Below are positions 1 through 59,465 of a stretch of DNA of 59,465 nucleotides, piece after piece. The notes below the pieces were generated by a model. It did no database searches. It was given only the letters and a program-made list of their open reading frames with translations, and was not told the DNA's origin. The translations under genes and the position numbers were made by a program. Positions within the stretch are counted from its first letter, which is position 1, and each line of letters begins with the position of its first letter. Source of the stretch: Anaerolineae bacterium (lineage in GTDB: Bacteria; Chloroflexota; Anaerolineae; Anaerolineales; E44-bin32); the NCBI GenBank assembly GCA_030605795.1, contig JAUWHR010000028.1:1-59465 (forward strand). Direction: 5' to 3'.

Positions 1-212
1 ATCCGATCTATGATCAGGCGGTGGAGGTAGTGCGAAATATGCGCCGGGCTTCGATCTCGCTGCTTCAACGGCGACTGCGCATTGGTTATACTCGTGCCGC
101 CAGACTGATCGACCAAATGGAGGAACGAGGTATCGTTGGGCCCGCGCAGAGCGGTTCGCAACCACGTGAAGTGCTCGATTACGGCGAGCTAACTCTATCA
201 AGTGAGGACTAA
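1..212 (+). CDS. ftsK: DNA translocase FtsK, C-terminal end (partial)
   Basis: The reading frame is open from the first bases of the window and ends at the stop at 210-212, so only the last 70 or so residues are present. They form the winged-helix gamma domain of FtsK/SpoIIIE translocases: an [20 protein letters not shown] helix pair followed by [20 protein letters not shown], which in this family reads KOPS-type polar DNA motifs and directs the motor towards dif. The motor domain lies upstream, outside the window. The frame is followed by a perfect 16-bp hairpin. The family assignment is confident; whether this is FtsK or an SpoIIIE-like paralogue cannot be decided from the tail. Confidence 0.88.
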
Positions 213-243
213 TACTTGGGCGTGCTTGGTGTCCCCCTCTTTG

Positions 244-276
244 ACCTCCCCGCGAGCTTAAAGCTCGCGGGGAGGT
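244..276 (+). terminator. Perfect 16-bp hairpin after ftsK
   Basis: The arms at 244-259 and 261-276 are perfectly complementary and GC-rich, with CTCCCCGCGAGC in the left arm. No clear T-run follows, so it may act as a hairpin terminator or an mRNA 3' stabiliser. It stands 31 bases after the ftsK stop. The rest of the gap up to 476 is AT-richer leader sequence for the BMP operon. Confidence 0.6.
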
Positions 277-476
277 GAGATCGGCGATTTACTCAGGCAA
301 AGGGAAAGAGAAAGTTTGCAACTGCTTTGCTACCGTGTTATTATTCCAACAATCCTTTTTTGGAAATAGCTGGTATAAAGGATAGATTATTAGGAAAGGA
401 GTGAGCCTAGGGAAACTTAACCATACTGTATCCTAATGAGAAACCGTGATAACTCTCTTTTGAGGAGGAGTGAGAA

Positions 477-1604
477 ATGAAGAAATTGTATGCCGTCCTT
501 TCGTTGTTGCTCCTAGCGTCATTTGTGCTGGGGGGTTGCGCGAAGGCGACCGAGGAACCTGCGCCGCCTGAGCCGACACCGGTACCCTTCCGAGTTGGCT
601 TTGTCACCGACACCGGCGGCATCGACGATAAGAGCTTCAACACCGCGCAGTGGTTGGGTGTCGAGCGCGCCATCGAAGAGTTGGGCGTCGAAGCCCAATT
701 CATCCAGTCCGACGAGGCCAGCCAGTACGTTCCTAACCTAACCGAGTTTGCCAGCCAGGGCTACGATCTGATCATCGGCTCCGGCTGGGCACTCGGTGGT
801 GCGTTGGCCGAGGTGGCGAACCAATATCCGGACATCATGTTCACGATCGTTGACAGCTCATATCCGAATCCCTTTGGTGTTCCTGAGGGCGTCATCGGAC
901 AAGCCGAGTGCATCCCGAACGTGATGGGCCAGGTCTTTAAGACCGACCAGGCAGCCTTCCTTGCCGGGTATTTGGCGGCTGGCATGACCCAGACCAACAA
1001 GATCGGTTACTTTGGTGGAGCGCCTTATCCGACAGTCACCATCTTTGGCGTTGGATTCCAGGCCGGCATGGAGCACTATAACAGCGTGCACGGCACCGCC
1101 GTCGTTCTTACCGGATGGGACAATGCGACTGGCGAGGGCCTCTTCACCGGCGACTTCATGGACCTGACCAAGGGTCGAGACTCGACCGAGGCGCTGTTCG
1201 ACGAGGGTGCTGACATCTTCATCCCGGTCGGGGGCTTGATTGGAGCGCCCGGCATGGATGTGGCCCGCGAGCGCGGTGGCTACGGCATCTGGGTGGACTT
1301 CGATGCCTATGACCTCCTGTCGGAGGCTCGAGACGTCATGCTGACCAGCGTGATGAAGAACATGGGGAACTCAGTGTTCGACGTGATCGAGAGCGGTGTG
1401 AACGGCACCTTCGCAGGCTGCACCGACTATGTCGGTACGATTGCCAACGGTGGCGTCGGACTTGCTTCCTACCACGACCTCGAGGATGCGATCCCCGATG
1501 CTCTGAAAGCCGAGATCGAAGCTCTTACAGAACAGATCCGCACAGGCGAGATCACAGACACAGGCTGCGTCTCATATCCGCAGCATTGCGGTGGTCTGTA
1601 CTAA
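477..1604 (+). CDS. BMP-family ABC transporter substrate-binding lipoprotein
   Basis: This is the extracytoplasmic binding protein of an ABC importer. Residues 1-20 are a lipoprotein signal peptide ending in the lipobox LGGC, so the mature protein is lipid-anchored at its cysteine. The body matches the BmpA/Med/PnrA family: RVGFVTDTGGIDDKSFN near the start, then FTIVDS and YFGGAPYPTVTIFGVGFQAG. Characterised relatives bind purine nucleosides. A strong GAGGAG ribosome site precedes the ATG at 477. The ATPase and two permeases follow on the same strand after a hairpin. The length of 375 aa is normal. The substrate is inferred from the family and could be another nucleoside-like molecule. Confidence 0.92.
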   Translation: MKKLYAVLSLLLLASFVLGGCAKATEEPAPPEPTPVPFRVGFVTDTGGIDDKSFNTAQWLGVERAIEELGVEAQFIQSDEASQYVPNLTEFASQGYDLIIGSGWALGGALAEVANQYPDIMFTIVDSSYPNPFGVPEGVIGQAECIPNVMGQVFKTDQAAFLAGYLAAGMTQTNKIGYFGGAPYPTVTIFGVGFQAGMEHYNSVHGTAVVLTGWDNATGEGLFTGDFMDLTKGRDSTEALFDEGADIFIPVGGLIGAPGMDVARERGGYGIWVDFDAYDLLSEARDVMLTSVMKNMGNSVFDVIESGVNGTFAGCTDYVGTIANGGVGLASYHDLEDAIPDALKAEIEALTEQIRTGEITDTGCVSYPQHCGGLY

Positions 1605-1644
1605 GGGTCGTGCTGGTTGGAGTAGCAAGCACAACTCTGGAATA

Positions 1645-1675
1645 AACCAGGCGGTGCCCGGGGCACCGCCTGGTT
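1645..1675 (+). terminator. Hairpin between binding protein and ATPase
   Basis: A perfect 15-bp inverted repeat (arms 1645-1659 and 1661-1675, GGCGGTGCCC core) lies between the lipoprotein and ATPase genes, with no T-run after it. Such intra-operon hairpins commonly protect the upstream binding-protein mRNA or lower downstream read-through, giving an excess of binding protein. The role is inferred from position. Confidence 0.55.
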
Positions 1676-1737
1676 ACACACATCCCTTCCGTGCTTGCTC
1701 CACCTCGCGGGAGGGAATAACACCATGGAGCAAGTCT

Positions 1738-3273
1738 ATGGCACCCGTGCTGGAGCTACGTGGCGTCAGCAAGTCCTTCCCAGGGGTGTTGGCGAACGAC
1801 AATATCGATCTAACCCTCAACCAAGGGGAGATTCTGGCTTTGCTGGGCGAGAACGGAGCCGGCAAGACCACGTTGATGAACATCCTCTACGGCCTCTACA
1901 CCCTCGATGATGGTGAGATATTCATTCGCGGCCAGGAAGTTGATATCCACGATTCCAACGACGCCATTGAGCAAGGCATTGGCATGGTGCACCAGCATTT
2001 CATGCTCGTCCCCGTTTTCACCGTGACGGAGAATGTGATGCTGGGCGTTGAGTCGACCAGGGCGGGCGTTTTCCTTGACCGGGAGACAGCTGCAAAACGC
2101 ATCCGAGAGATCTCGTCCCGCTTTGGACTTCAAGTCGATCCGAACGCAATGATCGAAGACCTTCCCGTTGGCATACAACAGCGGGTCGAAATCATCAAGA
2201 TCTTGTATCGTGAGGCCGAGATCCTGATCTTCGATGAACCGACGGCTGTGCTTACTCCGCAAGAGGCCGAGGAGCTTTTTAAGGTCTTTCGTTCCCTTGT
2301 TGATCAAGGCAAGTCCTTGATATTCATCACCCATAAGCTGAAGGAAGTATTGGCGATCGCTGACCGTATCGCGGTGCTTCGCGATGGACGATTGGCTGGG
2401 GTTACAACACCCAAGGAGGCCACCGAAGCATCTCTGGCGAAAATGATGGTGGGGCGCGAAGTAATCCTTAGGGTGGATAAGAAGCCTCCTCAATTGGGTG
2501 AAGTCGTGCTGGAGGTTGAAAACCTCAGAGTGCAGGATGAACGAGGCTTGCGGGCGGTTGATGATGTCAGCCTTCAAGTGCGCGAGGGCGAGGTGCTGGG
2601 TATTGCTGGCGTTCAGGGGAATGGACAGACGGAGCTTGTGGAAGCCCTGGTCGGGTTGCGAAAGATCGAGAGTGGAATGGTGAAGATCTTGGGGAAAGAT
2701 ACCACCCACGCATTGCCCAGGGAGATCACTGAAGCGGGCACGGCCCATGTCCCCGAGGACCGTCAGCAGGACGGACTGGTGCTTTCCTTCCCCGTTGTGG
2801 ACAACCTGGTGCTGAACACATATTATTTGCCACCTTTCGCCAAAGGCATTTCCCTTAAGCACGATGAGATCGAAAAAGCTGGATTGAAGCGGGTGGAGCT
2901 CTTCGATATTCGAACCCCGAGCATTTTCTTGCCCACCTCGAACCTCTCCGGTGGAAACCAACAGAAGGTGATCGTGGCCCGTGAGTTCTCACGCCCGATC
3001 AGGTTATTGATTGCCTCACAGCCTACACGAGGCTTGGACATCGGTTCGATCGAGTACATTCACAGACGCATCTTGCAGAAGCGCGATGAAGGTTGCGCAG
3101 TGCTCTTAGTCTCACCCGAACTCGACGAGATCATGGGCCTCTCCGATCGCATCGCGGTGATATTTGAGGGGAATATACTCGGCATCATGCCGGCCGATGA
3201 GGCTACCAAAGAGAGACTGGGCCTCTTGATGGCAGGTATCCAGGAAAAGGAACCCGCAGCGGTCGTCGCATAG
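1738..3273 (+). CDS. BMP-type ABC transporter, double ATPase
   Basis: This cytoplasmic motor of the importer carries two fused ABC domains (511 aa), as in the ribose/BMP transporter class. The first half has Walker A GENGAGKTT at about residue 37, a modified signature VGIQQRVEI and Walker B ILIFDEPTAVL. The second half has a degenerate Walker A (GVQGNGQTE), the signature LSGGNQQKV and a Walker B without its usual acidic residues (LLIASQPTRGLD), so probably one competent and one structural site. The frame is open upstream to 1591, but homology starts at MAPVLELRGVSK (1738). The GGGAGGG upstream is rather distant, so the start is only moderately certain. It lies between the lipoprotein and the permeases. 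Confidence 0.9.
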   Translation: MAPVLELRGVSKSFPGVLANDNIDLTLNQGEILALLGENGAGKTTLMNILYGLYTLDDGEIFIRGQEVDIHDSNDAIEQGIGMVHQHFMLVPVFTVTENVMLGVESTRAGVFLDRETAAKRIREISSRFGLQVDPNAMIEDLPVGIQQRVEIIKILYREAEILIFDEPTAVLTPQEAEELFKVFRSLVDQGKSLIFITHKLKEVLAIADRIAVLRDGRLAGVTTPKEATEASLAKMMVGREVILRVDKKPPQLGEVVLEVENLRVQDERGLRAVDDVSLQVREGEVLGIAGVQGNGQTELVEALVGLRKIESGMVKILGKDTTHALPREITEAGTAHVPEDRQQDGLVLSFPVVDNLVLNTYYLPPFAKGISLKHDEIEKAGLKRVELFDIRTPSIFLPTSNLSGGNQQKVIVAREFSRPIRLLIASQPTRGLDIGSIEYIHRRILQKRDEGCAVLLVSPELDEIMGLSDRIAVIFEGNILGIMPADEATKERLGLLMAGIQEKEPAAVVA

Positions 3274-3316
3274 GCGAAGCTTTCTTCCCCTTTATTGTCA
3301 CAAGGAGGCGGTCCCA

Positions 3317-4597
3317 TTGAGCGAGAAACCTGCCATCTCTGAAACCGCCGAAACCACGGCCGAGCCCAAGAGGAACTTCCTCCAGCGCATCTTTGTCAGA
3401 TCAGGAAAGTTCTCCTCACTGCTGTTGCCGATCTTGGCGGTGTTTTCGGCTCTAGTGATTGGGGCAATCATCATCGCGGTTTCCACACCGGATGTGCTTT
3501 CTGCATGGAAGGGTCTCTTCCAAGATCCTCTTGGTGCCTTATCGATCACTTGGATCACCGTGCGTGATGCTTACGCTGCGCTACTTGAGGGATCCTTTGG
3601 CCAGCCAACGCGAATTGTGGAGGCTTTCGAAACTTGGAGGGCGACCGGGGAGACCAGGCCCCTACTCGATGCATTCCGGCCAATAAGCGAGAGCCTAGTG
3701 CTCACAACGCCTTACATCTTTGCTGGCTTGGCAGTGGCGTTGGGGTTCAGGGGCGGCTTGTTCAACATTGGCGCCGAGGGTCAGTTGTTCGTGGGAGGAT
3801 TGGCCTCGGCCCTTGTGGGCTATTCCCTCACGAACTTGCCATGGTATGTTCACCTGCCGCTGGCGCTGCTGGCAGGGATTGCTGCAGGTGCTATCTGGGG
3901 AGCGATTCCTGGTTTCCTAAAGGCACGCACTGGAGCCCATGAGGTCATCAACACCATCATGATGAATTACGTGGCCTTCCGGCTGACCGATTACTTGCTA
4001 CTTGGGCCCATGTCACGCCCGGATGGTATGCCGATGACGCCGTTGATTAGCCCCAATGCGTACTTGCCCACACTGTTTCCAACGCCCATGCGAGTGCATG
4101 TCGGCTTCCTTTTATCATTGGCCGTGGCTGGTTTGGTCTATTGGTTCCTGTGGAAGACCACGCTCGGGATGGAGATCCGCATGGTGGGCGCCAATCCGAA
4201 GGCAGCTCGCTATTCTGGGGTGCGCGTGAGCTCGATCATAGTGCTCACCATGGCGTTGAGCGGTGCGTTGGGTGGATTGGCGGGGGCCAGCCAGATCTTG
4301 GGCGTTGATCACCAGATGGTGCGGACTTTCTCGTCGGGCTTTGGCTTTGACTCGATTGCGCTGGCCTTGCTAGGAAACAGCCATCCAGTGGGAGTGGTGC
4401 TGGCCTCCCTCCTGTTTGGGTTCATGCGCGCGGGTGCGGCAAGGATGCAATCTCTGGCCAATGTGCCCGTGGAAATCATTCGCATTCTCCAGGCCATCGT
4501 GATTATCTTTGTGGCTGCGCCGGAGATCATGCGCGGTATATACCGATTGAAGGCCATCCGCAAGGGTGAGGGGGCCATCAAGAGAGGTTGGGGTTAA
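3317..4597 (+). CDS. BMP-type ABC transporter permease 1
   Basis: This is an integral membrane subunit of the importer (426 aa) of the BPD_transp_2 family, the permease type paired with BMP-binding proteins. It has a cytoplasmic N-terminus, a first membrane span around residues 32-54, then a long extracytoplasmic stretch and a bundle of about eight more spans. The central family signature GFRGGLFNIGAEGQL is followed by GAHEVINTIMMNYVAF, the expected coupling region. A TTG start at 3317 is preceded at the right distance by AAGGAGGC. The second permease follows 12 bases after its stop, so the two are co-translated. No defects are visible. Confidence 0.92.
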   Translation: MSEKPAISETAETTAEPKRNFLQRIFVRSGKFSSLLLPILAVFSALVIGAIIIAVSTPDVLSAWKGLFQDPLGALSITWITVRDAYAALLEGSFGQPTRIVEAFETWRATGETRPLLDAFRPISESLVLTTPYIFAGLAVALGFRGGLFNIGAEGQLFVGGLASALVGYSLTNLPWYVHLPLALLAGIAAGAIWGAIPGFLKARTGAHEVINTIMMNYVAFRLTDYLLLGPMSRPDGMPMTPLISPNAYLPTLFPTPMRVHVGFLLSLAVAGLVYWFLWKTTLGMEIRMVGANPKAARYSGVRVSSIIVLTMALSGALGGLAGASQILGVDHQMVRTFSSGFGFDSIALALLGNSHPVGVVLASLLFGFMRAGAARMQSLANVPVEIIRILQAIVIIFVAAPEIMRGIYRLKAIRKGEGAIKRGWG

Positions 4598-4609
4598 GAG
4601 GGAGACGAG

Positions 4610-5872
4610 ATGGCTGAGATCGCAGTTGAACGCAAAGCACTATTTGATCGCAAGCGAGTAGCATTCGGCATTGTACTGCTCGTCATGGCGACCCTGACCT
4701 TTCTCCTGTTGCCGGCGAGGAGCGAGGGGTTGACCTCGACTTTCGTCCTCACCAGCCGTCGAGGGGGCGTGGCCATCGAGGCTCCTGATCTGGTCTTGTC
4801 CACTTGGCCCACATTGCTTGTCATCGGCCTGGTTCTTGCCCTCGGTGGCATATGGCAGGCAATCAAGGGATTCAAGCACTCGGATCTTACCGTGGCACTG
4901 GGAGTGGGATTGATGATCATGGCCTTCCTCGTGTGGGCGGCGCGAGGAGCCTCGGTCAACCTTACGGGCATATTCGTGAGCAGCTTGGTTCGTGCCACCC
5001 CGATTGCGCTGGCGGCGCTCAGCGGCATCTACAGCGAACGGTCAGGTGTGGTGAACATCGCCATTGAAGGCATGATGCTGATGGGGGCCTTCGCGGCAGT
5101 TGTCGTGGCAAGCATCACGGACAACATGTTGCTGGGTATCGTGGGGGGTATGCTTGCCGGAATGCTCCTGGCTTTGATCCATGCTGTGCTTTCCATTCGC
5201 TACAGAGTGGATCAGATTGTGAGCGGCGCAAGCCTGATAATCCTGGCCCTGGGAACGACGAGCTATCTTCAGCGCGCAGTTCTCAATCTCAATCCTGAAT
5301 TGAATCAACCTGGGCCGGCAATCGCCGCCGTTCCCATTCCAGTCCTATGGAAGATCCCTGTTCTGGGGCCGGTGCTGTTCAACCTAAGCCCTATCATTTA
5401 CACAATGTTTGGACTACTGATCGTCACTCGTATCCTGATGAACAACACGCGCTGGGGATTGCGCGTGCGATCCGTAGGCGAGCACCCTCGAGCCGCCGAT
5501 ACGCTGGGCATCAATGTATTCCGCACGCGCTACATCAGCGTGTTGATCAGCGGTGCGATCGCCGGCTTGGCAGGCGCCTACATGAGCATCGGATCTGCAG
5601 CGCGATTCAACGAGGGGATGTCAGCTGGCAAGGGCTTCTTAGGGCTGGCGGCGATGATCTTCGGCAACTGGAATCCTGGGGGCGCATTCTTCGGATCGCT
5701 GGTTTTTGGCTTTTTCGACTCACTACAGGAGAAGCTGGCCTTGCTGCAGGTGGGCGTTGCCGGCGATCTCTTGGGAATGGCGCCGTACTTGGCAACCATG
5801 GTCGTGTTGGCCGGATTCATAGGGCGGTCGAGAATGCCGGCGGCGGATGGTCAACCGTATGAGAAGGAGTAG
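4610..5872 (+). CDS. BMP-type ABC transporter permease 2
   Basis: This second membrane subunit (420 aa) pairs with the preceding permease to form the pore. It has the same family core: SGVVNIAIEGMMLMGAF and VDQIVSGASLIILALG, with the EHP-containing loop VRSVGEHPRAADTLGI near the C-terminal third. About eight to ten membrane spans are apparent. The ATG at 4610 follows a GAGGGAGA ribosome site and lies 12 bases after the upstream stop. It is the last gene of the operon and is followed by a hairpin at 5948-5980. Confidence 0.92.
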   Translation: MAEIAVERKALFDRKRVAFGIVLLVMATLTFLLLPARSEGLTSTFVLTSRRGGVAIEAPDLVLSTWPTLLVIGLVLALGGIWQAIKGFKHSDLTVALGVGLMIMAFLVWAARGASVNLTGIFVSSLVRATPIALAALSGIYSERSGVVNIAIEGMMLMGAFAAVVVASITDNMLLGIVGGMLAGMLLALIHAVLSIRYRVDQIVSGASLIILALGTTSYLQRAVLNLNPELNQPGPAIAAVPIPVLWKIPVLGPVLFNLSPIIYTMFGLLIVTRILMNNTRWGLRVRSVGEHPRAADTLGINVFRTRYISVLISGAIAGLAGAYMSIGSAARFNEGMSAGKGFLGLAAMIFGNWNPGGAFFGSLVFGFFDSLQEKLALLQVGVAGDLLGMAPYLATMVVLAGFIGRSRMPAADGQPYEKE

Positions 5873-5947
5873 CTTATATATGTTTACGAGATCTGATTAG
5901 AACCCTCAACTTAATTAGATCTCAATTACTTGTGATGAGATTGAAAT

Positions 5948-5986
5948 GTTGGCCGGTGACATGCCACGTCACCGGCCAACTTATTT
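5948..5986 (+). terminator. Intrinsic terminator of the ABC importer operon
   Basis: A perfect 13-bp stem (5948-5960 with 5968-5980, core TTGGCCGGTGAC) has a 7-base loop and is followed by TTATTT. It is the first strong hairpin after the second permease. Confidence 0.75.
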
Positions 5987-6110
5987 GTGCGGGAAGGGTG
6001 GGAGCAGGTGGAACCATTTCAGGTGAACTTCATCTATCCATCTGCCAGAAACGGACACGATACATCCCAGAGTTGATCATCGAAGAGAAAGGCATAGGTT
6101 CAAGCTTCCT

Positions 6111-6233
6111 CTGGAGTCCAGAAGCTCTGCTTCTGGCCGCAAGCTTTTCTTGCGGACAACGAAGATGGCGGAGGTCACACCGATAGAGTCTTATGAAAAA
6201 AAACTGAGCACAAGCAGAGCTTGTGCACTCCAG
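6111..6233. repeat. Branched palindromic repeat between ABC operon and murJ
   Basis: An outer pair of arms (CTGGAGT at 6111-6117, ACTCCAG at 6227-6233) encloses three small perfect hairpins: 6118-6125/6129-6136 (CCAGAAGC), 6137-6143/6149-6155 (CCGCAAG) and 6208-6215/6219-6226 (GCACAAGC). The whole could fold as a multi-armed structure. There is no coding signal in 5873-6368. It looks like a REP-type intergenic repeat. Confidence 0.5.
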
Positions 6234-6368
6234 ATTCCAACTAATCTTGCCAGAACCCCTTTTTAAAAATAACAAGAAACGCAAGATTTCAATGGATGTG
6301 AGACGAGACTGCCGTTTTCATTCAGAGGTTTCACTTTCCTAAATAATATCATCAGCATGTGTCATGTC

Positions 6369-7988
6369 TTATTGGCCTTGTTCACTTCTCCGAGTGTAGC
6401 GGAGCAAAGCCAATGGTAAGCTGCGGATCTCCTCAATGCCGAGGAGCAGAGCCAATCCAAAGGAGATCACCCCGCCCAATAAGCCACCCCCGAGCAATAA
6501 GGTTATTCTTCCAGGATTTAGCAGAGCATCGAAAGCCAGAATCGAACCACCCATAACGATCGCGGCCAGCGCAGCCTTGCCCGCGTCAAGCAGGATACGT
6601 CGGGCGTCGACGCCTCGCCAGCGCAAATGCAGAATCGTCAGCCCGATCAGTGACTCTACGACCACTGCCACGCCGTTTGCCAGAGCCAATCCGCCATGTT
6701 CCAAGCCGCCCTCAATTAGGGGGCGCGCCAGCCAGATTGCCAACCCGACATTGAGTCCAGTGGTGAAAAAAGAAACCAAAAGTGGGGTCAAAGTGTCTTG
6801 TTGCGCGGCAAAGGCCCGCACCACTACCTCGAGCACGGATTGACTGATTAAGGCCAACGCGTAGAACTGCAGAGCGAAATATACCAACTCTGTGCTCTCA
6901 GCGGTGAACTCGCCGCCTTCAAATAAGATTCCGATAACTGGACGACCGAGGACGATCAACCCTACAGCCGCCGGGAGCGCCAGTGTGAGGATCGCCCGCA
7001 AGGCTCCGCTGAGGGCTTTGCGTTGAGCACTAACATCCCTCTGGGCAGCCAAAGCGGCCATGGTCGGGAATACGGCGATCCCGATCGCGGTACCGATCAA
7101 AGTCCAGGGTGTGTTCATCACCTGGAAAGCGTAGCGTAAGGACGATACCCGTCCTTCACCCAAGCCGGAGCCTAGGTTGGCGTTTAACCAATCGATGCTC
7201 GCGCGCGCCATCAGCAAGTCGATTACACGCGGCGCCATTAGAATCGCTACCCGCCTCAGCGCTGGACTACGCCAACCAAAGGTGAGACGCCAGCGGACCT
7301 GGTAGCGGACCATGCCTGGGATTTGGATCAGCAGGTGCAGCAGCGCACCCATGACTGCACCCCAGGCCAATCCAAAAATTCCTAGCGTAGGCTCTAGAAC
7401 CAGCGCGCCGAAGATTATCCCGGCACTGTACATGATCGGCGCAACCGCAGGTAGTAGGAAGTGCTGGTGAGCGTGTAGTATGCCGGTCAAGATGCTGCTG
7501 ATGGTGAATACAACAGTTGAAAGGAATAGGATCCGCATTAATTGGGCTGCAAGGCGTTGAACTTCAGATGGGAAGTGTGGCCCGATGCCCCACGGAGCAC
7601 TAACCAGAGTCGGGGCTAGTAGGGCTAGGATCAGCGAAAACAATCCGGTCAGGAGAAAGATCGAATTGATCACCTGGCTGGCGAGCCTGTTTGAGGCCCG
7701 CGTGTCGTCCTTGTTCAGGTGTTCGGTGTAGACCGGGATAAAAGCAAACGCTAGCGCCCCACCAGCCAGCATGGTGAATAAAATTTCGGGGATTCCATTG
7801 GCTGCCGTGTAAGCGTCCAGCACGGCGCTGGTGCCAAACTTGCCGGCGACGATACGTTGCCGCAACAACCCGACCAAGATCGAGGCGGCCAACCCTCCCA
7901 TCACGATAAGTGTTGAGCGCGCTACTCGTCCAATTAAGGTCCCTTTGGGTGTTGATGAGCTTGCCGTATTAATTTCAGTGTTATTCAT
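6369..7988 (-). CDS. murJ: Lipid II flippase MurJ (MviN)
   Basis: MurJ is the membrane flippase that moves the peptidoglycan precursor lipid II outward. This protein has 539 aa and roughly 14 hydrophobic segments. The N-terminal signature is intact: a first span, then LLRQRIVAGKFGTSAVLDAY and ARASIDWLN in the middle of the protein. FTMLAGGALAFAFIPVYTE is the conserved second-helix region. The start at 7988 gives a short polar N-terminus followed by a first span, as usual. It is transcribed towards the ABC operon and has a repeat array at its 5' side. MOP-superfamily polysaccharide exporters are the alternative, but the N-terminal motif favours MurJ. Confidence 0.92.
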   Translation of the reverse strand: MNNTEINTASSSTPKGTLIGRVARSTLIVMGGLAASILVGLLRQRIVAGKFGTSAVLDAYTAANGIPEILFTMLAGGALAFAFIPVYTEHLNKDDTRASNRLASQVINSIFLLTGLFSLILALLAPTLVSAPWGIGPHFPSEVQRLAAQLMRILFLSTVVFTISSILTGILHAHQHFLLPAVAPIMYSAGIIFGALVLEPTLGIFGLAWGAVMGALLHLLIQIPGMVRYQVRWRLTFGWRSPALRRVAILMAPRVIDLLMARASIDWLNANLGSGLGEGRVSSLRYAFQVMNTPWTLIGTAIGIAVFPTMAALAAQRDVSAQRKALSGALRAILTLALPAAVGLIVLGRPVIGILFEGGEFTAESTELVYFALQFYALALISQSVLEVVVRAFAAQQDTLTPLLVSFFTTGLNVGLAIWLARPLIEGGLEHGGLALANGVAVVVESLIGLTILHLRWRGVDARRILLDAGKAALAAIVMGGSILAFDALLNPGRITLLLGGGLLGGVISFGLALLLGIEEIRSLPLALLRYTRRSEQGQ

Positions 7989-8029
7989 GTTCAGGTCAGT
8001 GTCTCGTCAGTATGAATATGATGGGGTGA

Positions 8030-8610
8030 TGTCACTCCGAGCAACTATGTTGCGAGGAGTCTACACGCTATTAACTTCATTCCCTGACGATGCTCCGGAG
8101 GAAACCCTCCCCATTAATGTCACTCCGAGCAACTATGTTGCCAGGAGTCTCCACGCTACTAACTTCATTCCCTGACGATGCTCCGGAGGAGATCCCTCAC
8201 TCGCAGAGCTCGTTCGGGATGACATTCGGCCCTGGAAGTGTCATTCCTGAGCAACTGTGTTGCGAGGAGTCTCCACGCGATTAACTTCATTCCCTAACGA
8301 TGCTCCGGATGAGATCCTCCCCATTAATGTCACTCCGAGCAACTATGTTGCCAGGAGTCTCCACGCTATTAACTTCTTTCCCTGACGATGCTCCGGAGGA
8401 GATCCCTCACTCGCAGAGCTCGTTCGGGATGACATTCGGCCCCGGAAGTGTCACTCCGAGCAATTATGTTGCGAGGAGTCTCCACGCTACTAACTTCATT
8501 CCCTAATGATGCTCCGGAGGAGATCCCTCACTCGCAGAGCTCGTTCGGGATGACAGCCGACCAGGGAAGTGTCACTCCTGAGCTAGCCACGCGAGCGAGG
8601 AATCCCTGAG
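8030..8610. repeat. Tandem repeat array with alternating 121-bp and 88-bp units
   Basis: Units begin with TGTCACTCC or TGTCATTCC at 8030, 8118, 8239, 8328, 8449 and 8570. Long units end in CTCGTTCGGGATGACA, so unit ends are inverted with respect to each other. Two short units (from 8030 and 8328) lack about 33 bp that includes that end. The last unit is truncated and runs into a GCGAGGAATCCCT sequence. Several open frames cross the array, but they are translations of the repeat itself. It lies between the 5' end of murJ and the 3' end of the C39-like gene. Confidence 0.85.
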
Positions 8611-8648
8611 ATGATGTATTTTTTATATGATATAAGCCGGCATCGGCA

Positions 8649-9950
8649 TTACGGCGACGCGCCCAGACGTTCGAGCTGCTGCAAGGCGGGTTCCCATTCG
8701 GGATGATGTACCAGCGATGTTCGTAAGTCTTCGATGGCGCCGGTCACATCACCGAGTGCTTCTTTAGCCAGTGCTCTCCAGTAGTAACTTTCCTCAAGTA
8801 TGGGCTTGTCAACGGTGTAATACAAAGTATTGTTGGCGAGACCGATAATGTCATAGTAACGACCAGTATAGTAATAAGCCCAATAGGGACCTGTTTGGTA
8901 CCACATGAGGCGGTATGGTCGAATTTCTAAATCAAGCGTGGGGTAGAGGTTAAAGGCCTCGTCGTACGCAGAAGCCGCCCCGGCGAAATCCTTTAGCGAG
9001 ACCAGATTGCTGCCGCGATTGAACCAGGCGAAGAATTGAGCGCGGCCAGTGAGGGTGAAGATCTCGTTTGAGGCCACCTCGGCTGCATACTGGTAGTTGT
9101 AGGTCTCGTCCACATGAGGACCGAGCAAAGCTCTCACTTCTGCCTCCCACTCGGGAGGGAAGATCACCAGGTAGGTGTAGTTGAAATGCCGCCAATATTC
9201 CGCCAGTTGGTCATAGGGGACTCGTAGGTTGGGGCCTCCTTGGTAGGAGTCTTGGGCGGTAAAACGCTGTCGATCATCATCGTAACCGGTGATCAATTGA
9301 TAGTGCCCCATCCAATCCTTCTTTGGTACATCAAAACCCTTTTCGACAAGGACAGGAAACCCAGCGGCGAGAAAGCGCTTGATCAGTTCGAGGTCCCCTC
9401 CTACGCGGATGATTACATTAAGCGATGTCTGCTCCTCCACATAAGCAGCCATCTCGTAAGGCATGACGTTCTTGTCGTCCTGGATGGGTTTGAGGAACGC
9501 GGCTGTGTCGCGCTGGTCGCCCTCCCAACTCCAGAAGGAAAGAGCCATCGACAGGTTCGCCGGGCCGCAGTTGTTATATTTCTGATACTCGTGCCGAATC
9601 CCATCGAGCTCCACGCTTGCTGGTATAGATGTGGGTTCAAGCGTGGCTGTGGGGGTGAAGGTCGGCGGGTAAGTGGGGTCTGGCGTGGGGGTCATGCTGG
9701 GAGTCGGTGTGGCGGTGGGGGTGAAGGCAGCCAGGGTGGCTTGGACCATGGCGGCGACTGTCGGGTTGGGGGTGAAGACCGCCTGTTCGGGCGGCGATAA
9801 GGCGTATTTGATCTCGGCGAGCAGCACGGAGATACGCCAACCAATCCTTTCCTGTACCAAGGGTTGATTGTAGGCGAAGGCGGCGAGTAACCCGCAAAGC
9901 CCGATGACGATTAAGAAGAGTACCAGGCACTTGCGGCGGGTGTGAGACAT
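8649..9950 (-). CDS. Membrane-anchored C39-like cysteine peptidase with TPR-like tail
   Basis: This predicted exported protein has 433 aa. Residues 8-27 form a membrane anchor or signal segment, and residues 60-112 are a Thr/Pro-rich linker typical of secreted Chloroflexota proteins. The catalytic domain is of the peptidase C39-like (C39_2) type: cysteine in NNCGPANLSM at about residue 128 and histidine in GHYQLITGYDDD, with QDSYQGG beyond it. The C-terminal third contains helical repeats (FAWFNRGSNLVSLKDFAGAA, YYWRALAKEALGDVTGAIED) resembling TPRs. The substrate is unknown; a role in processing or cell-wall peptides is only inference. Confidence 0.82.
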   Translation of the reverse strand: MSHTRRKCLVLFLIVIGLCGLLAAFAYNQPLVQERIGWRISVLLAEIKYALSPPEQAVFTPNPTVAAMVQATLAAFTPTATPTPSMTPTPDPTYPPTFTPTATLEPTSIPASVELDGIRHEYQKYNNCGPANLSMALSFWSWEGDQRDTAAFLKPIQDDKNVMPYEMAAYVEEQTSLNVIIRVGGDLELIKRFLAAGFPVLVEKGFDVPKKDWMGHYQLITGYDDDRQRFTAQDSYQGGPNLRVPYDQLAEYWRHFNYTYLVIFPPEWEAEVRALLGPHVDETYNYQYAAEVASNEIFTLTGRAQFFAWFNRGSNLVSLKDFAGAASAYDEAFNLYPTLDLEIRPYRLMWYQTGPYWAYYYTGRYYDIIGLANNTLYYTVDKPILEESYYWRALAKEALGDVTGAIEDLRTSLVHHPEWEPALQQLERLGASP

Positions 9951-9991
9951 GCGGCGATTATACCTGAGTAGAGATGTTCAGGCGTGCGCAC

Positions 9992-11293
9992 TCACAGATC
10001 ACGGTCCCAACGGATCACCTGCTCGCGTTCTGGCCCAATGGAGATCAGTCGCACCTTGAGATCAGTGAGTGCCTCCACCCGGTGTACATAGTCTTGGGCC
10101 TCGGGCGGCAGATCACCCCAATAGTGAGCCTGCGATAGATCTATCTGCCAGCCGGTATGCTCTTCGTACTCCGGAGTGAAGGGGGAGAGGTCAGCTGGGC
10201 TGTCAGGTAGGTCGCTGAGCAGGTCATCATCATGCCGGTACGCCACGCATAAACGCAGCGGGTCGAGACCGGAGAGTATGTCCAGTTTGGTCAGGGCCAA
10301 CTCGGTGAAGCTGTTAACCCGGACAGCGTAACGCAGCAGGACGCCGTCCAGCCAACCAACGCGACGCGGTCGACCGGTAGTGGTGCCATATTCGTCCCAG
10401 GGGTTCTCGCCTGTGCCGCGCAGCCTGTCAGCAGTCTCGTCGAAGATCTCAGTGGGGAATGGACCACTTCCAACCCGGGTCTGAAAGGCCTTGGTCACCC
10501 CGATGATTCGCCGCAAATGTTTCGGTCCGACTCCCAACCCAAGCAGAGCGCCAGGGGTAGTCGGGTGCGAGCTGGTTACGTAGGGATAGGTGCCATGATC
10601 GAGGTCGAGCAAGGTTCCTTGCGCGCCTTCGGCGAGCACAACTTTGTCCTCTTCCAGCGCCTGGGCTAGCAGGTTCCCGACATCGGTTATGTAGGGGCGC
10701 AGCCGCTTAGCGTATTCACAGTAAGCGCTGGCGGTATCGGCCGGATCGGGTGGCTCCAGGCTGTATATTTTCTCTAGCACCTCCCCCGCAGCCTGCATAT
10801 GCTTCTGTACCTGACTAGCAAATTCTTCAGGTTGTCGCATGGCTCCTGCGCGTAGGCCGCTGCGGGCGGCTTTGTCGGAGTAGGCAGGACCGATTCCACG
10901 GCGGGTGGTACCCAGCATATCTCCACTCCGTTGAGACTCCCTAGCTCCATCGAGGGCGATGTGCGCGGGAGTGATGATGTGCGCGGCGCTTGATATTTTC
11001 AGGCGAGTTGGCGATACATCCACGCCGAGCGAGTCCAATTGATCGATTTCCTCCAGCAGTCTGGCTGGGTTGACGACCATACCGGCGCCTAAATGACATG
11101 TGGTATGGGGGTGGAGAATTCCCGAGGGGATCAAGTGAAGCTTAAATAGCTGGTCGTCAACGGTAACGGTATGTCCAGCGTTGTCGCCGCCGCTGTAGCG
11201 GGCGACCATGTCGGCCTCGGCGGAGAGTAGGTCGGTGATGCGGCCTTTGCCTTCATCGCCCCACTGGGCGCCGACGATTATGTCGAGTGGCAT
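9992..11293 (-). CDS. purA: Adenylosuccinate synthetase
   Basis: This cytoplasmic enzyme joins IMP and aspartate using GTP, the first committed step to AMP. At 433 aa it has normal length. The N-terminal GTP loop QWGDEGKGRITDLL holds the catalytic aspartate. DNAGHTV supplies the catalytic histidine, and RRGIGPAYSDKAAR and the C-terminal TTTGRPRRVGWLDGVLLRYA regions bind IMP and aspartate. The ATG at 11293 is preceded by GGAGGTG. It appears monocistronic and is not adjacent to other purine genes. No residues look missing. Confidence 0.97.
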   Translation of the reverse strand: MPLDIIVGAQWGDEGKGRITDLLSAEADMVARYSGGDNAGHTVTVDDQLFKLHLIPSGILHPHTTCHLGAGMVVNPARLLEEIDQLDSLGVDVSPTRLKISSAAHIITPAHIALDGARESQRSGDMLGTTRRGIGPAYSDKAARSGLRAGAMRQPEEFASQVQKHMQAAGEVLEKIYSLEPPDPADTASAYCEYAKRLRPYITDVGNLLAQALEEDKVVLAEGAQGTLLDLDHGTYPYVTSSHPTTPGALLGLGVGPKHLRRIIGVTKAFQTRVGSGPFPTEIFDETADRLRGTGENPWDEYGTTTGRPRRVGWLDGVLLRYAVRVNSFTELALTKLDILSGLDPLRLCVAYRHDDDLLSDLPDSPADLSPFTPEYEEHTGWQIDLSQAHYWGDLPPEAQDYVHRVEALTDLKVRLISIGPEREQVIRWDRDL

Positions 11294-11405
11294 AGTGCAC
11301 CTCCGTGGGGAGTATATCAGGAATCGGGAATTATGGATGGGGGATTTGGTTTAAACCCTACACCCCTTTCTCCGAAGAGGCTATAATGCAATTATCTAGG
11401 ATTGG

Positions 11406-12233
11406 ATGGCTGTGACATTCCCGCTGTCTCGTACCGCCGTGGTCATTATATTGCTCAGCTTGATTGGGCTGGGTTTGGTTCTTGTTCAGCCGGTGAGCGC
11501 CAGTCTACCGAAAGTGCCACCAGCTCAACCCACCCCCTTCCTGACCCCCACCCCGGGTCCGGACGGCAAGATCATCTACATTGTTCAGGAAGGGGACTCG
11601 CTGTGGCGGATCGCCGCAATTGCCGGGATAAGCGTAGAGGAGTTGATGTCACGCAACGGCATCCAGCCGGGAGATTTCATTTCGCCTGGGATGCAACTTG
11701 AATTGGGTTTTGGAGGGCCAGTTGAACCAACACTGATGCCAGGAGTTGAGCCAACCGAAACTCCCATCCCGCTCACGCCTACCCCGGTGTTTGGCACCGG
11801 CGAGATTTGTATTCTCCTATTCATAGATGGGAACGGGAATGCCCGGCTGGACGAAGATGAGCAACCACTGGCAGGCGGACAGGTGAGCGTGGCGGATGTC
11901 TCTGGGCAATTAACTGGCGAATACACCACCGACCTAAACCCTGAGGGGCATTGTTTCCTCGACGTTGAGAGCGGTGATTACAATGTCAGTGCGGCTGTCC
12001 CGCCGGACCACAATCCAACGACAACCATGAACCTCCCCGTCCGTCTGGAACCTGGAGACATCAAGTATGTCCAATTTGGTGCGCAGCCCAGTTCGGTTGT
12101 TGGGGATGCAACAGGAGGGGGCGACCGCGCGGCGCTTTTAGGTTTGCTTGGTGTATTGCTGCTGCTGGTTGGAGGTGGTTTAGGTTATTACGCTTCGCGC
12201 TACGGACGCCAGGTACCGCGGTCGCTCCGTTAA
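11406..12233 (+). CDS. LysM-domain cell-surface protein with SdrD_B-like domain
   Basis: This exported protein has 275 aa. An N-terminal hydrophobic signal or anchor (residues 9-29) is followed by a Pro/Thr linker and a single LysM domain (about 57-100, YIVQEGDSLWRIAAIAGISV), which binds peptidoglycan-type glycans. A second Pro-rich linker leads to a beta-rich domain starting CILLFIDGNGNARLDEDEQP. This resembles calcium-dependent SdrD_B repeats, with the acidic DGNGNARLDEDE loop. A C-terminal hydrophobic helix (ALLGLLGVLLLLVGGGLG) and a basic tail anchor it. TATAAT at 11382-11387 is a possible -10 element. No enzyme domain is present; the role is probably structural. Confidence 0.78.
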   Translation: MAVTFPLSRTAVVIILLSLIGLGLVLVQPVSASLPKVPPAQPTPFLTPTPGPDGKIIYIVQEGDSLWRIAAIAGISVEELMSRNGIQPGDFISPGMQLELGFGGPVEPTLMPGVEPTETPIPLTPTPVFGTGEICILLFIDGNGNARLDEDEQPLAGGQVSVADVSGQLTGEYTTDLNPEGHCFLDVESGDYNVSAAVPPDHNPTTTMNLPVRLEPGDIKYVQFGAQPSSVVGDATGGGDRAALLGLLGVLLLLVGGGLGYYASRYGRQVPRSLR

Positions 12234-12268
12234 CATCTCATCTTTCCTTCAGACCTCCGAGGTCTGGG

Positions 12269-13390
12269 TTACTCCCCTAAGAGATCTTCCAGAGCCGCCA
12301 ACAATAGTCGCACGTTCTCCACTCGACTCGAGTATCCCATCAGACCGATACGCCAGATCTTTCCCGCCAGCGGGCCAAACCCGCCGGCGATCTCGATGTT
12401 ATATATCTCGAGCAGGCGCTGACGAAGGTTGGCGTCGTCGATGCCTTGGTGGAGTTGAGGTGTAGCCAGGGTGGTTAACCGTATTTCTTGCGGCACGAAA
12501 AGTGGCAGGCTGAGCGCCTCCAAGCCCTGCCACAAGTTCTCGGCGACCGCGCGGTGGCGCCGGAAGCGTGCGGGTAAGCCCTCTTCGTAGACCAGGCGTA
12601 AAGCCTCACGTAGAGCATAGGTAGTGCTGATTGGCGCTGTATGATGGTAAATCGGTTGGTCGCTCCAATAGCGTTCCAGCAGGAGCAGGTCGAGGAAGAA
12701 AGCTGGAGGCGGTGAACTGCGTTTGGTGATAACTTCTCGCGCACGTGGGTTGATGGTGATTGGAGCCAACCCTGGGGGGGCGGAGAGCGCCTTTTGGGAG
12801 GCGCTAAAGGCGATATCCACGTCCCAGGAGTCGATCTCGACCGGCATTCCACCCAAGGATGTGACGCAGTCTAACACCAGCAGGGCGCTGCGCCGATGGC
12901 AAATCTCAGAAATAACATCAATGTCAGGCTGCAGAGCACCGGTCGAGGTCTCGGCGTGGACCAGGGTTACGATCTTGGCCGGGAAGGTGCTTAAAGCAAG
13001 GTCGATTTCATCCGGATCGAAGACCTCCCCCCAGGGGCGTTGGAGGCGCTTGGTCTGGGCGCCGTAGCGGTCTGCCATCTCGGCCAGTCGCTCGCCAAAA
13101 TAGCCGTGGATGCAGGCTAGTAGACGGTCGCTGGGCTCGATCAAGTTGCTCAAGGCAGCCTCCATCGCGGCAGTACCTGTACCGGGGACGGCCAGGGTTA
13201 ATTCGTTCTCCGTCTGGAAAACGAAGCGTAGCAGGTCCTTCACATCGGAGAGGATGGCAAGGAAGTCGGGGTCTAGATGGCCAACTAGGGGGGTGGCCAT
13301 TGTTCTCAGGACACGAGGGTGGACCATACTCGGACCGGGGCCGAGAAGTAAGCGCGGTGAGGGGTTGAGGTCAGTGTAGGTTTTGTTCAT
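12269..13390 (-). CDS. Class V aminotransferase (alanine-glyoxylate / serine-pyruvate type)
   Basis: This PLP enzyme of 373 aa belongs to the alanine-glyoxylate / serine-glyoxylate transaminase subgroup. It starts with LLLGPGPSMVHPRVL and has the phosphate-binding TGTAAMEA. LLVLDCVTSLGG holds the cofactor-stacking aspartate, and AFSASQKALSAPPGLA holds the Schiff-base lysine. GKIWRIGLMGYSS is the C-terminal arginine motif that binds the substrate carboxylate. It likely works in glycine, serine or glyoxylate metabolism. It is convergent with the LysM gene, with the small hairpin CAGACCT/AGGTCTG (12250-12266) between them. The exact amino donor cannot be read from sequence. Confidence 0.9.
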   Translation of the reverse strand: MNKTYTDLNPSPRLLLGPGPSMVHPRVLRTMATPLVGHLDPDFLAILSDVKDLLRFVFQTENELTLAVPGTGTAAMEAALSNLIEPSDRLLACIHGYFGERLAEMADRYGAQTKRLQRPWGEVFDPDEIDLALSTFPAKIVTLVHAETSTGALQPDIDVISEICHRRSALLVLDCVTSLGGMPVEIDSWDVDIAFSASQKALSAPPGLAPITINPRAREVITKRSSPPPAFFLDLLLLERYWSDQPIYHHTAPISTTYALREALRLVYEEGLPARFRRHRAVAENLWQGLEALSLPLFVPQEIRLTTLATPQLHQGIDDANLRQRLLEIYNIEIAGGFGPLAGKIWRIGLMGYSSRVENVRLLLAALEDLLGE

Positions 13391-13665
13391 CGCATATGCT
13401 CCAAGGTACTCGCGTTGATCGATCGAACTGCACGGTTAGTGCGGGGTGTCTCCTAGGGATTATAGCGCCGCCACGGTCGGGGGACCAATGCTGAGTGCGC
13501 CAGCGTGAATAAAAGTGCTTCCAAGCACCCGATTGGGCGGGACCAGCTTGCGCGACATCAGCATAAGAATGCCATGTCCACTCCATCCAGCATTGAGAGT
13601 GAGGCGTAATCACTCAACCCAACGCTGAACCCAAAGCGCAGTGCTTACAGATGCCTTACAAAGTG

Positions 13666-13694
13666 TTCAAATGGGGTGAACTTGTCCTTATAAT
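13666..13694 (+). promoter_or_regulatory. Sigma70-type promoter of the candidate small RNA
   Basis: A -35 hexamer TTCAAA (13666-13671) and a perfect -10 TATAAT (13689-13694) are separated by 17 bases. Transcription would start near 13701. No open frame with a ribosome site lies before the terminator at 13835, so the product is most likely a non-coding RNA. Confidence 0.6.
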
Positions 13695-13700
13695 GAGAAT

Positions 13701-13875
13701 AGCAGAGCGATGGGGTATCAGGCCCTTCGCCAATTGTGTCCAAGCTCCGAACAGGGAGCATAGTTGTGCAGGAGGTGGCTATACGAGAAAGCTAGTTCCT
13801 CCAAGGCTGCTCATCTAGTAGTAGAGTAGCCGCCAAAAAGCGAGGCCTCCTGCCGCTGCCTCGCTTTTTGTTTTT
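13701..13875 (+). ncRNA. Candidate structured small RNA, family unknown
   Basis: A transcript of about 175 nt is bounded by a TATAAT promoter and a strong intrinsic terminator. Several helices can be drawn: GCTCC with GGAGC around 13750, GGAGG with CCTCC (13769-13803 region, extended by wobble pairs), GGCTGCTC with GAGTAGCC, and then the terminator. There is no convincing start codon with a ribosome site. The conserved apical motif of SRP RNA, the tmRNA ends and the RNase P core motifs are absent. The length is near that of 6S RNA, but the fold is several separate hairpins rather than one long rod. I do not recognise the family. Confidence 0.5.
13835..13875 (+). terminator. Strong intrinsic terminator of the small RNA
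   Basis: A perfect 12-bp stem (AAAAAGCGAGGC, 13835-13846, with 13858-13869) has an 11-base loop and is followed by GTTTTTC. The A-run before the stem would also let it work on the opposite strand. Confidence 0.88.
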
Positions 13876-13890
13876 CTGTAAATCCCCGTC

Positions 13891-14009
13891 ATGACTTCGC
13901 TGAAAGAAGCTACAATATGAGAAAGTAAACGGTGTGTGGGGGGTGTGGGTAAAGCATCTACCTCACACTTATATCCAATTTCCTAATAGTGGTTGCTTTT
14001 CGGTAGACT
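13891..14009. mobile_element. MITE-like palindromic element, copy 1 (decayed)
   Basis: This aligns along its whole length to the other copies: GACTTCGCTGAAAGAAGC at the left end, GAGAAAGTAAACGGT before the centre, GGGGTGTGGGTAAAGC in the left arm, and CTTTTCGGTAGACT at the right end. The central palindrome has lost part of its pairing (right arm TACCTCACACTTATATCC). The remaining bases to 14212 upstream of the GGDEF gene show no gene. Confidence 0.7.
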
Positions 14010-14212
14010 CGGTTTTGCATTAACAAAGCGAACAGAAATATTGCCGCTCAGCGCAGCTCGTTTTATACTGGTAGTGGGTGCAATGAAACTAGTTAGCCGT
14101 GCCAGTCGCTTTTTATCCAACCTGGGGTAGGTTTCATATCGGTGATAATACTACTGATGCCCTGCTTGATCCGGGAGCAGATGCACTGGCTGCCAAATAG
14201 GAGCACCTGAGC

Positions 14213-15652
14213 ATGACGGGAACGCGACCCGATTATGAGCGGCTCTCCAAGTATTCTTCAGATGCTTGCTTCCGGCTGATCTTTGGCCAGGGGTTGACGT
14301 ATGTCAATGATGGTTTTCTGCGCATGACAGGATACTCGGAAGTGGAAGTCCTGTGTCGCCCGAAATTTTTTAATCGATTAATTCAACCTTCAGGTCTGGA
14401 AGAGTTCTTAGCAACCGAGGAGCGTCTGCGAGAGGGACGGGAGAAAATGGCCTCGCTTATGACTCGGATGGCGGATAAACAGGGTAGGACGCTGTGGGTG
14501 GAGATGTTTCTCATCGCAGCTGTGGATGAGACCGGCCAGGTAATCGGGATCGATGGCCATGCTCGGGATGTCTCACAGCACCTTCAGCTGGCTGACCTTT
14601 TACGGCGACGGACTCGTGAGCAGATAGTGTTGCTTCAAGTGCAGCGCGAGTTATTGGCCCAATTGGAACTGCCTCAGTCGCTGGAATTGATCGTCGAGAA
14701 GTCACGTTCACTCTTGAACGCCTCCGATTGCACCTTATATCTCTTGGAGTCGGATGAGGAAACCCTGATCCCCGTGGCCTCCTCGGGTCAATACGCAGAT
14801 CAAATGATGGACATGCAGTTGAGGGTTGGGGAAGGTCTCGCTGGGTGGGTGGTCGAGCACGGTTTACCCCAGCGGGTAGATCACGCGCTGGAAGATCCTC
14901 GCACTATGCAGGTGGATGGGACGCCGGTGGGTGATGAAAGCCGGCTTTGTGCGCCGTTGCATATCGGCGAACGGGTCTCAGGGGCGCTGCTTTTGAGCGG
15001 GGCTCCCAGGCAATTTAGTGACCAGGACTTGGATTTGTTGGTAGCCCTGGCCCAGGTGGTCTCTCTGGCTGTAGCCAACACGCAATTATTCTCCGAGGTA
15101 CAACGCCTAGCTACCGTCGATGATCTAACTGGGGCTTTTAATCGAAATTACCTCAATGCCCACCTAGATAACGAGCTTAATCGGGCCCGGCGTCTTGGTT
15201 ACCCCCTCGGTTTGCTGATTGTAGATGTTGACGACTTGAAGAAGGTGAACGATCGGCATGGGCATTTGGCGGGTGATGAATTGCTGAAGTTGGTTGTCTG
15301 TGTGCTTAAAGAGAGCATCCGGGAGACAGACTGGGTGGCCCGCTACGGGGGTGATGAATTTGCGGTGGTGCTCCCCGGTTGCTCAGCCGATCAACTACTG
15401 GGCATCGGAAAGAAGTTGCAGAGCTCGATGGCGGGCACGATTCTAGAGTTGCCCAAGGGACGACCGATAGAGCTCAGCGTTAGTATTGGCGGAACGGCTT
15501 ATCCAGAGAATGTTGATAATGTTAACGATCTGGTGCGAGTAGCTGACCAGGCCGAGCTTGAAGCCAAACAAGCTGGGGGCAACCGGGTTGTGGTACGGTC
15601 GACTGGGGCTGGTCAGTTGCATTCCGGTCAGGAAGTGGTCGGTTCCGAGTAA
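14213..15652 (+). CDS. PAS-GAF-GGDEF diguanylate cyclase
   Basis: This soluble signalling enzyme of 479 aa is predicted to make cyclic di-GMP from two GTP. Residues 10-125 form a PAS domain (LTYVNDGFLRMTGYSEVEVL). Residues 150-290 form a GAF domain (VGEGLAGWVVEHGLPQRVD). Residues 300-470 are a complete GGDEF domain: DDLTGAFNRNYL, VDVDDLKKVNDRHGH, and the active loop RYGGDEF at 377-383. RETD at 370-373, five residues before GGDEF, is the inhibitory I-site, so product feedback is expected. No membrane span is present, so it senses a cytoplasmic signal. The candidate RNA and a decayed MITE lie upstream. Confidence 0.93.
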   Translation: MTGTRPDYERLSKYSSDACFRLIFGQGLTYVNDGFLRMTGYSEVEVLCRPKFFNRLIQPSGLEEFLATEERLREGREKMASLMTRMADKQGRTLWVEMFLIAAVDETGQVIGIDGHARDVSQHLQLADLLRRRTREQIVLLQVQRELLAQLELPQSLELIVEKSRSLLNASDCTLYLLESDEETLIPVASSGQYADQMMDMQLRVGEGLAGWVVEHGLPQRVDHALEDPRTMQVDGTPVGDESRLCAPLHIGERVSGALLLSGAPRQFSDQDLDLLVALAQVVSLAVANTQLFSEVQRLATVDDLTGAFNRNYLNAHLDNELNRARRLGYPLGLLIVDVDDLKKVNDRHGHLAGDELLKLVVCVLKESIRETDWVARYGGDEFAVVLPGCSADQLLGIGKKLQSSMAGTILELPKGRPIELSVSIGGTAYPENVDNVNDLVRVADQAELEAKQAGGNRVVVRSTGAGQLHSGQEVVGSE

Positions 15653-15740
15653 TTTTCAACCCCGATCATCCCAACCGAAGGATGACAACGATTGGCGGCT
15701 GGTCGAGGTACGCTGTGCAATTGAGTGAGACTATTTATCG

Positions 15741-16265
15741 ATGACGGTAAAGCCGGATTCTAAATACTACCGCTTATATGATCAACTTCGCCGCAGTAGG
15801 GAGAGTAGGATCACGCTCACCTTCAACGAGATGGAGGCTCTAATCGGCGATCGGCTGCCCGCCTCGGCCCGCGGCGGACGATCTTTCTGGAGCAATCGGG
15901 GGCGCAGCGTAAACCAGGCTGCCGCCTGGATAGAAGCTGGTTACCATGTGATTGAGGTAGATTTGATGGCTGAGCGGGTGACCTTTGGTCGCCCGATAGT
16001 GCGCTACACAGTGCGACGCGAAGGAGACACCATTCTGTGGGATGGGGCTATGGTCCGGGCATTGCGGGCACACCTCGGAGCAAACCAGGCCGCGTTAGCG
16101 GAACTACTGGGCGTGCGGCAGCAAACGGTCAGCGAGTGGGAGACCGCTATCTATGCTCCCACGCGAGCGCGCTCAAAACATCTGACAATGGTAGCTGAAC
16201 GGGTGGGTTTTCCTTTTGGAGAAGGTAAACATGTGGCTGAAGCGGTAAAAAAAGGTGGAACTTGA
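15741..16265 (+). CDS. Fusion of a DUF7662-like domain and an XRE helix-turn-helix
   Basis: This probable DNA-binding regulator has 174 aa. Residues 5-95 match a small domain often found alone in bacteria, whose hallmark is ITLTFNEMEALIGDRLPASA, then WSNRGRSVNQAAAWIEAGY and VDLMAERVTFGR. I relate it to DUF7662 from memory. Residues 105-160 are an XRE/Cro-type helix-turn-helix (NQAALAELLGVRQQTVSEWE). No clear ribosome site is seen before the ATG. It is not obviously the control protein of the nearby restriction system, which is more AT-rich and 0.6 kb away. A strong promoter overlaps its stop codon. Confidence 0.75.
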   Translation: MTVKPDSKYYRLYDQLRRSRESRITLTFNEMEALIGDRLPASARGGRSFWSNRGRSVNQAAAWIEAGYHVIEVDLMAERVTFGRPIVRYTVRREGDTILWDGAMVRALRAHLGANQAALAELLGVRQQTVSEWETAIYAPTRARSKHLTMVAERVGFPFGEGKHVAEAVKKGGT

Positions 16266-16290
16266 CAAGAAACCCGATACCGTGTATGAT
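16262..16290 (+). promoter_or_regulatory. Near-consensus sigma70 promoter
   Basis: TTGACA (16262-16267), a 17-base spacer and TATGAT (16285-16290) make one of the best promoter matches in the window. It overlaps the stop codon of the XRE gene and would start a transcript near 16297 with a GC-rich leader. That leader includes a CCGAAC/GTTCGG hairpin ahead of the small gene at 16370. Confidence 0.72.
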
Positions 16291-16369
16291 GTCATTAACC
16301 CGAACATAGGTTCGGTCCCGGGTGGGAGCGCCTAGGGGGGTCCGGCGGTGAATGTGAAAAGGGGGTTGC

Positions 16370-16720
16370 ATGCACAATAAGGACGATAAACCTCAGGCGC
16401 TCTTTCTTTTCCCGGATGGTAAGCTGCTTAGTGACGACCTAGTCTGTTCCGGCATTTCCCCTTCTGGATTGGAAGGAAAACCTTGCCCTTTCTCTGAGGG
16501 AGGAAGGATGCCTCGACCGCAACCGATTGATGAGGCCAGCAAGCCGAAGTTGGGTCAATCTGGTGAGCTGGCCCCGCCGTGTGCGGTGGAGTATTTGGGC
16601 AGCCTAGAGGCATGGCAAAGCGCGGGTGAGGTCCGCTACCCCGAAGCGCTGGGTTCGCTCAAGGTATATAAGTGCCGCCAGATGTTCTTGCTGGTGGTGC
16701 CGGGGTTGAGGGAGGATTAG
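16370..16720 (+). CDS. Hypothetical small protein
   Basis: This 116-aa frame begins with ATG after a GGGGG stretch and lies downstream of a near-consensus promoter. It has no signal peptide, membrane span or motif I recognise. The first half is Pro/Gly-rich with two cysteines (LVCSGISPSGLEGKPCPFSE). The second half looks more globular (VEYLGSLEAWQSAGEVRYPE). Its GC content matches the host backbone, unlike the restriction genes that follow. Translation is supported only by the promoter and start context. Confidence 0.4.
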   Translation: MHNKDDKPQALFLFPDGKLLSDDLVCSGISPSGLEGKPCPFSEGGRMPRPQPIDEASKPKLGQSGELAPPCAVEYLGSLEAWQSAGEVRYPEALGSLKVYKCRQMFLLVVPGLRED

Positions 16721-16848
16721 GAATATAGGCTTCTTCCCTTAGGTAACATAAGGCGAATAGCACACATAAGTTTTCGGTGGACTTTACTCCTAATACAATT
16801 CCGTTTTTTGAATTGAGGGTTTATACTCTTAATAGAATGGAGACACTA

Positions 16849-17823
16849 ATGGAGAAAAAGATTATGGCACTTGGCTCAAGGCGGCCAAGTATTGATAATC
16901 AGTTCCATGCTGATGGTTGGATTGTCCTCCACCATGGCGATACCATGGACTTAATCGCGACACTTCCTTCCGATTCTATAAAGTTAATCATTACCTCTCC
17001 GCCTTATAACCTCGGTAAAGAGTATGAAACTCGTGTTAGGTTACGATCGTACCTTGAAACCCAAGCTGATGTTATAAAGGAGTTGATGAGAGTACTTAAC
17101 GATGGTGGGAGCATCTGTTGGCAGGTTGGGAATTATGTGGAGGATGGAGAGGTATATCCTCTCGATATCTACTACTACGACATTTTCAAAGATCATGGTC
17201 TGCATCTCCGTAATCGAATTATCTGGCACTTTGGTCATGGCCTGCACTCAAGTAAACGTTTATCTGGACGCTATGAAACGATTTTGTGGTTCACAAAATC
17301 GGATAAATACACATTCAACCTGGATGCAGTTAGGGTTCCATCAAAATATCCTGGCAAGAGACACTATAAGGGGCCTAATAAAGGAAAACCCTCTGGAAAT
17401 CCGAAAGGAAAGAACCCATCAGATGTGTGGCAAATCGTTGCAGATGAGTGGGTAGCGGCGTTCTGGGAAATACCCAATGTAAAATCTAATCACCCGGAAA
17501 AGACGATCCATCCCTGCCAGTTTCCTGTTGAGTTAGTTGAGAGGTGTGTGATAGCATTGACTGATCCAAGTGATTGGGTGTTCGATCCGTACGCAGGTGT
17601 TGGAACGAGCCTGATTGCTGCAATAAAACATGATCGAAGAGCCATAGGAGCAGAGAAGGAAGATAAATATATTGATGTAGCTCGGGAGAGAATAGAGAGA
17701 TTACTAGATGGAACCATCAAGCTACGTCCGATGGGGAAGCCTGTCCATAAGCCAAGTGGGAGGGAGAAGGTGGTCCAGGTTCCACGAGAGTGGTTGACAG
17801 GTGAGGTTGTGAATGACACTTGA
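16849..17823 (+). CDS. Type II DNA methyltransferase, beta class (probably N4-cytosine)
   Basis: This restriction-modification methylase transfers a methyl group from AdoMet to an exocyclic amino group in DNA. The motif order is that of the beta class. The catalytic motif IV TSPPYN comes first (about residues 49-54), and the variable target-recognition part follows (KYPGKRHYKGPNKGKPSG region). The AdoMet-binding motif FDPYAGVGTSLIAA and IGAEKEDKYIDVARERI lie near the C-terminus. The TSPPY form is more common in N4-cytosine than in N6-adenine enzymes. The ATG at 16849 has GGAG six bases upstream; an in-frame ATG at 16777 lacks one. The DNA is AT-richer than its surroundings, which suggests transfer. 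The cognate nuclease follows. Confidence 0.9.
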   Translation: MEKKIMALGSRRPSIDNQFHADGWIVLHHGDTMDLIATLPSDSIKLIITSPPYNLGKEYETRVRLRSYLETQADVIKELMRVLNDGGSICWQVGNYVEDGEVYPLDIYYYDIFKDHGLHLRNRIIWHFGHGLHSSKRLSGRYETILWFTKSDKYTFNLDAVRVPSKYPGKRHYKGPNKGKPSGNPKGKNPSDVWQIVADEWVAAFWEIPNVKSNHPEKTIHPCQFPVELVERCVIALTDPSDWVFDPYAGVGTSLIAAIKHDRRAIGAEKEDKYIDVARERIERLLDGTIKLRPMGKPVHKPSGREKVVQVPREWLTGEVVNDT

Positions 17824-17869
17824 TTGATACGAGAAAGTTTCGCATACAATTACTGTCAAATTACTGTAG

Positions 17870-17902
17870 AATCGCCCTCAAAGGATAGTTTGGAGGGCGA
17901 TT
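17870..17902 (+). promoter_or_regulatory. Inverted repeat covering the nuclease ribosome site
   Basis: The arms AATCGCCCTC (17870-17879) and GAGGGCGATT (17893-17902) are perfectly complementary, 10 bp with a 13-base loop. The right arm contains the ribosome-binding GGAGGG and ends directly against the nuclease ATG at 17903. As RNA it would hide the ribosome site; as DNA it could be an operator. Either way it would restrain nuclease synthesis. Confidence 0.6.
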
Positions 17903-18595
17903 ATGCAATTTAAGTGCTATAGCTATCGATTTGCACAAGAAATCCTGCAGCACGAAAAGCATTCAAATGCCTGGGTTGAAATTAAAACAATTCTCGATGA
18001 AGCTCCTCTATTCATTTATCCAGGGAAATCCAAGAAGAAGTCCGATTTAGATGTAGTTCAGCAAGTAATGAATACTTACTTTGACCGTCGTTTGGCAGTT
18101 GACCATGGATGGAAATACCATCCGTTAGCTACCAAGATTGTAAAATCTGGTCTTGCAGCAGATTTTCGGAAAAGCTTCGACGATCTAGAGATCCAGGCGG
18201 AGATTCAGTTTGGCAACATGGCTCGATGGTATAGTGATATTTTTAAATTTCAGACAGCATACTCTCAAGCACTTACTCAACTTGGTCTTTCAATTGTGCC
18301 AATGTTTGAACTAGCCAAGCGCATAGACCAAAACGTAGCCAACTTCGAACGTGCTGTTAGAGAATTACCATCAGCAAAATTATCGATAACGCTACCAATT
18401 TTATTGGTGGGTTTATATTCGGATGAAAGTACGAAGATCTTGGATCTACGTAAGTGTCAATTTGAAAGTAGGTCATTAATTACGGGGAACACCAATAAAG
18501 CAAAGAAAAATCGGTGGAGGATTGTAAATGGTTACCTTTCTGGAACGCCTATGTGTCAGATCGGACCAGATAGTCCAACCGGTCCAATGCCGTAG
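17903..18595 (+). CDS. Type II restriction endonuclease, BglII/BstYI-like
   Basis: This predicted DNA-cutting partner of the adjacent methyltransferase has 230 aa. The core ADFRKSFDDLEIQAEIQFGN (residues 86-105) has the catalytic E-x-Q pair at E100 and Q102 with candidate acidic partners D87 and D93/D94. This is the unusual EXQ form known from BglII and BstYI rather than EXK. Further resemblance to BstYI, compared from memory, is seen in LGLSIVPMFELAKRI and LPILLVGLYSDE. Recognition of a GATC-centred site (AGATCT or RGATCY) is inferred. It lies 79 bases after the methylase on the same strand, in the same AT-rich patch. The 251 bases after it show no gene. Confidence 0.78.
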   Translation: MQFKCYSYRFAQEILQHEKHSNAWVEIKTILDEAPLFIYPGKSKKKSDLDVVQQVMNTYFDRRLAVDHGWKYHPLATKIVKSGLAADFRKSFDDLEIQAEIQFGNMARWYSDIFKFQTAYSQALTQLGLSIVPMFELAKRIDQNVANFERAVRELPSAKLSITLPILLVGLYSDESTKILDLRKCQFESRSLITGNTNKAKKNRWRIVNGYLSGTPMCQIGPDSPTGPMP

Positions 18596-18846
18596 ATCCT
18601 ATTCTTTATCCTCTTTCCAAACTTAGACTTAGCAAACAAGTGCAACCGCGGGTTGATGATGAAAGAATATCTAATTTGCTGTTTTGGAGCCAAGGCATTA
18701 CGACATAAGAAAATGCTGGATCGCCCCTAAGATCTTATCACTTTTGAAATTCTAATGAGCGAGGCAGTGCGTCCATTATTCAGCTACCTCACTATGGAAC
18801 CCACAACCTCCATGAAAGCCGATCTAGTTTCGCAGACGGTAAATGC

Positions 18847-19920
18847 TCAGCTCAACCCGCACGTTTGAAATAGCAAGTCCATGTCAACGTTATCGGACAT
18901 TAATTGGATGAAGGCGTCCAGCTTCTCAGGTTGACCGAGGCGTGTTTTACCATGGGCGCGCTCGATGCTGTTGATGGTTTCCATGGTGTTCTCTTTAACC
19001 AGCAATATTGGAACGTTGAGCGTCTCAGACTGCTGAATGATAAGCGGACTGGGATGCAGGTTGCCGGTCAAGATCAATACCACGGTCGATGTCTCAAGTG
19101 CGGCGAGTTGAATATCGGTCCTGTCTCCGCCAGTAATTACGGCTTTATGCTGGTAGCGACGGAAGCGGGATAGGGCGGCATCGGCAGTCATGGCCCCTAC
19201 GGTGAAGGTTTCGACCAGTTCGTTAGGGTCCATATCCTTGGTTAATACCTCTGCCTGCAACAAGTCGGTCAGTTCACCAACGCTGAGAGCCGAGAGACGG
19301 GGAACGCTAGGAAGGGCGCCAAGCACATTGACGCCTTCCTTCTCGAGAAAGGGGCATGCATACTCCTCGACGAACTCACCCGCCTCGTCCGGAACCCGAT
19401 TCAAGATCACACCACACAGTTGTTCGCCTAGCCGGAATTGGGCGGTGAGGGCGTCGTCGACCAGCCGCATCTCGCCGCGATAACGAACGATCACCAGCGC
19501 CGGCGCGCCAAGGATCTCTGCCACCCGCAGGTTGGAAAGCCCCATGGCATAGCCCTCACGTAGGCTAGCGCCGCCTTCCAGGAGCAGGATTTCCTTTCCC
19601 TTCCCCGCCGCTTCAGCAGCCTGCTGAATCCTGTGCATGAGATCGTCTCCACTGAGACCTTTCAAACGTTCTCTAAGTGCAGAAGGGGTTACGATTACCG
19701 GGGAGGCCATGGTCGGATCTCCATCCAGACTGAGGATATTGTGAACGAAGACTGCATCTTCATCAGCCAGCTTTCCCTCTGCAGTTCGCCAGGGTTGAGT
19801 GCTCACCGGCTTGAGGTAACCTACTTTGTGGCCCTCAGATTGCATCTGCCGGCCGAGTGCTAAGCAGACGGCTGTCTTGCCTGAATAGGGTTCAACAGAG
19901 GTGATATACAACACTTTCAT
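18847..19920 (-). CDS. DRTGG-domain P-loop protein (phosphotransacetylase N-terminal type)
   Basis: This cytoplasmic protein has 357 aa. Residues 1-210 are a BioD/CobQ-like P-loop ATPase fold (YITSVEPYSGKTAVCLALGR). Residues 215-330 are a DRTGG domain (VITGGDRTDIQLAALETS). The same pair forms the N-terminal regulatory half of long phosphotransacetylases, but the catalytic Pta domain is absent. Its ATG overlaps the stop of the ADP-forming acyl-CoA synthetase by 4 bases, so the two are translationally coupled. A role in sensing or controlling acetyl-CoA/acetate flux is therefore inferred; no catalytic activity can be assigned. Confidence 0.82.
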   Translation of the reverse strand: MKVLYITSVEPYSGKTAVCLALGRQMQSEGHKVGYLKPVSTQPWRTAEGKLADEDAVFVHNILSLDGDPTMASPVIVTPSALRERLKGLSGDDLMHRIQQAAEAAGKGKEILLLEGGASLREGYAMGLSNLRVAEILGAPALVIVRYRGEMRLVDDALTAQFRLGEQLCGVILNRVPDEAGEFVEEYACPFLEKEGVNVLGALPSVPRLSALSVGELTDLLQAEVLTKDMDPNELVETFTVGAMTADAALSRFRRYQHKAVITGGDRTDIQLAALETSTVVLILTGNLHPSPLIIQQSETLNVPILLVKENTMETINSIERAHGKTRLGQPEKLDAFIQLMSDNVDMDLLFQTCGLS

Positions 19921-22076
19921 GTGGAACTCCCTGCGGATCCAGCTTGGGTTGCCGATCCTGCTTGCTGTTCGTTTGGTCTAAGTACCAATCGCATGTCGAT
20001 ACTTATACCGCCATAACCCTGCTCATAGACGACGAATGGGTTGATGTCGAGTTCAGCGATCTCGGGGAAGTCGGTCACCATTTGACCGATACGGAGCAGC
20101 GCATCAATCAAGGCGAGCTTGTCGACCGGCGGCTCCCCGCGTACTCCGTCCAACAAAGCGTGAGCCCGGATCTCGCCTATCATCTCCTCCGCTTCTAGGC
20201 GGGAGAAGGGAGCGATGCGAAACGTCACGTCTTGAAGTGTTTCCACGTAGATGCCACCCAACCCGAAAGTGACCAGCGGACCGAACTGAGGGTCACGGTT
20301 CATCCCGATGAGGATTTCTAAGCCTGGAGGGACCATCTTCTGCACCAGGCATCCCCATAGTCGAGCTTCAGGCAGGTATCGTTGTGATCGATAGGTGATC
20401 AGATCGAAGGCGTCTCGCACGTCAGTAGCGTTCTGCAATCCTACTTTAACCCCGCCGACATCGGTTTTGTGCAGGATATCGGGTGAGGCGACCTTCAACA
20501 CCACCGGATAGCCGATGCGATTAGCTATTTCAACTGCTTGGTCGTCGGTCTTGGCCAGCTCTGAGGCGGGAATTTGCAGGCCATAGGCGGTCAGAATGGC
20601 GCGCGATTCAGCATCGCCAATGGTGACCCGACCTTGAGATAGAGCGCCATCAAGAGTTTGGCGTACCAGGGTTTGGTCAACCACAAACTCTTCATAGATA
20701 GGTGGGGGTTCAGCTTTATAACCACGGTAGGTGCTCATGCCTTTAAGCACCATGGCGGCTCGCTCGGGGTAGGAGAAGTTGGGCACATTATGGGTTTCAA
20801 GTATCTCTATACCAGCTTTAACCTGCATTTCGCCCATGAAGCAAGCCAGCACAGGCAAGTCAACCTTGCCAGCGATCTCAGTCACGACCTTAGCTGTCTC
20901 AGCTATATCAGTCAAAGCCTGGGGGGCGAGAATGACCAATATGCCGTCGACATGGGGGTCAGCGGCAACATGTTCGATGGCGAAACGGTAGCGGTCGGAG
21001 CGCGCATCGCCGAGTACATCAACTGGGTTGGCTGCGCTGGCGGCGTCAGGAAGGAATTGCTCCAGCGCTTGGATACACTCAGGATCGAAGCGAGCCAGGC
21101 GCAATCCGGCACGCTCGAGTGCGTCGGTGGCCAGTATGCCCGGGCCACCGGCGTTGGTAACGATAGCGATGCGATCACCCTCGAGGGGTGGCAGGTAGCC
21201 GAAGGCACGCGCGTAATCGAATAGATCCTGCAAAGAGTTCGCGCGTAGGACGCCTGCTTGGCGGAAGGCGGCTTGGTATGCCTGTTCGGAGCCTGCCAGC
21301 GAACCGGTGTGGGAGCTGACCGCTCGAGATCCAGCCTGGGTGACACCCGATTTTAAAGCCACGATCGGCTTCTTCTTGGAAACCTGACGGGCAACATGGA
21401 TGAACTCCTGTCCGTCCGGCAATCCCTCTATATAGCATAGAATCACCTGTGAATGAGGGTCGTCTGACCATGCACGGAGCAGATCTGTCTCGCTCACATC
21501 AGCCTTGTTGCCTAGTGATACGAACTTACTCAGGCCCAGCCTGCCAGCTTGGGCCCAGTCCAGGATAGCTGTCCCCAGCGCACCAGATTGCGACATGAAT
21601 GCCATCGGTCCACCGGGGGGCAGCCCGGCGGAGAACGAGGCGTTAAGCGGTGTGTTGGTGTCGATCACTCCCAGGCAATTCGGTCCAATCAGGCGGATAT
21701 TGTACTGTTCGGCGATCTCGACCAACTCACGCTCGCGTTGCAGGCCTTCCATGCCAGCCTCGCGGAAGCCGGCGCTAATTATGATGGCCGCCGGAATGCT
21801 TTTCTCGCCGCAGGTACGAAGTGCGTTAGGCACGAGAGGATAGGGGATGACGATCACTGCCAGGTCGATTGGGTTCGGAACATCGGTGACAGAAGGGTAA
21901 GCAGGGAGGCCCAGTATCGTTTTGGCTTTGAGGTTAATTGGGTAGACCTGGCGGTCGTCGGTCAGGTAACCGCCATTAACCAGGTTGTCGAGTACGGCAT
22001 GACCTAGTTTATGAGGCTTGGTGGAGGCGCCAATCACGGCGACCGAGCGTGGAGTGAAGAAAGCATCAAGCGACAC
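19917..22076 (-). CDS. Acetate-CoA ligase (ADP-forming), fused alpha and beta subunits
   Basis: This enzyme converts acyl-CoA, ADP and phosphate to acid, CoA and ATP, a route of energy conservation in anaerobes. The 719 aa combine a CoA-binding domain (SVAVIGASTKPHKLGHAVL), succinyl-CoA-ligase-like domains and a C-terminal ATP-grasp domain (about residues 490-700, GYPVVLKVASPDILHKTDVG). SRAVSSHTGSLAGSE supplies the phosphorylated histidine. The start is GTG at 22076, with AGGAG nine bases upstream. It is followed by and coupled to the DRTGG protein. The acyl substrate could be acetate or a branched or aromatic acid. Confidence 0.92.
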   Translation of the reverse strand: MSLDAFFTPRSVAVIGASTKPHKLGHAVLDNLVNGGYLTDDRQVYPINLKAKTILGLPAYPSVTDVPNPIDLAVIVIPYPLVPNALRTCGEKSIPAAIIISAGFREAGMEGLQRERELVEIAEQYNIRLIGPNCLGVIDTNTPLNASFSAGLPPGGPMAFMSQSGALGTAILDWAQAGRLGLSKFVSLGNKADVSETDLLRAWSDDPHSQVILCYIEGLPDGQEFIHVARQVSKKKPIVALKSGVTQAGSRAVSSHTGSLAGSEQAYQAAFRQAGVLRANSLQDLFDYARAFGYLPPLEGDRIAIVTNAGGPGILATDALERAGLRLARFDPECIQALEQFLPDAASAANPVDVLGDARSDRYRFAIEHVAADPHVDGILVILAPQALTDIAETAKVVTEIAGKVDLPVLACFMGEMQVKAGIEILETHNVPNFSYPERAAMVLKGMSTYRGYKAEPPPIYEEFVVDQTLVRQTLDGALSQGRVTIGDAESRAILTAYGLQIPASELAKTDDQAVEIANRIGYPVVLKVASPDILHKTDVGGVKVGLQNATDVRDAFDLITYRSQRYLPEARLWGCLVQKMVPPGLEILIGMNRDPQFGPLVTFGLGGIYVETLQDVTFRIAPFSRLEAEEMIGEIRAHALLDGVRGEPPVDKLALIDALLRIGQMVTDFPEIAELDINPFVVYEQGYGGISIDMRLVLRPNEQQAGSATQAGSAGSST

Positions 22077-22213
22077 TAGCGATACTCCTGGAGTGAGGAT
22101 AGTGTACCATCAAAGGATCCAGATATAACCGGATGGTGATCAATCGTGTTCCATCCGATAAGAAAGGCTGACCTTTTCGCATGATGGTGGCCTTTACTGG
22201 TGAGGCGGGTTGA

Positions 22214-22867
22214 TTAAGTGGGGGAGCCGCAAGCGGCTACGGGGGCATAGGTTAGCCGGTGAAAGGGACAGGGCCCTAAGCGCTTTAGGGCGGCGCGATG
22301 CTCGGCCGTGCCATAACCCTTATGGCGAGCGAAGCCATATCCGGGAAAGCTGGCATCCAGAGCAACCATAGCCTGATCGCGTGCTACCTTGGCGATCACG
22401 GAGGCGGCGGCGATGGACAGCACACGCGAGTCGCCGCGGGTCAGCGCTGTCTGGGGAAGTGCGACCTCGGGCAAGCGCAGGTGGTCGATCAATAGATGCT
22501 CCGGCGGTGTGCACAGATCAATCAAGGCTCGGGTCATCGCTTCACGTGTGGCGACGATCAAGCCTAGCTGATCTACCTCCTCTGCCGAGGCTACCCCAAG
22601 GCCGACGGTAAGCGCGACCTGATAGATGCGTGACGCCCAGGTCTCTCGTTGTTTAGGAGTCATTTGCTTTGAATCGCGCACGCCCTCAAGCGACCGCACC
22701 AGGTCGAAACGTTGGAGGGGAAGGATTACCGCGGCGGCTATCACTGGACCGGCCCATGCGCCGCGCCCGGCCTCATCCAGGCCGGCTATGCGGCTAAAGC
22801 CGTCGCGCAGCAACTCGAACTCAGTGGTCACATCTGGCCGACGCTGTGCTTTACCCGGGCGGCCCAT
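22214..22867 (-). CDS. rnhB: Ribonuclease HII
   Basis: This enzyme cleaves the RNA strand of RNA-DNA hybrids and single ribonucleotides in DNA. The active-site signature IAGLDEAGRGAWAGPV puts the first two acidic residues at D31 and E32. RDSKQMTPKQRE follows, and LLIDHLRL and SVIAKVARDQAM hold the remaining ones. The frame is open to 22984, but the upstream part is the glycosyltransferase read in another frame. The ATG at 22867, preceded by AGAGGA, gives 217 aa, the usual size, and overlaps the glycosyltransferase end by 17 bases. Confidence 0.93.
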   Translation of the reverse strand: MGRPGKAQRRPDVTTEFELLRDGFSRIAGLDEAGRGAWAGPVIAAAVILPLQRFDLVRSLEGVRDSKQMTPKQRETWASRIYQVALTVGLGVASAEEVDQLGLIVATREAMTRALIDLCTPPEHLLIDHLRLPEVALPQTALTRGDSRVLSIAAASVIAKVARDQAMVALDASFPGYGFARHKGYGTAEHRAALKRLGPCPFHRLTYAPVAACGSPT

Positions 22868-23591
22868 ATAGTCCTCTACGCCAGTTGCCGCGAATGCGGA
22901 AAAGATCGGAGAACATCGCCAGGGAATCGCGGAGAAAGTGGACTCGACTGCCAGGGATGTAGTACCAGGGAATCGGGATCTCAATGATTTCGTATCCCCG
23001 CTTGAGTGCGATGAAGAGCACCTCGACGTCGAAGGTCCAACCGTCCAGGATTTGTGTGTTGAAAAGGTCCTCAGCCACTAACGCCCGGAAACACTTAAAG
23101 CCGCACTGGGTATCTTGGATCTGGGGAACGGTCAGGGTGCGTACCAGCAGGTTGAACCCCCGTCCAATCCAGTGCCGGTAGAGCGGCTCGCCGTAACGTG
23201 CAGATCCTGGTATCTCGCGCGAGGCGATGGCAATATCAAAGTCGTGCAATTGGGGTGGGATGAAGCGGTTGACCTCTTCGATGGGCATGGAGAGGTCAGC
23301 GTCGCAGATGAAGCGATAGTCCCCTTTGGCTTCGAGCATGCCGCGTCGAACTGCCAAGCCTTTACCGGGTTTGGGCTCACGCAGAAGGTATAGGTTGGGA
23401 TAGCGTTCGGTGAATCTGAGGGCGATTTCTGCTGTGCGGTCCTGGCTGCCATTCTCGACCACCAGGACTTCGGCTTGATAGGGTTGGTATTGTAAGAATG
23501 AGAGAACCTTATTCAGACTACCGGGTAGGCGGTGTTCTTCGTTATGGGCGGGAATAATGATCGATAGCAGTGGGGCCACGCCGTTCATCAT
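22851..23591 (-). CDS. Family 2 glycosyltransferase, dolichyl-phosphate-glucose synthase-like
   Basis: This cytoplasmic-face enzyme of 246 aa transfers a sugar from a nucleotide sugar, probably to a polyprenyl phosphate. It has the GT-A opening LLSIIIPAHNEEHRLPGSL and VVENGSQDRT. The metal-binding CDADLSMP is followed by SREIPGSARYGEPLYRHWIG and DTQCGFKCFRA. These features are closest to the ALG5/DPG-synthase-like branch. No C-terminal membrane spans are visible. It lies between the NERD-like gene and rnhB, with a short overlap into rnhB. Confidence 0.87.
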   Translation of the reverse strand: MMNGVAPLLSIIIPAHNEEHRLPGSLNKVLSFLQYQPYQAEVLVVENGSQDRTAEIALRFTERYPNLYLLREPKPGKGLAVRRGMLEAKGDYRFICDADLSMPIEEVNRFIPPQLHDFDIAIASREIPGSARYGEPLYRHWIGRGFNLLVRTLTVPQIQDTQCGFKCFRALVAEDLFNTQILDGWTFDVEVLFIALKRGYEIIEIPIPWYYIPGSRVHFLRDSLAMFSDLFRIRGNWRRGLYGPPG

Positions 23592-23613
23592 CGGTCAGGT
23601 TGGGTCAATTCAG

Positions 23614-24459
23614 TCAGGCGTATATCGTATTGCGTATGATTATCATGGCGAAGATGATGATTATCACCAACTCAAAGAAGAGCATCACCGCAAGTAGGAT
23701 CCATTGACGCCTGGAGATGGGCAGTGTGCTCAATCTATGGACCGCCTGGGCAGGGAGAGCCATTGGTTCGGGTTCAGTGGTGAACGTCTCCCCCTGCTCC
23801 ACGAACTCAGCTCGAGCTAACTCTGGTTCTGCCTCGGGTTCTGGTGTAGGCTCTGGCTCGGGAAGCTTTGGGTTGATGAGGGCTTCAGTCAGGGCATTGA
23901 TGTCTTCCTGGTCCATAATGGGCTGGAATTCTTGTATGTTAGCTGCAAAATAGTCGATGGCATCCGCCTGTACGATGCGAACCCTAGGGCGAGCGGAATC
24001 TACATGGGTGCGGGGTTTGGTGAAAATGAGCACCGCTTCGACCTCTGGTAGCGGATAGCCTTGTTCTTGCAGGTAACGTTGTACCACTTGGGCATTGCTG
24101 AGCGTGCGGGTTTGCAGGTTGGGTTGGGATCGCTTGAAGCGACGACCACGACTGTCGAATTTAAGCCATTCCTCCCCTTTGGCGCGAAAGACGCCTTTTA
24201 TCGGGCTGGGCTCCAACACTCGTACACCTTGAGGGCTGAGTAAGATCATCTGCACGATGACTGTGGTTCCGGGGATGATCACGTTGCGCAGCAGTGTATG
24301 TTCCCTGTCCAGGCTTTTTTCCAATCGTTGGGTGGTAAACTCCTGGGCCTGCATCCAACCATGCCATTTCATCCCATGCCGAAATGTGCCCCGGATTCGG
24401 TTCTCCAGACTGATGGCGCCTTCCTCGTCGCGGAATTCAGAACGATCTATGACTTTCAT
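23614..24459 (-). CDS. Membrane-anchored protein with degenerate NERD-like domain
   Basis: This 281-aa protein has an N-terminal region (about residues 20-120) resembling the nuclease-related NERD fold: LLRNVIIPGTTVIVQMILLS, then PQGVRVLEPSP and KGEEWLKFDSRGRRF. The usual NERD catalytic aspartate and E-x-K are not evident (VIVQMILL and EPSPIKG stand in their place), so it may be inactive. A Glu/Pro-rich linker (residues 195-240) leads to a C-terminal membrane span at about 253-278. No signal peptide is present, so the NERD part is cytoplasmic. It precedes the glycosyltransferase and is divergent from nfeD. The function is unknown. Confidence 0.6.
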   Translation of the reverse strand: MKVIDRSEFRDEEGAISLENRIRGTFRHGMKWHGWMQAQEFTTQRLEKSLDREHTLLRNVIIPGTTVIVQMILLSPQGVRVLEPSPIKGVFRAKGEEWLKFDSRGRRFKRSQPNLQTRTLSNAQVVQRYLQEQGYPLPEVEAVLIFTKPRTHVDSARPRVRIVQADAIDYFAANIQEFQPIMDQEDINALTEALINPKLPEPEPTPEPEAEPELARAEFVEQGETFTTEPEPMALPAQAVHRLSTLPISRRQWILLAVMLFFELVIIIIFAMIIIRNTIYA

Positions 24460-24692
24460 GGTGGCTCCCGTCGGGGTTGCTGTTGGAAATCGCTCTCCCG
24501 TGTGTACGACGACCGATTGCTACTCGAGCCGGTCATTTATGTGCAAGCGGACAATTACATCCGACCAAGTCGGGTGAAGTCCGTCTTAAGCTATAGTAAG
24601 TATAATTACATTATAAATCAGTCGCACCTGGGGACAAGTCGGGCGGATAGAAGACTTATTTACAGCTATAATCGAGAGGTAGAGGTAGTTAT

Positions 24693-26018
24693 ATGTTGCG
24701 AAAGTATATGCTGTTCCTGTGGATAGCGATCGGGCTAGCATCGATATATCCTTTTCCGGTAAGAGCGCAAGAGGAGCGACAGGTCATCTTGCTCACGGCG
24801 AATGGCCCCATAACACCGGCGATGGCCGAGTATCTCGATCGTGGATTAGGTTATGCTGAACGCGAATTAGCCGAGGCGCTGATCTTCCAGTTGGACACTC
24901 CAGGCGGCTCGATTGACCTTATGAACCGAATGGTTCAGCGGATACGAAACAGCCAGGTGCCAGTTGTGATCTACATCGCGCCGCGTGGGGCTATTGCTGG
25001 CAGCGCCGGGACAGTGATCACATTAGCCGGTCATGTTGCCGCGATGGCGCCCGAAACGGCTATCGGCGCCGCCAGCCCAGTGGGGGCTCAGGGCGAGGAT
25101 TTGGGGGAGACGATCGAGGCCAAACAAAAAGAGATTCTTAAGGCGACCATACGCAGTCTGGCCTCGCGGCGTGGGGAGCAGGCTATAGCTTTGGCTGAGG
25201 CGACAATAGAAGACGCCACCGCGGCTTCAGCCGAGGAAGCGCTCGAAGCCGGCTTGATTGACTTCATTGCGACCGATCTGGACGATCTATTAGTCCAAAT
25301 TAACGGTTTTAAAGTCGAGTTATCAACTGGCGAGCGCACGCTCAACACGGTGGGGGTTGGGATGGTGGAGGTGGCTCAGAGTTTTATCGAGCAGCTTCTG
25401 CAAGTGCTCACCAATCCCAACGTCGTCTTTCTGCTCATCACCGTAGGCGTGCAGGCAATCTTGATTGAGATCTCCGCCCCTGGTGGATGGGTGGCCGGCT
25501 TCATCGGTGTGGTTTGCCTGGCATTGGGCACATATGGTTTAGGAATCCTACCAGTAAACTGGTTTGGTCTGGTCTTTATGGTAATCGCGTTTGTGCTCTT
25601 TTGGCTCGAAATCGAAGCGCCGACATATGGGGCTTTAACCGTCGCCGGGCTTGGGTCATTCATCGTTGGAGCTCTAGTGCTGTTCAATTCTTCAAGCACA
25701 CCAGCATTCCAGCGGGTGTCGGTTCCATTGGTGATTGGGGTGGCAGTGGCTATAGGGTTGTTCTTTATGACCGTGCTAACCTTTGCCCTAAAAGCCCAAC
25801 GCCGTCCGGTAGAGGTTGGTGCGGAAGCTTTAATTGGTCGGGTGGGTGAGGCTCGTACCGACATTGCTCCGCGGGGGATGGTCCAGGTTGCGGGTGAATT
25901 GTGGTCGGCGGAGATCGAGGATGGTGAGCTCGCGGTGAGATCTGGCGAACGGGTTGAGGTGGTGGGAGTGGAAGGATTACGGTTGAGTATACGTTCGGTG
26001 GTACAGAAGATCGGTTGA
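24693..26018 (+). CDS. nfeD: NfeD-family membrane serine protease (long form)
   Basis: This membrane-bound protease has 441 aa. A signal peptide (1-25) leads into a ClpP-like domain: FQLDTPGGSIDLMNRMVQ, then the nucleophile S104 in RGAIAGSAGTVITLAG, with the general-base lysine probably in GETIEAKQKEILK. Four to five membrane spans occupy residues 240-375. The C-terminal 70 residues form the OB-like NfeD domain (ALIGRVGEARTDIAPRGMVQ). Long NfeD proteins usually pair with a stomatin/SPFH partner, but none is adjacent here; an FHA gene follows instead. An AT-rich divergent promoter region with TATAAT (24667-24672) lies upstream. Confidence 0.9.
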   Translation: MLRKYMLFLWIAIGLASIYPFPVRAQEERQVILLTANGPITPAMAEYLDRGLGYAERELAEALIFQLDTPGGSIDLMNRMVQRIRNSQVPVVIYIAPRGAIAGSAGTVITLAGHVAAMAPETAIGAASPVGAQGEDLGETIEAKQKEILKATIRSLASRRGEQAIALAEATIEDATAASAEEALEAGLIDFIATDLDDLLVQINGFKVELSTGERTLNTVGVGMVEVAQSFIEQLLQVLTNPNVVFLLITVGVQAILIEISAPGGWVAGFIGVVCLALGTYGLGILPVNWFGLVFMVIAFVLFWLEIEAPTYGALTVAGLGSFIVGALVLFNSSSTPAFQRVSVPLVIGVAVAIGLFFMTVLTFALKAQRRPVEVGAEALIGRVGEARTDIAPRGMVQVAGELWSAEIEDGELAVRSGERVEVVGVEGLRLSIRSVVQKIG

Positions 26019-26069
26019 CTCGACTCGGTACAGCTTGTAAACTAACGCCGTCTAGTTAAGGAGGAGATC

Positions 26070-26648
26070 ATGGCATCCTCATTATTCCGATTAATTGTGC
26101 GTACTGGTCCCAATCCCGGCATGGTATTCGAGTTAACCAAAGAGGTGACTCTATTTGGGCGGGATGTCACCAGCGACATTGTGCTTGGGGATACGGAGGT
26201 TTCACGTCAGCATGCCCGCATCACCCATACGGCTGGTGGCTACGTGATGGAAGATCTTGGTTCGACGAATGGCACGTTTGTCAATGGTGAGCGTCTGATG
26301 GCGCCGCGGGTATTGAACCCAGGTGATTTAATTGGATTTGGTGAGGGCGTGACTTTGACCTTTGACGCCGTGTCACCTGACGCTGCGGCGACAATCGCCA
26401 GTCCTGTAGCTGCGCCTCCCCCTACGCCTGCTCCGCAAGCTCCGGCTGCCACCCCTGTGGCGCATGTAGCAACTCCAACCCCCGCCACGCCGGCAGAACG
26501 CCCGGCCCGGAGGAGTTGTCTCCCGTTGGCACTAGCCGGAGGTGGGTGTCTGATTCTAATTATTGCCTGTGGCGCTGTCTTGTGGTTTATGGACGCAAAT
26601 TATCCAGATATTCTCTACGCGCCACTTCGGGTTTTGGGATTCTATTAG
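26070..26648 (+). CDS. FHA-domain protein with C-terminal membrane anchor
   Basis: This 192-aa protein has a forkhead-associated domain in residues 5-100. It carries the phosphothreonine-reading motifs: LFGRDVTSDIVLGDTEVSRQ with GR and the S-R-x-H site, then MEDLGSTNGTFVNGERL. A Pro/Ala linker (105-145) and one membrane span (LPLALAGGGCLILIIACGAV) follow, so the FHA domain faces the cytoplasm. It likely recruits a phosphoprotein to the membrane, possibly a Ser/Thr kinase target; no kinase gene is in the window. AAGGAGGAG precedes the ATG. A MITE-like element starts two bases after its stop. Confidence 0.87.
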   Translation: MASSLFRLIVRTGPNPGMVFELTKEVTLFGRDVTSDIVLGDTEVSRQHARITHTAGGYVMEDLGSTNGTFVNGERLMAPRVLNPGDLIGFGEGVTLTFDAVSPDAAATIASPVAAPPPTPAPQAPAATPVAHVATPTPATPAERPARRSCLPLALAGGGCLILIIACGAVLWFMDANYPDILYAPLRVLGFY

Positions 26649-26649
26649 G

Positions 26650-26769
26650 GACCACACTGAGAAAAAAAACCAAGCGCGAGAAAGGGAAATGTATATGCGG
26701 GGTGTGGGTTTTGCCCACACCCCGCATATACCTTATTTTCCTGCTGCCAGAGTCTTTTTTTTGAAGACT
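26650..26769. mobile_element. MITE-like palindromic element, copy 2
   Basis: The left end CCACACTGAGAAAAAAAA and right end TTTTTTTTGAAGACT bracket a perfect 18-bp hairpin (26691-26708 with 26714-26731, arm containing TATATGCGGGGTGTGGG, loop TTTTG). The stretches CAAGCGCGAGAAAGGGAA and TTTTCCTGCTGCC match other copies. It could serve as terminator for the FHA gene. No clear flanking duplication is seen. Confidence 0.82.
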
Positions 26770-26906
26770 CGTTAAGCGGTACCGGCGTGCGACGGGTATA
26801 GTCAGGAGTGGACTAACAACCGCCCCGGTTCATCATCACCGTCCAGGTGCATGAGATGGCTGTTGTCTGATTATATTTACTAGTAAAATTTAGGATGGAG
26901 GTCGTT

Positions 26907-27725
26907 ATGTGGAGGCGATTTACCACCCTTTTTCTACGTCTTCTCTCGATTGTAACTGTCTATGCATTGCTGAGCGGTTGCTCGATCTCAACCGTTGCCC
27001 GTTCGACTGATACCCCGGTCTCGACATCCATAACCACGACGGTTGACAGTTCAGACGCGACCATTGTCAGCGCCACAGTCGATCCATATACCGAAGCTCG
27101 CCAGCGCTTGGTGGAGCAGGGGATCATCGGTCGGGGGATCGAGGATCCGCTGGTGATTGACGCTATGCGCCAGACGCCGCGCCATCACTTTGTCCCTGTG
27201 GACTACCTCAATCGGGCATACGAAAATAACCCGCTGCCGATCGGTTATGGCCAGACGATCTCCCAACCCTACATCGTGGCGCTGATGACGCAGGAATTGG
27301 GAGTGGGGTCTGGTGATCGGGTGCTGGAGATCGGCACCGGATCAGGCTATCAGGCGGCGGTGCTGGCGGAGTTGGGGGTGGAGGTGTACACGATAGAGAT
27401 CATCGGACCCCTGGCGGAGGCGGCCGCTGAACGGCTGGAGCGGTTGGGCTATGATCTTGTTCATGTAAGACACGCGGATGGCTACTTCGGCTGGGAGGAG
27501 GAATCGCCCTTCGACGCGGTGATTGTCACCGCCGCGCCGGACCACGTACCGCAACCGCTGCTGGCCCAATTAAAGATTGGCGGGGTGATGGTTATCCCCG
27601 TCGGACCGGTAGGTGGTTACCAGGAACTGTGGCGCATCATTAGAATCGATGAGACGAATTTCCGCTCGGAGAGTTTGAGTGGTGTGCGTTTTGTGCCCTT
27701 CACGCGCGAGATCGAGGATGAGTAG
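26907..27725 (+). CDS. pcm: Protein-L-isoaspartate O-methyltransferase, lipoprotein form
   Basis: This AdoMet enzyme methylates isoaspartyl residues in damaged proteins and starts their repair. The catalytic part (residues 60-270) has TPRHHFVPVDYLNRAY, the substrate-loop motif PIGYGQTISQPYIVALM and the AdoMet loop VLEIGTGSGYQAAVL. The N-terminus is unusual: a hydrophobic signal ending in the lipobox LLSGC (about residues 18-22), then a Ser/Thr-rich linker. The protein should therefore be exported and lipid-anchored. The ATG at 26907 has GGAG six bases upstream and is preferred to the ATG at 26895. malQ follows after 79 bases. An exported methylase would need AdoMet outside, which is puzzling. 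Confidence 0.88.
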   Translation: MWRRFTTLFLRLLSIVTVYALLSGCSISTVARSTDTPVSTSITTTVDSSDATIVSATVDPYTEARQRLVEQGIIGRGIEDPLVIDAMRQTPRHHFVPVDYLNRAYENNPLPIGYGQTISQPYIVALMTQELGVGSGDRVLEIGTGSGYQAAVLAELGVEVYTIEIIGPLAEAAAERLERLGYDLVHVRHADGYFGWEEESPFDAVIVTAAPDHVPQPLLAQLKIGGVMVIPVGPVGGYQELWRIIRIDETNFRSESLSGVRFVPFTREIEDE

Positions 27726-27804
27726 TGCAGGAGGGGTGAGCTGTCAGCCGTATACTAGAAGCCGAGTGCTGTAAGAAAGATAATTACTGGAGGAGGGATT
27801 TGCA

Positions 27805-29298
27805 ATGTCTGGCCGATTAGGAGGTATCCTCCTTCACCCAACTTCTTTGCCAGGACCGCACGGCATTGGTGATTTAGGTCCGGAGGCTCTGGATTGGATA
27901 GACTGGTTGGTAGAGGCAGGCTGCCGGCTCTGGCAGGTCCTTCCACTGGGTCCGACTGGTTATGGGGATTCGCCGTACCAGAGCTTCTCATCCTTCGCCG
28001 GCAATTTCTTGCTGATTAGCCTCGATTGTTTAGTTGAAGAAGGTTTGCTTTCATCGCAGGACTTGGATCCACGTCCAGATTGTCCTCCCAACCGTGTTGA
28101 CTATAGCTTGGTGAAGGATTACAAGGAGAGACTGCTTACACTCGCCATGGATAATTATCACAAAGGTGCAGCTCGCCACTTGGAGGATGACTTCACGTCC
28201 TTTTGCCAAGCACAATCTGCATGGCTGGATGATTTTGCGCTATTTGTGGCTCTTAAGAAAGCTCATCAAGACGCTCCATGGACAGCGTGGGGACGGACCT
28301 TGGTGAGACGCCAGCCGGAGGCACTTACACGAACTGCGGAACAATGGGCGGAAGAGATTGAGGCTCAAAGATTTCGCCAGTTTTTGTTCTTTCGCCAGTG
28401 GTCAGTGGTTCGGCAGCGCGCAGCCGCAGCGGGGATAACGATTATCGGGGATATTCCCATCTTCGCAGCGCACGACAGCGCTGATGTCTGGGTTAATCCA
28501 GAGGTGTTCCAGCTCGACGATGAAGGTGAACCTCTCGTGGTGGGTGGTGTTCCTCCCGATTATTTTAGTCCCACAGGACAGCTTTGGGGTAATCCAGTTT
28601 ACCGCTGGGATGTCTTACAAACTGAAGGGTATCGCTGGTGGATCAAGCGCTTCCAAGCGGTATTGGCAATGGTTGATGTAGTCCGACTAGACCACTTTCG
28701 CGGATTTGAGGCCTGCTGGGAGATTCCTGCAGATGCGCCCACAGCTGAAACAGGTCGGTGGGTGCCTGGTCCTGGGGCATCGTTCCTCCAGGCTTTACAA
28801 AAGGCGTTGGGTGATTTGCCGATCATCGCCGAGGATCTTGGCTTCATTACACCGGAGGTAATAGCGCTTCGGGACAAGTTCGATCTCCCTGGGATGAAGA
28901 TCCTTCAGTTTGCTTTTGACGGTAACCCAATGCACGAATTCCTTCCCCATAACTACCCCCGGCATTGCGTGACGTACACAGGCACTCACGACAACGACAC
29001 CACTATGGGCTGGTATGAGTCTGCTCCGGAGTCACTTCGTGCCTTCTGCCGTCGCTACTTAGGTAGTGATGGGATCGATGTCTCATGGGATATGATCCGG
29101 GCGGTATGGGCTTCGGTAGCTGATTGGGCGCTAACCCCTATTCAAGATGTCCTTGGACTTGGCAGTGAGGCGCGAATGAACTTACCTGGCACGACGGAGG
29201 GAAATTGGCAGTGGCGGGTCACCAAGGGGCAACTAACCCAAGCGTTAGCCGCAAAGCTCCATGATCTGAGTTTTATCTATGGGCGGCTACCATCTTAG
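27805..29298 (+). CDS. malQ: 4-alpha-glucanotransferase (amylomaltase)
   Basis: This GH77 enzyme of 497 aa transfers maltooligosaccharide segments between glucans in the cytoplasm. It opens with GGILLHPTSLPGPHGIGDLG. The catalytic residues appear in order: nucleophile in VRLDHFRGFEACWE, acid/base in IIAEDLGFITPEV, and the transition-state aspartate in THDNDTTMGWY. ATG follows GGAGGAGGG. It is followed 21 bases later by the glucan phosphorylase, so the pair forms a glycogen/maltodextrin breakdown operon. The length is normal and no defects are seen. Confidence 0.96.
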   Translation: MSGRLGGILLHPTSLPGPHGIGDLGPEALDWIDWLVEAGCRLWQVLPLGPTGYGDSPYQSFSSFAGNFLLISLDCLVEEGLLSSQDLDPRPDCPPNRVDYSLVKDYKERLLTLAMDNYHKGAARHLEDDFTSFCQAQSAWLDDFALFVALKKAHQDAPWTAWGRTLVRRQPEALTRTAEQWAEEIEAQRFRQFLFFRQWSVVRQRAAAAGITIIGDIPIFAAHDSADVWVNPEVFQLDDEGEPLVVGGVPPDYFSPTGQLWGNPVYRWDVLQTEGYRWWIKRFQAVLAMVDVVRLDHFRGFEACWEIPADAPTAETGRWVPGPGASFLQALQKALGDLPIIAEDLGFITPEVIALRDKFDLPGMKILQFAFDGNPMHEFLPHNYPRHCVTYTGTHDNDTTMGWYESAPESLRAFCRRYLGSDGIDVSWDMIRAVWASVADWALTPIQDVLGLGSEARMNLPGTTEGNWQWRVTKGQLTQALAAKLHDLSFIYGRLPS

Positions 29299-29319
29299 AT
29301 GTAGGCGACCCGCGAGGTT

Positions 29320-31485
29320 GTGAAAATCATGCCATTTGGAAAAAAGTCGACCAGTTCACCTTCTAACACCTTCAACCTGCCGCGGAGACTGCGTCGCCTG
29401 GCCGATCTTGCCTATAACTTATGGTGGACGTGGGGCAGGGATGCGGACCAGGTCTTCGAGCTCATCGATCGAGAGACATGGGAGGTTGCTTATCATAACC
29501 CGGTCAGCTTCCTCCGACTCGTCGACCACGATCATCTTTTAGCCGCCTCACATGATAGCCATTATTTAGATCTATACGATCGTGTGATCCAAGTGTTCGA
29601 TGATTATATGACTGGTGGCGATAATACTTGGTATGCACGGCACCACCAAGAGTGGTTTAACCAACCCATTGCTTACTTTTGCGCCGAATTCGGGATTCAC
29701 GAGGCACTGCCCATTTATGCCGGTGGGCTGGGGATTCTTTCTGGGGACTATCTTAAAGAAGCTAGCGATCTCGGTATGCCCCTGGTTGCAGTAGGAATCC
29801 TTTACAAAGAAGGTTACTTCATTCAAGGTATTTCCAAAGAAGGTGGGCAGGAAGCGCATTACGCTGACCTTTCTTTCTCCGATCTTCCGATGTATCCAGT
29901 TCTTGACGATCAAGGAGAGAAGCTGACCATAGAAATTAAATTTCCGGGACGGGATGTGTATGCCTGTCTTTGGCGTGTGCATGTCGGTCGTGTACTGTTA
30001 TACCTTCTTGACTGTGACGTTGCGAATAATAAGCAATCTGATCGTGACCTAACCGCACGGTTGTACGTGAGCGATCTGGAATTACGAATTTCGCAAGAGA
30101 TAATTCTTGGGATCGGTGGTGTGCGGGCGCTGTATGCCTTGGGTTATAAGCCAGCGGTGTGGCATCTAAACGAGGGTCATTCGGCATTCCTCACGCTCGA
30201 GCGAGTACGTCAATTAACTGCAGACGGAAGTACCTTCGAAGAAGCTCGCAATCAAACCATCGGCAGCACTGTGTTCACAACCCACACGCCGGTTCCCGCG
30301 GGGCACGATGAGTTCCCTCTTCGGTTGATCGACAAATACTTCAATGCCTACTGGCCGCAACTCAACCTGGAGCGTAAGACCTTTCTAGACCTAGCGTACA
30401 ACAAACAACCCTGGGGTGAGATGTTCAACATGACGATTCTGGCTGTGCATATGTCAGGACAGCTCAACGGTGTATCGGAGCTCCATGGCCACGTGGCGCG
30501 TCAGATGTGGTCCCACCTGTGGCCCAACAAGCCGGTCGATGAAGTCCCCATTGTCCACATTACCAATGGGATCCACACCTGCACTTGGCTCGCCCGGCAT
30601 CTGCAACATCTCTACGACAGGTATCTGGACCCAGAATGGATGGAGCGGCTTGACGACCCCAAAATCTGGGAGAACATCGAACGCATCCCAGATAATGAGT
30701 TGTGGGAAGTGCGTTGTCACCTTAAACATAAGCTGGTGGCTTACCTGTGGGAGCGAGCCAGCCAACAACGGCTACCAGGAAAGGTCCACCCTGGGCAAGT
30801 GATATCCAGCGGTATTCGACTCGACCCCGATACTTTGACACTCGGCTTCGCTCGACGTTTCGCAACCTACAAGCGTGCCAATCTGATCTTACGTGATCCG
30901 GAACGTCTGCTCCGGTTGATCAAAAACCCCAGCAAGCCGGTTCAAGTGATCTTCGCTGGAAAAGCACACCCGGCCGACGAGCCTGGTAAACACCTGATCC
31001 AGGAGGTCTACCGGCAGGTGAAGCGAGCCGATAGCGAAGGGCGGCTGGTTTTTCTCGAAGATTACGACATGAACTTGGCTCGATACCTGATCCAGGGTGT
31101 GGATGTGTGGCTGAACACCCCTCGCCGCCCCAATGAGGCATCCGGCACCTCCGGTCAGAAAGCGGCCATCAATGGAGTGCTCAACTTCTCGGTTCTCGAC
31201 GGCTGGTGGCGTGAGGGCTTCAATGGCGGCAACGGATGGGCGATCGGCGAAGATCGGGATTACGAGGATACGGAAATCCAGGATGAAAAGGATGCCGAGA
31301 GCCTCTACCAAACCTTAGAGGAGGAAATCATCCCACTCTATTACCAACGCTCCGCTGACGATCTGCCAAGGGAGTGGCTCGGGTGGGTCAAACAATCCAT
31401 CATCACCTTGGCTCCCCGCTTCAGTATGCGTCGAATGGTGAAAGAATACATCTCAGAAATGTATCAGCCGGTGCTTCCGGGGTAA
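29320..31485 (+). CDS. glgP: Alpha-glucan phosphorylase, short thermophile-type (GT35)
   Basis: This enzyme releases glucose-1-phosphate from alpha-1,4-glucans with phosphate and PLP. The 721 aa start with RRLADLAYNLWWTW, the N-terminal domain of the short phosphorylase branch. YFCAEFGIHEALPIYAGGLG and HLNEGHSAF are conserved active-site regions. The PLP-lysine region is GTSGQKAAINGVLNFSVLDG, near residue 600. The start is GTG at 29320 or ATG at 29329; both follow GCGAGG. It works with malQ, which shortens and rearranges the chains it attacks. The 701 bases after it hold palindromic repeats and the next promoter. Confidence 0.95.
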   Translation: MKIMPFGKKSTSSPSNTFNLPRRLRRLADLAYNLWWTWGRDADQVFELIDRETWEVAYHNPVSFLRLVDHDHLLAASHDSHYLDLYDRVIQVFDDYMTGGDNTWYARHHQEWFNQPIAYFCAEFGIHEALPIYAGGLGILSGDYLKEASDLGMPLVAVGILYKEGYFIQGISKEGGQEAHYADLSFSDLPMYPVLDDQGEKLTIEIKFPGRDVYACLWRVHVGRVLLYLLDCDVANNKQSDRDLTARLYVSDLELRISQEIILGIGGVRALYALGYKPAVWHLNEGHSAFLTLERVRQLTADGSTFEEARNQTIGSTVFTTHTPVPAGHDEFPLRLIDKYFNAYWPQLNLERKTFLDLAYNKQPWGEMFNMTILAVHMSGQLNGVSELHGHVARQMWSHLWPNKPVDEVPIVHITNGIHTCTWLARHLQHLYDRYLDPEWMERLDDPKIWENIERIPDNELWEVRCHLKHKLVAYLWERASQQRLPGKVHPGQVISSGIRLDPDTLTLGFARRFATYKRANLILRDPERLLRLIKNPSKPVQVIFAGKAHPADEPGKHLIQEVYRQVKRADSEGRLVFLEDYDMNLARYLIQGVDVWLNTPRRPNEASGTSGQKAAINGVLNFSVLDGWWREGFNGGNGWAIGEDRDYEDTEIQDEKDAESLYQTLEEEIIPLYYQRSADDLPREWLGWVKQSIITLAPRFSMRRMVKEYISEMYQPVLPG

Positions 31486-31587
31486 AAACATACCTGGCAA
31501 ACTAACGTGCTGTTTTTATTACCAACCCCGCTTTACTAGTCATAATGTTCTACGCTATCGGTCTCTCTTTGTCTAGCTTACAGTAAC

Positions 31588-31880
31588 AGGAATGACATGA
31601 TAGTGTGGACGCTCTCTCGCCCATCTCTGTCATTCCGAGCGCCGTCAGGCGCGAGGAATCTGACCATGATGTTAAACTGGAATTAGATGAAACTCTGGAG
31701 ATTCCTCGGTCGCCACTTCGCGGCTCCCTCGGAATGACATGATAGTGTTGACGCTCTCTCACCCCTCTCTGTCATTCCGAGCCCCAATGCGGCGAGGAAT
31801 CTACCTATGATGTCACACTGGAATTCGACGAAACTCTGGATATTCCTCGGTAGCCACTTCACGGCTCCCGCGGAATGACA
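31588..31880. repeat. Tandem palindromic repeats (142-bp period)
   Basis: Two full elements (31628-31739 and 31770-31880) each begin TGTCATTCCGAG and end in GGAATGACA, so their ends are inverted. Each has internal GCGAGGAATCT and ATTCCTCGG arms. A third, truncated right end is at 31588. The spacer GATAGTGT(T/G)GACGCTCTCTC is repeated between them, giving tandem amplification. The terminal sequence resembles that of the array at 8030. The surrounding bases 31486-32147 show no gene. Confidence 0.8.
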
Positions 31881-32147
31881 TAATGGTGGTTATCAACTGT
31901 ACTGTAATCGCATTCGATCTGGCAGTGGCTCACTCAATCGGTTGTGTAGTTGTTCTGACCGTAAGTATTTGTACCAATTTCTTTCTTATTGTCACGATCC
32001 ATTAATTATGGAAGTAGATTAAAGTTGATGGATTGCACAAAGTAGAATGTAACCGACTGATGTTTCGCCAACAGTGGGTTGAATGGTGGTTATATATCGT
32101 AAAAGGATAAGTGTCTCTAGAATATACGCAACAATCAACAATAGTGC

Positions 32148-32165
32148 TATAATTTCTTAGAAATT
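32148..32165 (+). promoter_or_regulatory. -10 element overlapping a small palindrome
   Basis: TATAAT at 32148-32153 overlaps the palindrome AATTTC-TTA-GAAATT (32151-32165), 22 bases before the regulator ATG. A repressor bound here would block the promoter, so autoregulation by the winged-helix protein is a reasonable guess. No good -35 hexamer is seen. Confidence 0.4.
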
Positions 32166-32186
32166 TTCGGTAAATCGTGGTGTTGT

Positions 32187-32894
32187 ATGAAATCGCTAAC
32201 CAGACGCCAGAAGGAATTCCTAGGTAAGCTCCTCGACCTGTATTATCAGGAAAACGCACCGGTCCATTATTCCATTGTTGCTGAGCGCTTGGGGGTCGGC
32301 AAAGTAACCGCATACGAGATGATGCGCTTGCTGGAGGAGAGGGGGCTGGCTCAGGCGGAGTATTATCGCCCTGAGGACATGCGCGGCCCAGGTCGCTCGT
32401 CGGTTGTGTTTCGACCTACTCCCCTCGCGGCCAAGATCCTGATGGGTTTGGCCAAGGGGAAATGGAGAGAAGATGAATGGGAGGAAGCCAAAGCCCGCAT
32501 TCTTGATCGGTTACGTGCGGGTAAGGCAAGCGACTACAAGACGTTACTAGAGGAGTTGCTCTCACGTCTTCCCCACCAGCGCTCACCGACGGTATACCTC
32601 ACGCAGATGGTCACCGCTATTGCCCTCGGCCTGCATTCTTTGAAGGATGTGGCTAATGCAAACGGCATGCGCAAGATCCTGAGAAAAGTCGGACTACCTG
32701 GCGAGCTGGATCTGAGTGCATTAGCGGGTCTTAGCGTAGGTCTATCGTTGGTCGAGCGTATTAACCGGCGAATAGCTAGCGCGTTGCTTGGTCAGGCAAA
32801 GAGATTCCAAAAGTTCCTGGCGGAGCTGAATGCGGAGAATCGCCGCCGACTGGCCGAGTTCACTCGAGAGATCTTAGACATCGTTGGAATTTAG
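32187..32894 (+). CDS. Winged-helix transcriptional regulator next to degV
   Basis: This predicted DNA-binding protein has 235 aa. Residues 5-65 form a winged helix-turn-helix (QKEFLGKLLDLYYQENAPVH, then ERLGVGKVTAYEMMRLLEER and GLAQAEYY), like MarR/LexA-type readers. The C-terminal two thirds are helical, with a long run of small and basic residues (LSALAGLSVGLSLVERINRR), and match no family I recognise. It lies 44 bases upstream of the DegV gene on the same strand, so it probably controls or co-functions with it. The regulated signal is unknown; fatty acid would be the guess from DegV. Confidence 0.65.
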   Translation: MKSLTRRQKEFLGKLLDLYYQENAPVHYSIVAERLGVGKVTAYEMMRLLEERGLAQAEYYRPEDMRGPGRSSVVFRPTPLAAKILMGLAKGKWREDEWEEAKARILDRLRAGKASDYKTLLEELLSRLPHQRSPTVYLTQMVTAIALGLHSLKDVANANGMRKILRKVGLPGELDLSALAGLSVGLSLVERINRRIASALLGQAKRFQKFLAELNAENRRRLAEFTREILDIVGI

Positions 32895-32938
32895 GATTTT
32901 TTTAGACAATAAATTCGTTTTATTCGGAGGAGGATCAA

Positions 32939-33802
32939 ATGACGAAAATCGCAGTAATCACCGACAGTTCAGCTTATATACCGCAAGAATTAATTGATCA
33001 ATACTCGATTCATATAATACCGCTCACGGTACTATGGGGACCTGAGAAGCTACTGGATGGGGTGGACATCACAGCCGCCGAATTCATTCAACGGCTGGTT
33101 GAAGACCCAGTCCATCCGACGACCACCCAGCCCAATCCGGATGACTTCCTCCGCGTCTATAAGCAATTGGCTGAAGAATATGACGCTATTGTCGTCCCAC
33201 TCATCTCAACCGAATTGAGCGGCACGGTCAACTCGGCCGAGATGGCTGCGAAGGATTTTGACCGGATGCCTGTGCGAGTCATCGATAGCCGATCGACATC
33301 GATGGGATTGGGTTTCGTCGCCCTAGCCGCTGCCCGAGCAGCAGCTCAGGGGAAGCCTCTCGAGGAAGTAGAAGAGGCCGCTCGCTCTGTTGTCTCAAAA
33401 GTTAGGATCTTATTTGTTGTGGATACACTCGAGTATCTGCATAAGGGTGGTCGGATTGGGGGTGCGTCCCGGTTGCTCGGCACGATGTTAAGCCTCAAAC
33501 CGCTTTTACACATGAATGAAGGTCGCGTGGACGCGCTGGAGAAAGTGCGTACAAAGGTAAAGGCGATCAACCGCATGCTCGATCTGTCTGATCAGTATGC
33601 TGATAACAAACCGGTGAGGGTGGCGGTAGTACATTCTGGTATACCCGAGGATGCGGAAAAGTTGAAGGCTAGGGTAGCTGAACGATTCTCGTGTGTGGAA
33701 CTTTTCATTACCGAAATCAGCCCCGCCATTGCTGTTCACACCGGTCCGAGAACATTAGGCTTGGCGGTGTGTCCAGACGAGGTCGGGGGTTCCGCACATT
33801 AA
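32939..33802 (+). CDS. DegV-family fatty-acid-binding protein
   Basis: DegV (FakB-like) proteins hold a fatty acid; in Firmicutes they present it to the kinase FakA for phosphorylation. This 287-aa protein opens with KIAVITDSSAYIPQELIDQY. It has the fatty-acid head-group motif TTTQPNPDDFLRVY, ISTELSGTVNSAEMAA, and FVVDTLEYLHKGGRIGGASR. A strong GGAGGAGG precedes the ATG. No FakA partner is in the window. The fatty-acid role is family knowledge; the pairing with the upstream regulator is seen in the sequence. Confidence 0.92.
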   Translation: MTKIAVITDSSAYIPQELIDQYSIHIIPLTVLWGPEKLLDGVDITAAEFIQRLVEDPVHPTTTQPNPDDFLRVYKQLAEEYDAIVVPLISTELSGTVNSAEMAAKDFDRMPVRVIDSRSTSMGLGFVALAAARAAAQGKPLEEVEEAARSVVSKVRILFVVDTLEYLHKGGRIGGASRLLGTMLSLKPLLHMNEGRVDALEKVRTKVKAINRMLDLSDQYADNKPVRVAVVHSGIPEDAEKLKARVAERFSCVELFITEISPAIAVHTGPRTLGLAVCPDEVGGSAH

Positions 33803-34099
33803 AGACAGGCAGGGGAGTTATTAAGAATTGTCAAGATGGTCTTCTGAGCTTTTGTAGTTGTCTTCTCCTGGCGGCAACCGGTCTGCCGGTGGACTGCACT
33901 AGCGTAGGCGCCGATGTTCGATAGGGGTGAGGCGAAAGGGAGGATAAACCTGGGGTAGAGACCTTGGTTGGGCGGTGCGTGGTTGGACCACACAGGAGCC
34001 GGCTGCCGCGTTTGCATGGATTGCTAAGCAGTACGTGCAACCAAGGGTGCGCTCCGACGTGATGAGCCGGCTGCGGGATCACCAATTGGTATCCGTAAT
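33803..34099. other. Convergent intergenic region, no gene seen
   Basis: These 297 bases lie between degV and the convergent spermidine-synthase-like gene. They contain a small ACCGG-TCTG-CCGGT hairpin near 33880 and a direct repeat GAGCCGGCTGC near 33990 and 34065. Open frames here have no ribosome sites or recognisable products. It may be a decayed gene. Confidence 0.45.
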
Positions 34100-36484
34100 C
34101 TACTGAGGGTTACGATCGCTTGTCAGCTTGGACGCCGTAATCCATGCTCCAAGGTAGGCTAACGTACCCACGGCCAGGGTGACGGTAAACCCTGCATCGA
34201 GTGAAATCATCGCCGCCAGCACCCCGCTCATGCCCGAAACGGCGCCATTGATCGCCCAGGCCCAGGGGATCGAGCCAGGAGCGCGAACCTCGAGTCGATG
34301 CAGGCCGGCGGCGAAGGGCACGCCCATCAACAATCCAACCGGCGCGAGGATGACGATGGTAAGGGTCAGGCGAGCCGCCAACCCCCACGCCAGCGCCAGA
34401 TCGACCGCAGTCGGCAGAAGGGCTATGGTCAATGCCAACAGTACGATCAAGGCTGCCAATGACTTACGCAAGCTGACCCGTATTGAAATCAGGCTTCCAA
34501 CGCCGGAGGCCAGCAATAGAGTGAAGAGGACGGTCGCCAGCGCCAGGGCCGGGCGGTCAAGCAGCAATGTCAAATATTGGATGAGGGGTATCTCCACCAG
34601 CAGGTAGCCAGCGCCCAGACAGGCAAAGTAGCCTAGTGTTGGGAGGCTTGGCCCGGACCATGAGGCGCTTCGGCCGAGAATGACCAGCGGGGCTAGAACC
34701 AGCGGCACAGCCAACGCAAGCATCAGTCCGAGCAATGCCAACAAGACTAAATAGCCGCTGCCGCCAAATGGCTGCCAGGTCAGGCCAAGGGTCGCGATGA
34801 CATCAGGCGTTTGGCGCCAGCGGAAAAAGTGGAAGAAGAATGGGCGGTCATCTGTCGGCGGCTTGAGGTTAAAGTCATATGCCGCGATGGTTGATGCTGG
34901 GTCGGTGAGCAGGGCAGTGTATAACTTGTGATAGGTGTCCGCTGGGAGTTGGTTGAAGCGGTTTAGTTCTGTTGGATCAAGGTCCGGCAGGTGAATGGGG
35001 TCAAAGGCGTTGGCTTGGAGGAAGGCGCGCACGATCATAAGTTCGGAAGTGGAGAAGGGCTTCTTAGCAGCGATCAAGGTGGCCGTGCGCATGCCGCGGT
35101 AAGCGATAAGATTATGGGCGGGGTTAGTAGCGCCACTGGCTTCGAGCGCGGCCAGAAGTGTCGCCCAGGCGCGCGCTGATTCGCTTGGCGGTGTGCCCAG
35201 CCAGCGGGTAATCACCAGCAGTCCATTGTCCGTTAGCCGGGAATAAGCCTGGCTGAGAGCTTCGACCGTAAGGGTGAAATTCTCCGTCAAACTGAAGGCG
35301 CCGGAGGTCACCGGGCGGTAGCCCTGGCTGAGGGCGAGTTGGATCACATCATATTGTTGGTCACCAGTGCGAAGGGCGCCGCGACCTTGGCTTGTGACGG
35401 CTGTCAGGCGAGGATAACTAAGGAGATGGCGACTGAAGTTGGCATAAGGTCCGGTTAGAGCATCGCGAATCATGGGCTCATCAATGGCGAGGGTTACATG
35501 GGTTGCTCCCGCAGCCAGGGCGATCACCGCGTCGAGGCCAGCGCCAGGCTGCAAGATGAAAGCTTGTGCATTGGGGCGCAGTTGGTAAGCCAGTGCGGCG
35601 GGCATGTGAGCCGCTAGTGTCTGGGTTTGCTCGTCGTCAGGCGATAGTTGGTTAATAGGGATTGGACCGTCCCCATCAATGAAGATCGCTGCTTGTCGGG
35701 GCAGTTCGATTTGGGCATTCAGGCTGAGACCCGGCAGAACATGTACGCTGTTGCTCTCGACGACATCCAGGCGAGCAGAAGCGCTCCACCGGGTAAGCGT
35801 GAGCTGAGCTTCAGGGGCCAGTTGAGCGACGGAGAGTGGCTTGTAGGGCGAGAGGCGTATGGCGAGTGCTGAAGGCGGACAGACACCGGCCAGCAGCGTC
35901 ATGCCGGTCAGGGTGATCAGGATGGCGCGAACTGTAATGCGCGGTGTGAAGGAGATGGCTGCCAGCAGGCCGAGGGCAATTGCCAGGGCAACTGCACCTT
36001 CGCCGCCCAACAATGCCAGGGCCGCCAGTGCAGCCGGACATCCCAATGCCGAACCCACCAGGTTGGCAGCGTAGGGCAAGTGGGCCTGCGGCCCAGCGTC
36101 AGACAGGCAGGCGCCCACGGTCCATCCGGTGAGCAGGAACGGCGCCCCGGCAGCCAGGAAGTACAAGAGGAGGATCCCAACCTGTCGTCGATCCCAGGCG
36201 ATGCTGTAGGAGTCAAAGGGCAGCAGGTTGATCGTCAGGTAGGCTAATACAATGGAAGCAGAATATGCGCAAGCCAACCCAGCCAGTGGTGGGTGTTTGG
36301 GCTTGATGGCCAGCAGTAGTCCGCTAGCAGCGAATCCCATCACCGCCAAGCCGATAACCATAAAAGCGAAGTGGTGAAACTGCTGAACAGCGAATAAGCG
36401 GGTGAGGCTGATCTCAAAAGCCAGAGATCCGGCTGAGATCAGAGCCAAACCGAGGGTAGTGCTTGTGGAACGAGATCGGGACAT
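34100..36484 (-). CDS. Membrane-embedded spermidine-synthase-like protein
   Basis: This large polytopic protein of about 794 aa has an N-terminal bundle of about seven spans (LGLALISAGSLAFEISLTRL), a central soluble domain and a C-terminal bundle. The central domain (about residues 280-580) resembles aminopropyltransferases but is degenerate: the AdoMet-binding loop reads FILQPGAGLDAVIALAAGAT, with an acidic residue following at VTLAIDE. It therefore probably does not make spermidine; such fusions are common and uncharacterised. The frame is open to 36658, but that extension translates a MITE-like element, so I place the start at ATG 36484, after GGAAG. It is convergent with degV. Confidence 0.75.
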   Translation of the reverse strand: MSRSRSTSTTLGLALISAGSLAFEISLTRLFAVQQFHHFAFMVIGLAVMGFAASGLLLAIKPKHPPLAGLACAYSASIVLAYLTINLLPFDSYSIAWDRRQVGILLLYFLAAGAPFLLTGWTVGACLSDAGPQAHLPYAANLVGSALGCPAALAALALLGGEGAVALAIALGLLAAISFTPRITVRAILITLTGMTLLAGVCPPSALAIRLSPYKPLSVAQLAPEAQLTLTRWSASARLDVVESNSVHVLPGLSLNAQIELPRQAAIFIDGDGPIPINQLSPDDEQTQTLAAHMPAALAYQLRPNAQAFILQPGAGLDAVIALAAGATHVTLAIDEPMIRDALTGPYANFSRHLLSYPRLTAVTSQGRGALRTGDQQYDVIQLALSQGYRPVTSGAFSLTENFTLTVEALSQAYSRLTDNGLLVITRWLGTPPSESARAWATLLAALEASGATNPAHNLIAYRGMRTATLIAAKKPFSTSELMIVRAFLQANAFDPIHLPDLDPTELNRFNQLPADTYHKLYTALLTDPASTIAAYDFNLKPPTDDRPFFFHFFRWRQTPDVIATLGLTWQPFGGSGYLVLLALLGLMLALAVPLVLAPLVILGRSASWSGPSLPTLGYFACLGAGYLLVEIPLIQYLTLLLDRPALALATVLFTLLLASGVGSLISIRVSLRKSLAALIVLLALTIALLPTAVDLALAWGLAARLTLTIVILAPVGLLMGVPFAAGLHRLEVRAPGSIPWAWAINGAVSGMSGVLAAMISLDAGFTVTLAVGTLAYLGAWITASKLTSDRNPQ

Positions 36485-36566
36485 CGCTACTTCCATTACT
36501 GGCACTTGAATTCTAGCGGAAGAGTGCGCAACGACAAAGCGATCCGTTTGTATATATTGTATTTGT

Positions 36567-36687
36567 GACTCCACTGAAAAAAGGTCAACCGCGAGAAGAG
36601 GACCGGTATATGTGGGGGTGCGGGCGCAGACCGCACCCCCACATATACCCCTCTCCACTCCTTGAGGGTAGTTTTTTTCAGTGCACT
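36567..36687. mobile_element. MITE-like palindromic element, copy 3
   Basis: The left end GACTCCACTGAAAAAAGG and right end TTTTTTTCAGTGCACT bracket a perfect 19-bp stem (36605-36623 with 36631-36649, arm TATATGTGGGGGTGCGG). It is flanked by ATTTGT at 36561-36566 and 36689-36694, an imperfect target duplication. It is nearly identical to copy 7 and forms a second subfamily with it. Confidence 0.85.
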
Positions 36688-36757
36688 CATTTGTAATACA
36701 GTAGGGTTCGTTCAGTGTATGTGTTTTTCTATCTGATCACGCGGGATTGGAAAGGGA

Positions 36758-36995
36758 TAGGAGCAATTCATGCCGTCTCGCATCCCGTTTGGGCCGAGAG
36801 TCCTGGCCCGACGGGGCGAAACGGCCGGCGTGCCGCCAGTCAAAGGTGCCGGGTGGTTTTCCCGGCATTTTGCGACACGAACGGTGAATTGCCCCTACTG
36901 TTGTTTAATCGTGTCCCCTCTAGTGAGCTAGGGGCGAAGCATTCGCTATATTCATGAATCGATGCGGGTCATATGAAACTGCGAATGCTTCGCCC
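36758..36995. repeat. Adjacent palindromic intergenic repeats near clpB 3' end
   Basis: There are three inverted repeats. TAGGAGCAATTCA (36758-36770) pairs with TGAATTGCCCCTA (36885-36897) with one mismatch. Between them, TGCCGGG and CCCGGCA (36847-36867) form a hairpin followed by TTTT. GGGCGAAGCATTCGC (36932-36946) is perfectly inverted at 36981-36995. No gene is seen in 36691-37013. Any of these may terminate clpB transcription. Confidence 0.65.
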
Positions 36996-37013
36996 TTACA
37001 CGTGACGGGTTAC

Positions 37014-39617
37014 CTACGCTCCCTCTTGCACCGCCTCGGCATAAGCTATTGCGGTGAAATCAAGCCCATCATCCCCGCGCTCGACGCGGATTGTATCACC
37101 GAGGTGGAAATCACCAGCTAGAAGGCGCAACGCCAGTGGATCCTGAAGCTCACGCTGGATGGCCCGCTTGAGCGGTCTAGCGCCATAAACAGGGTCATAT
37201 CCGGTTTCAGCCAGGTAGGTCATGACTTGCTCGTTCGCCTGAAGGTTGTAGCCTTTCTCTGCTATTCGATCAGCAACCCGCCCGAGCTGTAGATGTACAA
37301 TCTCCTGCAGGTTCTCCCGGCTTAGCCGATGAAAGATCACGATCTCGTCGATCCGATTGAGGAACTCGGGGCGGAAGTGACGGGTGAGCAATTGACGCAC
37401 CTGTTCCTTGGTAACCATCTCGGCCTGGGCGGGGTCATCCCATAACTCAGTGCCTAGGTTGCTGGTCATGATCACCACCGTGTTGCGGAAGTCGACGGTG
37501 CGTCCCTGACCATCGGTCATGCGACCTTCATCTAAGAGTTGAAGCAGCGCATTGAAGACCTCGTGGTGGGCTTTCTCGATCTCGTCGAACAGGATCACGC
37601 TGTATGGTCGGCGACGGACCGCCTCGGTAAGTTGGCCGCCCTCCTCATATCCCACATAGCCGGGCGGGGCGCCGATCAGGCGTGAAACGGTGTGCTTCTC
37701 CTGATACTCGCCCATATCGATGCGCACCATTGCTCGATCATCGTCGAAGAGGAATTCGGCCAGGGCGCGTGCAAGCTCGGTCTTTCCTACGCCCGTTGGC
37801 CCGAGAAAGATGAACGATCCGATCGGTCGGTCCGGGTCTTGCAGACCGGAGCGAGACCGGCGTACGGCGTTGGAAACAGCTCGTATAGCTTCATCTTGAC
37901 CGACTACACGCTGGTGGAGCCGGTCTTCCATGTGTAGCAGTTTCTCAATTTCGCCTTCTAGCAATTTGGAAACGGGTATGCCGGTCCAGTTAGCGACCAC
38001 CGAAGCCACATCATCGGCGTCCACCTCCTCTTTCAACATTGCACCATCGGTCTGCAGCTCCTTTAATCGCTCTTCATGTTGCTCGAGGCGCGTTTCGAGC
38101 TCACGTAGTGTGCTATAGCGGAGTCGAGCAGCTGCTTCCAAGTCTGCCTGGCGCTCTGCCTGCTCAATATGCAGCCGGGTCTGCTCGATCTGCTCTTTGG
38201 TCTCCCGTATTTTGGAAATGGCTTGCTTCTCGGTTTGCCATCGGGTTTTGAGCTGGGTGGATTGCTCACCTAGATCAGCTAGCTCGCTCTCGATAAGCTC
38301 CAGGCGCTGGCGGGAGGCCTTGTCCTTCTCCTGCTTAAGAGCTTCGCGCTCGATCTCAAGCTGCATGATATGTCGATCGACATCATCAAGCGCCTGAGGC
38401 TTGGAGTCGATCTCAGTTCGTAGTCGTGCGGCGGCCTCATCAATCAGGTCGATAGCCTTATCCGGTAGTTGACGATCAGAGATATAACGGGCGGATAGCG
38501 TGGCGGCAGCGATTACGGCGCTGTCCTGGATGCGCACGCCGTGATGGATTTCATAGCGTTCCTTTAAACCGCGCAGGATGCTGATGGTATCCTCCACGCT
38601 TGGCTGGTCGATAAACACCGGCTGGAAGCGACGTTCGAGGGCGGCATCCTTTTCGACGTGCTTGCGATATTCATCAAGTGTGGTGGCGCCGATCATATGC
38701 AGTTCACCGCGAGCCAGCATTGGTTTGAGCATATTACTAGCGTCCATGGCGCCTTCGGCCGCGCCGGCTCCGACGACGGTGTGCATCTCATCAGCGAAAA
38801 GAATGACTTCTCCTGCGGCGTCGGTGACCTCCTTGAGCACAGCCTTAAGACGCTCCTCAAACTCCCCCCGATACTTTGCGCCGGCCACGAGCGCCCCGAG
38901 GTCCAATTGAACCAGGCGCTTGTTTTTTAAACCCTCCGGCACGTCAGCGTTGACGATTCGCTGCGCTAGGCCCTCTACGATGGCGGTCTTTCCCACGCCC
39001 GGTTCACCAATCAGAGCCGGGTTATTCTTGGTGCGTCGTGATAGGATCTGGATCACCCGCCGGATCTCCTCGTCGCGACCGATTACCGGATCGAGTTTGC
39101 CGCGTCGGGCGAACTGTGTCAGGTCACGGCCATACTTCTCCAGCGCCTGGTAGGTATCTTCCGGGTTTGGCGATATCACCCTCTGAGAACCGCGAATGGT
39201 CGACAAAGATTGGAGGATCACATCAGGTGTGAAACCATAACCCTTGAGCCGTTCAGCTTCTGGTCCGGCGGCAAGGGCCAGCAGGATATGTTCGGTTGAG
39301 ACGTACTCGTCCTTCATCATCTTCGCCTGAAGCTCAGCCGCGGTCAACATGTCTGCAGTACGCCGTGCCAACCCGATCTGGACATCGCCGCCATACGTCT
39401 TGGGGCGGCTTGCCAGATCCTGCTCCAGTTCATGACGTAACATCGCTGTGCTGCCGGTGAGACGGGTGATGATGGTCGAAACCACACCCTCCTGTTGGCT
39501 GACCAACGCCAGCAGAACGTGTGATGGTTCGATGGATGTGTGGTTATAATCCTGAGCCAAACGTTGGGCTTCGAGGATGGCACTCCGGGCCTTCTCTGTG
39601 TACTTTTCCAGTTTCAT
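37014..39617 (-). CDS. clpB: Chaperone ClpB (Hsp100 disaggregase)
   Basis: ClpB is a hexameric AAA+ machine that rescues aggregated proteins together with DnaK. This 867-aa protein has the Clp_N double repeat (1-145), AAA1 with Walker [16 protein letters not shown], and a long coiled-coil M-domain (about 400-520, rich in E/Q/R/L). AAA2 has [19 protein letters not shown] and arginine-finger regions. The M-domain and the lack of a ClpP-binding loop distinguish it from ClpC. The frame is open to 39719, but [18 protein letters not shown] at 39617, after GAGGAG, is the family start. It is divergent from hsp20. Confidence 0.96.
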
Positions 39618-39867
39618 CTGGGCGCTCCTCAGCAATTTACTTATTCTTCCGAGGCGTCGACAGTTAGTGGTTTCGCGCCTCGATGTCATAGCCAATACTA
39701 GGCCAGGCATAGCTTGCATTCACCATAAGTCTATGTTCCTTCTGTATGAGGCAAATTGGCATAGTGTTAGAACAAGATCAACAAGGGAGTTAATGGATTT
39801 CCAATGTCCTATATACAGGCTTCAGATGTTGCCGGGTTAGACTGCATGCAAGTGGTGAATAAATCAT

Positions 39868-39983
39868 GACTGTACTGAAAAAAGCTAACGTGCTAGAAAG
39901 GGAACGGTATATGAGTGGTGTGGGTTTTGCCACACCACTCATATACCCCCTTTACCGCTGGCGACTGTTTTTTTCAGTAAACT
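39868..39983. mobile_element. MITE-like palindromic element, copy 4, in the clpB-hsp20 divergent region
   Basis: The left end GACTGTACTGAAAAAAGC and right end TTTTTTTCAGTAAACT bracket a perfect 18-bp stem (39906-39923 with 39930-39947, arm TATATGAGTGGTGTGG). It occupies the space directly upstream of the hsp20 ribosome site and would act as a terminator for any transcript entering from the clpB side. In the remainder of 39618-40008 no CIRCE element was seen. Confidence 0.85.
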
Positions 39984-40008
39984 AAATTTTTTGTTGGGAG
40001 GAATTTCA

Positions 40009-40416
40009 ATGACAACCTACTATATTGCTCCGAGAACCTACCCTCGTATTCGCCGGTATCGCCCTGTGGGCTTTAACGGTGGACGGCGTTTGCCCTTGGA
40101 TGTTCGCGTCGACGGTGATGAGTATGTGATCACCGCCGCGGTCCCGGGCTTGAAGGCCGAAGACCTTCATGTCGAGATCCTAGACGACGTGTTGACCCTA
40201 CGGGCGGAGATCCAGCCGGATGAGGTTGAGGAGAATGGAAAAGGTGACTACTTACTTCGTGAGATCACCCATGGTGAATTCTCTCGCAGTCTACGTCTGC
40301 CCGATCCAACTGATGCATCTAAAGCGGAGGCCAAGATCGAAGACGGCCTACTGACGGTGCGTGTTCCCAAGGCAGAAGAGGCGCGACCGAAGGAAATTAA
40401 GGTCAAAGTTCGTTAG
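40009..40416 (+). CDS. Small heat-shock protein (Hsp20 / alpha-crystallin)
   Basis: This ATP-independent holdase keeps unfolding proteins soluble for ClpB/DnaK. The 135 aa have a Tyr/Arg-rich N-terminal arm (TTYYIAPRTYPRIRRYR) and an alpha-crystallin domain (about 30-125). The domain has the typical VPGLKAEDLHVEILDDVLTL and the late GLLTVRVPKAEEARPKEIKV strand with the I/V-x-I-like tail KVKV. The ATG at 40009 follows GGGAGGA; the upstream in-frame ATG at 39991 has none. It is divergent from clpB and followed by a clear terminator. Confidence 0.95.
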   Translation: MTTYYIAPRTYPRIRRYRPVGFNGGRRLPLDVRVDGDEYVITAAVPGLKAEDLHVEILDDVLTLRAEIQPDEVEENGKGDYLLREITHGEFSRSLRLPDPTDASKAEAKIEDGLLTVRVPKAEEARPKEIKVKVR

Positions 40417-40438
40417 AGAGGGATGGTCACTTGGGGTA

Positions 40439-40471
40439 CAATGAGCGGCAATTGCCGCTCATTGCGTTTTT
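40439..40471 (+). terminator. Intrinsic terminator of hsp20
   Basis: A perfect 13-bp palindrome (CAATGAGCGGCAA, 40439-40451, with 40452-40464) is followed by CGTTTTT. It lies between hsp20 and the rhomboid gene. Confidence 0.85.
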
Positions 40472-40489
40472 CATACATCTGGAGTGGGT

Positions 40490-41200
40490 ATGTTTCCGTT
40501 ACGCGATACGGTGCGATCAAGGTCGTTCCCTTTGGTCACTTACGGCTTGATCGCGGTCAATACAATCGTTTTCCTTTTCGAAGCCTCTTTGGGTCCTAGA
40601 AGTTTCAACACCCTGCTTGATATCTTCGGGCTAGTTCCAGCCCGCATTTCCACCGTCCATTTGCTGAGCTTCATCACTCCATTAACCTCGGTGTTCCTTC
40701 ACGGAAGCTGGTTCCACCTGATCAGCAATATGTGGACACTATTTATTTTTGGTGACAATGTGGAAGACCGAATGGGCCCCACCCGTTTCTTGGTGTTCTA
40801 TCTGATCGCCGGTGTTGTCTCTGGCCTGACTCACGCACTGGTATCGAACACCATCTATGGAACGCTATCACCTCAATCTTGGATCCCCACTGTAGGCGCT
40901 AGCGGAGCGATCGCGGGGGTGTTGGGAGCTTACTTCATCCTTTATCCCAGAGCACGGGTGGTTACGTTGATACCGATCTTCATTCTGCCTTGGTTTGTGG
41001 AGATACCGGCTTTCATTTACCTCGGTTTGTGGCTCTTATCTCAGGTTTCTTCCGGTCTGCTCAGTTTGGGCGCGTATGGAGCTTTTGGCGGCATCGCCTG
41101 GTTTGCTCATATCGGTGGTTTTCTAGTTGGATTGCTTCTTGTTCGCATCTTTGCCCGAAGGCCTGAGGTCTCCCGCCATTGGTATCCAGACGAATATTAG
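40490..41200 (+). CDS. Rhomboid-family intramembrane serine protease
   Basis: This membrane protease of about 236 aa with at least six spans cuts substrates within the bilayer. The catalytic serine is in GASGAIAGVLGAYF and the histidine in WFAHIGGFLVGLLLV. The conserved HGSWFHLISNMWTLFIFGDN region supplies the oxyanion side. The N-terminus MFPLRDTVRSRSFPLVTYGL is typical of the GluP/YqgP-like and Chloroflexota branch. The ATG at 40490 has GGAG five bases upstream; an in-frame GTG at 40484 is less likely. Substrates are unknown. Confidence 0.93.
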   Translation: MFPLRDTVRSRSFPLVTYGLIAVNTIVFLFEASLGPRSFNTLLDIFGLVPARISTVHLLSFITPLTSVFLHGSWFHLISNMWTLFIFGDNVEDRMGPTRFLVFYLIAGVVSGLTHALVSNTIYGTLSPQSWIPTVGASGAIAGVLGAYFILYPRARVVTLIPIFILPWFVEIPAFIYLGLWLLSQVSSGLLSLGAYGAFGGIAWFAHIGGFLVGLLLVRIFARRPEVSRHWYPDEY

Positions 41201-41262
41201 TCTAGGTGAAAATATAATCTGGCCCGATTCTTGCCACTTCATATTAAAAGATTGTATGCTAT

Positions 41263-41380
41263 GACTGCACTGAAAAACGCCCAAGCGCGAGGAAGGGAAA
41301 GATATATGTGATGTGTGGGCAAAGCCCACACATCACATATATCACCTTTTCCTGCTGGCGGATGCTATTTTCAGTAGACT
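41263..41380. mobile_element. MITE-like palindromic element, copy 5, with 8-bp target duplication
   Basis: This is the best-defined copy. GACTGCACTGAAAA at the left and TTTTCAGTAGACT at the right are inverted. The centre is a perfect 20-bp hairpin with an AAA loop (41301-41320 with 41324-41343, arm TATATGTGATGTGTGGGC). TATGCTAT stands immediately outside both ends (41255-41262 and 41381-41388), a perfect 8-bp direct repeat. It carries no gene. Confidence 0.9.
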
Positions 41381-41426
41381 TATGCTATATGATTGGTAGG
41401 TTTGGTTGCAGGAGGGAAAAGGGACT

Positions 41427-42257
41427 ATGTCCGAGAAAGAAGATCTACTTGTCGATCCGAACGTTGCTGAGGTTGAGATATTGGCCCAGCTTCCGGGACT
41501 GGGCGAGGTGATGGCTCGTCGCATTGTGGAGGCCCGCCCCTACGCTAAAGCCGGAGACATGCTTCGTGTGCGTGGCCTGGGTAAGGCTTCCCTAGACCGT
41601 CTCGTTCCTTATCTATTGTTCGATCAAGAACTGGAGCCATCAGAGATTGCAGAAGAGCCCGTAGGAGAAGGAACAGGCAAGGAGGACGAACCGACCACGG
41701 AAGAGTTGGGGGAGGAGACCGAAAGAAGCGTAGAGGCCCCCAAGCTAGAGGAAGTGGAACCAAAGGTAGCCCCTCCAACGAGGGTGCAACGGATTGTAAA
41801 GGATAGGCCGACGTACAGCCGGGGGACGACGTTATGGTTGGTCCTGGGGACAGCAGTGATAAGCGTAGCTCTCTCTGTGTTGCTGAGTCTTGCGATTCTT
41901 GGCGGGATTAACCGGACGCTCGATATCAGTCAGCACAGCGCAGTCCGCCAGATGGCAGCTGATCTAGCTGTACTTCAAGCTGACTTAGACGATGTCTCCT
42001 CCCGCATGGAAGCTATTGGCCGTCGTATCGAGGCGGTTGAGGGTCTGAGCGGTCGAGTGATGGCTGTTGAAGGCGAATTTTCCGCTCTGCGGGACGAGGT
42101 TATGCAATCCATTGAGCAGTTAAATTCGGTTCATACCCTAATCGACAATTTGGAAAGTGAAGTGAGCATACTCTCAGAAAGCGTCGGTGGTTTTGACGCC
42201 TTTCTTGATGGTCTACGACAATTGCTGATCGGGAATTCACCGATGAATGAGCCATAG
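41427..42257 (+). CDS. Helix-hairpin-helix membrane protein with extracytoplasmic coiled coil
   Basis: This 276-aa protein of unknown function starts with a helix-hairpin-helix pair (residues 11-62: VDPNVAEVEILAQLPGLGEV, then KAGDMLRVRGLGKASLDRLV) like ComEA-type DNA-binding modules. An acidic linker, one membrane span (about 135-160) and a coiled coil of heptad-like repeats (about 170-260, LAVLQADLDDVSSRMEAIG) follow. With no signal peptide and the span in the middle, the HHH part should be cytoplasmic and the coiled coil outside. ATG follows GGAGGG. Two similar membrane coiled-coil genes follow closely, forming an apparent operon. Confidence 0.72.
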   Translation: MSEKEDLLVDPNVAEVEILAQLPGLGEVMARRIVEARPYAKAGDMLRVRGLGKASLDRLVPYLLFDQELEPSEIAEEPVGEGTGKEDEPTTEELGEETERSVEAPKLEEVEPKVAPPTRVQRIVKDRPTYSRGTTLWLVLGTAVISVALSVLLSLAILGGINRTLDISQHSAVRQMAADLAVLQADLDDVSSRMEAIGRRIEAVEGLSGRVMAVEGEFSALRDEVMQSIEQLNSVHTLIDNLESEVSILSESVGGFDAFLDGLRQLLIGNSPMNEP

Positions 42258-42286
42258 TTGATTTCCGAACACTGATGGAGGCCGCT

Positions 42287-43123
42287 ATGAAAAATGAGAC
42301 AGAAGTCTCTGAACCGGAGGTTGGAGAGCGAAAAGCGTCTCTCCTCTCTCGGGTAATACGCTTTTTACTACGCTTACTGATCGTCGTGTTGCTCGGTGGC
42401 GTGTTTGGGGCGGCGGTCTATTTCGGGGTGCCAACGCTCTATAGGAGCGCCATTGAGCCGATGCAGGTCAATGCTCAACGCATTGCTGAGCTAGAGCAGG
42501 CCTTAGACCAGGTTCAGACTACTGCCAGGAGGCAGGTGGAGCAAGCCGGGGAACGCCTGGTCGAGATTGAAGGCCGATTAGCGGAGCAAGGTGAGGCGTT
42601 AGCGATGATGCAAGCAGAATTGGAAGTGGTGCAGACATCATTGGAGGACCAGCGCGATCGAGTTTCCCGGTTGCGGAATGTAGTCGATCGAGTGGAAGAT
42701 CTGACTTATGATATGGATAAGATGGTTGCCAGAGTGGAGATGCTGGAGTCAACTCTGGCTGAAGTTGAGTTGCCAGCGGCGAGTTTAGAACGACAATTAC
42801 AGTTGATCCGGGCAATGACCTTGCTCACCAAAGCCCGCCTATGGCTGGTTCAGGATAACCTTGGTCTTGCTGCTGAGGAAATATCAACTGCCCGAGATCT
42901 GCTGGCTGAGGTGGTTGGGGCTGAGCAGGATGGGGAAGACGAGACGCTGGGGCAAATCGTCGACAGGCTTGATTTAGCCCTGGCGGATGTACGGACGACC
43001 CCGATTGTAGCCGCCGACGAGCTAGAGATCGCCTGGAAGCTGCTGATCGAGGCGACTGAGTCTGAATTATACTTATCTATTCCCTCGGGCGAAATATTCT
43101 ATGAGGAGGACACTGATGACTAA
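42287..43123 (+). CDS. Single-span membrane protein with coiled coil, second of three
   Basis: This 278-aa protein of unknown function has a short charged cytoplasmic N-terminus, one membrane span (about residues 25-47, LLRLLIVVLLGGVFGAAVYF), a strongly predicted coiled coil (60-170, LEQALDQVQTTARRQVEQAG) and a helical C-terminal domain. The C-terminal domain includes AMTLLTKARLWLVQDNLGLA, resembling a helical repeat. The ATG at 42287 is preceded by GGAGG; an in-frame ATG at 42275 has no site. Its end overlaps the start of the next gene by 8 bases. The shared layout with both neighbours suggests one envelope complex. Confidence 0.68.
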   Translation: MKNETEVSEPEVGERKASLLSRVIRFLLRLLIVVLLGGVFGAAVYFGVPTLYRSAIEPMQVNAQRIAELEQALDQVQTTARRQVEQAGERLVEIEGRLAEQGEALAMMQAELEVVQTSLEDQRDRVSRLRNVVDRVEDLTYDMDKMVARVEMLESTLAEVELPAASLERQLQLIRAMTLLTKARLWLVQDNLGLAAEEISTARDLLAEVVGAEQDGEDETLGQIVDRLDLALADVRTTPIVAADELEIAWKLLIEATESELYLSIPSGEIFYEEDTDD

Positions 43124-43826
43124 TGATGACCCGCAGATCCAGGACGAGCAACCCGATATCGAGCCGATGACTTCTGAAGCTGAGCCCCCGGCTATTGAGC
43201 CCGTGGAAGCTGAGATTGAGACTCCCGAAATCGAGCCTGTTGTTGAAGTAGGCGAACCGGCTGAACTTTTAGAGGAGGTTGAGCCTGCTAAACCGCCCAG
43301 CAAATTTCGTCGCTTCTTGAGCCGAGCGCTACGTTGGGTTACTGGGTTTGTGGTGGTGTTTGCCTTTGGTGTCGCCGCGACATGGGTTGTCCAAGTTCGA
43401 CCGGGGTCGGAGCAGATCGGCGCACTTCGGGCTGAGTTGGACTCAGCCCAGGTCCAAATTGATTCACTAGCGGGTGAGGTGGAATCACTGCGCCCATTGG
43501 AAGGGGAAAACTCATCTCTACGGACTGAGTTAACCAAGATCAAACAACGGATGGATATCTTGAGCGTGCTGGTGGACGTAACTACAGCGCAGCTGGCGAT
43601 GGCTCAAGATGATCCGATCGCCGCCAAAGCCGCCCTGGCAGGTACGGACGATCGCCTGATGGCGATGGACATGGAGCTTGTCGATGCGGAAACTGTGGAA
43701 GGATTTCGGACGAGACTGGCTTTGGTGTTGGAAGAGGTTGACGATAACGCCTTTGCCGCTCAACGCGATTTGCAGATTCTGGCCAGCAACCTGCTCTCGC
43801 TCGAACGATCTTTGTTCGGTGAATAG
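43116..43826 (+). CDS. Single-span membrane protein with coiled coil, third of three
   Basis: This 236-aa protein of unknown function has a Glu/Pro-rich acidic cytoplasmic region (1-60), one membrane span (about 72-92, WVTGFVVVFAFGVAATWVV) and a short coiled coil (100-150, LRAELDSAQVQIDSLAGEVE). Its C-terminal helical domain (MDILSVLVDVTTAQLAMAQD) resembles that of the previous protein. The ATG at 43116, after GAGGAGG, lies inside the end of the preceding gene, so translation is coupled. A terminator at 43867 closes the group. Confidence 0.66.
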   Translation: MTNDDPQIQDEQPDIEPMTSEAEPPAIEPVEAEIETPEIEPVVEVGEPAELLEEVEPAKPPSKFRRFLSRALRWVTGFVVVFAFGVAATWVVQVRPGSEQIGALRAELDSAQVQIDSLAGEVESLRPLEGENSSLRTELTKIKQRMDILSVLVDVTTAQLAMAQDDPIAAKAALAGTDDRLMAMDMELVDAETVEGFRTRLALVLEEVDDNAFAAQRDLQILASNLLSLERSLFGE

Positions 43827-43866
43827 CGGATGAGCCTGAAGTAGCTTTCACCCTATAAATGAGCAC

Positions 43867-43904
43867 AAACCTCTGGGTTCGACTAGAACTCAGAGGTTTT
43901 GTTG
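43867..43904. terminator. Intrinsic terminator, probably bidirectional
   Basis: The stem AAACCTCTGGGTTC (43867-43880) pairs with 43886-43899 with one G-U and a 5-base loop, and TTTT-G-TT follows. It separates the convergent coiled-coil operon and the eRF1-like gene. Confidence 0.82.
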
Positions 43905-43947
43905 AGAAGACTTACTAGGTGCTGGAGATGATAAATGTCGAAGTGGG

Positions 43948-45054
43948 TTAGTAGCGCAGTAAGGCGCCGATTCGCCCAGCTTTCTCTAGTTCGGGACTCT
44001 GGTGAATCACTTCGACCTCGCCCCCATCTGATAATACTTTGCGCACAGCCATTTCGATAGCATCCTCGATTATTTCAACTGGTTTGCCACAGAATGGGCA
44101 TTTCTCCAACGTCTGAGCAGTTAGGTAGCCGCAACCCTGGCAACGATATCCGGCTGCGCGATAACCCTCACATATCACCAGTGTTTGAACTTGACCTGCG
44201 TGGACCGCGCCCAGTGTGTCATCGAGGCGTATTACCCCTTCGCGACCTTTCGCGGCAGCGGTTATGACAGCATTCACCAAGCGGGTTTCATTTTTCCTCT
44301 TCGCTTTCTGAGCGACATCGATGGCCTTCTCCAGAACCTGGGTGTAACCGGCAGTCATTTCCATGGGGAAGGTGCCCATCACCAGACTCTGCCAGGTCTT
44401 TGGTAGTAGGTTGATAAAGCGGGCCACGTTCGTTTCTGTACCGCCGATTAATACCCGGCGAACATGTTTCTCCTTGAAAAAGCTGGCGGTGAAGCGAGCG
44501 GCTTCTTTAATATTCCGCTCAGCGACTTCATCAGCGTAACCCGTCTGGCCGGCCGTGCCACCGCGCCTACCCGGGGCTTGTGAGCCACCTCCGCGCTTAG
44601 TATGGCGTATGGCCTCCCCCATTGTTCCCTTTTGCTCCTGCAGTTGGCCCAGGTGGAAGTGGAACAGGCGTGCGCCTTGTTTATCAATCAGAACCACGCC
44701 GTAGTTTCCATAGTTAGCAAGGAAATCGACTAATGGTTTGACGTAGGGTCGGTTCAGGCGGCGCGTCCGGTTGCGCACGGGGAGCGCAAGGGAGAAACTA
44801 CGGAAGAAATTGTCCTGTGCGCAGGAGAAGATGGCTAAGCTTCGGCCAGACCAATCGTACATATGTTCAACAAAGCGCTCAACTGCTTCAGTGTCCTCTA
44901 CGGCGTCTTGGTCACAGTTTTTGAGCATTTGACGGAGGCGTAATTTGTAAACATCAGCTGAACCAACTGACGGATCCACATTGAGATAAACGCTTAGTAC
45001 CGGAAAACTTGGTTGATAAGACATCAATTCTCGCAGATCCTGCTCGGTGAGCAT
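43948..45054 (-). CDS. Bacterial eRF1-like protein with GSQ loop and zinc ribbon (baeRF/Vms1-like)
   Basis: This 368-aa protein of the bacterial archaeo-eukaryotic release factor group has an N-terminal domain (LSVYLNVDPSVGSADVYKLR), then an eRF1 domain-2-like fold (GVVLIDKQGARLFHFHLGQL). Where eRF1 has its GGQ loop, this protein has RGGGSQ (about 155-159) followed by GRRGGTAGQ. The GSQ form recalls Vms1, which releases peptides from stalled peptidyl-tRNA. A domain-3-like L7Ae fold follows (GREGVIRLDDTLGAVHAGQV). It carries a zinc ribbon CQGCGY with CPFCGK. A role in releasing or hydrolysing peptidyl-tRNA is inferred. Confidence 0.78.
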   Translation of the reverse strand: MLTEQDLRELMSYQPSFPVLSVYLNVDPSVGSADVYKLRLRQMLKNCDQDAVEDTEAVERFVEHMYDWSGRSLAIFSCAQDNFFRSFSLALPVRNRTRRLNRPYVKPLVDFLANYGNYGVVLIDKQGARLFHFHLGQLQEQKGTMGEAIRHTKRGGGSQAPGRRGGTAGQTGYADEVAERNIKEAARFTASFFKEKHVRRVLIGGTETNVARFINLLPKTWQSLVMGTFPMEMTAGYTQVLEKAIDVAQKAKRKNETRLVNAVITAAAKGREGVIRLDDTLGAVHAGQVQTLVICEGYRAAGYRCQGCGYLTAQTLEKCPFCGKPVEIIEDAIEMAVRKVLSDGGEVEVIHQSPELEKAGRIGALLRY

Positions 45055-45104
45055 GGTAACCTCCCCTCAAAGGTAGCCAGAGGTCTCCGTCTGGGGTGAC
45101 GATC

Positions 45105-46313
45105 TTATGGGCGAGCGCCGATGGTCAAGGGAAAATCGAGCTCTTCTCCATCGCGCAAGATGGTCAGGATCACAACCTGATCAACTTGTGTATGGTTGAT
45201 TATATAGGAGAGAAGTTCGCTAAATCGACGCACCGGCTGGTCATTAATGGCGATGATCAAATCGCCGCCAGCGAATATCCCAATCGAAGTCGACTGGCTG
45301 CCGCTTCTGATCCCTGCCTCTTCAGCAGGACCACCTGGGGCGATCCCAGTGATGTAAGCTCCAGTGGCGTCAGATGGTAACCCGAGCGCCTCGATCGTCT
45401 TTAAGTTCCACAGATTATCACTCAGGCTGACGATGCCAAGGTAGGGGTAGTCGTAACTGCCGATTTCGATAATCTTGGGTACCACCTGCCGAAGGATGTT
45501 AATTGGGATAGCGAAGCCCACACCAGAATTGGCAATGTCGCCACGCACGGTGAACGACTCGCTACGGATGGCGCGGTTGACCCCGATTACCTCTCCGCGC
45601 ATATTAATCAGTGGTCCGCCCGAGTTGCCCGGATTGATAGCGGCGTCGGTTTGGATGATGTCACCGGCGGCGAAGCGACCCCCACCGGGTGCGGGATTCT
45701 CCGAGTCGAGAGTACGACCTATGGCAGAGATGATGCCAACGGTCATCGTGCCCGAGAGGCCAAATGGGTTGCCGATGGCGACCACAAAATCCCCTACCCG
45801 GACCTTATCCGAGTCGCCAAGTGGCAAGGGCACCAACTCATTTTCAGGAACGTTAACTTTGAGTACTGCCAAGTCTGAATCGGGGTCTGTACCCACCAGT
45901 TCAGCCCAGACTTTAAGGCCGGAAGGGAAGTCGACCTCAATTTCATCCGCGCCATCGATCACATGTTGGTTGGTGATAATATACCCCTCAAGGTCGATCA
46001 CGAAACCGGAGCCCTGCCCGGTGGTGAAACTTTCCTCATGAGTTGAGCCGATGGTGTCATACCTCCAGATGGTGACCACGCCTGGGTTGACGCGCAGGTA
46101 GAGGTTCGTAAGATCCCCCTCAACCATTAGGGCTTCGCCGCTCACGGTGGGTATAACTGATGGCTCAGACGAAATTGGCGCCGGTTGATCCGATGATGTT
46201 GGCGTCTCGGTGGCGGCAGGATTTTGAAGCCAATCAGCCGGTATGGAGCAAGATATGGTAACCGAAATCAAGGCCATCGCCGCTACAATGATCATTATTG
46301 AACGTATTTTCAT
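45105..46313 (-). CDS. HtrA/DegP-type serine protease with PDZ domain
   Basis: This exported protease of about 402 aa has an N-terminal signal that ends near a cysteine (ALISVTISC) and may be a lipobox, though the -3 residue is atypical. After a Pro/Ser linker, the trypsin-like domain has the full triad: ITNQHVIDGADEIEV (His), DPDSDLAVLKV (Asp) and NPGNSGGPLIN (Ser). One C-terminal PDZ domain follows (YITGIAPGGPAEEAGIRSGS). The gene follows dnaJ closely. Start choice: ATG at 46313 is better spaced from GAGAG than ATG at 46319. It likely degrades damaged exported proteins. Confidence 0.93.
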   Translation of the reverse strand: MKIRSIMIIVAAMALISVTISCSIPADWLQNPAATETPTSSDQPAPISSEPSVIPTVSGEALMVEGDLTNLYLRVNPGVVTIWRYDTIGSTHEESFTTGQGSGFVIDLEGYIITNQHVIDGADEIEVDFPSGLKVWAELVGTDPDSDLAVLKVNVPENELVPLPLGDSDKVRVGDFVVAIGNPFGLSGTMTVGIISAIGRTLDSENPAPGGGRFAAGDIIQTDAAINPGNSGGPLINMRGEVIGVNRAIRSESFTVRGDIANSGVGFAIPINILRQVVPKIIEIGSYDYPYLGIVSLSDNLWNLKTIEALGLPSDATGAYITGIAPGGPAEEAGIRSGSQSTSIGIFAGGDLIIAINDQPVRRFSELLSYIINHTQVDQVVILTILRDGEELDFPLTIGARP

Positions 46314-46334
46314 TGTCATTCTCTCGAAACCCAA

Positions 46335-47249
46335 TCAATCCCGAAGCTTGGTAAGTTGTTGGAAAAGGTCTCGTTCGCGGTCGTTTAATTGCTGTGGTAG
46401 GTTAACATGGAGACGAGCGTAAAGGTCTCCATGTTGTGTGGGATTGCGCAACTTAGGCATGCCACGTCCCCTAAGGCGGAACGTCTGACCGGGTTGACTC
46501 CCGGGAGGGATATTGAGCATTACATCCCCTGCCAGGGTTCGCACGTGGATCTCGCTCCCCAGCACGGCGCTGTAGAGATCGACATCCACGTTTATATAAA
46601 GGTCGGCCGCTTTACGTTCAAAGAATGGATTGGGGGTGACATTCACCAGCAGATACAAATTACCTGCGTTGCGGCGGCCGGGTTTCGCCGTGAGGCTGTA
46701 GCGGACCTTGGTGCCAGTTTTAGCTCCTGGCGGGATCTTCACCTTAATTCTTCGTTCATTATAGCGGATAATGCGTGTAGTGCCGGTGTAAGCTTCATTC
46801 AAGCTGATGTTGACCGGCTGTTCGGTGTCGCGGGGACGACCCCGAGGACGGCTGGAGAAGTACTGACCTTGACCAGCCATACCGCCAAATATGGTGTTGA
46901 AGAAATCTGAAAAATTACCGAACAGATCGCCGATGTCGCCGACCTCGACACGCACACCTCCAGGGGTTCCAGTGGTCCACTGCGACCAGTCGAAACCGCT
47001 GGGCCTGCCACCTCTCCGCTGCCAAGCCTGATAAGAGGAACCTAACTGATCGTACTTGGCGCGTTTGGCTGGGTCTCCAAGGACGTCATATGCTTCGTTG
47101 ATTCCCTTGAAGCGTTCTTCAGCTTGTTTGTTGCCTGGATTCCTATCCGGGTGGAGCTTTAACGCCAGTTTGCGGTATGCGCGCTTAATTTCTTCCTCAT
47201 CGGCTTTCCGTCCCACGCCCAGGATTTTGTAGTAGTCCTTGTACTCCAT
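46335..47249 (-). CDS. DnaJ-type co-chaperone, CbpA-like (no zinc finger)
   Basis: This 304-aa Hsp40 stimulates DnaK ATPase. The J-domain (residues 1-70) has the essential HPD in [21 protein letters not shown] Gly-rich stretch and two C-terminal substrate-binding beta domains follow ([40 protein letters not shown]). The four-repeat zinc finger of true DnaJ is absent, which makes it the CbpA type. ATG at 47249 follows AGGT; GTG at 47255 is an alternative. It is followed by the HtrA gene, so it probably belongs to an envelope/protein-stress transcript. Confidence 0.93.
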
Positions 47250-47540
47250 AGACACCTAACCTTCACCTTTGATTGTAAAGGCGACAGGGAAACCGAGTCA
47301 AGATGAGGAGGGTGAGTCTAATATGATTCTAATATCCATATCGAAGGGCGTTTGAGTGATTAAAGCTGGGTGGGTCCCATTTACTTGTTCCCTAAAATTT
47401 TAGAATCACCTCGTTTTCACCAATGGTAGCGGTTCCCACGCCCAGCGCTCTGGCGACGTGGGGCCCGGCTCGCTTAATAACAGGACGCATGGCTGATTAC
47501 CAGACTCCCTCCGCTTGATCTTCCGTGCTATTATAGCAAT

Positions 47541-48740
47541 ATGGTCGCCCCTACCCATCTCGAACGTGTTCTTGTAGTGGATGAAGATCCAGAGGTGCTC
47601 GATCTGGTCGCTCGCCAGGTGCTGGAACCGCTTGGCTACAACGTGGCTACTGCCGGTGATGCAGCGGGGGCGATCCAGCAGGCTCTGACATTTGCACCGG
47701 ATCTGGTTATTGCCAGCCTGAGCTTACCTGGTCTTAGTGGGAAGGACCTATTGGTCGCCTTACGTTCGCAGGGATTGGATGTGCCAACGCTAGTAACTGC
47801 CCAGCAGGGGATGGATGCGGATGCAATCCAAGCCTTTCGTCTGGGGGCGAGCGATTATTTGGTAAAACCACTGCGAGAAGCTGAGGTAGTCGCGGCGGTG
47901 GAGCGCGCCATTTCCGAGATAAGATTGCGGCGCGAACGCAAGCAACTGGCTAAGCAGTTAGAGGAGAGCAATCGTCAACTTGAGCGGCGAGTGCGGGAAT
48001 TGACCACACTCTTTGGGCTTGGCAAGACGGTGACTTCCACGATCCATCAAGGACAGTTGTTTGACAAGTTGATAGAAGGCAGTATTTACGTGACCGAAGC
48101 CGATATGGGTTGGGTATTGTTGCCTGAGGAAAATGATCCGCAGTTATATCTGCGCGCTCAACGCAACCTGCCTTCAGATCTGGAAAGCAAGTTGCATCAA
48201 CCGTGGGACGATGGTGTGAGCTCGCTGGTGATGCTATCGGGTGAGGCGCTGGCGATCCATGGGGAGGGGTTGTCACAGTTCAAGTTGGCCCGTTTCGGCG
48301 AGGCGGCGCTTATCGCGCCGATCAAAGTCCGGGATCAGTCGATCGGGGTCATTACTGTCGCCCGCAAGGAAGCTCGGCCGTTTTCCGAGCGGTCCCAGGC
48401 GATGCTAGAGGCGGTAGCCGACTACGCCTCGATCTCGTTGGTTAACGCCAGGCTCTTCCAGGCGTTGGAAGCCAGGGCGCATCGATTGCAGCAGGTGATT
48501 GATGAAGCCCAGATGGATGCTCAGGCGCGTGCCGACTGGCGGACGGGCTTGAACCGAGGTCTGCGAGCGGCGCAGGCTCAGATCGCACATCTTTTGGATG
48601 AAGTTGAGGATCCCCAGATTCGCGCGGGATTGGAAACGGTTAACGGCGATCTTGAAGCAATGTTCCAAGAGGTATCTTCGGTTTCCCCAACAGATCAAGC
48701 TGAAGAGCTGTCTTCCTTTGAGTCATCATCCACTGTCTAA
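47541..48740 (+). CDS. Pseudo-receiver / GAF signalling protein
   Basis: This 399-aa protein has an N-terminal response-regulator fold (1-125), a linking coiled coil, a GAF domain (about 150-315) and a helical tail. The receiver keeps the acidic pair (VDED, 14-16), the threonine in LVTA and the lysine in YLVKPL. The phosphorylated aspartate is replaced by serine (IASLSLPG, S59), so it cannot be phosphorylated in the usual way. No output enzyme is attached. A TATTAT box (47529-47534) lies so close to the ATG that the mRNA may be leaderless. It is followed by a full histidine kinase. No gene is seen in 47256-47540. Confidence 0.85.
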   Translation: MVAPTHLERVLVVDEDPEVLDLVARQVLEPLGYNVATAGDAAGAIQQALTFAPDLVIASLSLPGLSGKDLLVALRSQGLDVPTLVTAQQGMDADAIQAFRLGASDYLVKPLREAEVVAAVERAISEIRLRRERKQLAKQLEESNRQLERRVRELTTLFGLGKTVTSTIHQGQLFDKLIEGSIYVTEADMGWVLLPEENDPQLYLRAQRNLPSDLESKLHQPWDDGVSSLVMLSGEALAIHGEGLSQFKLARFGEAALIAPIKVRDQSIGVITVARKEARPFSERSQAMLEAVADYASISLVNARLFQALEARAHRLQQVIDEAQMDAQARADWRTGLNRGLRAAQAQIAHLLDEVEDPQIRAGLETVNGDLEAMFQEVSSVSPTDQAEELSSFESSSTV

Positions 48741-48752
48741 TTTCCAGATTAT

Positions 48753-48832
48753 GGCTGCACTGATAAAAGCCCAAGGGCGAGAAAGGGAACGGTATCCATT
48801 ATCCTTTTGGCGGCTACTTTTTTCAGCAAACT
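48753..48832. mobile_element. MITE-like element, copy 6, lacking the central hairpin
   Basis: The left half (GGCTGCACTGATAAAAGC, then GGCGAGAAAGGGAACGGTAT) and the right half (CCTTTTGGCGGCTACTTTTT, then CAGCAAACT) match other copies. The 40-bp central palindrome has been lost and the halves joined at GGTATCCATTATCC. It lies between the pseudo-receiver gene and the histidine kinase. Confidence 0.8.
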
Positions 48833-48904
48833 TAGATTATCAAAAAAGACGACCTTATCAGGAGTAGCGTCAGGTAACGCTACGATCCCAGATGACGAAG
48901 CTAT

Positions 48905-50824
48905 ATGAATGGATCTTTGATCTTAGTTGCCGACGATAGTCAAGAAATCCGCCGCTTTATTGAGGAGAATGTTCTGGTTCCAGCTGGCTACACGGTGCGG
49001 TCGGTTGGTGATGGGATGTCGGCGTTTACGTTAGCACATGAAATAAAACCTGATCTGTTGATCACTGACCAACAGATGCCCAACCTGACCGGTATTGAGT
49101 TGATCCAACGGCTCCGGCGCGACCTCCCTCATCTTCCAGCTGTCCTGATCACCAGCGAGGGATCAGAATGGTTGGTGGTCGAAGCGATGCGAGCTGGAGC
49201 AGTAGACTACCTGACCAAGCCTTTTGAAGCAGAGCACTTGCTGGCGGCAGTTGGTCGAGCGCTAGCCGAGCGACATCGCTGGCAGTCACTGGTCGAAGCC
49301 CAGTCTGAAGCTCAGATCAGCGCTGAAAGCCTCGCTCGTCGGCTGCATGAGCTCGAGGCTCTGGCGCAGATCGGTCGCACAGTGACCGCTTTACTCAACC
49401 TGGATGAGGTGTTGACCACCGTGGTGGAGGCTGCCGTGCGTCTCACCGGCGCTGAGGAAGGAAGCCTGCTGCTGATCGATGAGGATAGCGGCGAACTTTA
49501 CATGCGGGCTTCTAAGAATTTCGACGAGGAGTTCGCCCGCTCCTTCCGTTTGCATGTCCGCGATTCTCTTGCCGGACAGGTGATTGCTTCGGGTAGATCG
49601 GTGATCATTGATGAAAGCTCTCCACAGAAGATTAAGACCTCTTATTTGGTCCATTCCTTGATCTATGTACCACTGCGATTGCGCGGGCGGATGATCGGAG
49701 TGCTTGGGGTTGATAATCGCACGGCCGGTCATGCGCTGACTGATCAGGACATGACCGTGATGTCGGCGATGGCGGACTACGCTGCGATCGCCATTGAAAA
49801 CGCACAGCTATACCGTCGGTCAGAGGTGGAACGCAGCAAACTTGAGACGATCCTTACGCAAACCGAGAACAGCGTAATTGTGGTTGACCCTGATGACCGA
49901 CTGCTGCTAATTAACCGCGCCGCTCGGCAGGTATTCGGTGTGGATGGAAAGCTTATTGGCAGATCAGTAGTCGAAACCTTTGAAGACGCTAAGTTGTTGA
50001 AATTGCTATGTACTAAGGGAAACCTCCCGCGCCGGGAAGAAGTCCAAGTTCCTGATGGCCGTGTGTTCAGCGCCCAGCGAACCCCGATTGAGGGCGTCGG
50101 GCAAGCGATCGTGTTTCACGACATCACCCACCTCAAGCAACTCGACCAGATCAAATCCGAATTTGTTACGACCGTCTCACACGACCTCCGGTCGCCGTTG
50201 ACGGCTATTCTCGGCTATTTGGAATTGATCGAGCGAGCAGGATCGGTCAACGAACAGCAGGGTGAATTTATCCGCAGAGCCCAGATCAGTGTTAAGCAAA
50301 TTACCGACCTGGTCAATGACTTACTCGAATTAGGAAGGGTTGAAGCGGGTCTGGATATCGCCAAGGAAGATACTCCGCTGGTAGTATTGGCGCGCTATGC
50401 AATTGAAGGCTTGCGCGGAGCTGCGGAATACAAAGGAGTGACGTTAGAGGTCGACCTGCCGAATGCGGTGCCCCTGGTGAACGGCGATCCAGTTCGCCTG
50501 CGGCAGATGATCGGAAATCTGCTTGATAATGCCATCAAATACACTCCCCAGGGAGGTAAGGTGCGGGTTGTGGTCGAGGCCGAAGGCGATCAAGTGATTA
50601 TGAGAGTAAGCGACACTGGGCCAGGCATTCCTCCGGCTGACCAGCCGTATCTCTTCGACAAATTCTTCCGCGCCAGTAATGTCCCGGATGACATGCCAGG
50701 GACCGGCTTAGGTCTGTCTATTGTGAAGTCGATCGTCGATAACCATGGCGGTCGTATTTGGGTAGATTCCAAGCTGGGTGATGGAACTACGTTCACCGTG
50801 ATATTACAGGCGGTGGACACCTAA
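48905..50824 (+). CDS. Receiver-GAF-PAS-histidine kinase
   Basis: This soluble sensor kinase of 639 aa has an N-terminal receiver with intact D55 (LLITDQQMPNLTG), a GAF domain (about 150-310), a PAS domain (NSVIVVDPDDRLLLINRAAR) and HisKA with the phosphorylated histidine in VTTVSHDLRSPLTAI. A complete HATPase follows: N box LLDNAIKYTPQGG, G1 SDTGPGIPP and G2 GTGLGLSIVKSIVDNHGG. There is no membrane span, so its signal is cytoplasmic and it may take phosphate from another kinase through its receiver. The partner regulator is unknown; the neighbouring pseudo-receiver protein is a candidate. A terminator follows at 50893. Confidence 0.94.
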   Translation: MNGSLILVADDSQEIRRFIEENVLVPAGYTVRSVGDGMSAFTLAHEIKPDLLITDQQMPNLTGIELIQRLRRDLPHLPAVLITSEGSEWLVVEAMRAGAVDYLTKPFEAEHLLAAVGRALAERHRWQSLVEAQSEAQISAESLARRLHELEALAQIGRTVTALLNLDEVLTTVVEAAVRLTGAEEGSLLLIDEDSGELYMRASKNFDEEFARSFRLHVRDSLAGQVIASGRSVIIDESSPQKIKTSYLVHSLIYVPLRLRGRMIGVLGVDNRTAGHALTDQDMTVMSAMADYAAIAIENAQLYRRSEVERSKLETILTQTENSVIVVDPDDRLLLINRAARQVFGVDGKLIGRSVVETFEDAKLLKLLCTKGNLPRREEVQVPDGRVFSAQRTPIEGVGQAIVFHDITHLKQLDQIKSEFVTTVSHDLRSPLTAILGYLELIERAGSVNEQQGEFIRRAQISVKQITDLVNDLLELGRVEAGLDIAKEDTPLVVLARYAIEGLRGAAEYKGVTLEVDLPNAVPLVNGDPVRLRQMIGNLLDNAIKYTPQGGKVRVVVEAEGDQVIMRVSDTGPGIPPADQPYLFDKFFRASNVPDDMPGTGLGLSIVKSIVDNHGGRIWVDSKLGDGTTFTVILQAVDT

Positions 50825-50892
50825 ATCGCGGGGAACCTACTTCAGCAAAATTGGTGGGTGGTCCTATTTGGTCGTGGGTTGGCTTTACAGAG

Positions 50893-50934
50893 GCCTCCGC
50901 CGGGGCGGTGAGGGATTAACCCGGCGGAGGCTTT
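50893..50934 (+). terminator. Intrinsic terminator after the histidine kinase
   Basis: A perfect 12-bp stem (GCCTCCGCCGGG, 50893-50904, with 50920-50931) has a 15-base loop and is followed by TTTCG. Confidence 0.75.
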
Positions 50935-50954
50935 CGTCAAAGGAGGAGACAGCG

Positions 50955-51080
50955 ATGAGTTTTATTGTGACTCGTCCCTCGTCTCCGCGGGTTATAATAG
51001 CTCCTGGTGAAGAAGTGGGCTATTGTCGAAGGTCACGGCAGTTGGATGACGTTCATCCCACCAAATTCCAGAACCTCTAG
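50955..51080 (+). CDS. Possible 41-aa small protein
   Basis: ATG at 50955 follows a very strong AGGAGGAG ribosome site and encodes MSFIVTRPSSPRVIIAPGEE and a further 21 residues, including RRSRQLDDVHP. It is neither a membrane peptide nor a known toxin. The ribosome site is the only evidence for translation. It lies just after a terminator, and no promoter is obvious. The remainder to 51261 shows no other gene. Confidence 0.35.
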   Translation: MSFIVTRPSSPRVIIAPGEEVGYCRRSRQLDDVHPTKFQNL

Positions 51081-51261
51081 GCAGTGGGATGAGATCGTAA
51101 GCGTCTGTTATTCGGTGTGACAGGTGACAGGTAAATGATGGACTTAGCTTCATCGATAGTGGCTATACGGGGTCAGTCATTTTGGCACGGCACGGGAGCA
51201 CACCACTATTCCCGGGTTGGACATGAGGCAGCGTTTCTCTCAAGGGGGAGATCTGCTCTCG

Positions 51262-52500
51262 ATGAATGATGAGGCGTTACGTCGTCGTTTGCAACGGTTG
51301 GGTCGGCGCCGCCGCGGCTCTCCGCCGCCGACTAGGATAGACGCTGCGCTCCCTCGCCGGGAATTGCCTCCGGGAGAGGAGATCGAAACACCTTTCGGTC
51401 CTACCTACCTCATCCAAACCAAGTACCCGCTTGACTATCTACACGGAGCAAGCAGGTTGTCAGACCTATTGAAATTTGATTCCGCGTTGGTAGCTGAGGT
51501 TGCTCGGCAACCCCGTTTGAGGGAGGTCTCGCTTGAACGGCTGATTTTCATCGATACCGAAACCACTGGCTTGGTAGGTGGAGCGGGGACGATCGCCTTC
51601 ATGGTCGGAGTGGGCGCCTTTGTCGAGAATGCTTTTCTGCTCCGTCAATACTTCCTGCGTGATCCTGGGGAAGAGCGAGGAATGTTGCACGCCTTAAAGG
51701 GTGATATTGAGGCAGCTGCTGGATTCGTTTCCTACAATGGACGGACGTTCGATCTCCCATTACTTGAGATGCGCTACATGCTTGGATTGCGGCGACATTG
51801 GCCGTTGAGTACTTGGCCGCAGTTGGATTTGTTACACCCCGCGCGGCGGTTGTGGCGCCGAAGTTTGCCCGACTGCACTCTGGGTACAATCGAGCGGCAG
51901 CAATTAGGCATACAGCGGACGGAGGAGGATGTGCCCGGGGCGTTGATCCCCGGTTTGTACCTAGACTATCTACGTACCGGGGACGCCAGCGAAATGGGGG
52001 GCGTAGCCTACCATAATGCGGTCGATATTCTAACCTTAGTCGGGCTGGCAATACAGGTGCTTGATCGACATCAACGTGAAGATCCATCGCAGTTGTCTGG
52101 GTCGGAAGCGTTGGCAGTTGGTCGTTGGCACCATGATGCTGGTCGGTCGGGACCGGCGGAGATGGCTTACCGAAGAGCGGTGTCCAGCTCGGAACTTGAG
52201 GTGCGTCTTGATGCGCTTCGCTACCTTACCGCTCAGCTCAAACGCCAGGGGCGGCGAGAGGAAGCGGTAGAGGGTTGGCAGATGCTGCATACCCTGGCAT
52301 CAGACGACCCTAGACCCTGCGTGGAGTTAGCCATGTATTATGAATGGCATGCGCCCAACCTTGTGGAGGCGCGCCGCTGGGCTCAGGAGGCGATGGTCTG
52401 CCTGACGCATTGGACAGATAATTGGCGCCGGGATCAGGCCTGGGCATCGGTCGAGCACCGACTGGCGCGGCTGGCGAGGAAAATGGGGGAACGACAGTAA
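51262..52500 (+). CDS. RNase H-fold exonuclease (YprB-like) with helical tail
   Basis: This predicted 3'-5' nuclease of 412 aa has the DEDD-type acidic set: LIFIDTETTGLVGGAGTIAF supplies D and E, SYNGRTFDLPLLEMRY the next D, and YHNAVDILTLVGL the last. This matches the YprB/RNaseH_2 family. The C-terminal 130 residues look like TPR-type helical repeats (WHHDAGRSGPAEMAYRRAVS). The start is uncertain: TTG at 51217, ATG at 51223 and ATG at 51262 are in frame. The last is preferred because MNDEALRRRLQRLG is the usual family opening, with GGGGAG upstream. The substrate is unknown. Confidence 0.8.
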   Translation: MNDEALRRRLQRLGRRRRGSPPPTRIDAALPRRELPPGEEIETPFGPTYLIQTKYPLDYLHGASRLSDLLKFDSALVAEVARQPRLREVSLERLIFIDTETTGLVGGAGTIAFMVGVGAFVENAFLLRQYFLRDPGEERGMLHALKGDIEAAAGFVSYNGRTFDLPLLEMRYMLGLRRHWPLSTWPQLDLLHPARRLWRRSLPDCTLGTIERQQLGIQRTEEDVPGALIPGLYLDYLRTGDASEMGGVAYHNAVDILTLVGLAIQVLDRHQREDPSQLSGSEALAVGRWHHDAGRSGPAEMAYRRAVSSSELEVRLDALRYLTAQLKRQGRREEAVEGWQMLHTLASDDPRPCVELAMYYEWHAPNLVEARRWAQEAMVCLTHWTDNWRRDQAWASVEHRLARLARKMGERQ

Positions 52501-52538
52501 ATAAATTTCTATCGAGACTTTAAAGGTCTCCATCGATC

Positions 52539-52559
52539 GCGCCACGAACTTCGTGGCGC
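52539..52559. terminator. Hairpin between convergent genes
   Basis: A perfect 9-bp stem GCGCCACGA (52539-52547, with 52551-52559) has a 3-base loop and is followed by TTACCCCTTTTC. A second weaker hairpin (GAGACT/GGTCTC) lies just before it. Confidence 0.65.
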
Positions 52560-52579
52560 TTACCCCTTTTCATTCTATG

Positions 52580-53545
52580 CTAACCCCCATCGTTCAGTTC
52601 CTGACGTACGGCATGGTACAAGTGATCCGCTTTGAGTTCGTGGAGCGTATAGCATGGACCACCCAGGTGCTCGGCGAGCGCATTGGCCAAACCCTGATCG
52701 AAAGCGGCGTGCTCCATATTGATCACAATCGAACGGATGCCGGCTTGCTGGATCTTGTCGGCTACTCGGTGAGCTTCTTCCTGGGGTGGAAGGTTCCCCA
52801 TTGAGACGTTTCCTGCTCCGTCGGTGAGGAGAATCATGAGCGGTAGCACATCAGTGTGGATGATTCTTTCCTTTTGAAATATATCATAGGCTAGACTGAG
52901 CCCGGCCGAGAGAGGGGTTTTTCCGCCAACAGGGATATCAGCTAGCGCCTGCCGAGCGAGTTGGATCGAGTTGGTGGGGGTGAGCACCGTTAGGGCGCGG
53001 TCTTTTTGGAACACTACCAGCCCTACCCGGTCTCGGTGTTGGTAAGCATCAGTCAGCAGTGAAAGGATCGCTCCTTTGGTGGCTGACATACGTTCAGCAA
53101 CAGCCATTGACCACGAGGCGTCGACGACGAAGAGGATCAAGTTAGCAGCTTTGCGAATGCGCACTTTACGCTGTAAATCGGAGGGCAGGATGGCGAAAGC
53201 AACCTTCTGGCGTTGTTTTTTACGTTGGAGCTGATATGGAGCAGCCGCGCGAAGGGTAGCATCAAAGGCGATGTCGGAGGTCGATCCTTTGGCGGGTCGT
53301 GCCATGATGTAACGACCGCGTTTTCGCTTGGTTCGTGTTCGTGTGCGGCGCCCGCCAAGGCGGCGTGTCAGGCGATCAAGCTGGCCCTCGATGCGCCGCG
53401 GGATAAACGTTCCGCCGACCTTAACCTTATCGCCGCCTTCCCACCAGCGTGCCTGAAGTGAATCGATAGCTGACTGGTGGGTCAGCTCGGCTTGGCCGAT
53501 TTGTGGCGCATCCTCGTTGGTTTCAGGGGCTAGGTTGCTTTTTTT
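52580..53545 (-). CDS. Chelatase D-type von Willebrand A part, reached by -1 frameshift
   Basis: This is the C-terminal half of a ChlD/CobT-like chelatase motor subunit. The frame is open from a stop at 53546-53548 down to 52580 and encodes a linker (TNEDAPQIGQAELTHQSAIS), a WWEGGDKVKVGGTF strand and a very basic segment (RRLGGRRTRTRTKRKRGR). The VWA domain that follows has the metal-binding FVVDASWSM and VGGKTPLSAGLSLAYDIF. The linker is clearly protein-like but has no usual start codon before ATG 53305 (MARPAKGSTSDIAFDATLRA). Joining to the ATPase frame at the A9 run (53539-53547) gives a 682-aa I-plus-D protein, the normal architecture. Internal initiation at 53305 is the alternative. Confidence 0.8.
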   Translation of the reverse strand, partial: KKSNLAPETNEDAPQIGQAELTHQSAIDSLQARWWEGGDKVKVGGTFIPRRIEGQLDRLTRRLGGRRTRTRTKRKRGRYIMARPAKGSTSDIAFDATLRAAAPYQLQRKKQRQKVAFAILPSDLQRKVRIRKAANLILFVVDASWSMAVAERMSATKGAILSLLTDAYQHRDRVGLVVFQKDRALTVLTPTNSIQLARQALADIPVGGKTPLSAGLSLAYDIFQKERIIHTDVLPLMILLTDGAGNVSMGNLPPQEEAHRVADKIQQAGIRSIVINMEHAAFDQGLANALAEHLGGPCYTLHELKADHLYHAVRQELNDGG

Positions 53546-54627
53546 TTACCGGAGGGCTGCTCTTCAGCCGAAGCGGAGGCGACCTCCTCAACGGCGACCT
53601 GAGCTTGAATCTGGTCGATGCGCGCCTGCAAGTCTTCTAGGTTGACCTCGACCTGTTGAAATGGGCCGTGCCGTAACCGATGGGGTAGCGCTAATTCGGC
53701 AGCTAGTGCGATGTCGCGTTCGGTAATCTCCATCCGGTTCTCAAAAGCTGCATGGGCTCGAGCTGCCTTCAGGATTACAAGGTCAGCCCGGTGGCCGTCG
53801 ACCTGCATCGATGAAGTTAGCGCGGCGATGGCAAGCAGGTTAAGCTTGGTGTAGGTTACTTTATCCACCAATTTGCGGGCGGTCTCGATCGTTCGCGAAA
53901 GGGTCTGCTCTTGCTCTATCCACAATGTGTGGAACGCCTGTGGGTCAGCCTCAAAGGACAAGTTGCGTTCCATAATCGCTACCCGGTCGAGCGGGTCCGC
54001 CAGGCCCTTAATCTGAACTGAAAGGGCAAAACGGTCCAGCAACTGTGGGCGTAATTCGCCCTCTTCGGGGTTCATCGTACCGACCAGGATATAGCGGGCG
54101 GGGTGGCTAAAGGAAATCCCTTCCCGCTCGACGATGTTCATCCCTAAGGCGGCCGAGTCGAGTAGTAGGTCCACCACATGATCGTCTAGTAGGTTGACCT
54201 CGTCGATGTAAAGCAAACCGCGATTGGCGGCGGCGAGCACACCAGGCTCGAAATGGCGTTCTCCTTCTTTGATCGCTCGCTCGATGTCCAACGTACCCAC
54301 CACGCGATCCTCAGTGGCGGAAACAGGCAGGTCGATGAATGAAGTACGTTGCATTTCGACCGGTAGCTCCTCACCACGGGCGACGCGTTCCTTGCATTCG
54401 GTACACCAGGTGATTGGTCGGTTTGGGTCACATCCAAAACGGCAATCTGCCACAACACTCACATCTGGTAGCAGGGCTGCCAGTGCACGGGCGGCGGTGG
54501 ACTTGGCGGTGCCGCGCTCGCCACGTATCAGCACCCCTCCGATGCGCGGGTTGACTGCGTTCAGAATCAGCGCCCGCAGCATGCGCTCTTGACCGACGAT
54601 AGCAGTGAAGGGATAGACATAAGTCAT
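53530..54627 (-). CDS. Chelatase I-type AAA+ ATPase (N-terminal half of a ChlD-like gene)
   Basis: This AAA+ motor of metal chelatases drives Mg or Co insertion into tetrapyrroles together with the large CobN/ChlH subunit. The 365-aa zero-frame product has Walker A RGERGTAKSTAARAL and Walker B LLYIDEVNLLDDHVV. FVGTMNPEEGE-type sensor residues appear as YILVGTMNPEEGELRPQLLD. A cysteine motif CRFGCDPNRPITWCTEC is also present. It ends PSGKKKAT just after the A9 run. A -1 shift on that run fuses it to the VWA frame. TATAAT at 54648-54653 (minus strand) gives a short leader before ATG 54627. CobN is not in the window. Confidence 0.9.
   Translation of the reverse strand: MTYVYPFTAIVGQERMLRALILNAVNPRIGGVLIRGERGTAKSTAARALAALLPDVSVVADCRFGCDPNRPITWCTECKERVARGEELPVEMQRTSFIDLPVSATEDRVVGTLDIERAIKEGERHFEPGVLAAANRGLLYIDEVNLLDDHVVDLLLDSAALGMNIVEREGISFSHPARYILVGTMNPEEGELRPQLLDRFALSVQIKGLADPLDRVAIMERNLSFEADPQAFHTLWIEQEQTLSRTIETARKLVDKVTYTKLNLLAIAALTSSMQVDGHRADLVILKAARAHAAFENRMEITERDIALAAELALPHRLRHGPFQQVEVNLEDLQARIDQIQAQVAVEEVASASAEEQPSGKKKAT
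53539..53547 (-). promoter_or_regulatory. A9 slippery run: likely -1 frameshift or transcript slippage site
   Basis: The minus strand reads GGT-AAA-AAA-AAA-GCA in the ATPase frame, so A-AAA-AAA is in phase for a -1 slip. Zero-frame translation ends three codons later; the -1 frame continues through the VWA domain. Frameshifting that makes I-type and D-type products from one gene has been described for chlD genes of cobalamin producers, so this is probably programmed. A sequencing error in the run is the rival explanation. Confidence 0.65.
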
Positions 54628-54685
54628 TGGTTGGTCACTCAGGCGAGATTATACCGCATCTAGATAGGAGTCGAATTGCAATAGG

Positions 54686-54714
54686 TTTACAAGAGCGTGG
54701 TTCACCTTTATAAT
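54686..54714 (+). promoter_or_regulatory. Sigma70 promoter of the S1-like gene
   Basis: TTTACA (54686-54691), exactly 17 bases, then TATAAT (54709-54714). Transcription would start near 54721, giving a leader of about 26 bases that contains the GGAGA ribosome site. Confidence 0.78.
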
Positions 54715-54746
54715 GCGCTCATCCTATCTAGACGGAGAAAGTTACT

Positions 54747-56591
54747 TTGGTCGAACCTAATGAGGAGACCATCGGAGATGAGACGGCTCCCTCCAAACAA
54801 CCTTTAGAGGGAGGAGAAGGGCTGGATTCTCACCCGATGGATGTCTTGCTGGAATCAGAATCATATGAGCTTGAGATACCCCGGCGAGGTGAGATTCGGA
54901 AAGGAACCATTGCTCGCGTTACCGAGAATGATGTGTTAGTGGATGTTGGCGCCAAGTCTGAAGGTGTCATCTCTGCTCGGGAGCTCGAAAGACTATCGGA
55001 TGAGAGACGAGCGGGGCTGGTGGTTGGGCAGGAGGTTGATGTCTACGTTGTGAGTTCTGGTGGGCAGAGTGGCGCGCTGATTTTGTCTGTTGTGCGTGCA
55101 GAAGAGGAGCAGGACTGGCAGCGGGCTGAGCAACTGCTGGATAGCCAGGAACTGTATGAAGGAGTGATCTCTGGTTACAACAAAGGGGGCTTGATCATCA
55201 AGCTCGGTCGTCTACGGGGGTTTGTGCCTGCTTCTCAGGTAAATCTCTCACGCCGTCGTCGCGTTCATGGTGATACCCCTGATAAGCGTTGGGGGAAGAT
55301 GGTCGGCGAGTCGATGATGGCCAAAGTCATCGAGGTTGATCGACGTCGCAACCGGTTAATCCTGTCCGAGCGGTTGGCTGCGCGTGAGGCGCGCGACGCA
55401 TTTAAGGATCGGCTAATCGCTGAACTTCAACCCGGCGAAGTCCGCACCGGTTACGTCATCAGTCTAGCCGATTTTGGCGCCTTTATCGACATTGGCGGAG
55501 CGGATGGCTTGGTACATATGTCGGAGATCTCGTGGAAGCGCATCACTCATCCGCGTGATTTGCTCAAGGTTGGCCAACAAGTCGAGGTCAAGGTGTTGGG
55601 GGTAGATCCTAAGCGTAGGCGAATTAGTCTATCGTTGCGTGAACTCGAATCTGATCCCTGGAATAGTATCACCGAGCAGTATCGTGAAGGGCAATTAGTC
55701 GAGGGTACTGTTACTAAGCTTACAAAGTTTGGTGCCTTTGCCTCTCTAGTAGGGGCGGAAGAGTACGACATCGAGGGCCTGATCCATATTTCCGAATTAT
55801 CAGATCGGCGGATCGAGAATCCTCAAGAGGTGGTCCAGGAGAGTCAAACGCTGACATTGCGAATAATCAAGATCGACCGCGAGCGGCGCCGCATAGGCCT
55901 CAGTCTAAAACAGGTTGATTCAGCAGAGTATGCAGAGCAAGATTGGCAAGCCGCCATGCAGGACATTGAAGAACTAAGCGAGGAGGGGATCGGCGTCGGC
56001 TTGTCAGAAGAGGTCGAGGATTTCGACGCCGCGCTGGAAGCTGAGGCCTCCGCAAGTAATGAGGTCGAAGCAGCCGTGGATGAGATCGCTGAGGCTGAGG
56101 AGCCGGAGGCGCCAATAGCTGAGGATGCGGAAACTGTTGAGCCAGAGGTGCAGGCAGAGGAGTTGGTCGAGGTGGTGGAGCTCGAAGTACCAGAGGCTGA
56201 GGAGCCGGAGGTGCTAATAGCTGAGGATGCAGAAACCGTTGAGCCAGAGGTGCCGGTAGAGGAGTTGGTCGAGGTGGCGGAGCTCGAGGTACCAGAGGCT
56301 GAGGAGCCGAAGGCGCTAATAGCTGAGGATGCAGAAACTGTTGAGCCAGAAGTGCAGGTAGAGGAGTTGGCCGAGGTGGCGGAGCTCGAGGTACCAGAGG
56401 CTAAGGTGACTGACATTGTGGAGCCTGAGATGGCGGATGAACAGGCTGTCGAGGCCGAGGAGCCTGAAGCGACGCAGGATGAGGTCAACGAATCCAAAAA
56501 GGTTGAGGCACCAGACGCCGAGGAAGGATCTCCTCCGACGGTCGAATCGGAGATTAAAGACCCCGGTGGTGGTGAAGATGATGCTGAGTAG
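54747..56591 (+). CDS. rpsA: Ribosomal protein S1-like RNA-binding protein with long acidic repeat tail
   Basis: This protein has four S1 (OB-fold) domains: about residues 49-120 (RKGTIARVTENDVLVDVGAK), 130-205 (YEGVISGYNKGGLIIKLGRL), 220-290 (GYVISLADFGAFIDIGGADG) and 305-380 (GTVTKLTKFGAFASLVGAEE). It should bind mRNA and help initiation on the 30S subunit. It is followed by an unusual tail of about 200 residues, almost only Glu, Ala, Val and Pro, partly in three tandem units. The start is TTG at 54747 with GGAGA upstream and a strong promoter. The total of 614 aa is long for four domains because of the tail. It is read towards clpC. Confidence 0.87.
   Translation: MVEPNEETIGDETAPSKQPLEGGEGLDSHPMDVLLESESYELEIPRRGEIRKGTIARVTENDVLVDVGAKSEGVISARELERLSDERRAGLVVGQEVDVYVVSSGGQSGALILSVVRAEEEQDWQRAEQLLDSQELYEGVISGYNKGGLIIKLGRLRGFVPASQVNLSRRRRVHGDTPDKRWGKMVGESMMAKVIEVDRRRNRLILSERLAAREARDAFKDRLIAELQPGEVRTGYVISLADFGAFIDIGGADGLVHMSEISWKRITHPRDLLKVGQQVEVKVLGVDPKRRRISLSLRELESDPWNSITEQYREGQLVEGTVTKLTKFGAFASLVGAEEYDIEGLIHISELSDRRIENPQEVVQESQTLTLRIIKIDRERRRIGLSLKQVDSAEYAEQDWQAAMQDIEELSEEGIGVGLSEEVEDFDAALEAEASASNEVEAAVDEIAEAEEPEAPIAEDAETVEPEVQAEELVEVVELEVPEAEEPEVLIAEDAETVEPEVPVEELVEVAELEVPEAEEPKALIAEDAETVEPEVQVEELAEVAELEVPEAKVTDIVEPEMADEQAVEAEEPEATQDEVNESKKVEAPDAEEGSPPTVESEIKDPGGGEDDAE
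56101..56410 (+). repeat. 102-bp tandem repeat within the S1-like gene
   Basis: Three units with AGCCGGAGG-type starts at 56101, 56203 and 56305 repeat every 102 bp, in frame, each encoding a 34-residue unit (LIAEDAETVEPEV, then EELVEVAELEVPEAEEP). Copies differ by scattered substitutions, so the amplification is not very recent. Confidence 0.88.
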
Positions 56592-56595
56592 CCAT

Positions 56596-56634
56596 ACGGC
56601 TGGGCGGCGCAGGTAAGTACGCCCGGCCGTTTTT
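56596..56634 (+). terminator. Intrinsic terminator of the S1-like gene
   Basis: The stem ACGGCTGGGCG (56596-56606) pairs with CGCCCGGCCGT (56620-56630) through one G-U pair; TTTTAT follows. Confidence 0.82.
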
Positions 56635-56742
56635 ATATTCTCCATACGGGACAATGGTCCTATTTTAAAGGGGAGTAACGGTAAAATTTGGTAGAATGAG
56701 GGAGGGGTAGGTAGATTTTGAAGGTGAGTGTGGAGGGAAATA

Positions 56743-59235
56743 GTGGCCGATAAAATGGAGCGCTTCACTCAACGGGCTCGGCGTGTGTTGAGTCTGGCTC
56801 ATGAAGAAGCTGAAAAGTTGAATCACAATTACATCGGAACTGAACATCTCCTGCTCGGCCTGATTCGTGAAGAAGGCGGCGTGGCTGGTCGCGTGTTGCG
56901 TGAGTTGGGCTTAGATCCGTCGCGGGTAAAGGATGTGGTGGAGAGACTGACCGGGGTTGGGCGACACAAAGGTGGTCGAATTGAGTTGGCGCCGGGAACC
57001 GAGCAGGTACTGCAAATAGCGATCGAAGAAGCGCGCCGGATGGGACATCATTACATTGGTACTGAGCATCTGTTGCTGGGTCTGGTGCGTCGGGGGGAGG
57101 GTGTGGGGATTGATGTTTTGCGAAGGCTGGGAATCACGCCGGAGCAGATTCGCCGTCAAACTCGTCGTATCCTCCTGGAGAGTCCCACCCGTCGCAAGGC
57201 TCGTCAGGCGGGAGCTGCCCGCAAGGAGCAAGAAGCAAAGACCCCACTCATTGATCAGTTGGCAACAGATTTGACTTTGATGGCCGAGGAAAAAAAGCTC
57301 GATCCGGTGATCGGTCGTGAGCAGGAAATCGAGCGCGTGATCCAGATATTGGCGCGACGCACAAAAAATAATCCTGCCCTGATTGGTGAACCGGGTGTGG
57401 GTAAGACGGCTATCGTCGAGGGTCTTGCCCAGCACATCGTGGCCGGAGAGACGCCAGGTCCACTGCTCGATAAACGGGTGTTGCAATTGGATGTCGGCTC
57501 GTTGGTGGCGGGTACTATGTATCGGGGTCAGTTCGAGGAACGTCTTAAACGGGTGATTGATGAGTTGAAATCCGTGGGCGCTATTCTTTTCATCGACGAG
57601 GTTCATATGATAGTGGGCGCTGGATCGGCCGGGTCATCGGTGGACGCGGCTAATATCCTCAAGCCGGCGCTCGCCCGTGGCGAGTTGCAGGTGATTGGCG
57701 CTACCACGATGGACGAGTATCGCAAACACATTGAGAACGATGCCTCACTTGAACGGCGCTTCCAGCCAGTGATGGTGGAGGAACCCACTATCGAGGAAGC
57801 AATTGAAATTCTACGTGGTGTGCGACGACCCTACGAAGAGCACCACAAATTAGTGATCACCGATGAGGCGCTGGAAGCTGCGGTTCATTTATCCACACGC
57901 TACGTAACCGACCGCTACTTACCAGACAAGGCGATCGACTTGATCGACGAGGCGGCTTCGCGCGTTCGTATGTATAAGAGCCCGGAGGCAATTGCGCTTA
58001 AGAAAATCATCACTGAATTGCGGCAGACGCGTGAGGCACATACTCAGGCAGTTGAGGAAGCGCGTTATGATGATGTGCAGAGATTTGAGGTGCAGAAGGC
58101 TGAGCTTGATGAGAAGCTGAGCCAGTTGCGAACTGCCTGGGATCATAGGCGGGAAGGTCCTAAGGTATCGGCTGAGGATATCGCCGAAGTGGTCTCAATG
58201 TGGACCGGAATACCGGTAATGCAGCTCGCCCAAGAGGAATCCAAGCACCTGCTGCAAATGGAAAAGGCATTGCATCGGCGGATTATCGGTCAAGACGAGG
58301 CGATCGAAGCCATATCCAAAGCAGTGCGCCGAGCGCGGGCTGGTTTGAAGGACCCCAAGCGTCCCATTGGCTCCTTTATATTCCTCGGACCGACTGGTGT
58401 GGGCAAGACTGAGCTGACCAAGGCGTTGGCTGAATTCATCTTCGGCAGCGAGGAATCGCTGGTCCAGATTGACATGTCGGAGTTCATGGAGCGGCACAGC
58501 GTCAGCCGTCTGGTGGGCGCCCCACCGGGCTATATCGGATACGAGGACGCTGGGCAATTGACAGAAGCTATCCGCCGCCGGCCTTACTCGATCGTGGTCT
58601 TTGATGAGATCGAGAAAGCGCACCTTGAAGCTCATAATATACTGCTCCAGATTATGGAAGAAGGACATCTCACAGATGCAAGGGGGCGTAAGGTTGATTT
58701 CCGTAATGCGATCATTGTGATGACCTCCAATGTCGGAGCTGAGATGATCAAGCGCCAGACCCAGCTCGGGTTCGCTCTCGATAGAGATGAGGAGAAGGAG
58801 GAGCGGCTGGTCTATGAGGAGATGCGTGAAAAATTAATGGATGCCTTGAACAAGGTCTTCCGGCCAGAATTTATCAACCGGGTGGACGGGATCATCGTAT
58901 TCCATGCTCTGACAAAGGACCAAATTACTCAGATAGTGGACCTGGAACTGGCCAAGGTGGCTGAGAGGCTGACCGAATATGAGATCACCCTCCAGATTTC
59001 GGAAGATGGCCGATTATTGTTGGCGGAATTGGGTTATGACCCGGAGATGGGAGCTCGCCCATTGCGACGATTGATCCAAAACAAGGTTGAAGACCAGCTA
59101 TCGGATGCTTTGCTGGCGGGTGAATTCAAGCGATTAGATACCATCATGATCGATGCCGAGGACGGCGAGGTAGTCTTGCGCCGAGAAACCACTGAGCCAA
59201 CAGATGAGACCCAGGAGGTAGTGCCAGTCGGCTGA
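56743..59235 (+). CDS. clpC: ATP-dependent Clp protease ATPase subunit ClpC
   Basis: This AAA+ unfoldase feeds proteins to ClpP. The 830 aa have two Clp_N repeats ([20 protein letters not shown], then [11 protein letters not shown] twice), AAA1 with [16 protein letters not shown], a short middle domain (about 400-455) and AAA2 with [19 protein letters not shown]. The short middle domain and the second AAA with a loop near [20 protein letters not shown] identify ClpC rather than ClpB. The start is GTG at 56743 with GGAGGG five bases upstream; an in-frame ATG at 56728 is not supported. There is no mcsA/mcsB/ctsR operon around it. A terminator follows. Confidence 0.95.
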
Positions 59236-59258
59236 GCCAGATCGAAATGTTGGCCTCC

Positions 59259-59290
59259 CAAGCCCGACTTACGTAGTCGGGCTTGTTTTT
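59259..59290 (+). terminator. Intrinsic terminator of clpC
   Basis: A perfect 11-bp stem CAAGCCCGACT (59259-59269, with 59275-59285) has a 5-base loop and is followed by TTTTT. Confidence 0.92.
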
Positions 59291-59298
59291 ACTTATCT

Positions 59299-59419
59299 GA
59301 CTCCACTGAAAAAAAGGTCTACCGCGAGAAGGGAACCGGTATATGTGGGGGTGCGGGCGCCGCCCGCACCCCCCCCTATAAACCACCCCGCTACACGCGG
59401 GTATTTTTTTTCAGTGCAC
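59299..59419. mobile_element. MITE-like palindromic element, copy 7
   Basis: The left end GACTCCACTGAAAAAAAGG and right end TTTTTTTTCAGTGCAC match copy 3 closely. The central stem (GTGGGGGTGCGGGCG, with CGCCCGCACCCCC) is mostly paired but eroded at its outer right side (CCCCTATAAACC). ACTTATCT (59291-59298) and ACATATCT (59420-59427) flank it, a 7-of-8 target duplication. It follows directly after the clpC terminator. Confidence 0.85.
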
Positions 59420-59465
59420 ACATATCTATTGTATGGTAGGGACCCGGATATCTGAAAACCACTTC

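Follow-up and report, generated by a model that had tools for sequence, protein, structure and literature searches.

The palindromic element that lies between a rhomboid gene and an HHH gene in this Anaerolineae genome is very probably a MITE copy, inserted with a 6-7-bp stagger at an A-N4/5-T target by a DDE transposase that an IS1182-like IS supplied in trans. The window analysed is the whole of a 59,465-bp contig (C68) from a 2.66-Mb, 80.8%-complete MAG (G000), and it holds further copies of the same family (Table 1). MITEs and IS1182-like ISs share their ends, the flanking repeats have a length that stands out statistically, empty sites occur in a close relative, and both intact and decayed copies of the IS are present.

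Table 1. Positions in the window of the focal element, its parts and flanks, the other family copies, and a site occupied in a relative
Feature	Position	Strand	Remarks
Focal MITE copy, subfamily A	41263..41381	+	TIRs GACTGCACTGAAAAA / AAGTCTACTGAAAA; central 43-nt perfect palindrome
Target duplication ATGCTAT, left copy	41256..41262	.	7 bp, A-N5-T
Target duplication ATGCTAT, right copy	41382..41388	.	
Central palindrome of focal copy	41301..41343	.	GATATATGTGATGTGTGGGC-AAA-GCCCACACATCACATATATC
Degenerate subfamily A copy	13893..14010	+	
Subfamily A copy, degenerate ends	26650..26770	+	
Subfamily B copy	36567..36688	+	Duplication ATTTGT at 36561-36566 and 36689-36694
Subfamily A copy upstream of HSP20 gene	39868..39984	+	No remaining exact duplication
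Empty target site CTAGGT	43915..43920	.	Copy at the orthologous position in G003
81-bp copy without palindrome	48753..48833	+	Duplication AGATTAT at 48746-48752 and 48834-48840
Subfamily B copy (copy 7)	59299..59421	+	Flanks TTATCT/ATATCT, 5/6 matching

As is typical of MITEs, the elements are short (54-129 bp, where a MITE may have up to about 500 bp) and numerous, enclose no transposase gene and carry inverted repeats at both termini (GACTSCACTGAAAAAA). These TIRs, 15-18 bp long and beginning GACTSCACTGAAAAAAG..., are followed by paired arms and a central GC-rich palindrome. Allowing three or fewer mismatches, the MAG contains 133 instances of the end motif TGACTGCACTGAAAAAAGC, against a single one for a reversed-pattern control. 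Two subfamilies can be told apart: A, to which the focal copy belongs, reads GACTGC...GTAGACTC, and B, of which there are 40 or more full copies with identity up to 96%, reads GACTCC...GTGCACTC. Within one Anaerolineales family the repeat spans several genera, and it recurs in one further family of that order. Related elements that share the ends but differ in arm and palindrome sequence lie at L177 1644-1765 (G015) and L181 5223-5337 (G045), in another genus and another family of the order. The window also contains repeats of other kinds: a palindromic repeat unlike the MITE at 36758-36898 (GGAGCAATTCATG...TGAATTGCCCCT), with many copies in the congeners G001, G002 and G004; a second such repeat at 36925-36996, with ends GGGGCGAAGCATTCGC/GCGAATGCTTCGCCC; and tandem-like direct repeats of ~210 bp at 8039-8578 and ~102 bp at 56063-56491, the latter falling within a long open frame.

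Pooling the distinct full-length copies found at every retrieved locus of this MAG and its relatives, we compared left and right n-base flanks for identity, with re-paired flanks as the reference. When the ends are set at GA...TC, exact 6-bp repeats bound 32 of 104 copies (shuffled mean 0.63, maximum 3; z 15.4) and exact 7-bp repeats 13 (shuffled 0.16; z 8.3); at n=8 a single copy has an exact repeat and identity is at background (z -0.4), while exact flanking repeats of 9-12 bp are absent from all 104. Duplications of 8 bp do not characterise the family. The target duplication of fixed size that is expected of a MITE is seen both in these peaks and in the empty sites described below, at a target whose consensus is A-N4/5-T (extended, Y-A-N4-T-R or A-N5-T).

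Where the element ends and its target begins depends on the outermost T and A. With the ends at TGA...TCA, 40 of 99 copies show exact repetition of a 4-bp core (1.6 after shuffling) and 14 that of a 5-bp core, an A preceding the core and a T coming after it; exact duplication of at least 3 bp is absent in 44 of the 99. The frequent 4-bp core would fit a duplication of 4-5 bp by an element running from TGA to TCA with a preference for A-N4-T targets, and 4-bp direct repeats are listed for ISPse1 (PMC3281130) and for an ISMac2-related MITE (PMC3852290). Nine cases with T/A as the element base but not as the flank base are likewise compatible with a T...A element that duplicates 4 bp. However, of 12 terminal bases other than T/A, 11 are identical to the base on the opposite side of the duplication, which is unexpected if the terminal base is purely element-owned. 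From this match we infer that the outer T and A are mostly part of the target and that the element itself is GA...TC; a 4-5-bp duplication we consider unlikely.

The focal copy, laid out as ATGCTAT / GACTGC...AGACTT / ATGCTAT, is a 7-bp case. The earlier note had delimited a 118-bp element at 41263-41380, flanked on both sides by TATGCTAT, and had attributed it to 8-bp staggered cuts with the whole octamer as the duplication. The octamer is indeed exact on both flanks, at 41255-41262 and 41381-41388, but its right-hand T is the last position of the element, which is C in nearly all other copies of the alignment. The eighth matching base can thus be traced to a change of the element's last base from C to T together with a T present by chance in the left flank; the element extends one base further, to 119 bp, and the true duplication is ATGCTAT. 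Since the flank statistics peak at n=6 and n=7, and the empty sites likewise point to 6-7 bp, an 8-bp stagger is refuted for the family and highly improbable for this copy; the family instead gives 6 bp and, less often, 7 bp. Boundaries read off a single copy can, as here, inflate a target duplication. The remaining flank observations of the earlier note were borne out: ATTTGT lies on either side of copy 3, the flanks of copy 7 are as described (Table 1), duplications recur at further copies at the frequencies given above, and the view of a mobile element whose boundaries are set by its target duplication agrees with the flank statistics over 99-104 copies.

Empty sites, which the earlier note had proposed to look for in the rhomboid-HHH spacer of close relatives, were found at other loci in G003, the closest genome, a congener with 84-88% nucleotide identity (about 87%) over the main shared stretches. 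Opposite the empty CTAGGT in the window, G003 carries a 55-bp B element (GA...TT) between ACAGGT and ACCGGT, and three more elements of G000 correspond to empty orthologous positions in G003, the gaps being -4, -4 and -5 when the ends are taken as TGA...TCA, two of these three alignments being noisy at base level. An orthologous gap of -4 or -5 at the four loci with TGA...TCA ends equals 6-7 bp with GA...TC. Three loci (L143, L048 and L053) were left out of this count as too diverged or bearing indels. The 81-bp copy at 48753..48833 is common to G003, at the same place. At the focal locus, an empty target would read ...GTATGCTATATG, with ATGCTAT once. There the spacer between the rhomboid and HHH genes holds an extra gene in the congeners G001, G002 and G004, and the G003 contig breaks off inside the HHH gene. 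An older, decayed B-type element stands before the HHH gene in G001 and G004, and none in G002, so the spot was probably hit separately.

Insertion with a net gain of sequence also bears on a very different route, the replacement of a hairpin without target duplication, as for IS1272 of the IS1182 family. The broad transposase family is the same, and IS1272 and TnSha1 target hairpins, cutting bluntly and leaving no duplication (PMC5678879, PMC4923244). Here, by contrast, roughly every second copy has a duplication, with a strong excess of 6-7-bp ones, and at the empty sites analysed insertion adds sequence and removes no hairpin. The IS1272 pattern, no duplication and a target hairpin partly deleted, is not that of this MITE family, and we regard such replacement as extremely unlikely.

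The search for transposases with element-like ends, suggested by the earlier note, led to IS1182-like ISs, including two decayed copies in the MAG itself. Among the transposase genes of nine genomes, one (contig C425 of G014) is bracketed by the family ends; no other PF01609 transposase in the nine has them at two or fewer mismatches. The G014 IS is 1838 bp long, ends in GAGTCCCCTGAAAAAAGG / GAGTCCGCTGAAATAA and is flanked, outside its GA...TC ends, by the exact 6-bp duplication ATGTAT. Its 576-aa transposase scores above the Pfam cut-offs for PF05598 (DUF772), PF13751 (DDE_Tnp_1_6) and PF01609 (DDE_Tnp_1), and D157, D349 and E482, assigned by eye as the DDE residues, are conserved in two homologues, giving the expected domain architecture. 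The best NCBIfam model is NF033551 (IS1182; E 7.5e-39), but its 133.9 bits fall below the curated equivalog cut-off of 270, and we therefore call the element IS1182-like. ISs of the IS1182 family measure about 1.3-1.95 kb and have terminal repeats; the partner ISs, of 1838 bp and ~1.74 kb with both ends present, lie within that range.

Searching with the G014 transposase yielded a full copy in G024, like G014 a genome of the host's family, and relics elsewhere. Two of the relics lie in the MAG itself, one with a stop and a split reading frame (C87) and one reduced to the N-terminus (C96), each with GAATCCCCTGAAAAAAGG or GGGTCCCCTGAAAAAAGG, the left end of the family, just upstream of the frame. 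Across the 84,980 species genomes scanned, seven loci were recovered, each in an Anaerolineales or Chloroflexi record, and in all seven the left end agrees with the B end at 15-16 of 17 bases, whereas 2,721 random 300-bp windows lacking the family end match at no more than 13 of 17. An exact 6-bp duplication flanks one IS only (that of G014, the same record as L266), the others matching at 4-5 of 6 bases. A MITE should have an autonomous partner with matching ends, and such partners are found in G014, G024 and the other named loci and, as relics, in the MAG itself. Since similarity between MITE and IS stops ~20 bp from the end, the MITE did not arise simply by loss of the interior of a known IS. 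In the 80.8%-complete MAG no intact transposase was found, and single ends searched for an autonomous copy in G000 and G003 revealed half-elements and ordinary genes only. The supply of a transposase in trans, as the earlier note had envisaged, is upheld insofar as an enzyme with shared ends exists, though not with an 8-bp stagger; judging from these shared ends, the focal copy was presumably moved by this IS1182-like transposase, most likely one whose broken genes persist in the same genome.

The central palindrome raises the question of whether the repeats are kept for another reason. For both strands its predicted stem is far more stable than those of shuffled sequences (z -6.6 to -9.6), and among 39 copies 13 of 17 stem pairs have changed on both sides while 95.2% of cells remain paired, a pattern that no shuffle or slid control comes close to. 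The symmetry is maintained across copies. So stable and covarying a hairpin is what one would expect of structured RNAs or bidirectional terminators that are not primarily transposon copies. Yet hairpin-templated repair of a DNA palindrome yields the same pattern with no need for an RNA role, and the covariation is thus no proof of RNA function. Moreover, target duplications and empty sites indicate insertion, many hairpin-less copies (71-84 bp) persist, the window copies do not lie between convergent genes, and a search of Rfam gave no family match; retention as RNA or terminator is therefore very unlikely, and we keep to the reading of the repeats as MITEs. Palindrome-less copies are common and predominate among the G014 stretches read. 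The palindrome loop is GCTTTGC or its reverse complement GCAAAGC at the same arm orientation (alignment columns 61-67), as if flipping.

Covariation across copies and species, combined with clean loss from many copies, leaves room for a more speculative proposal, in our judgement unlikely, that the palindrome is a functional, maintained module, perhaps a fold-back signal in transposition, and that half-elements are recurrent by-products of hairpin cleavage recruited as 5' leaders. If true, hairpin-bearing copies might, for example, be the active form and hairpin-less ones a passive form. Half-elements consist of one arm ending at or just inside the palindrome, as at L043 1501-1548 (G000:C75), L039, L033 and L057, and occur in G003 as well (L121, L122, L125). 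They often stand directly before gene starts, the genes, named by eye, being acyl-CoA synthetase-like, lipoprotein/serpin-like, HPF/RaiA-like and NAD synthase-like; those at C20 (L057) and in G003 (L125) precede the same gene in both species. A TTTAA target is occupied by a full B element in G003:C138 (L253 8471-8592) and by an A half-element in G000:C75 (L043), which suggests a repeated hit at one site.

In the mechanism we favour, the transposase would bind the ends common to IS and MITE and make cuts staggered by 6 bp, or at times 7 bp, in A-N4/5-T targets (extended Y-A-N4-T-R), and gap repair would then produce the direct repeats of 6-7 bp. The repeat can thereby be assigned both a mechanism and an autonomous partner, and an IS1182-like branch gains a 6-7-bp target rule, whereas the well-studied IS1272 makes no duplication. 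In the open-licence literature we found no paper on this MITE family in Chloroflexota; the family is new but fairly ordinary, MITEs tied to IS1182-family elements being already known in MITEPye1 (PMC11578231) and in ISMac2-related elements (PMC3852290). It stands out by its many copies, by its conserved palindrome and by the 6-7-bp duplication rule.

MITEPye1 of Paracoccus yeei, as described, resembles the present family in being short and non-autonomous, with IS1182-family-like ends, direct repeats, a long stem-loop fold and a mostly intergenic location; it has, however, 1-3 chromosomal copies per genome in a different host phylum, whereas the ends counted here far exceed one hundred (PMC11578231). 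The ISMac2-related MITEs of Methanosarcina acetivorans are also IS1182-associated, at 160-169 bp and 7-14 copies, with IS-like ends, but their direct repeat is given as 4 bp or none, and the available portion of the source reports no central palindrome (PMC3852290). Chunjie and other bacterial MITEs share the many copies, conserved ends, direct repeats, full and partial forms and intergenic placement, in other hosts and at other sizes (PMC10969869). The staphylococcal IS1272 and TnSha1, finally, belong to the same broad transposase family as the partner IS and likewise carry terminal inverted repeats, but replace hairpins without the 6-7-bp duplications seen here (PMC5678879, PMC4923244).
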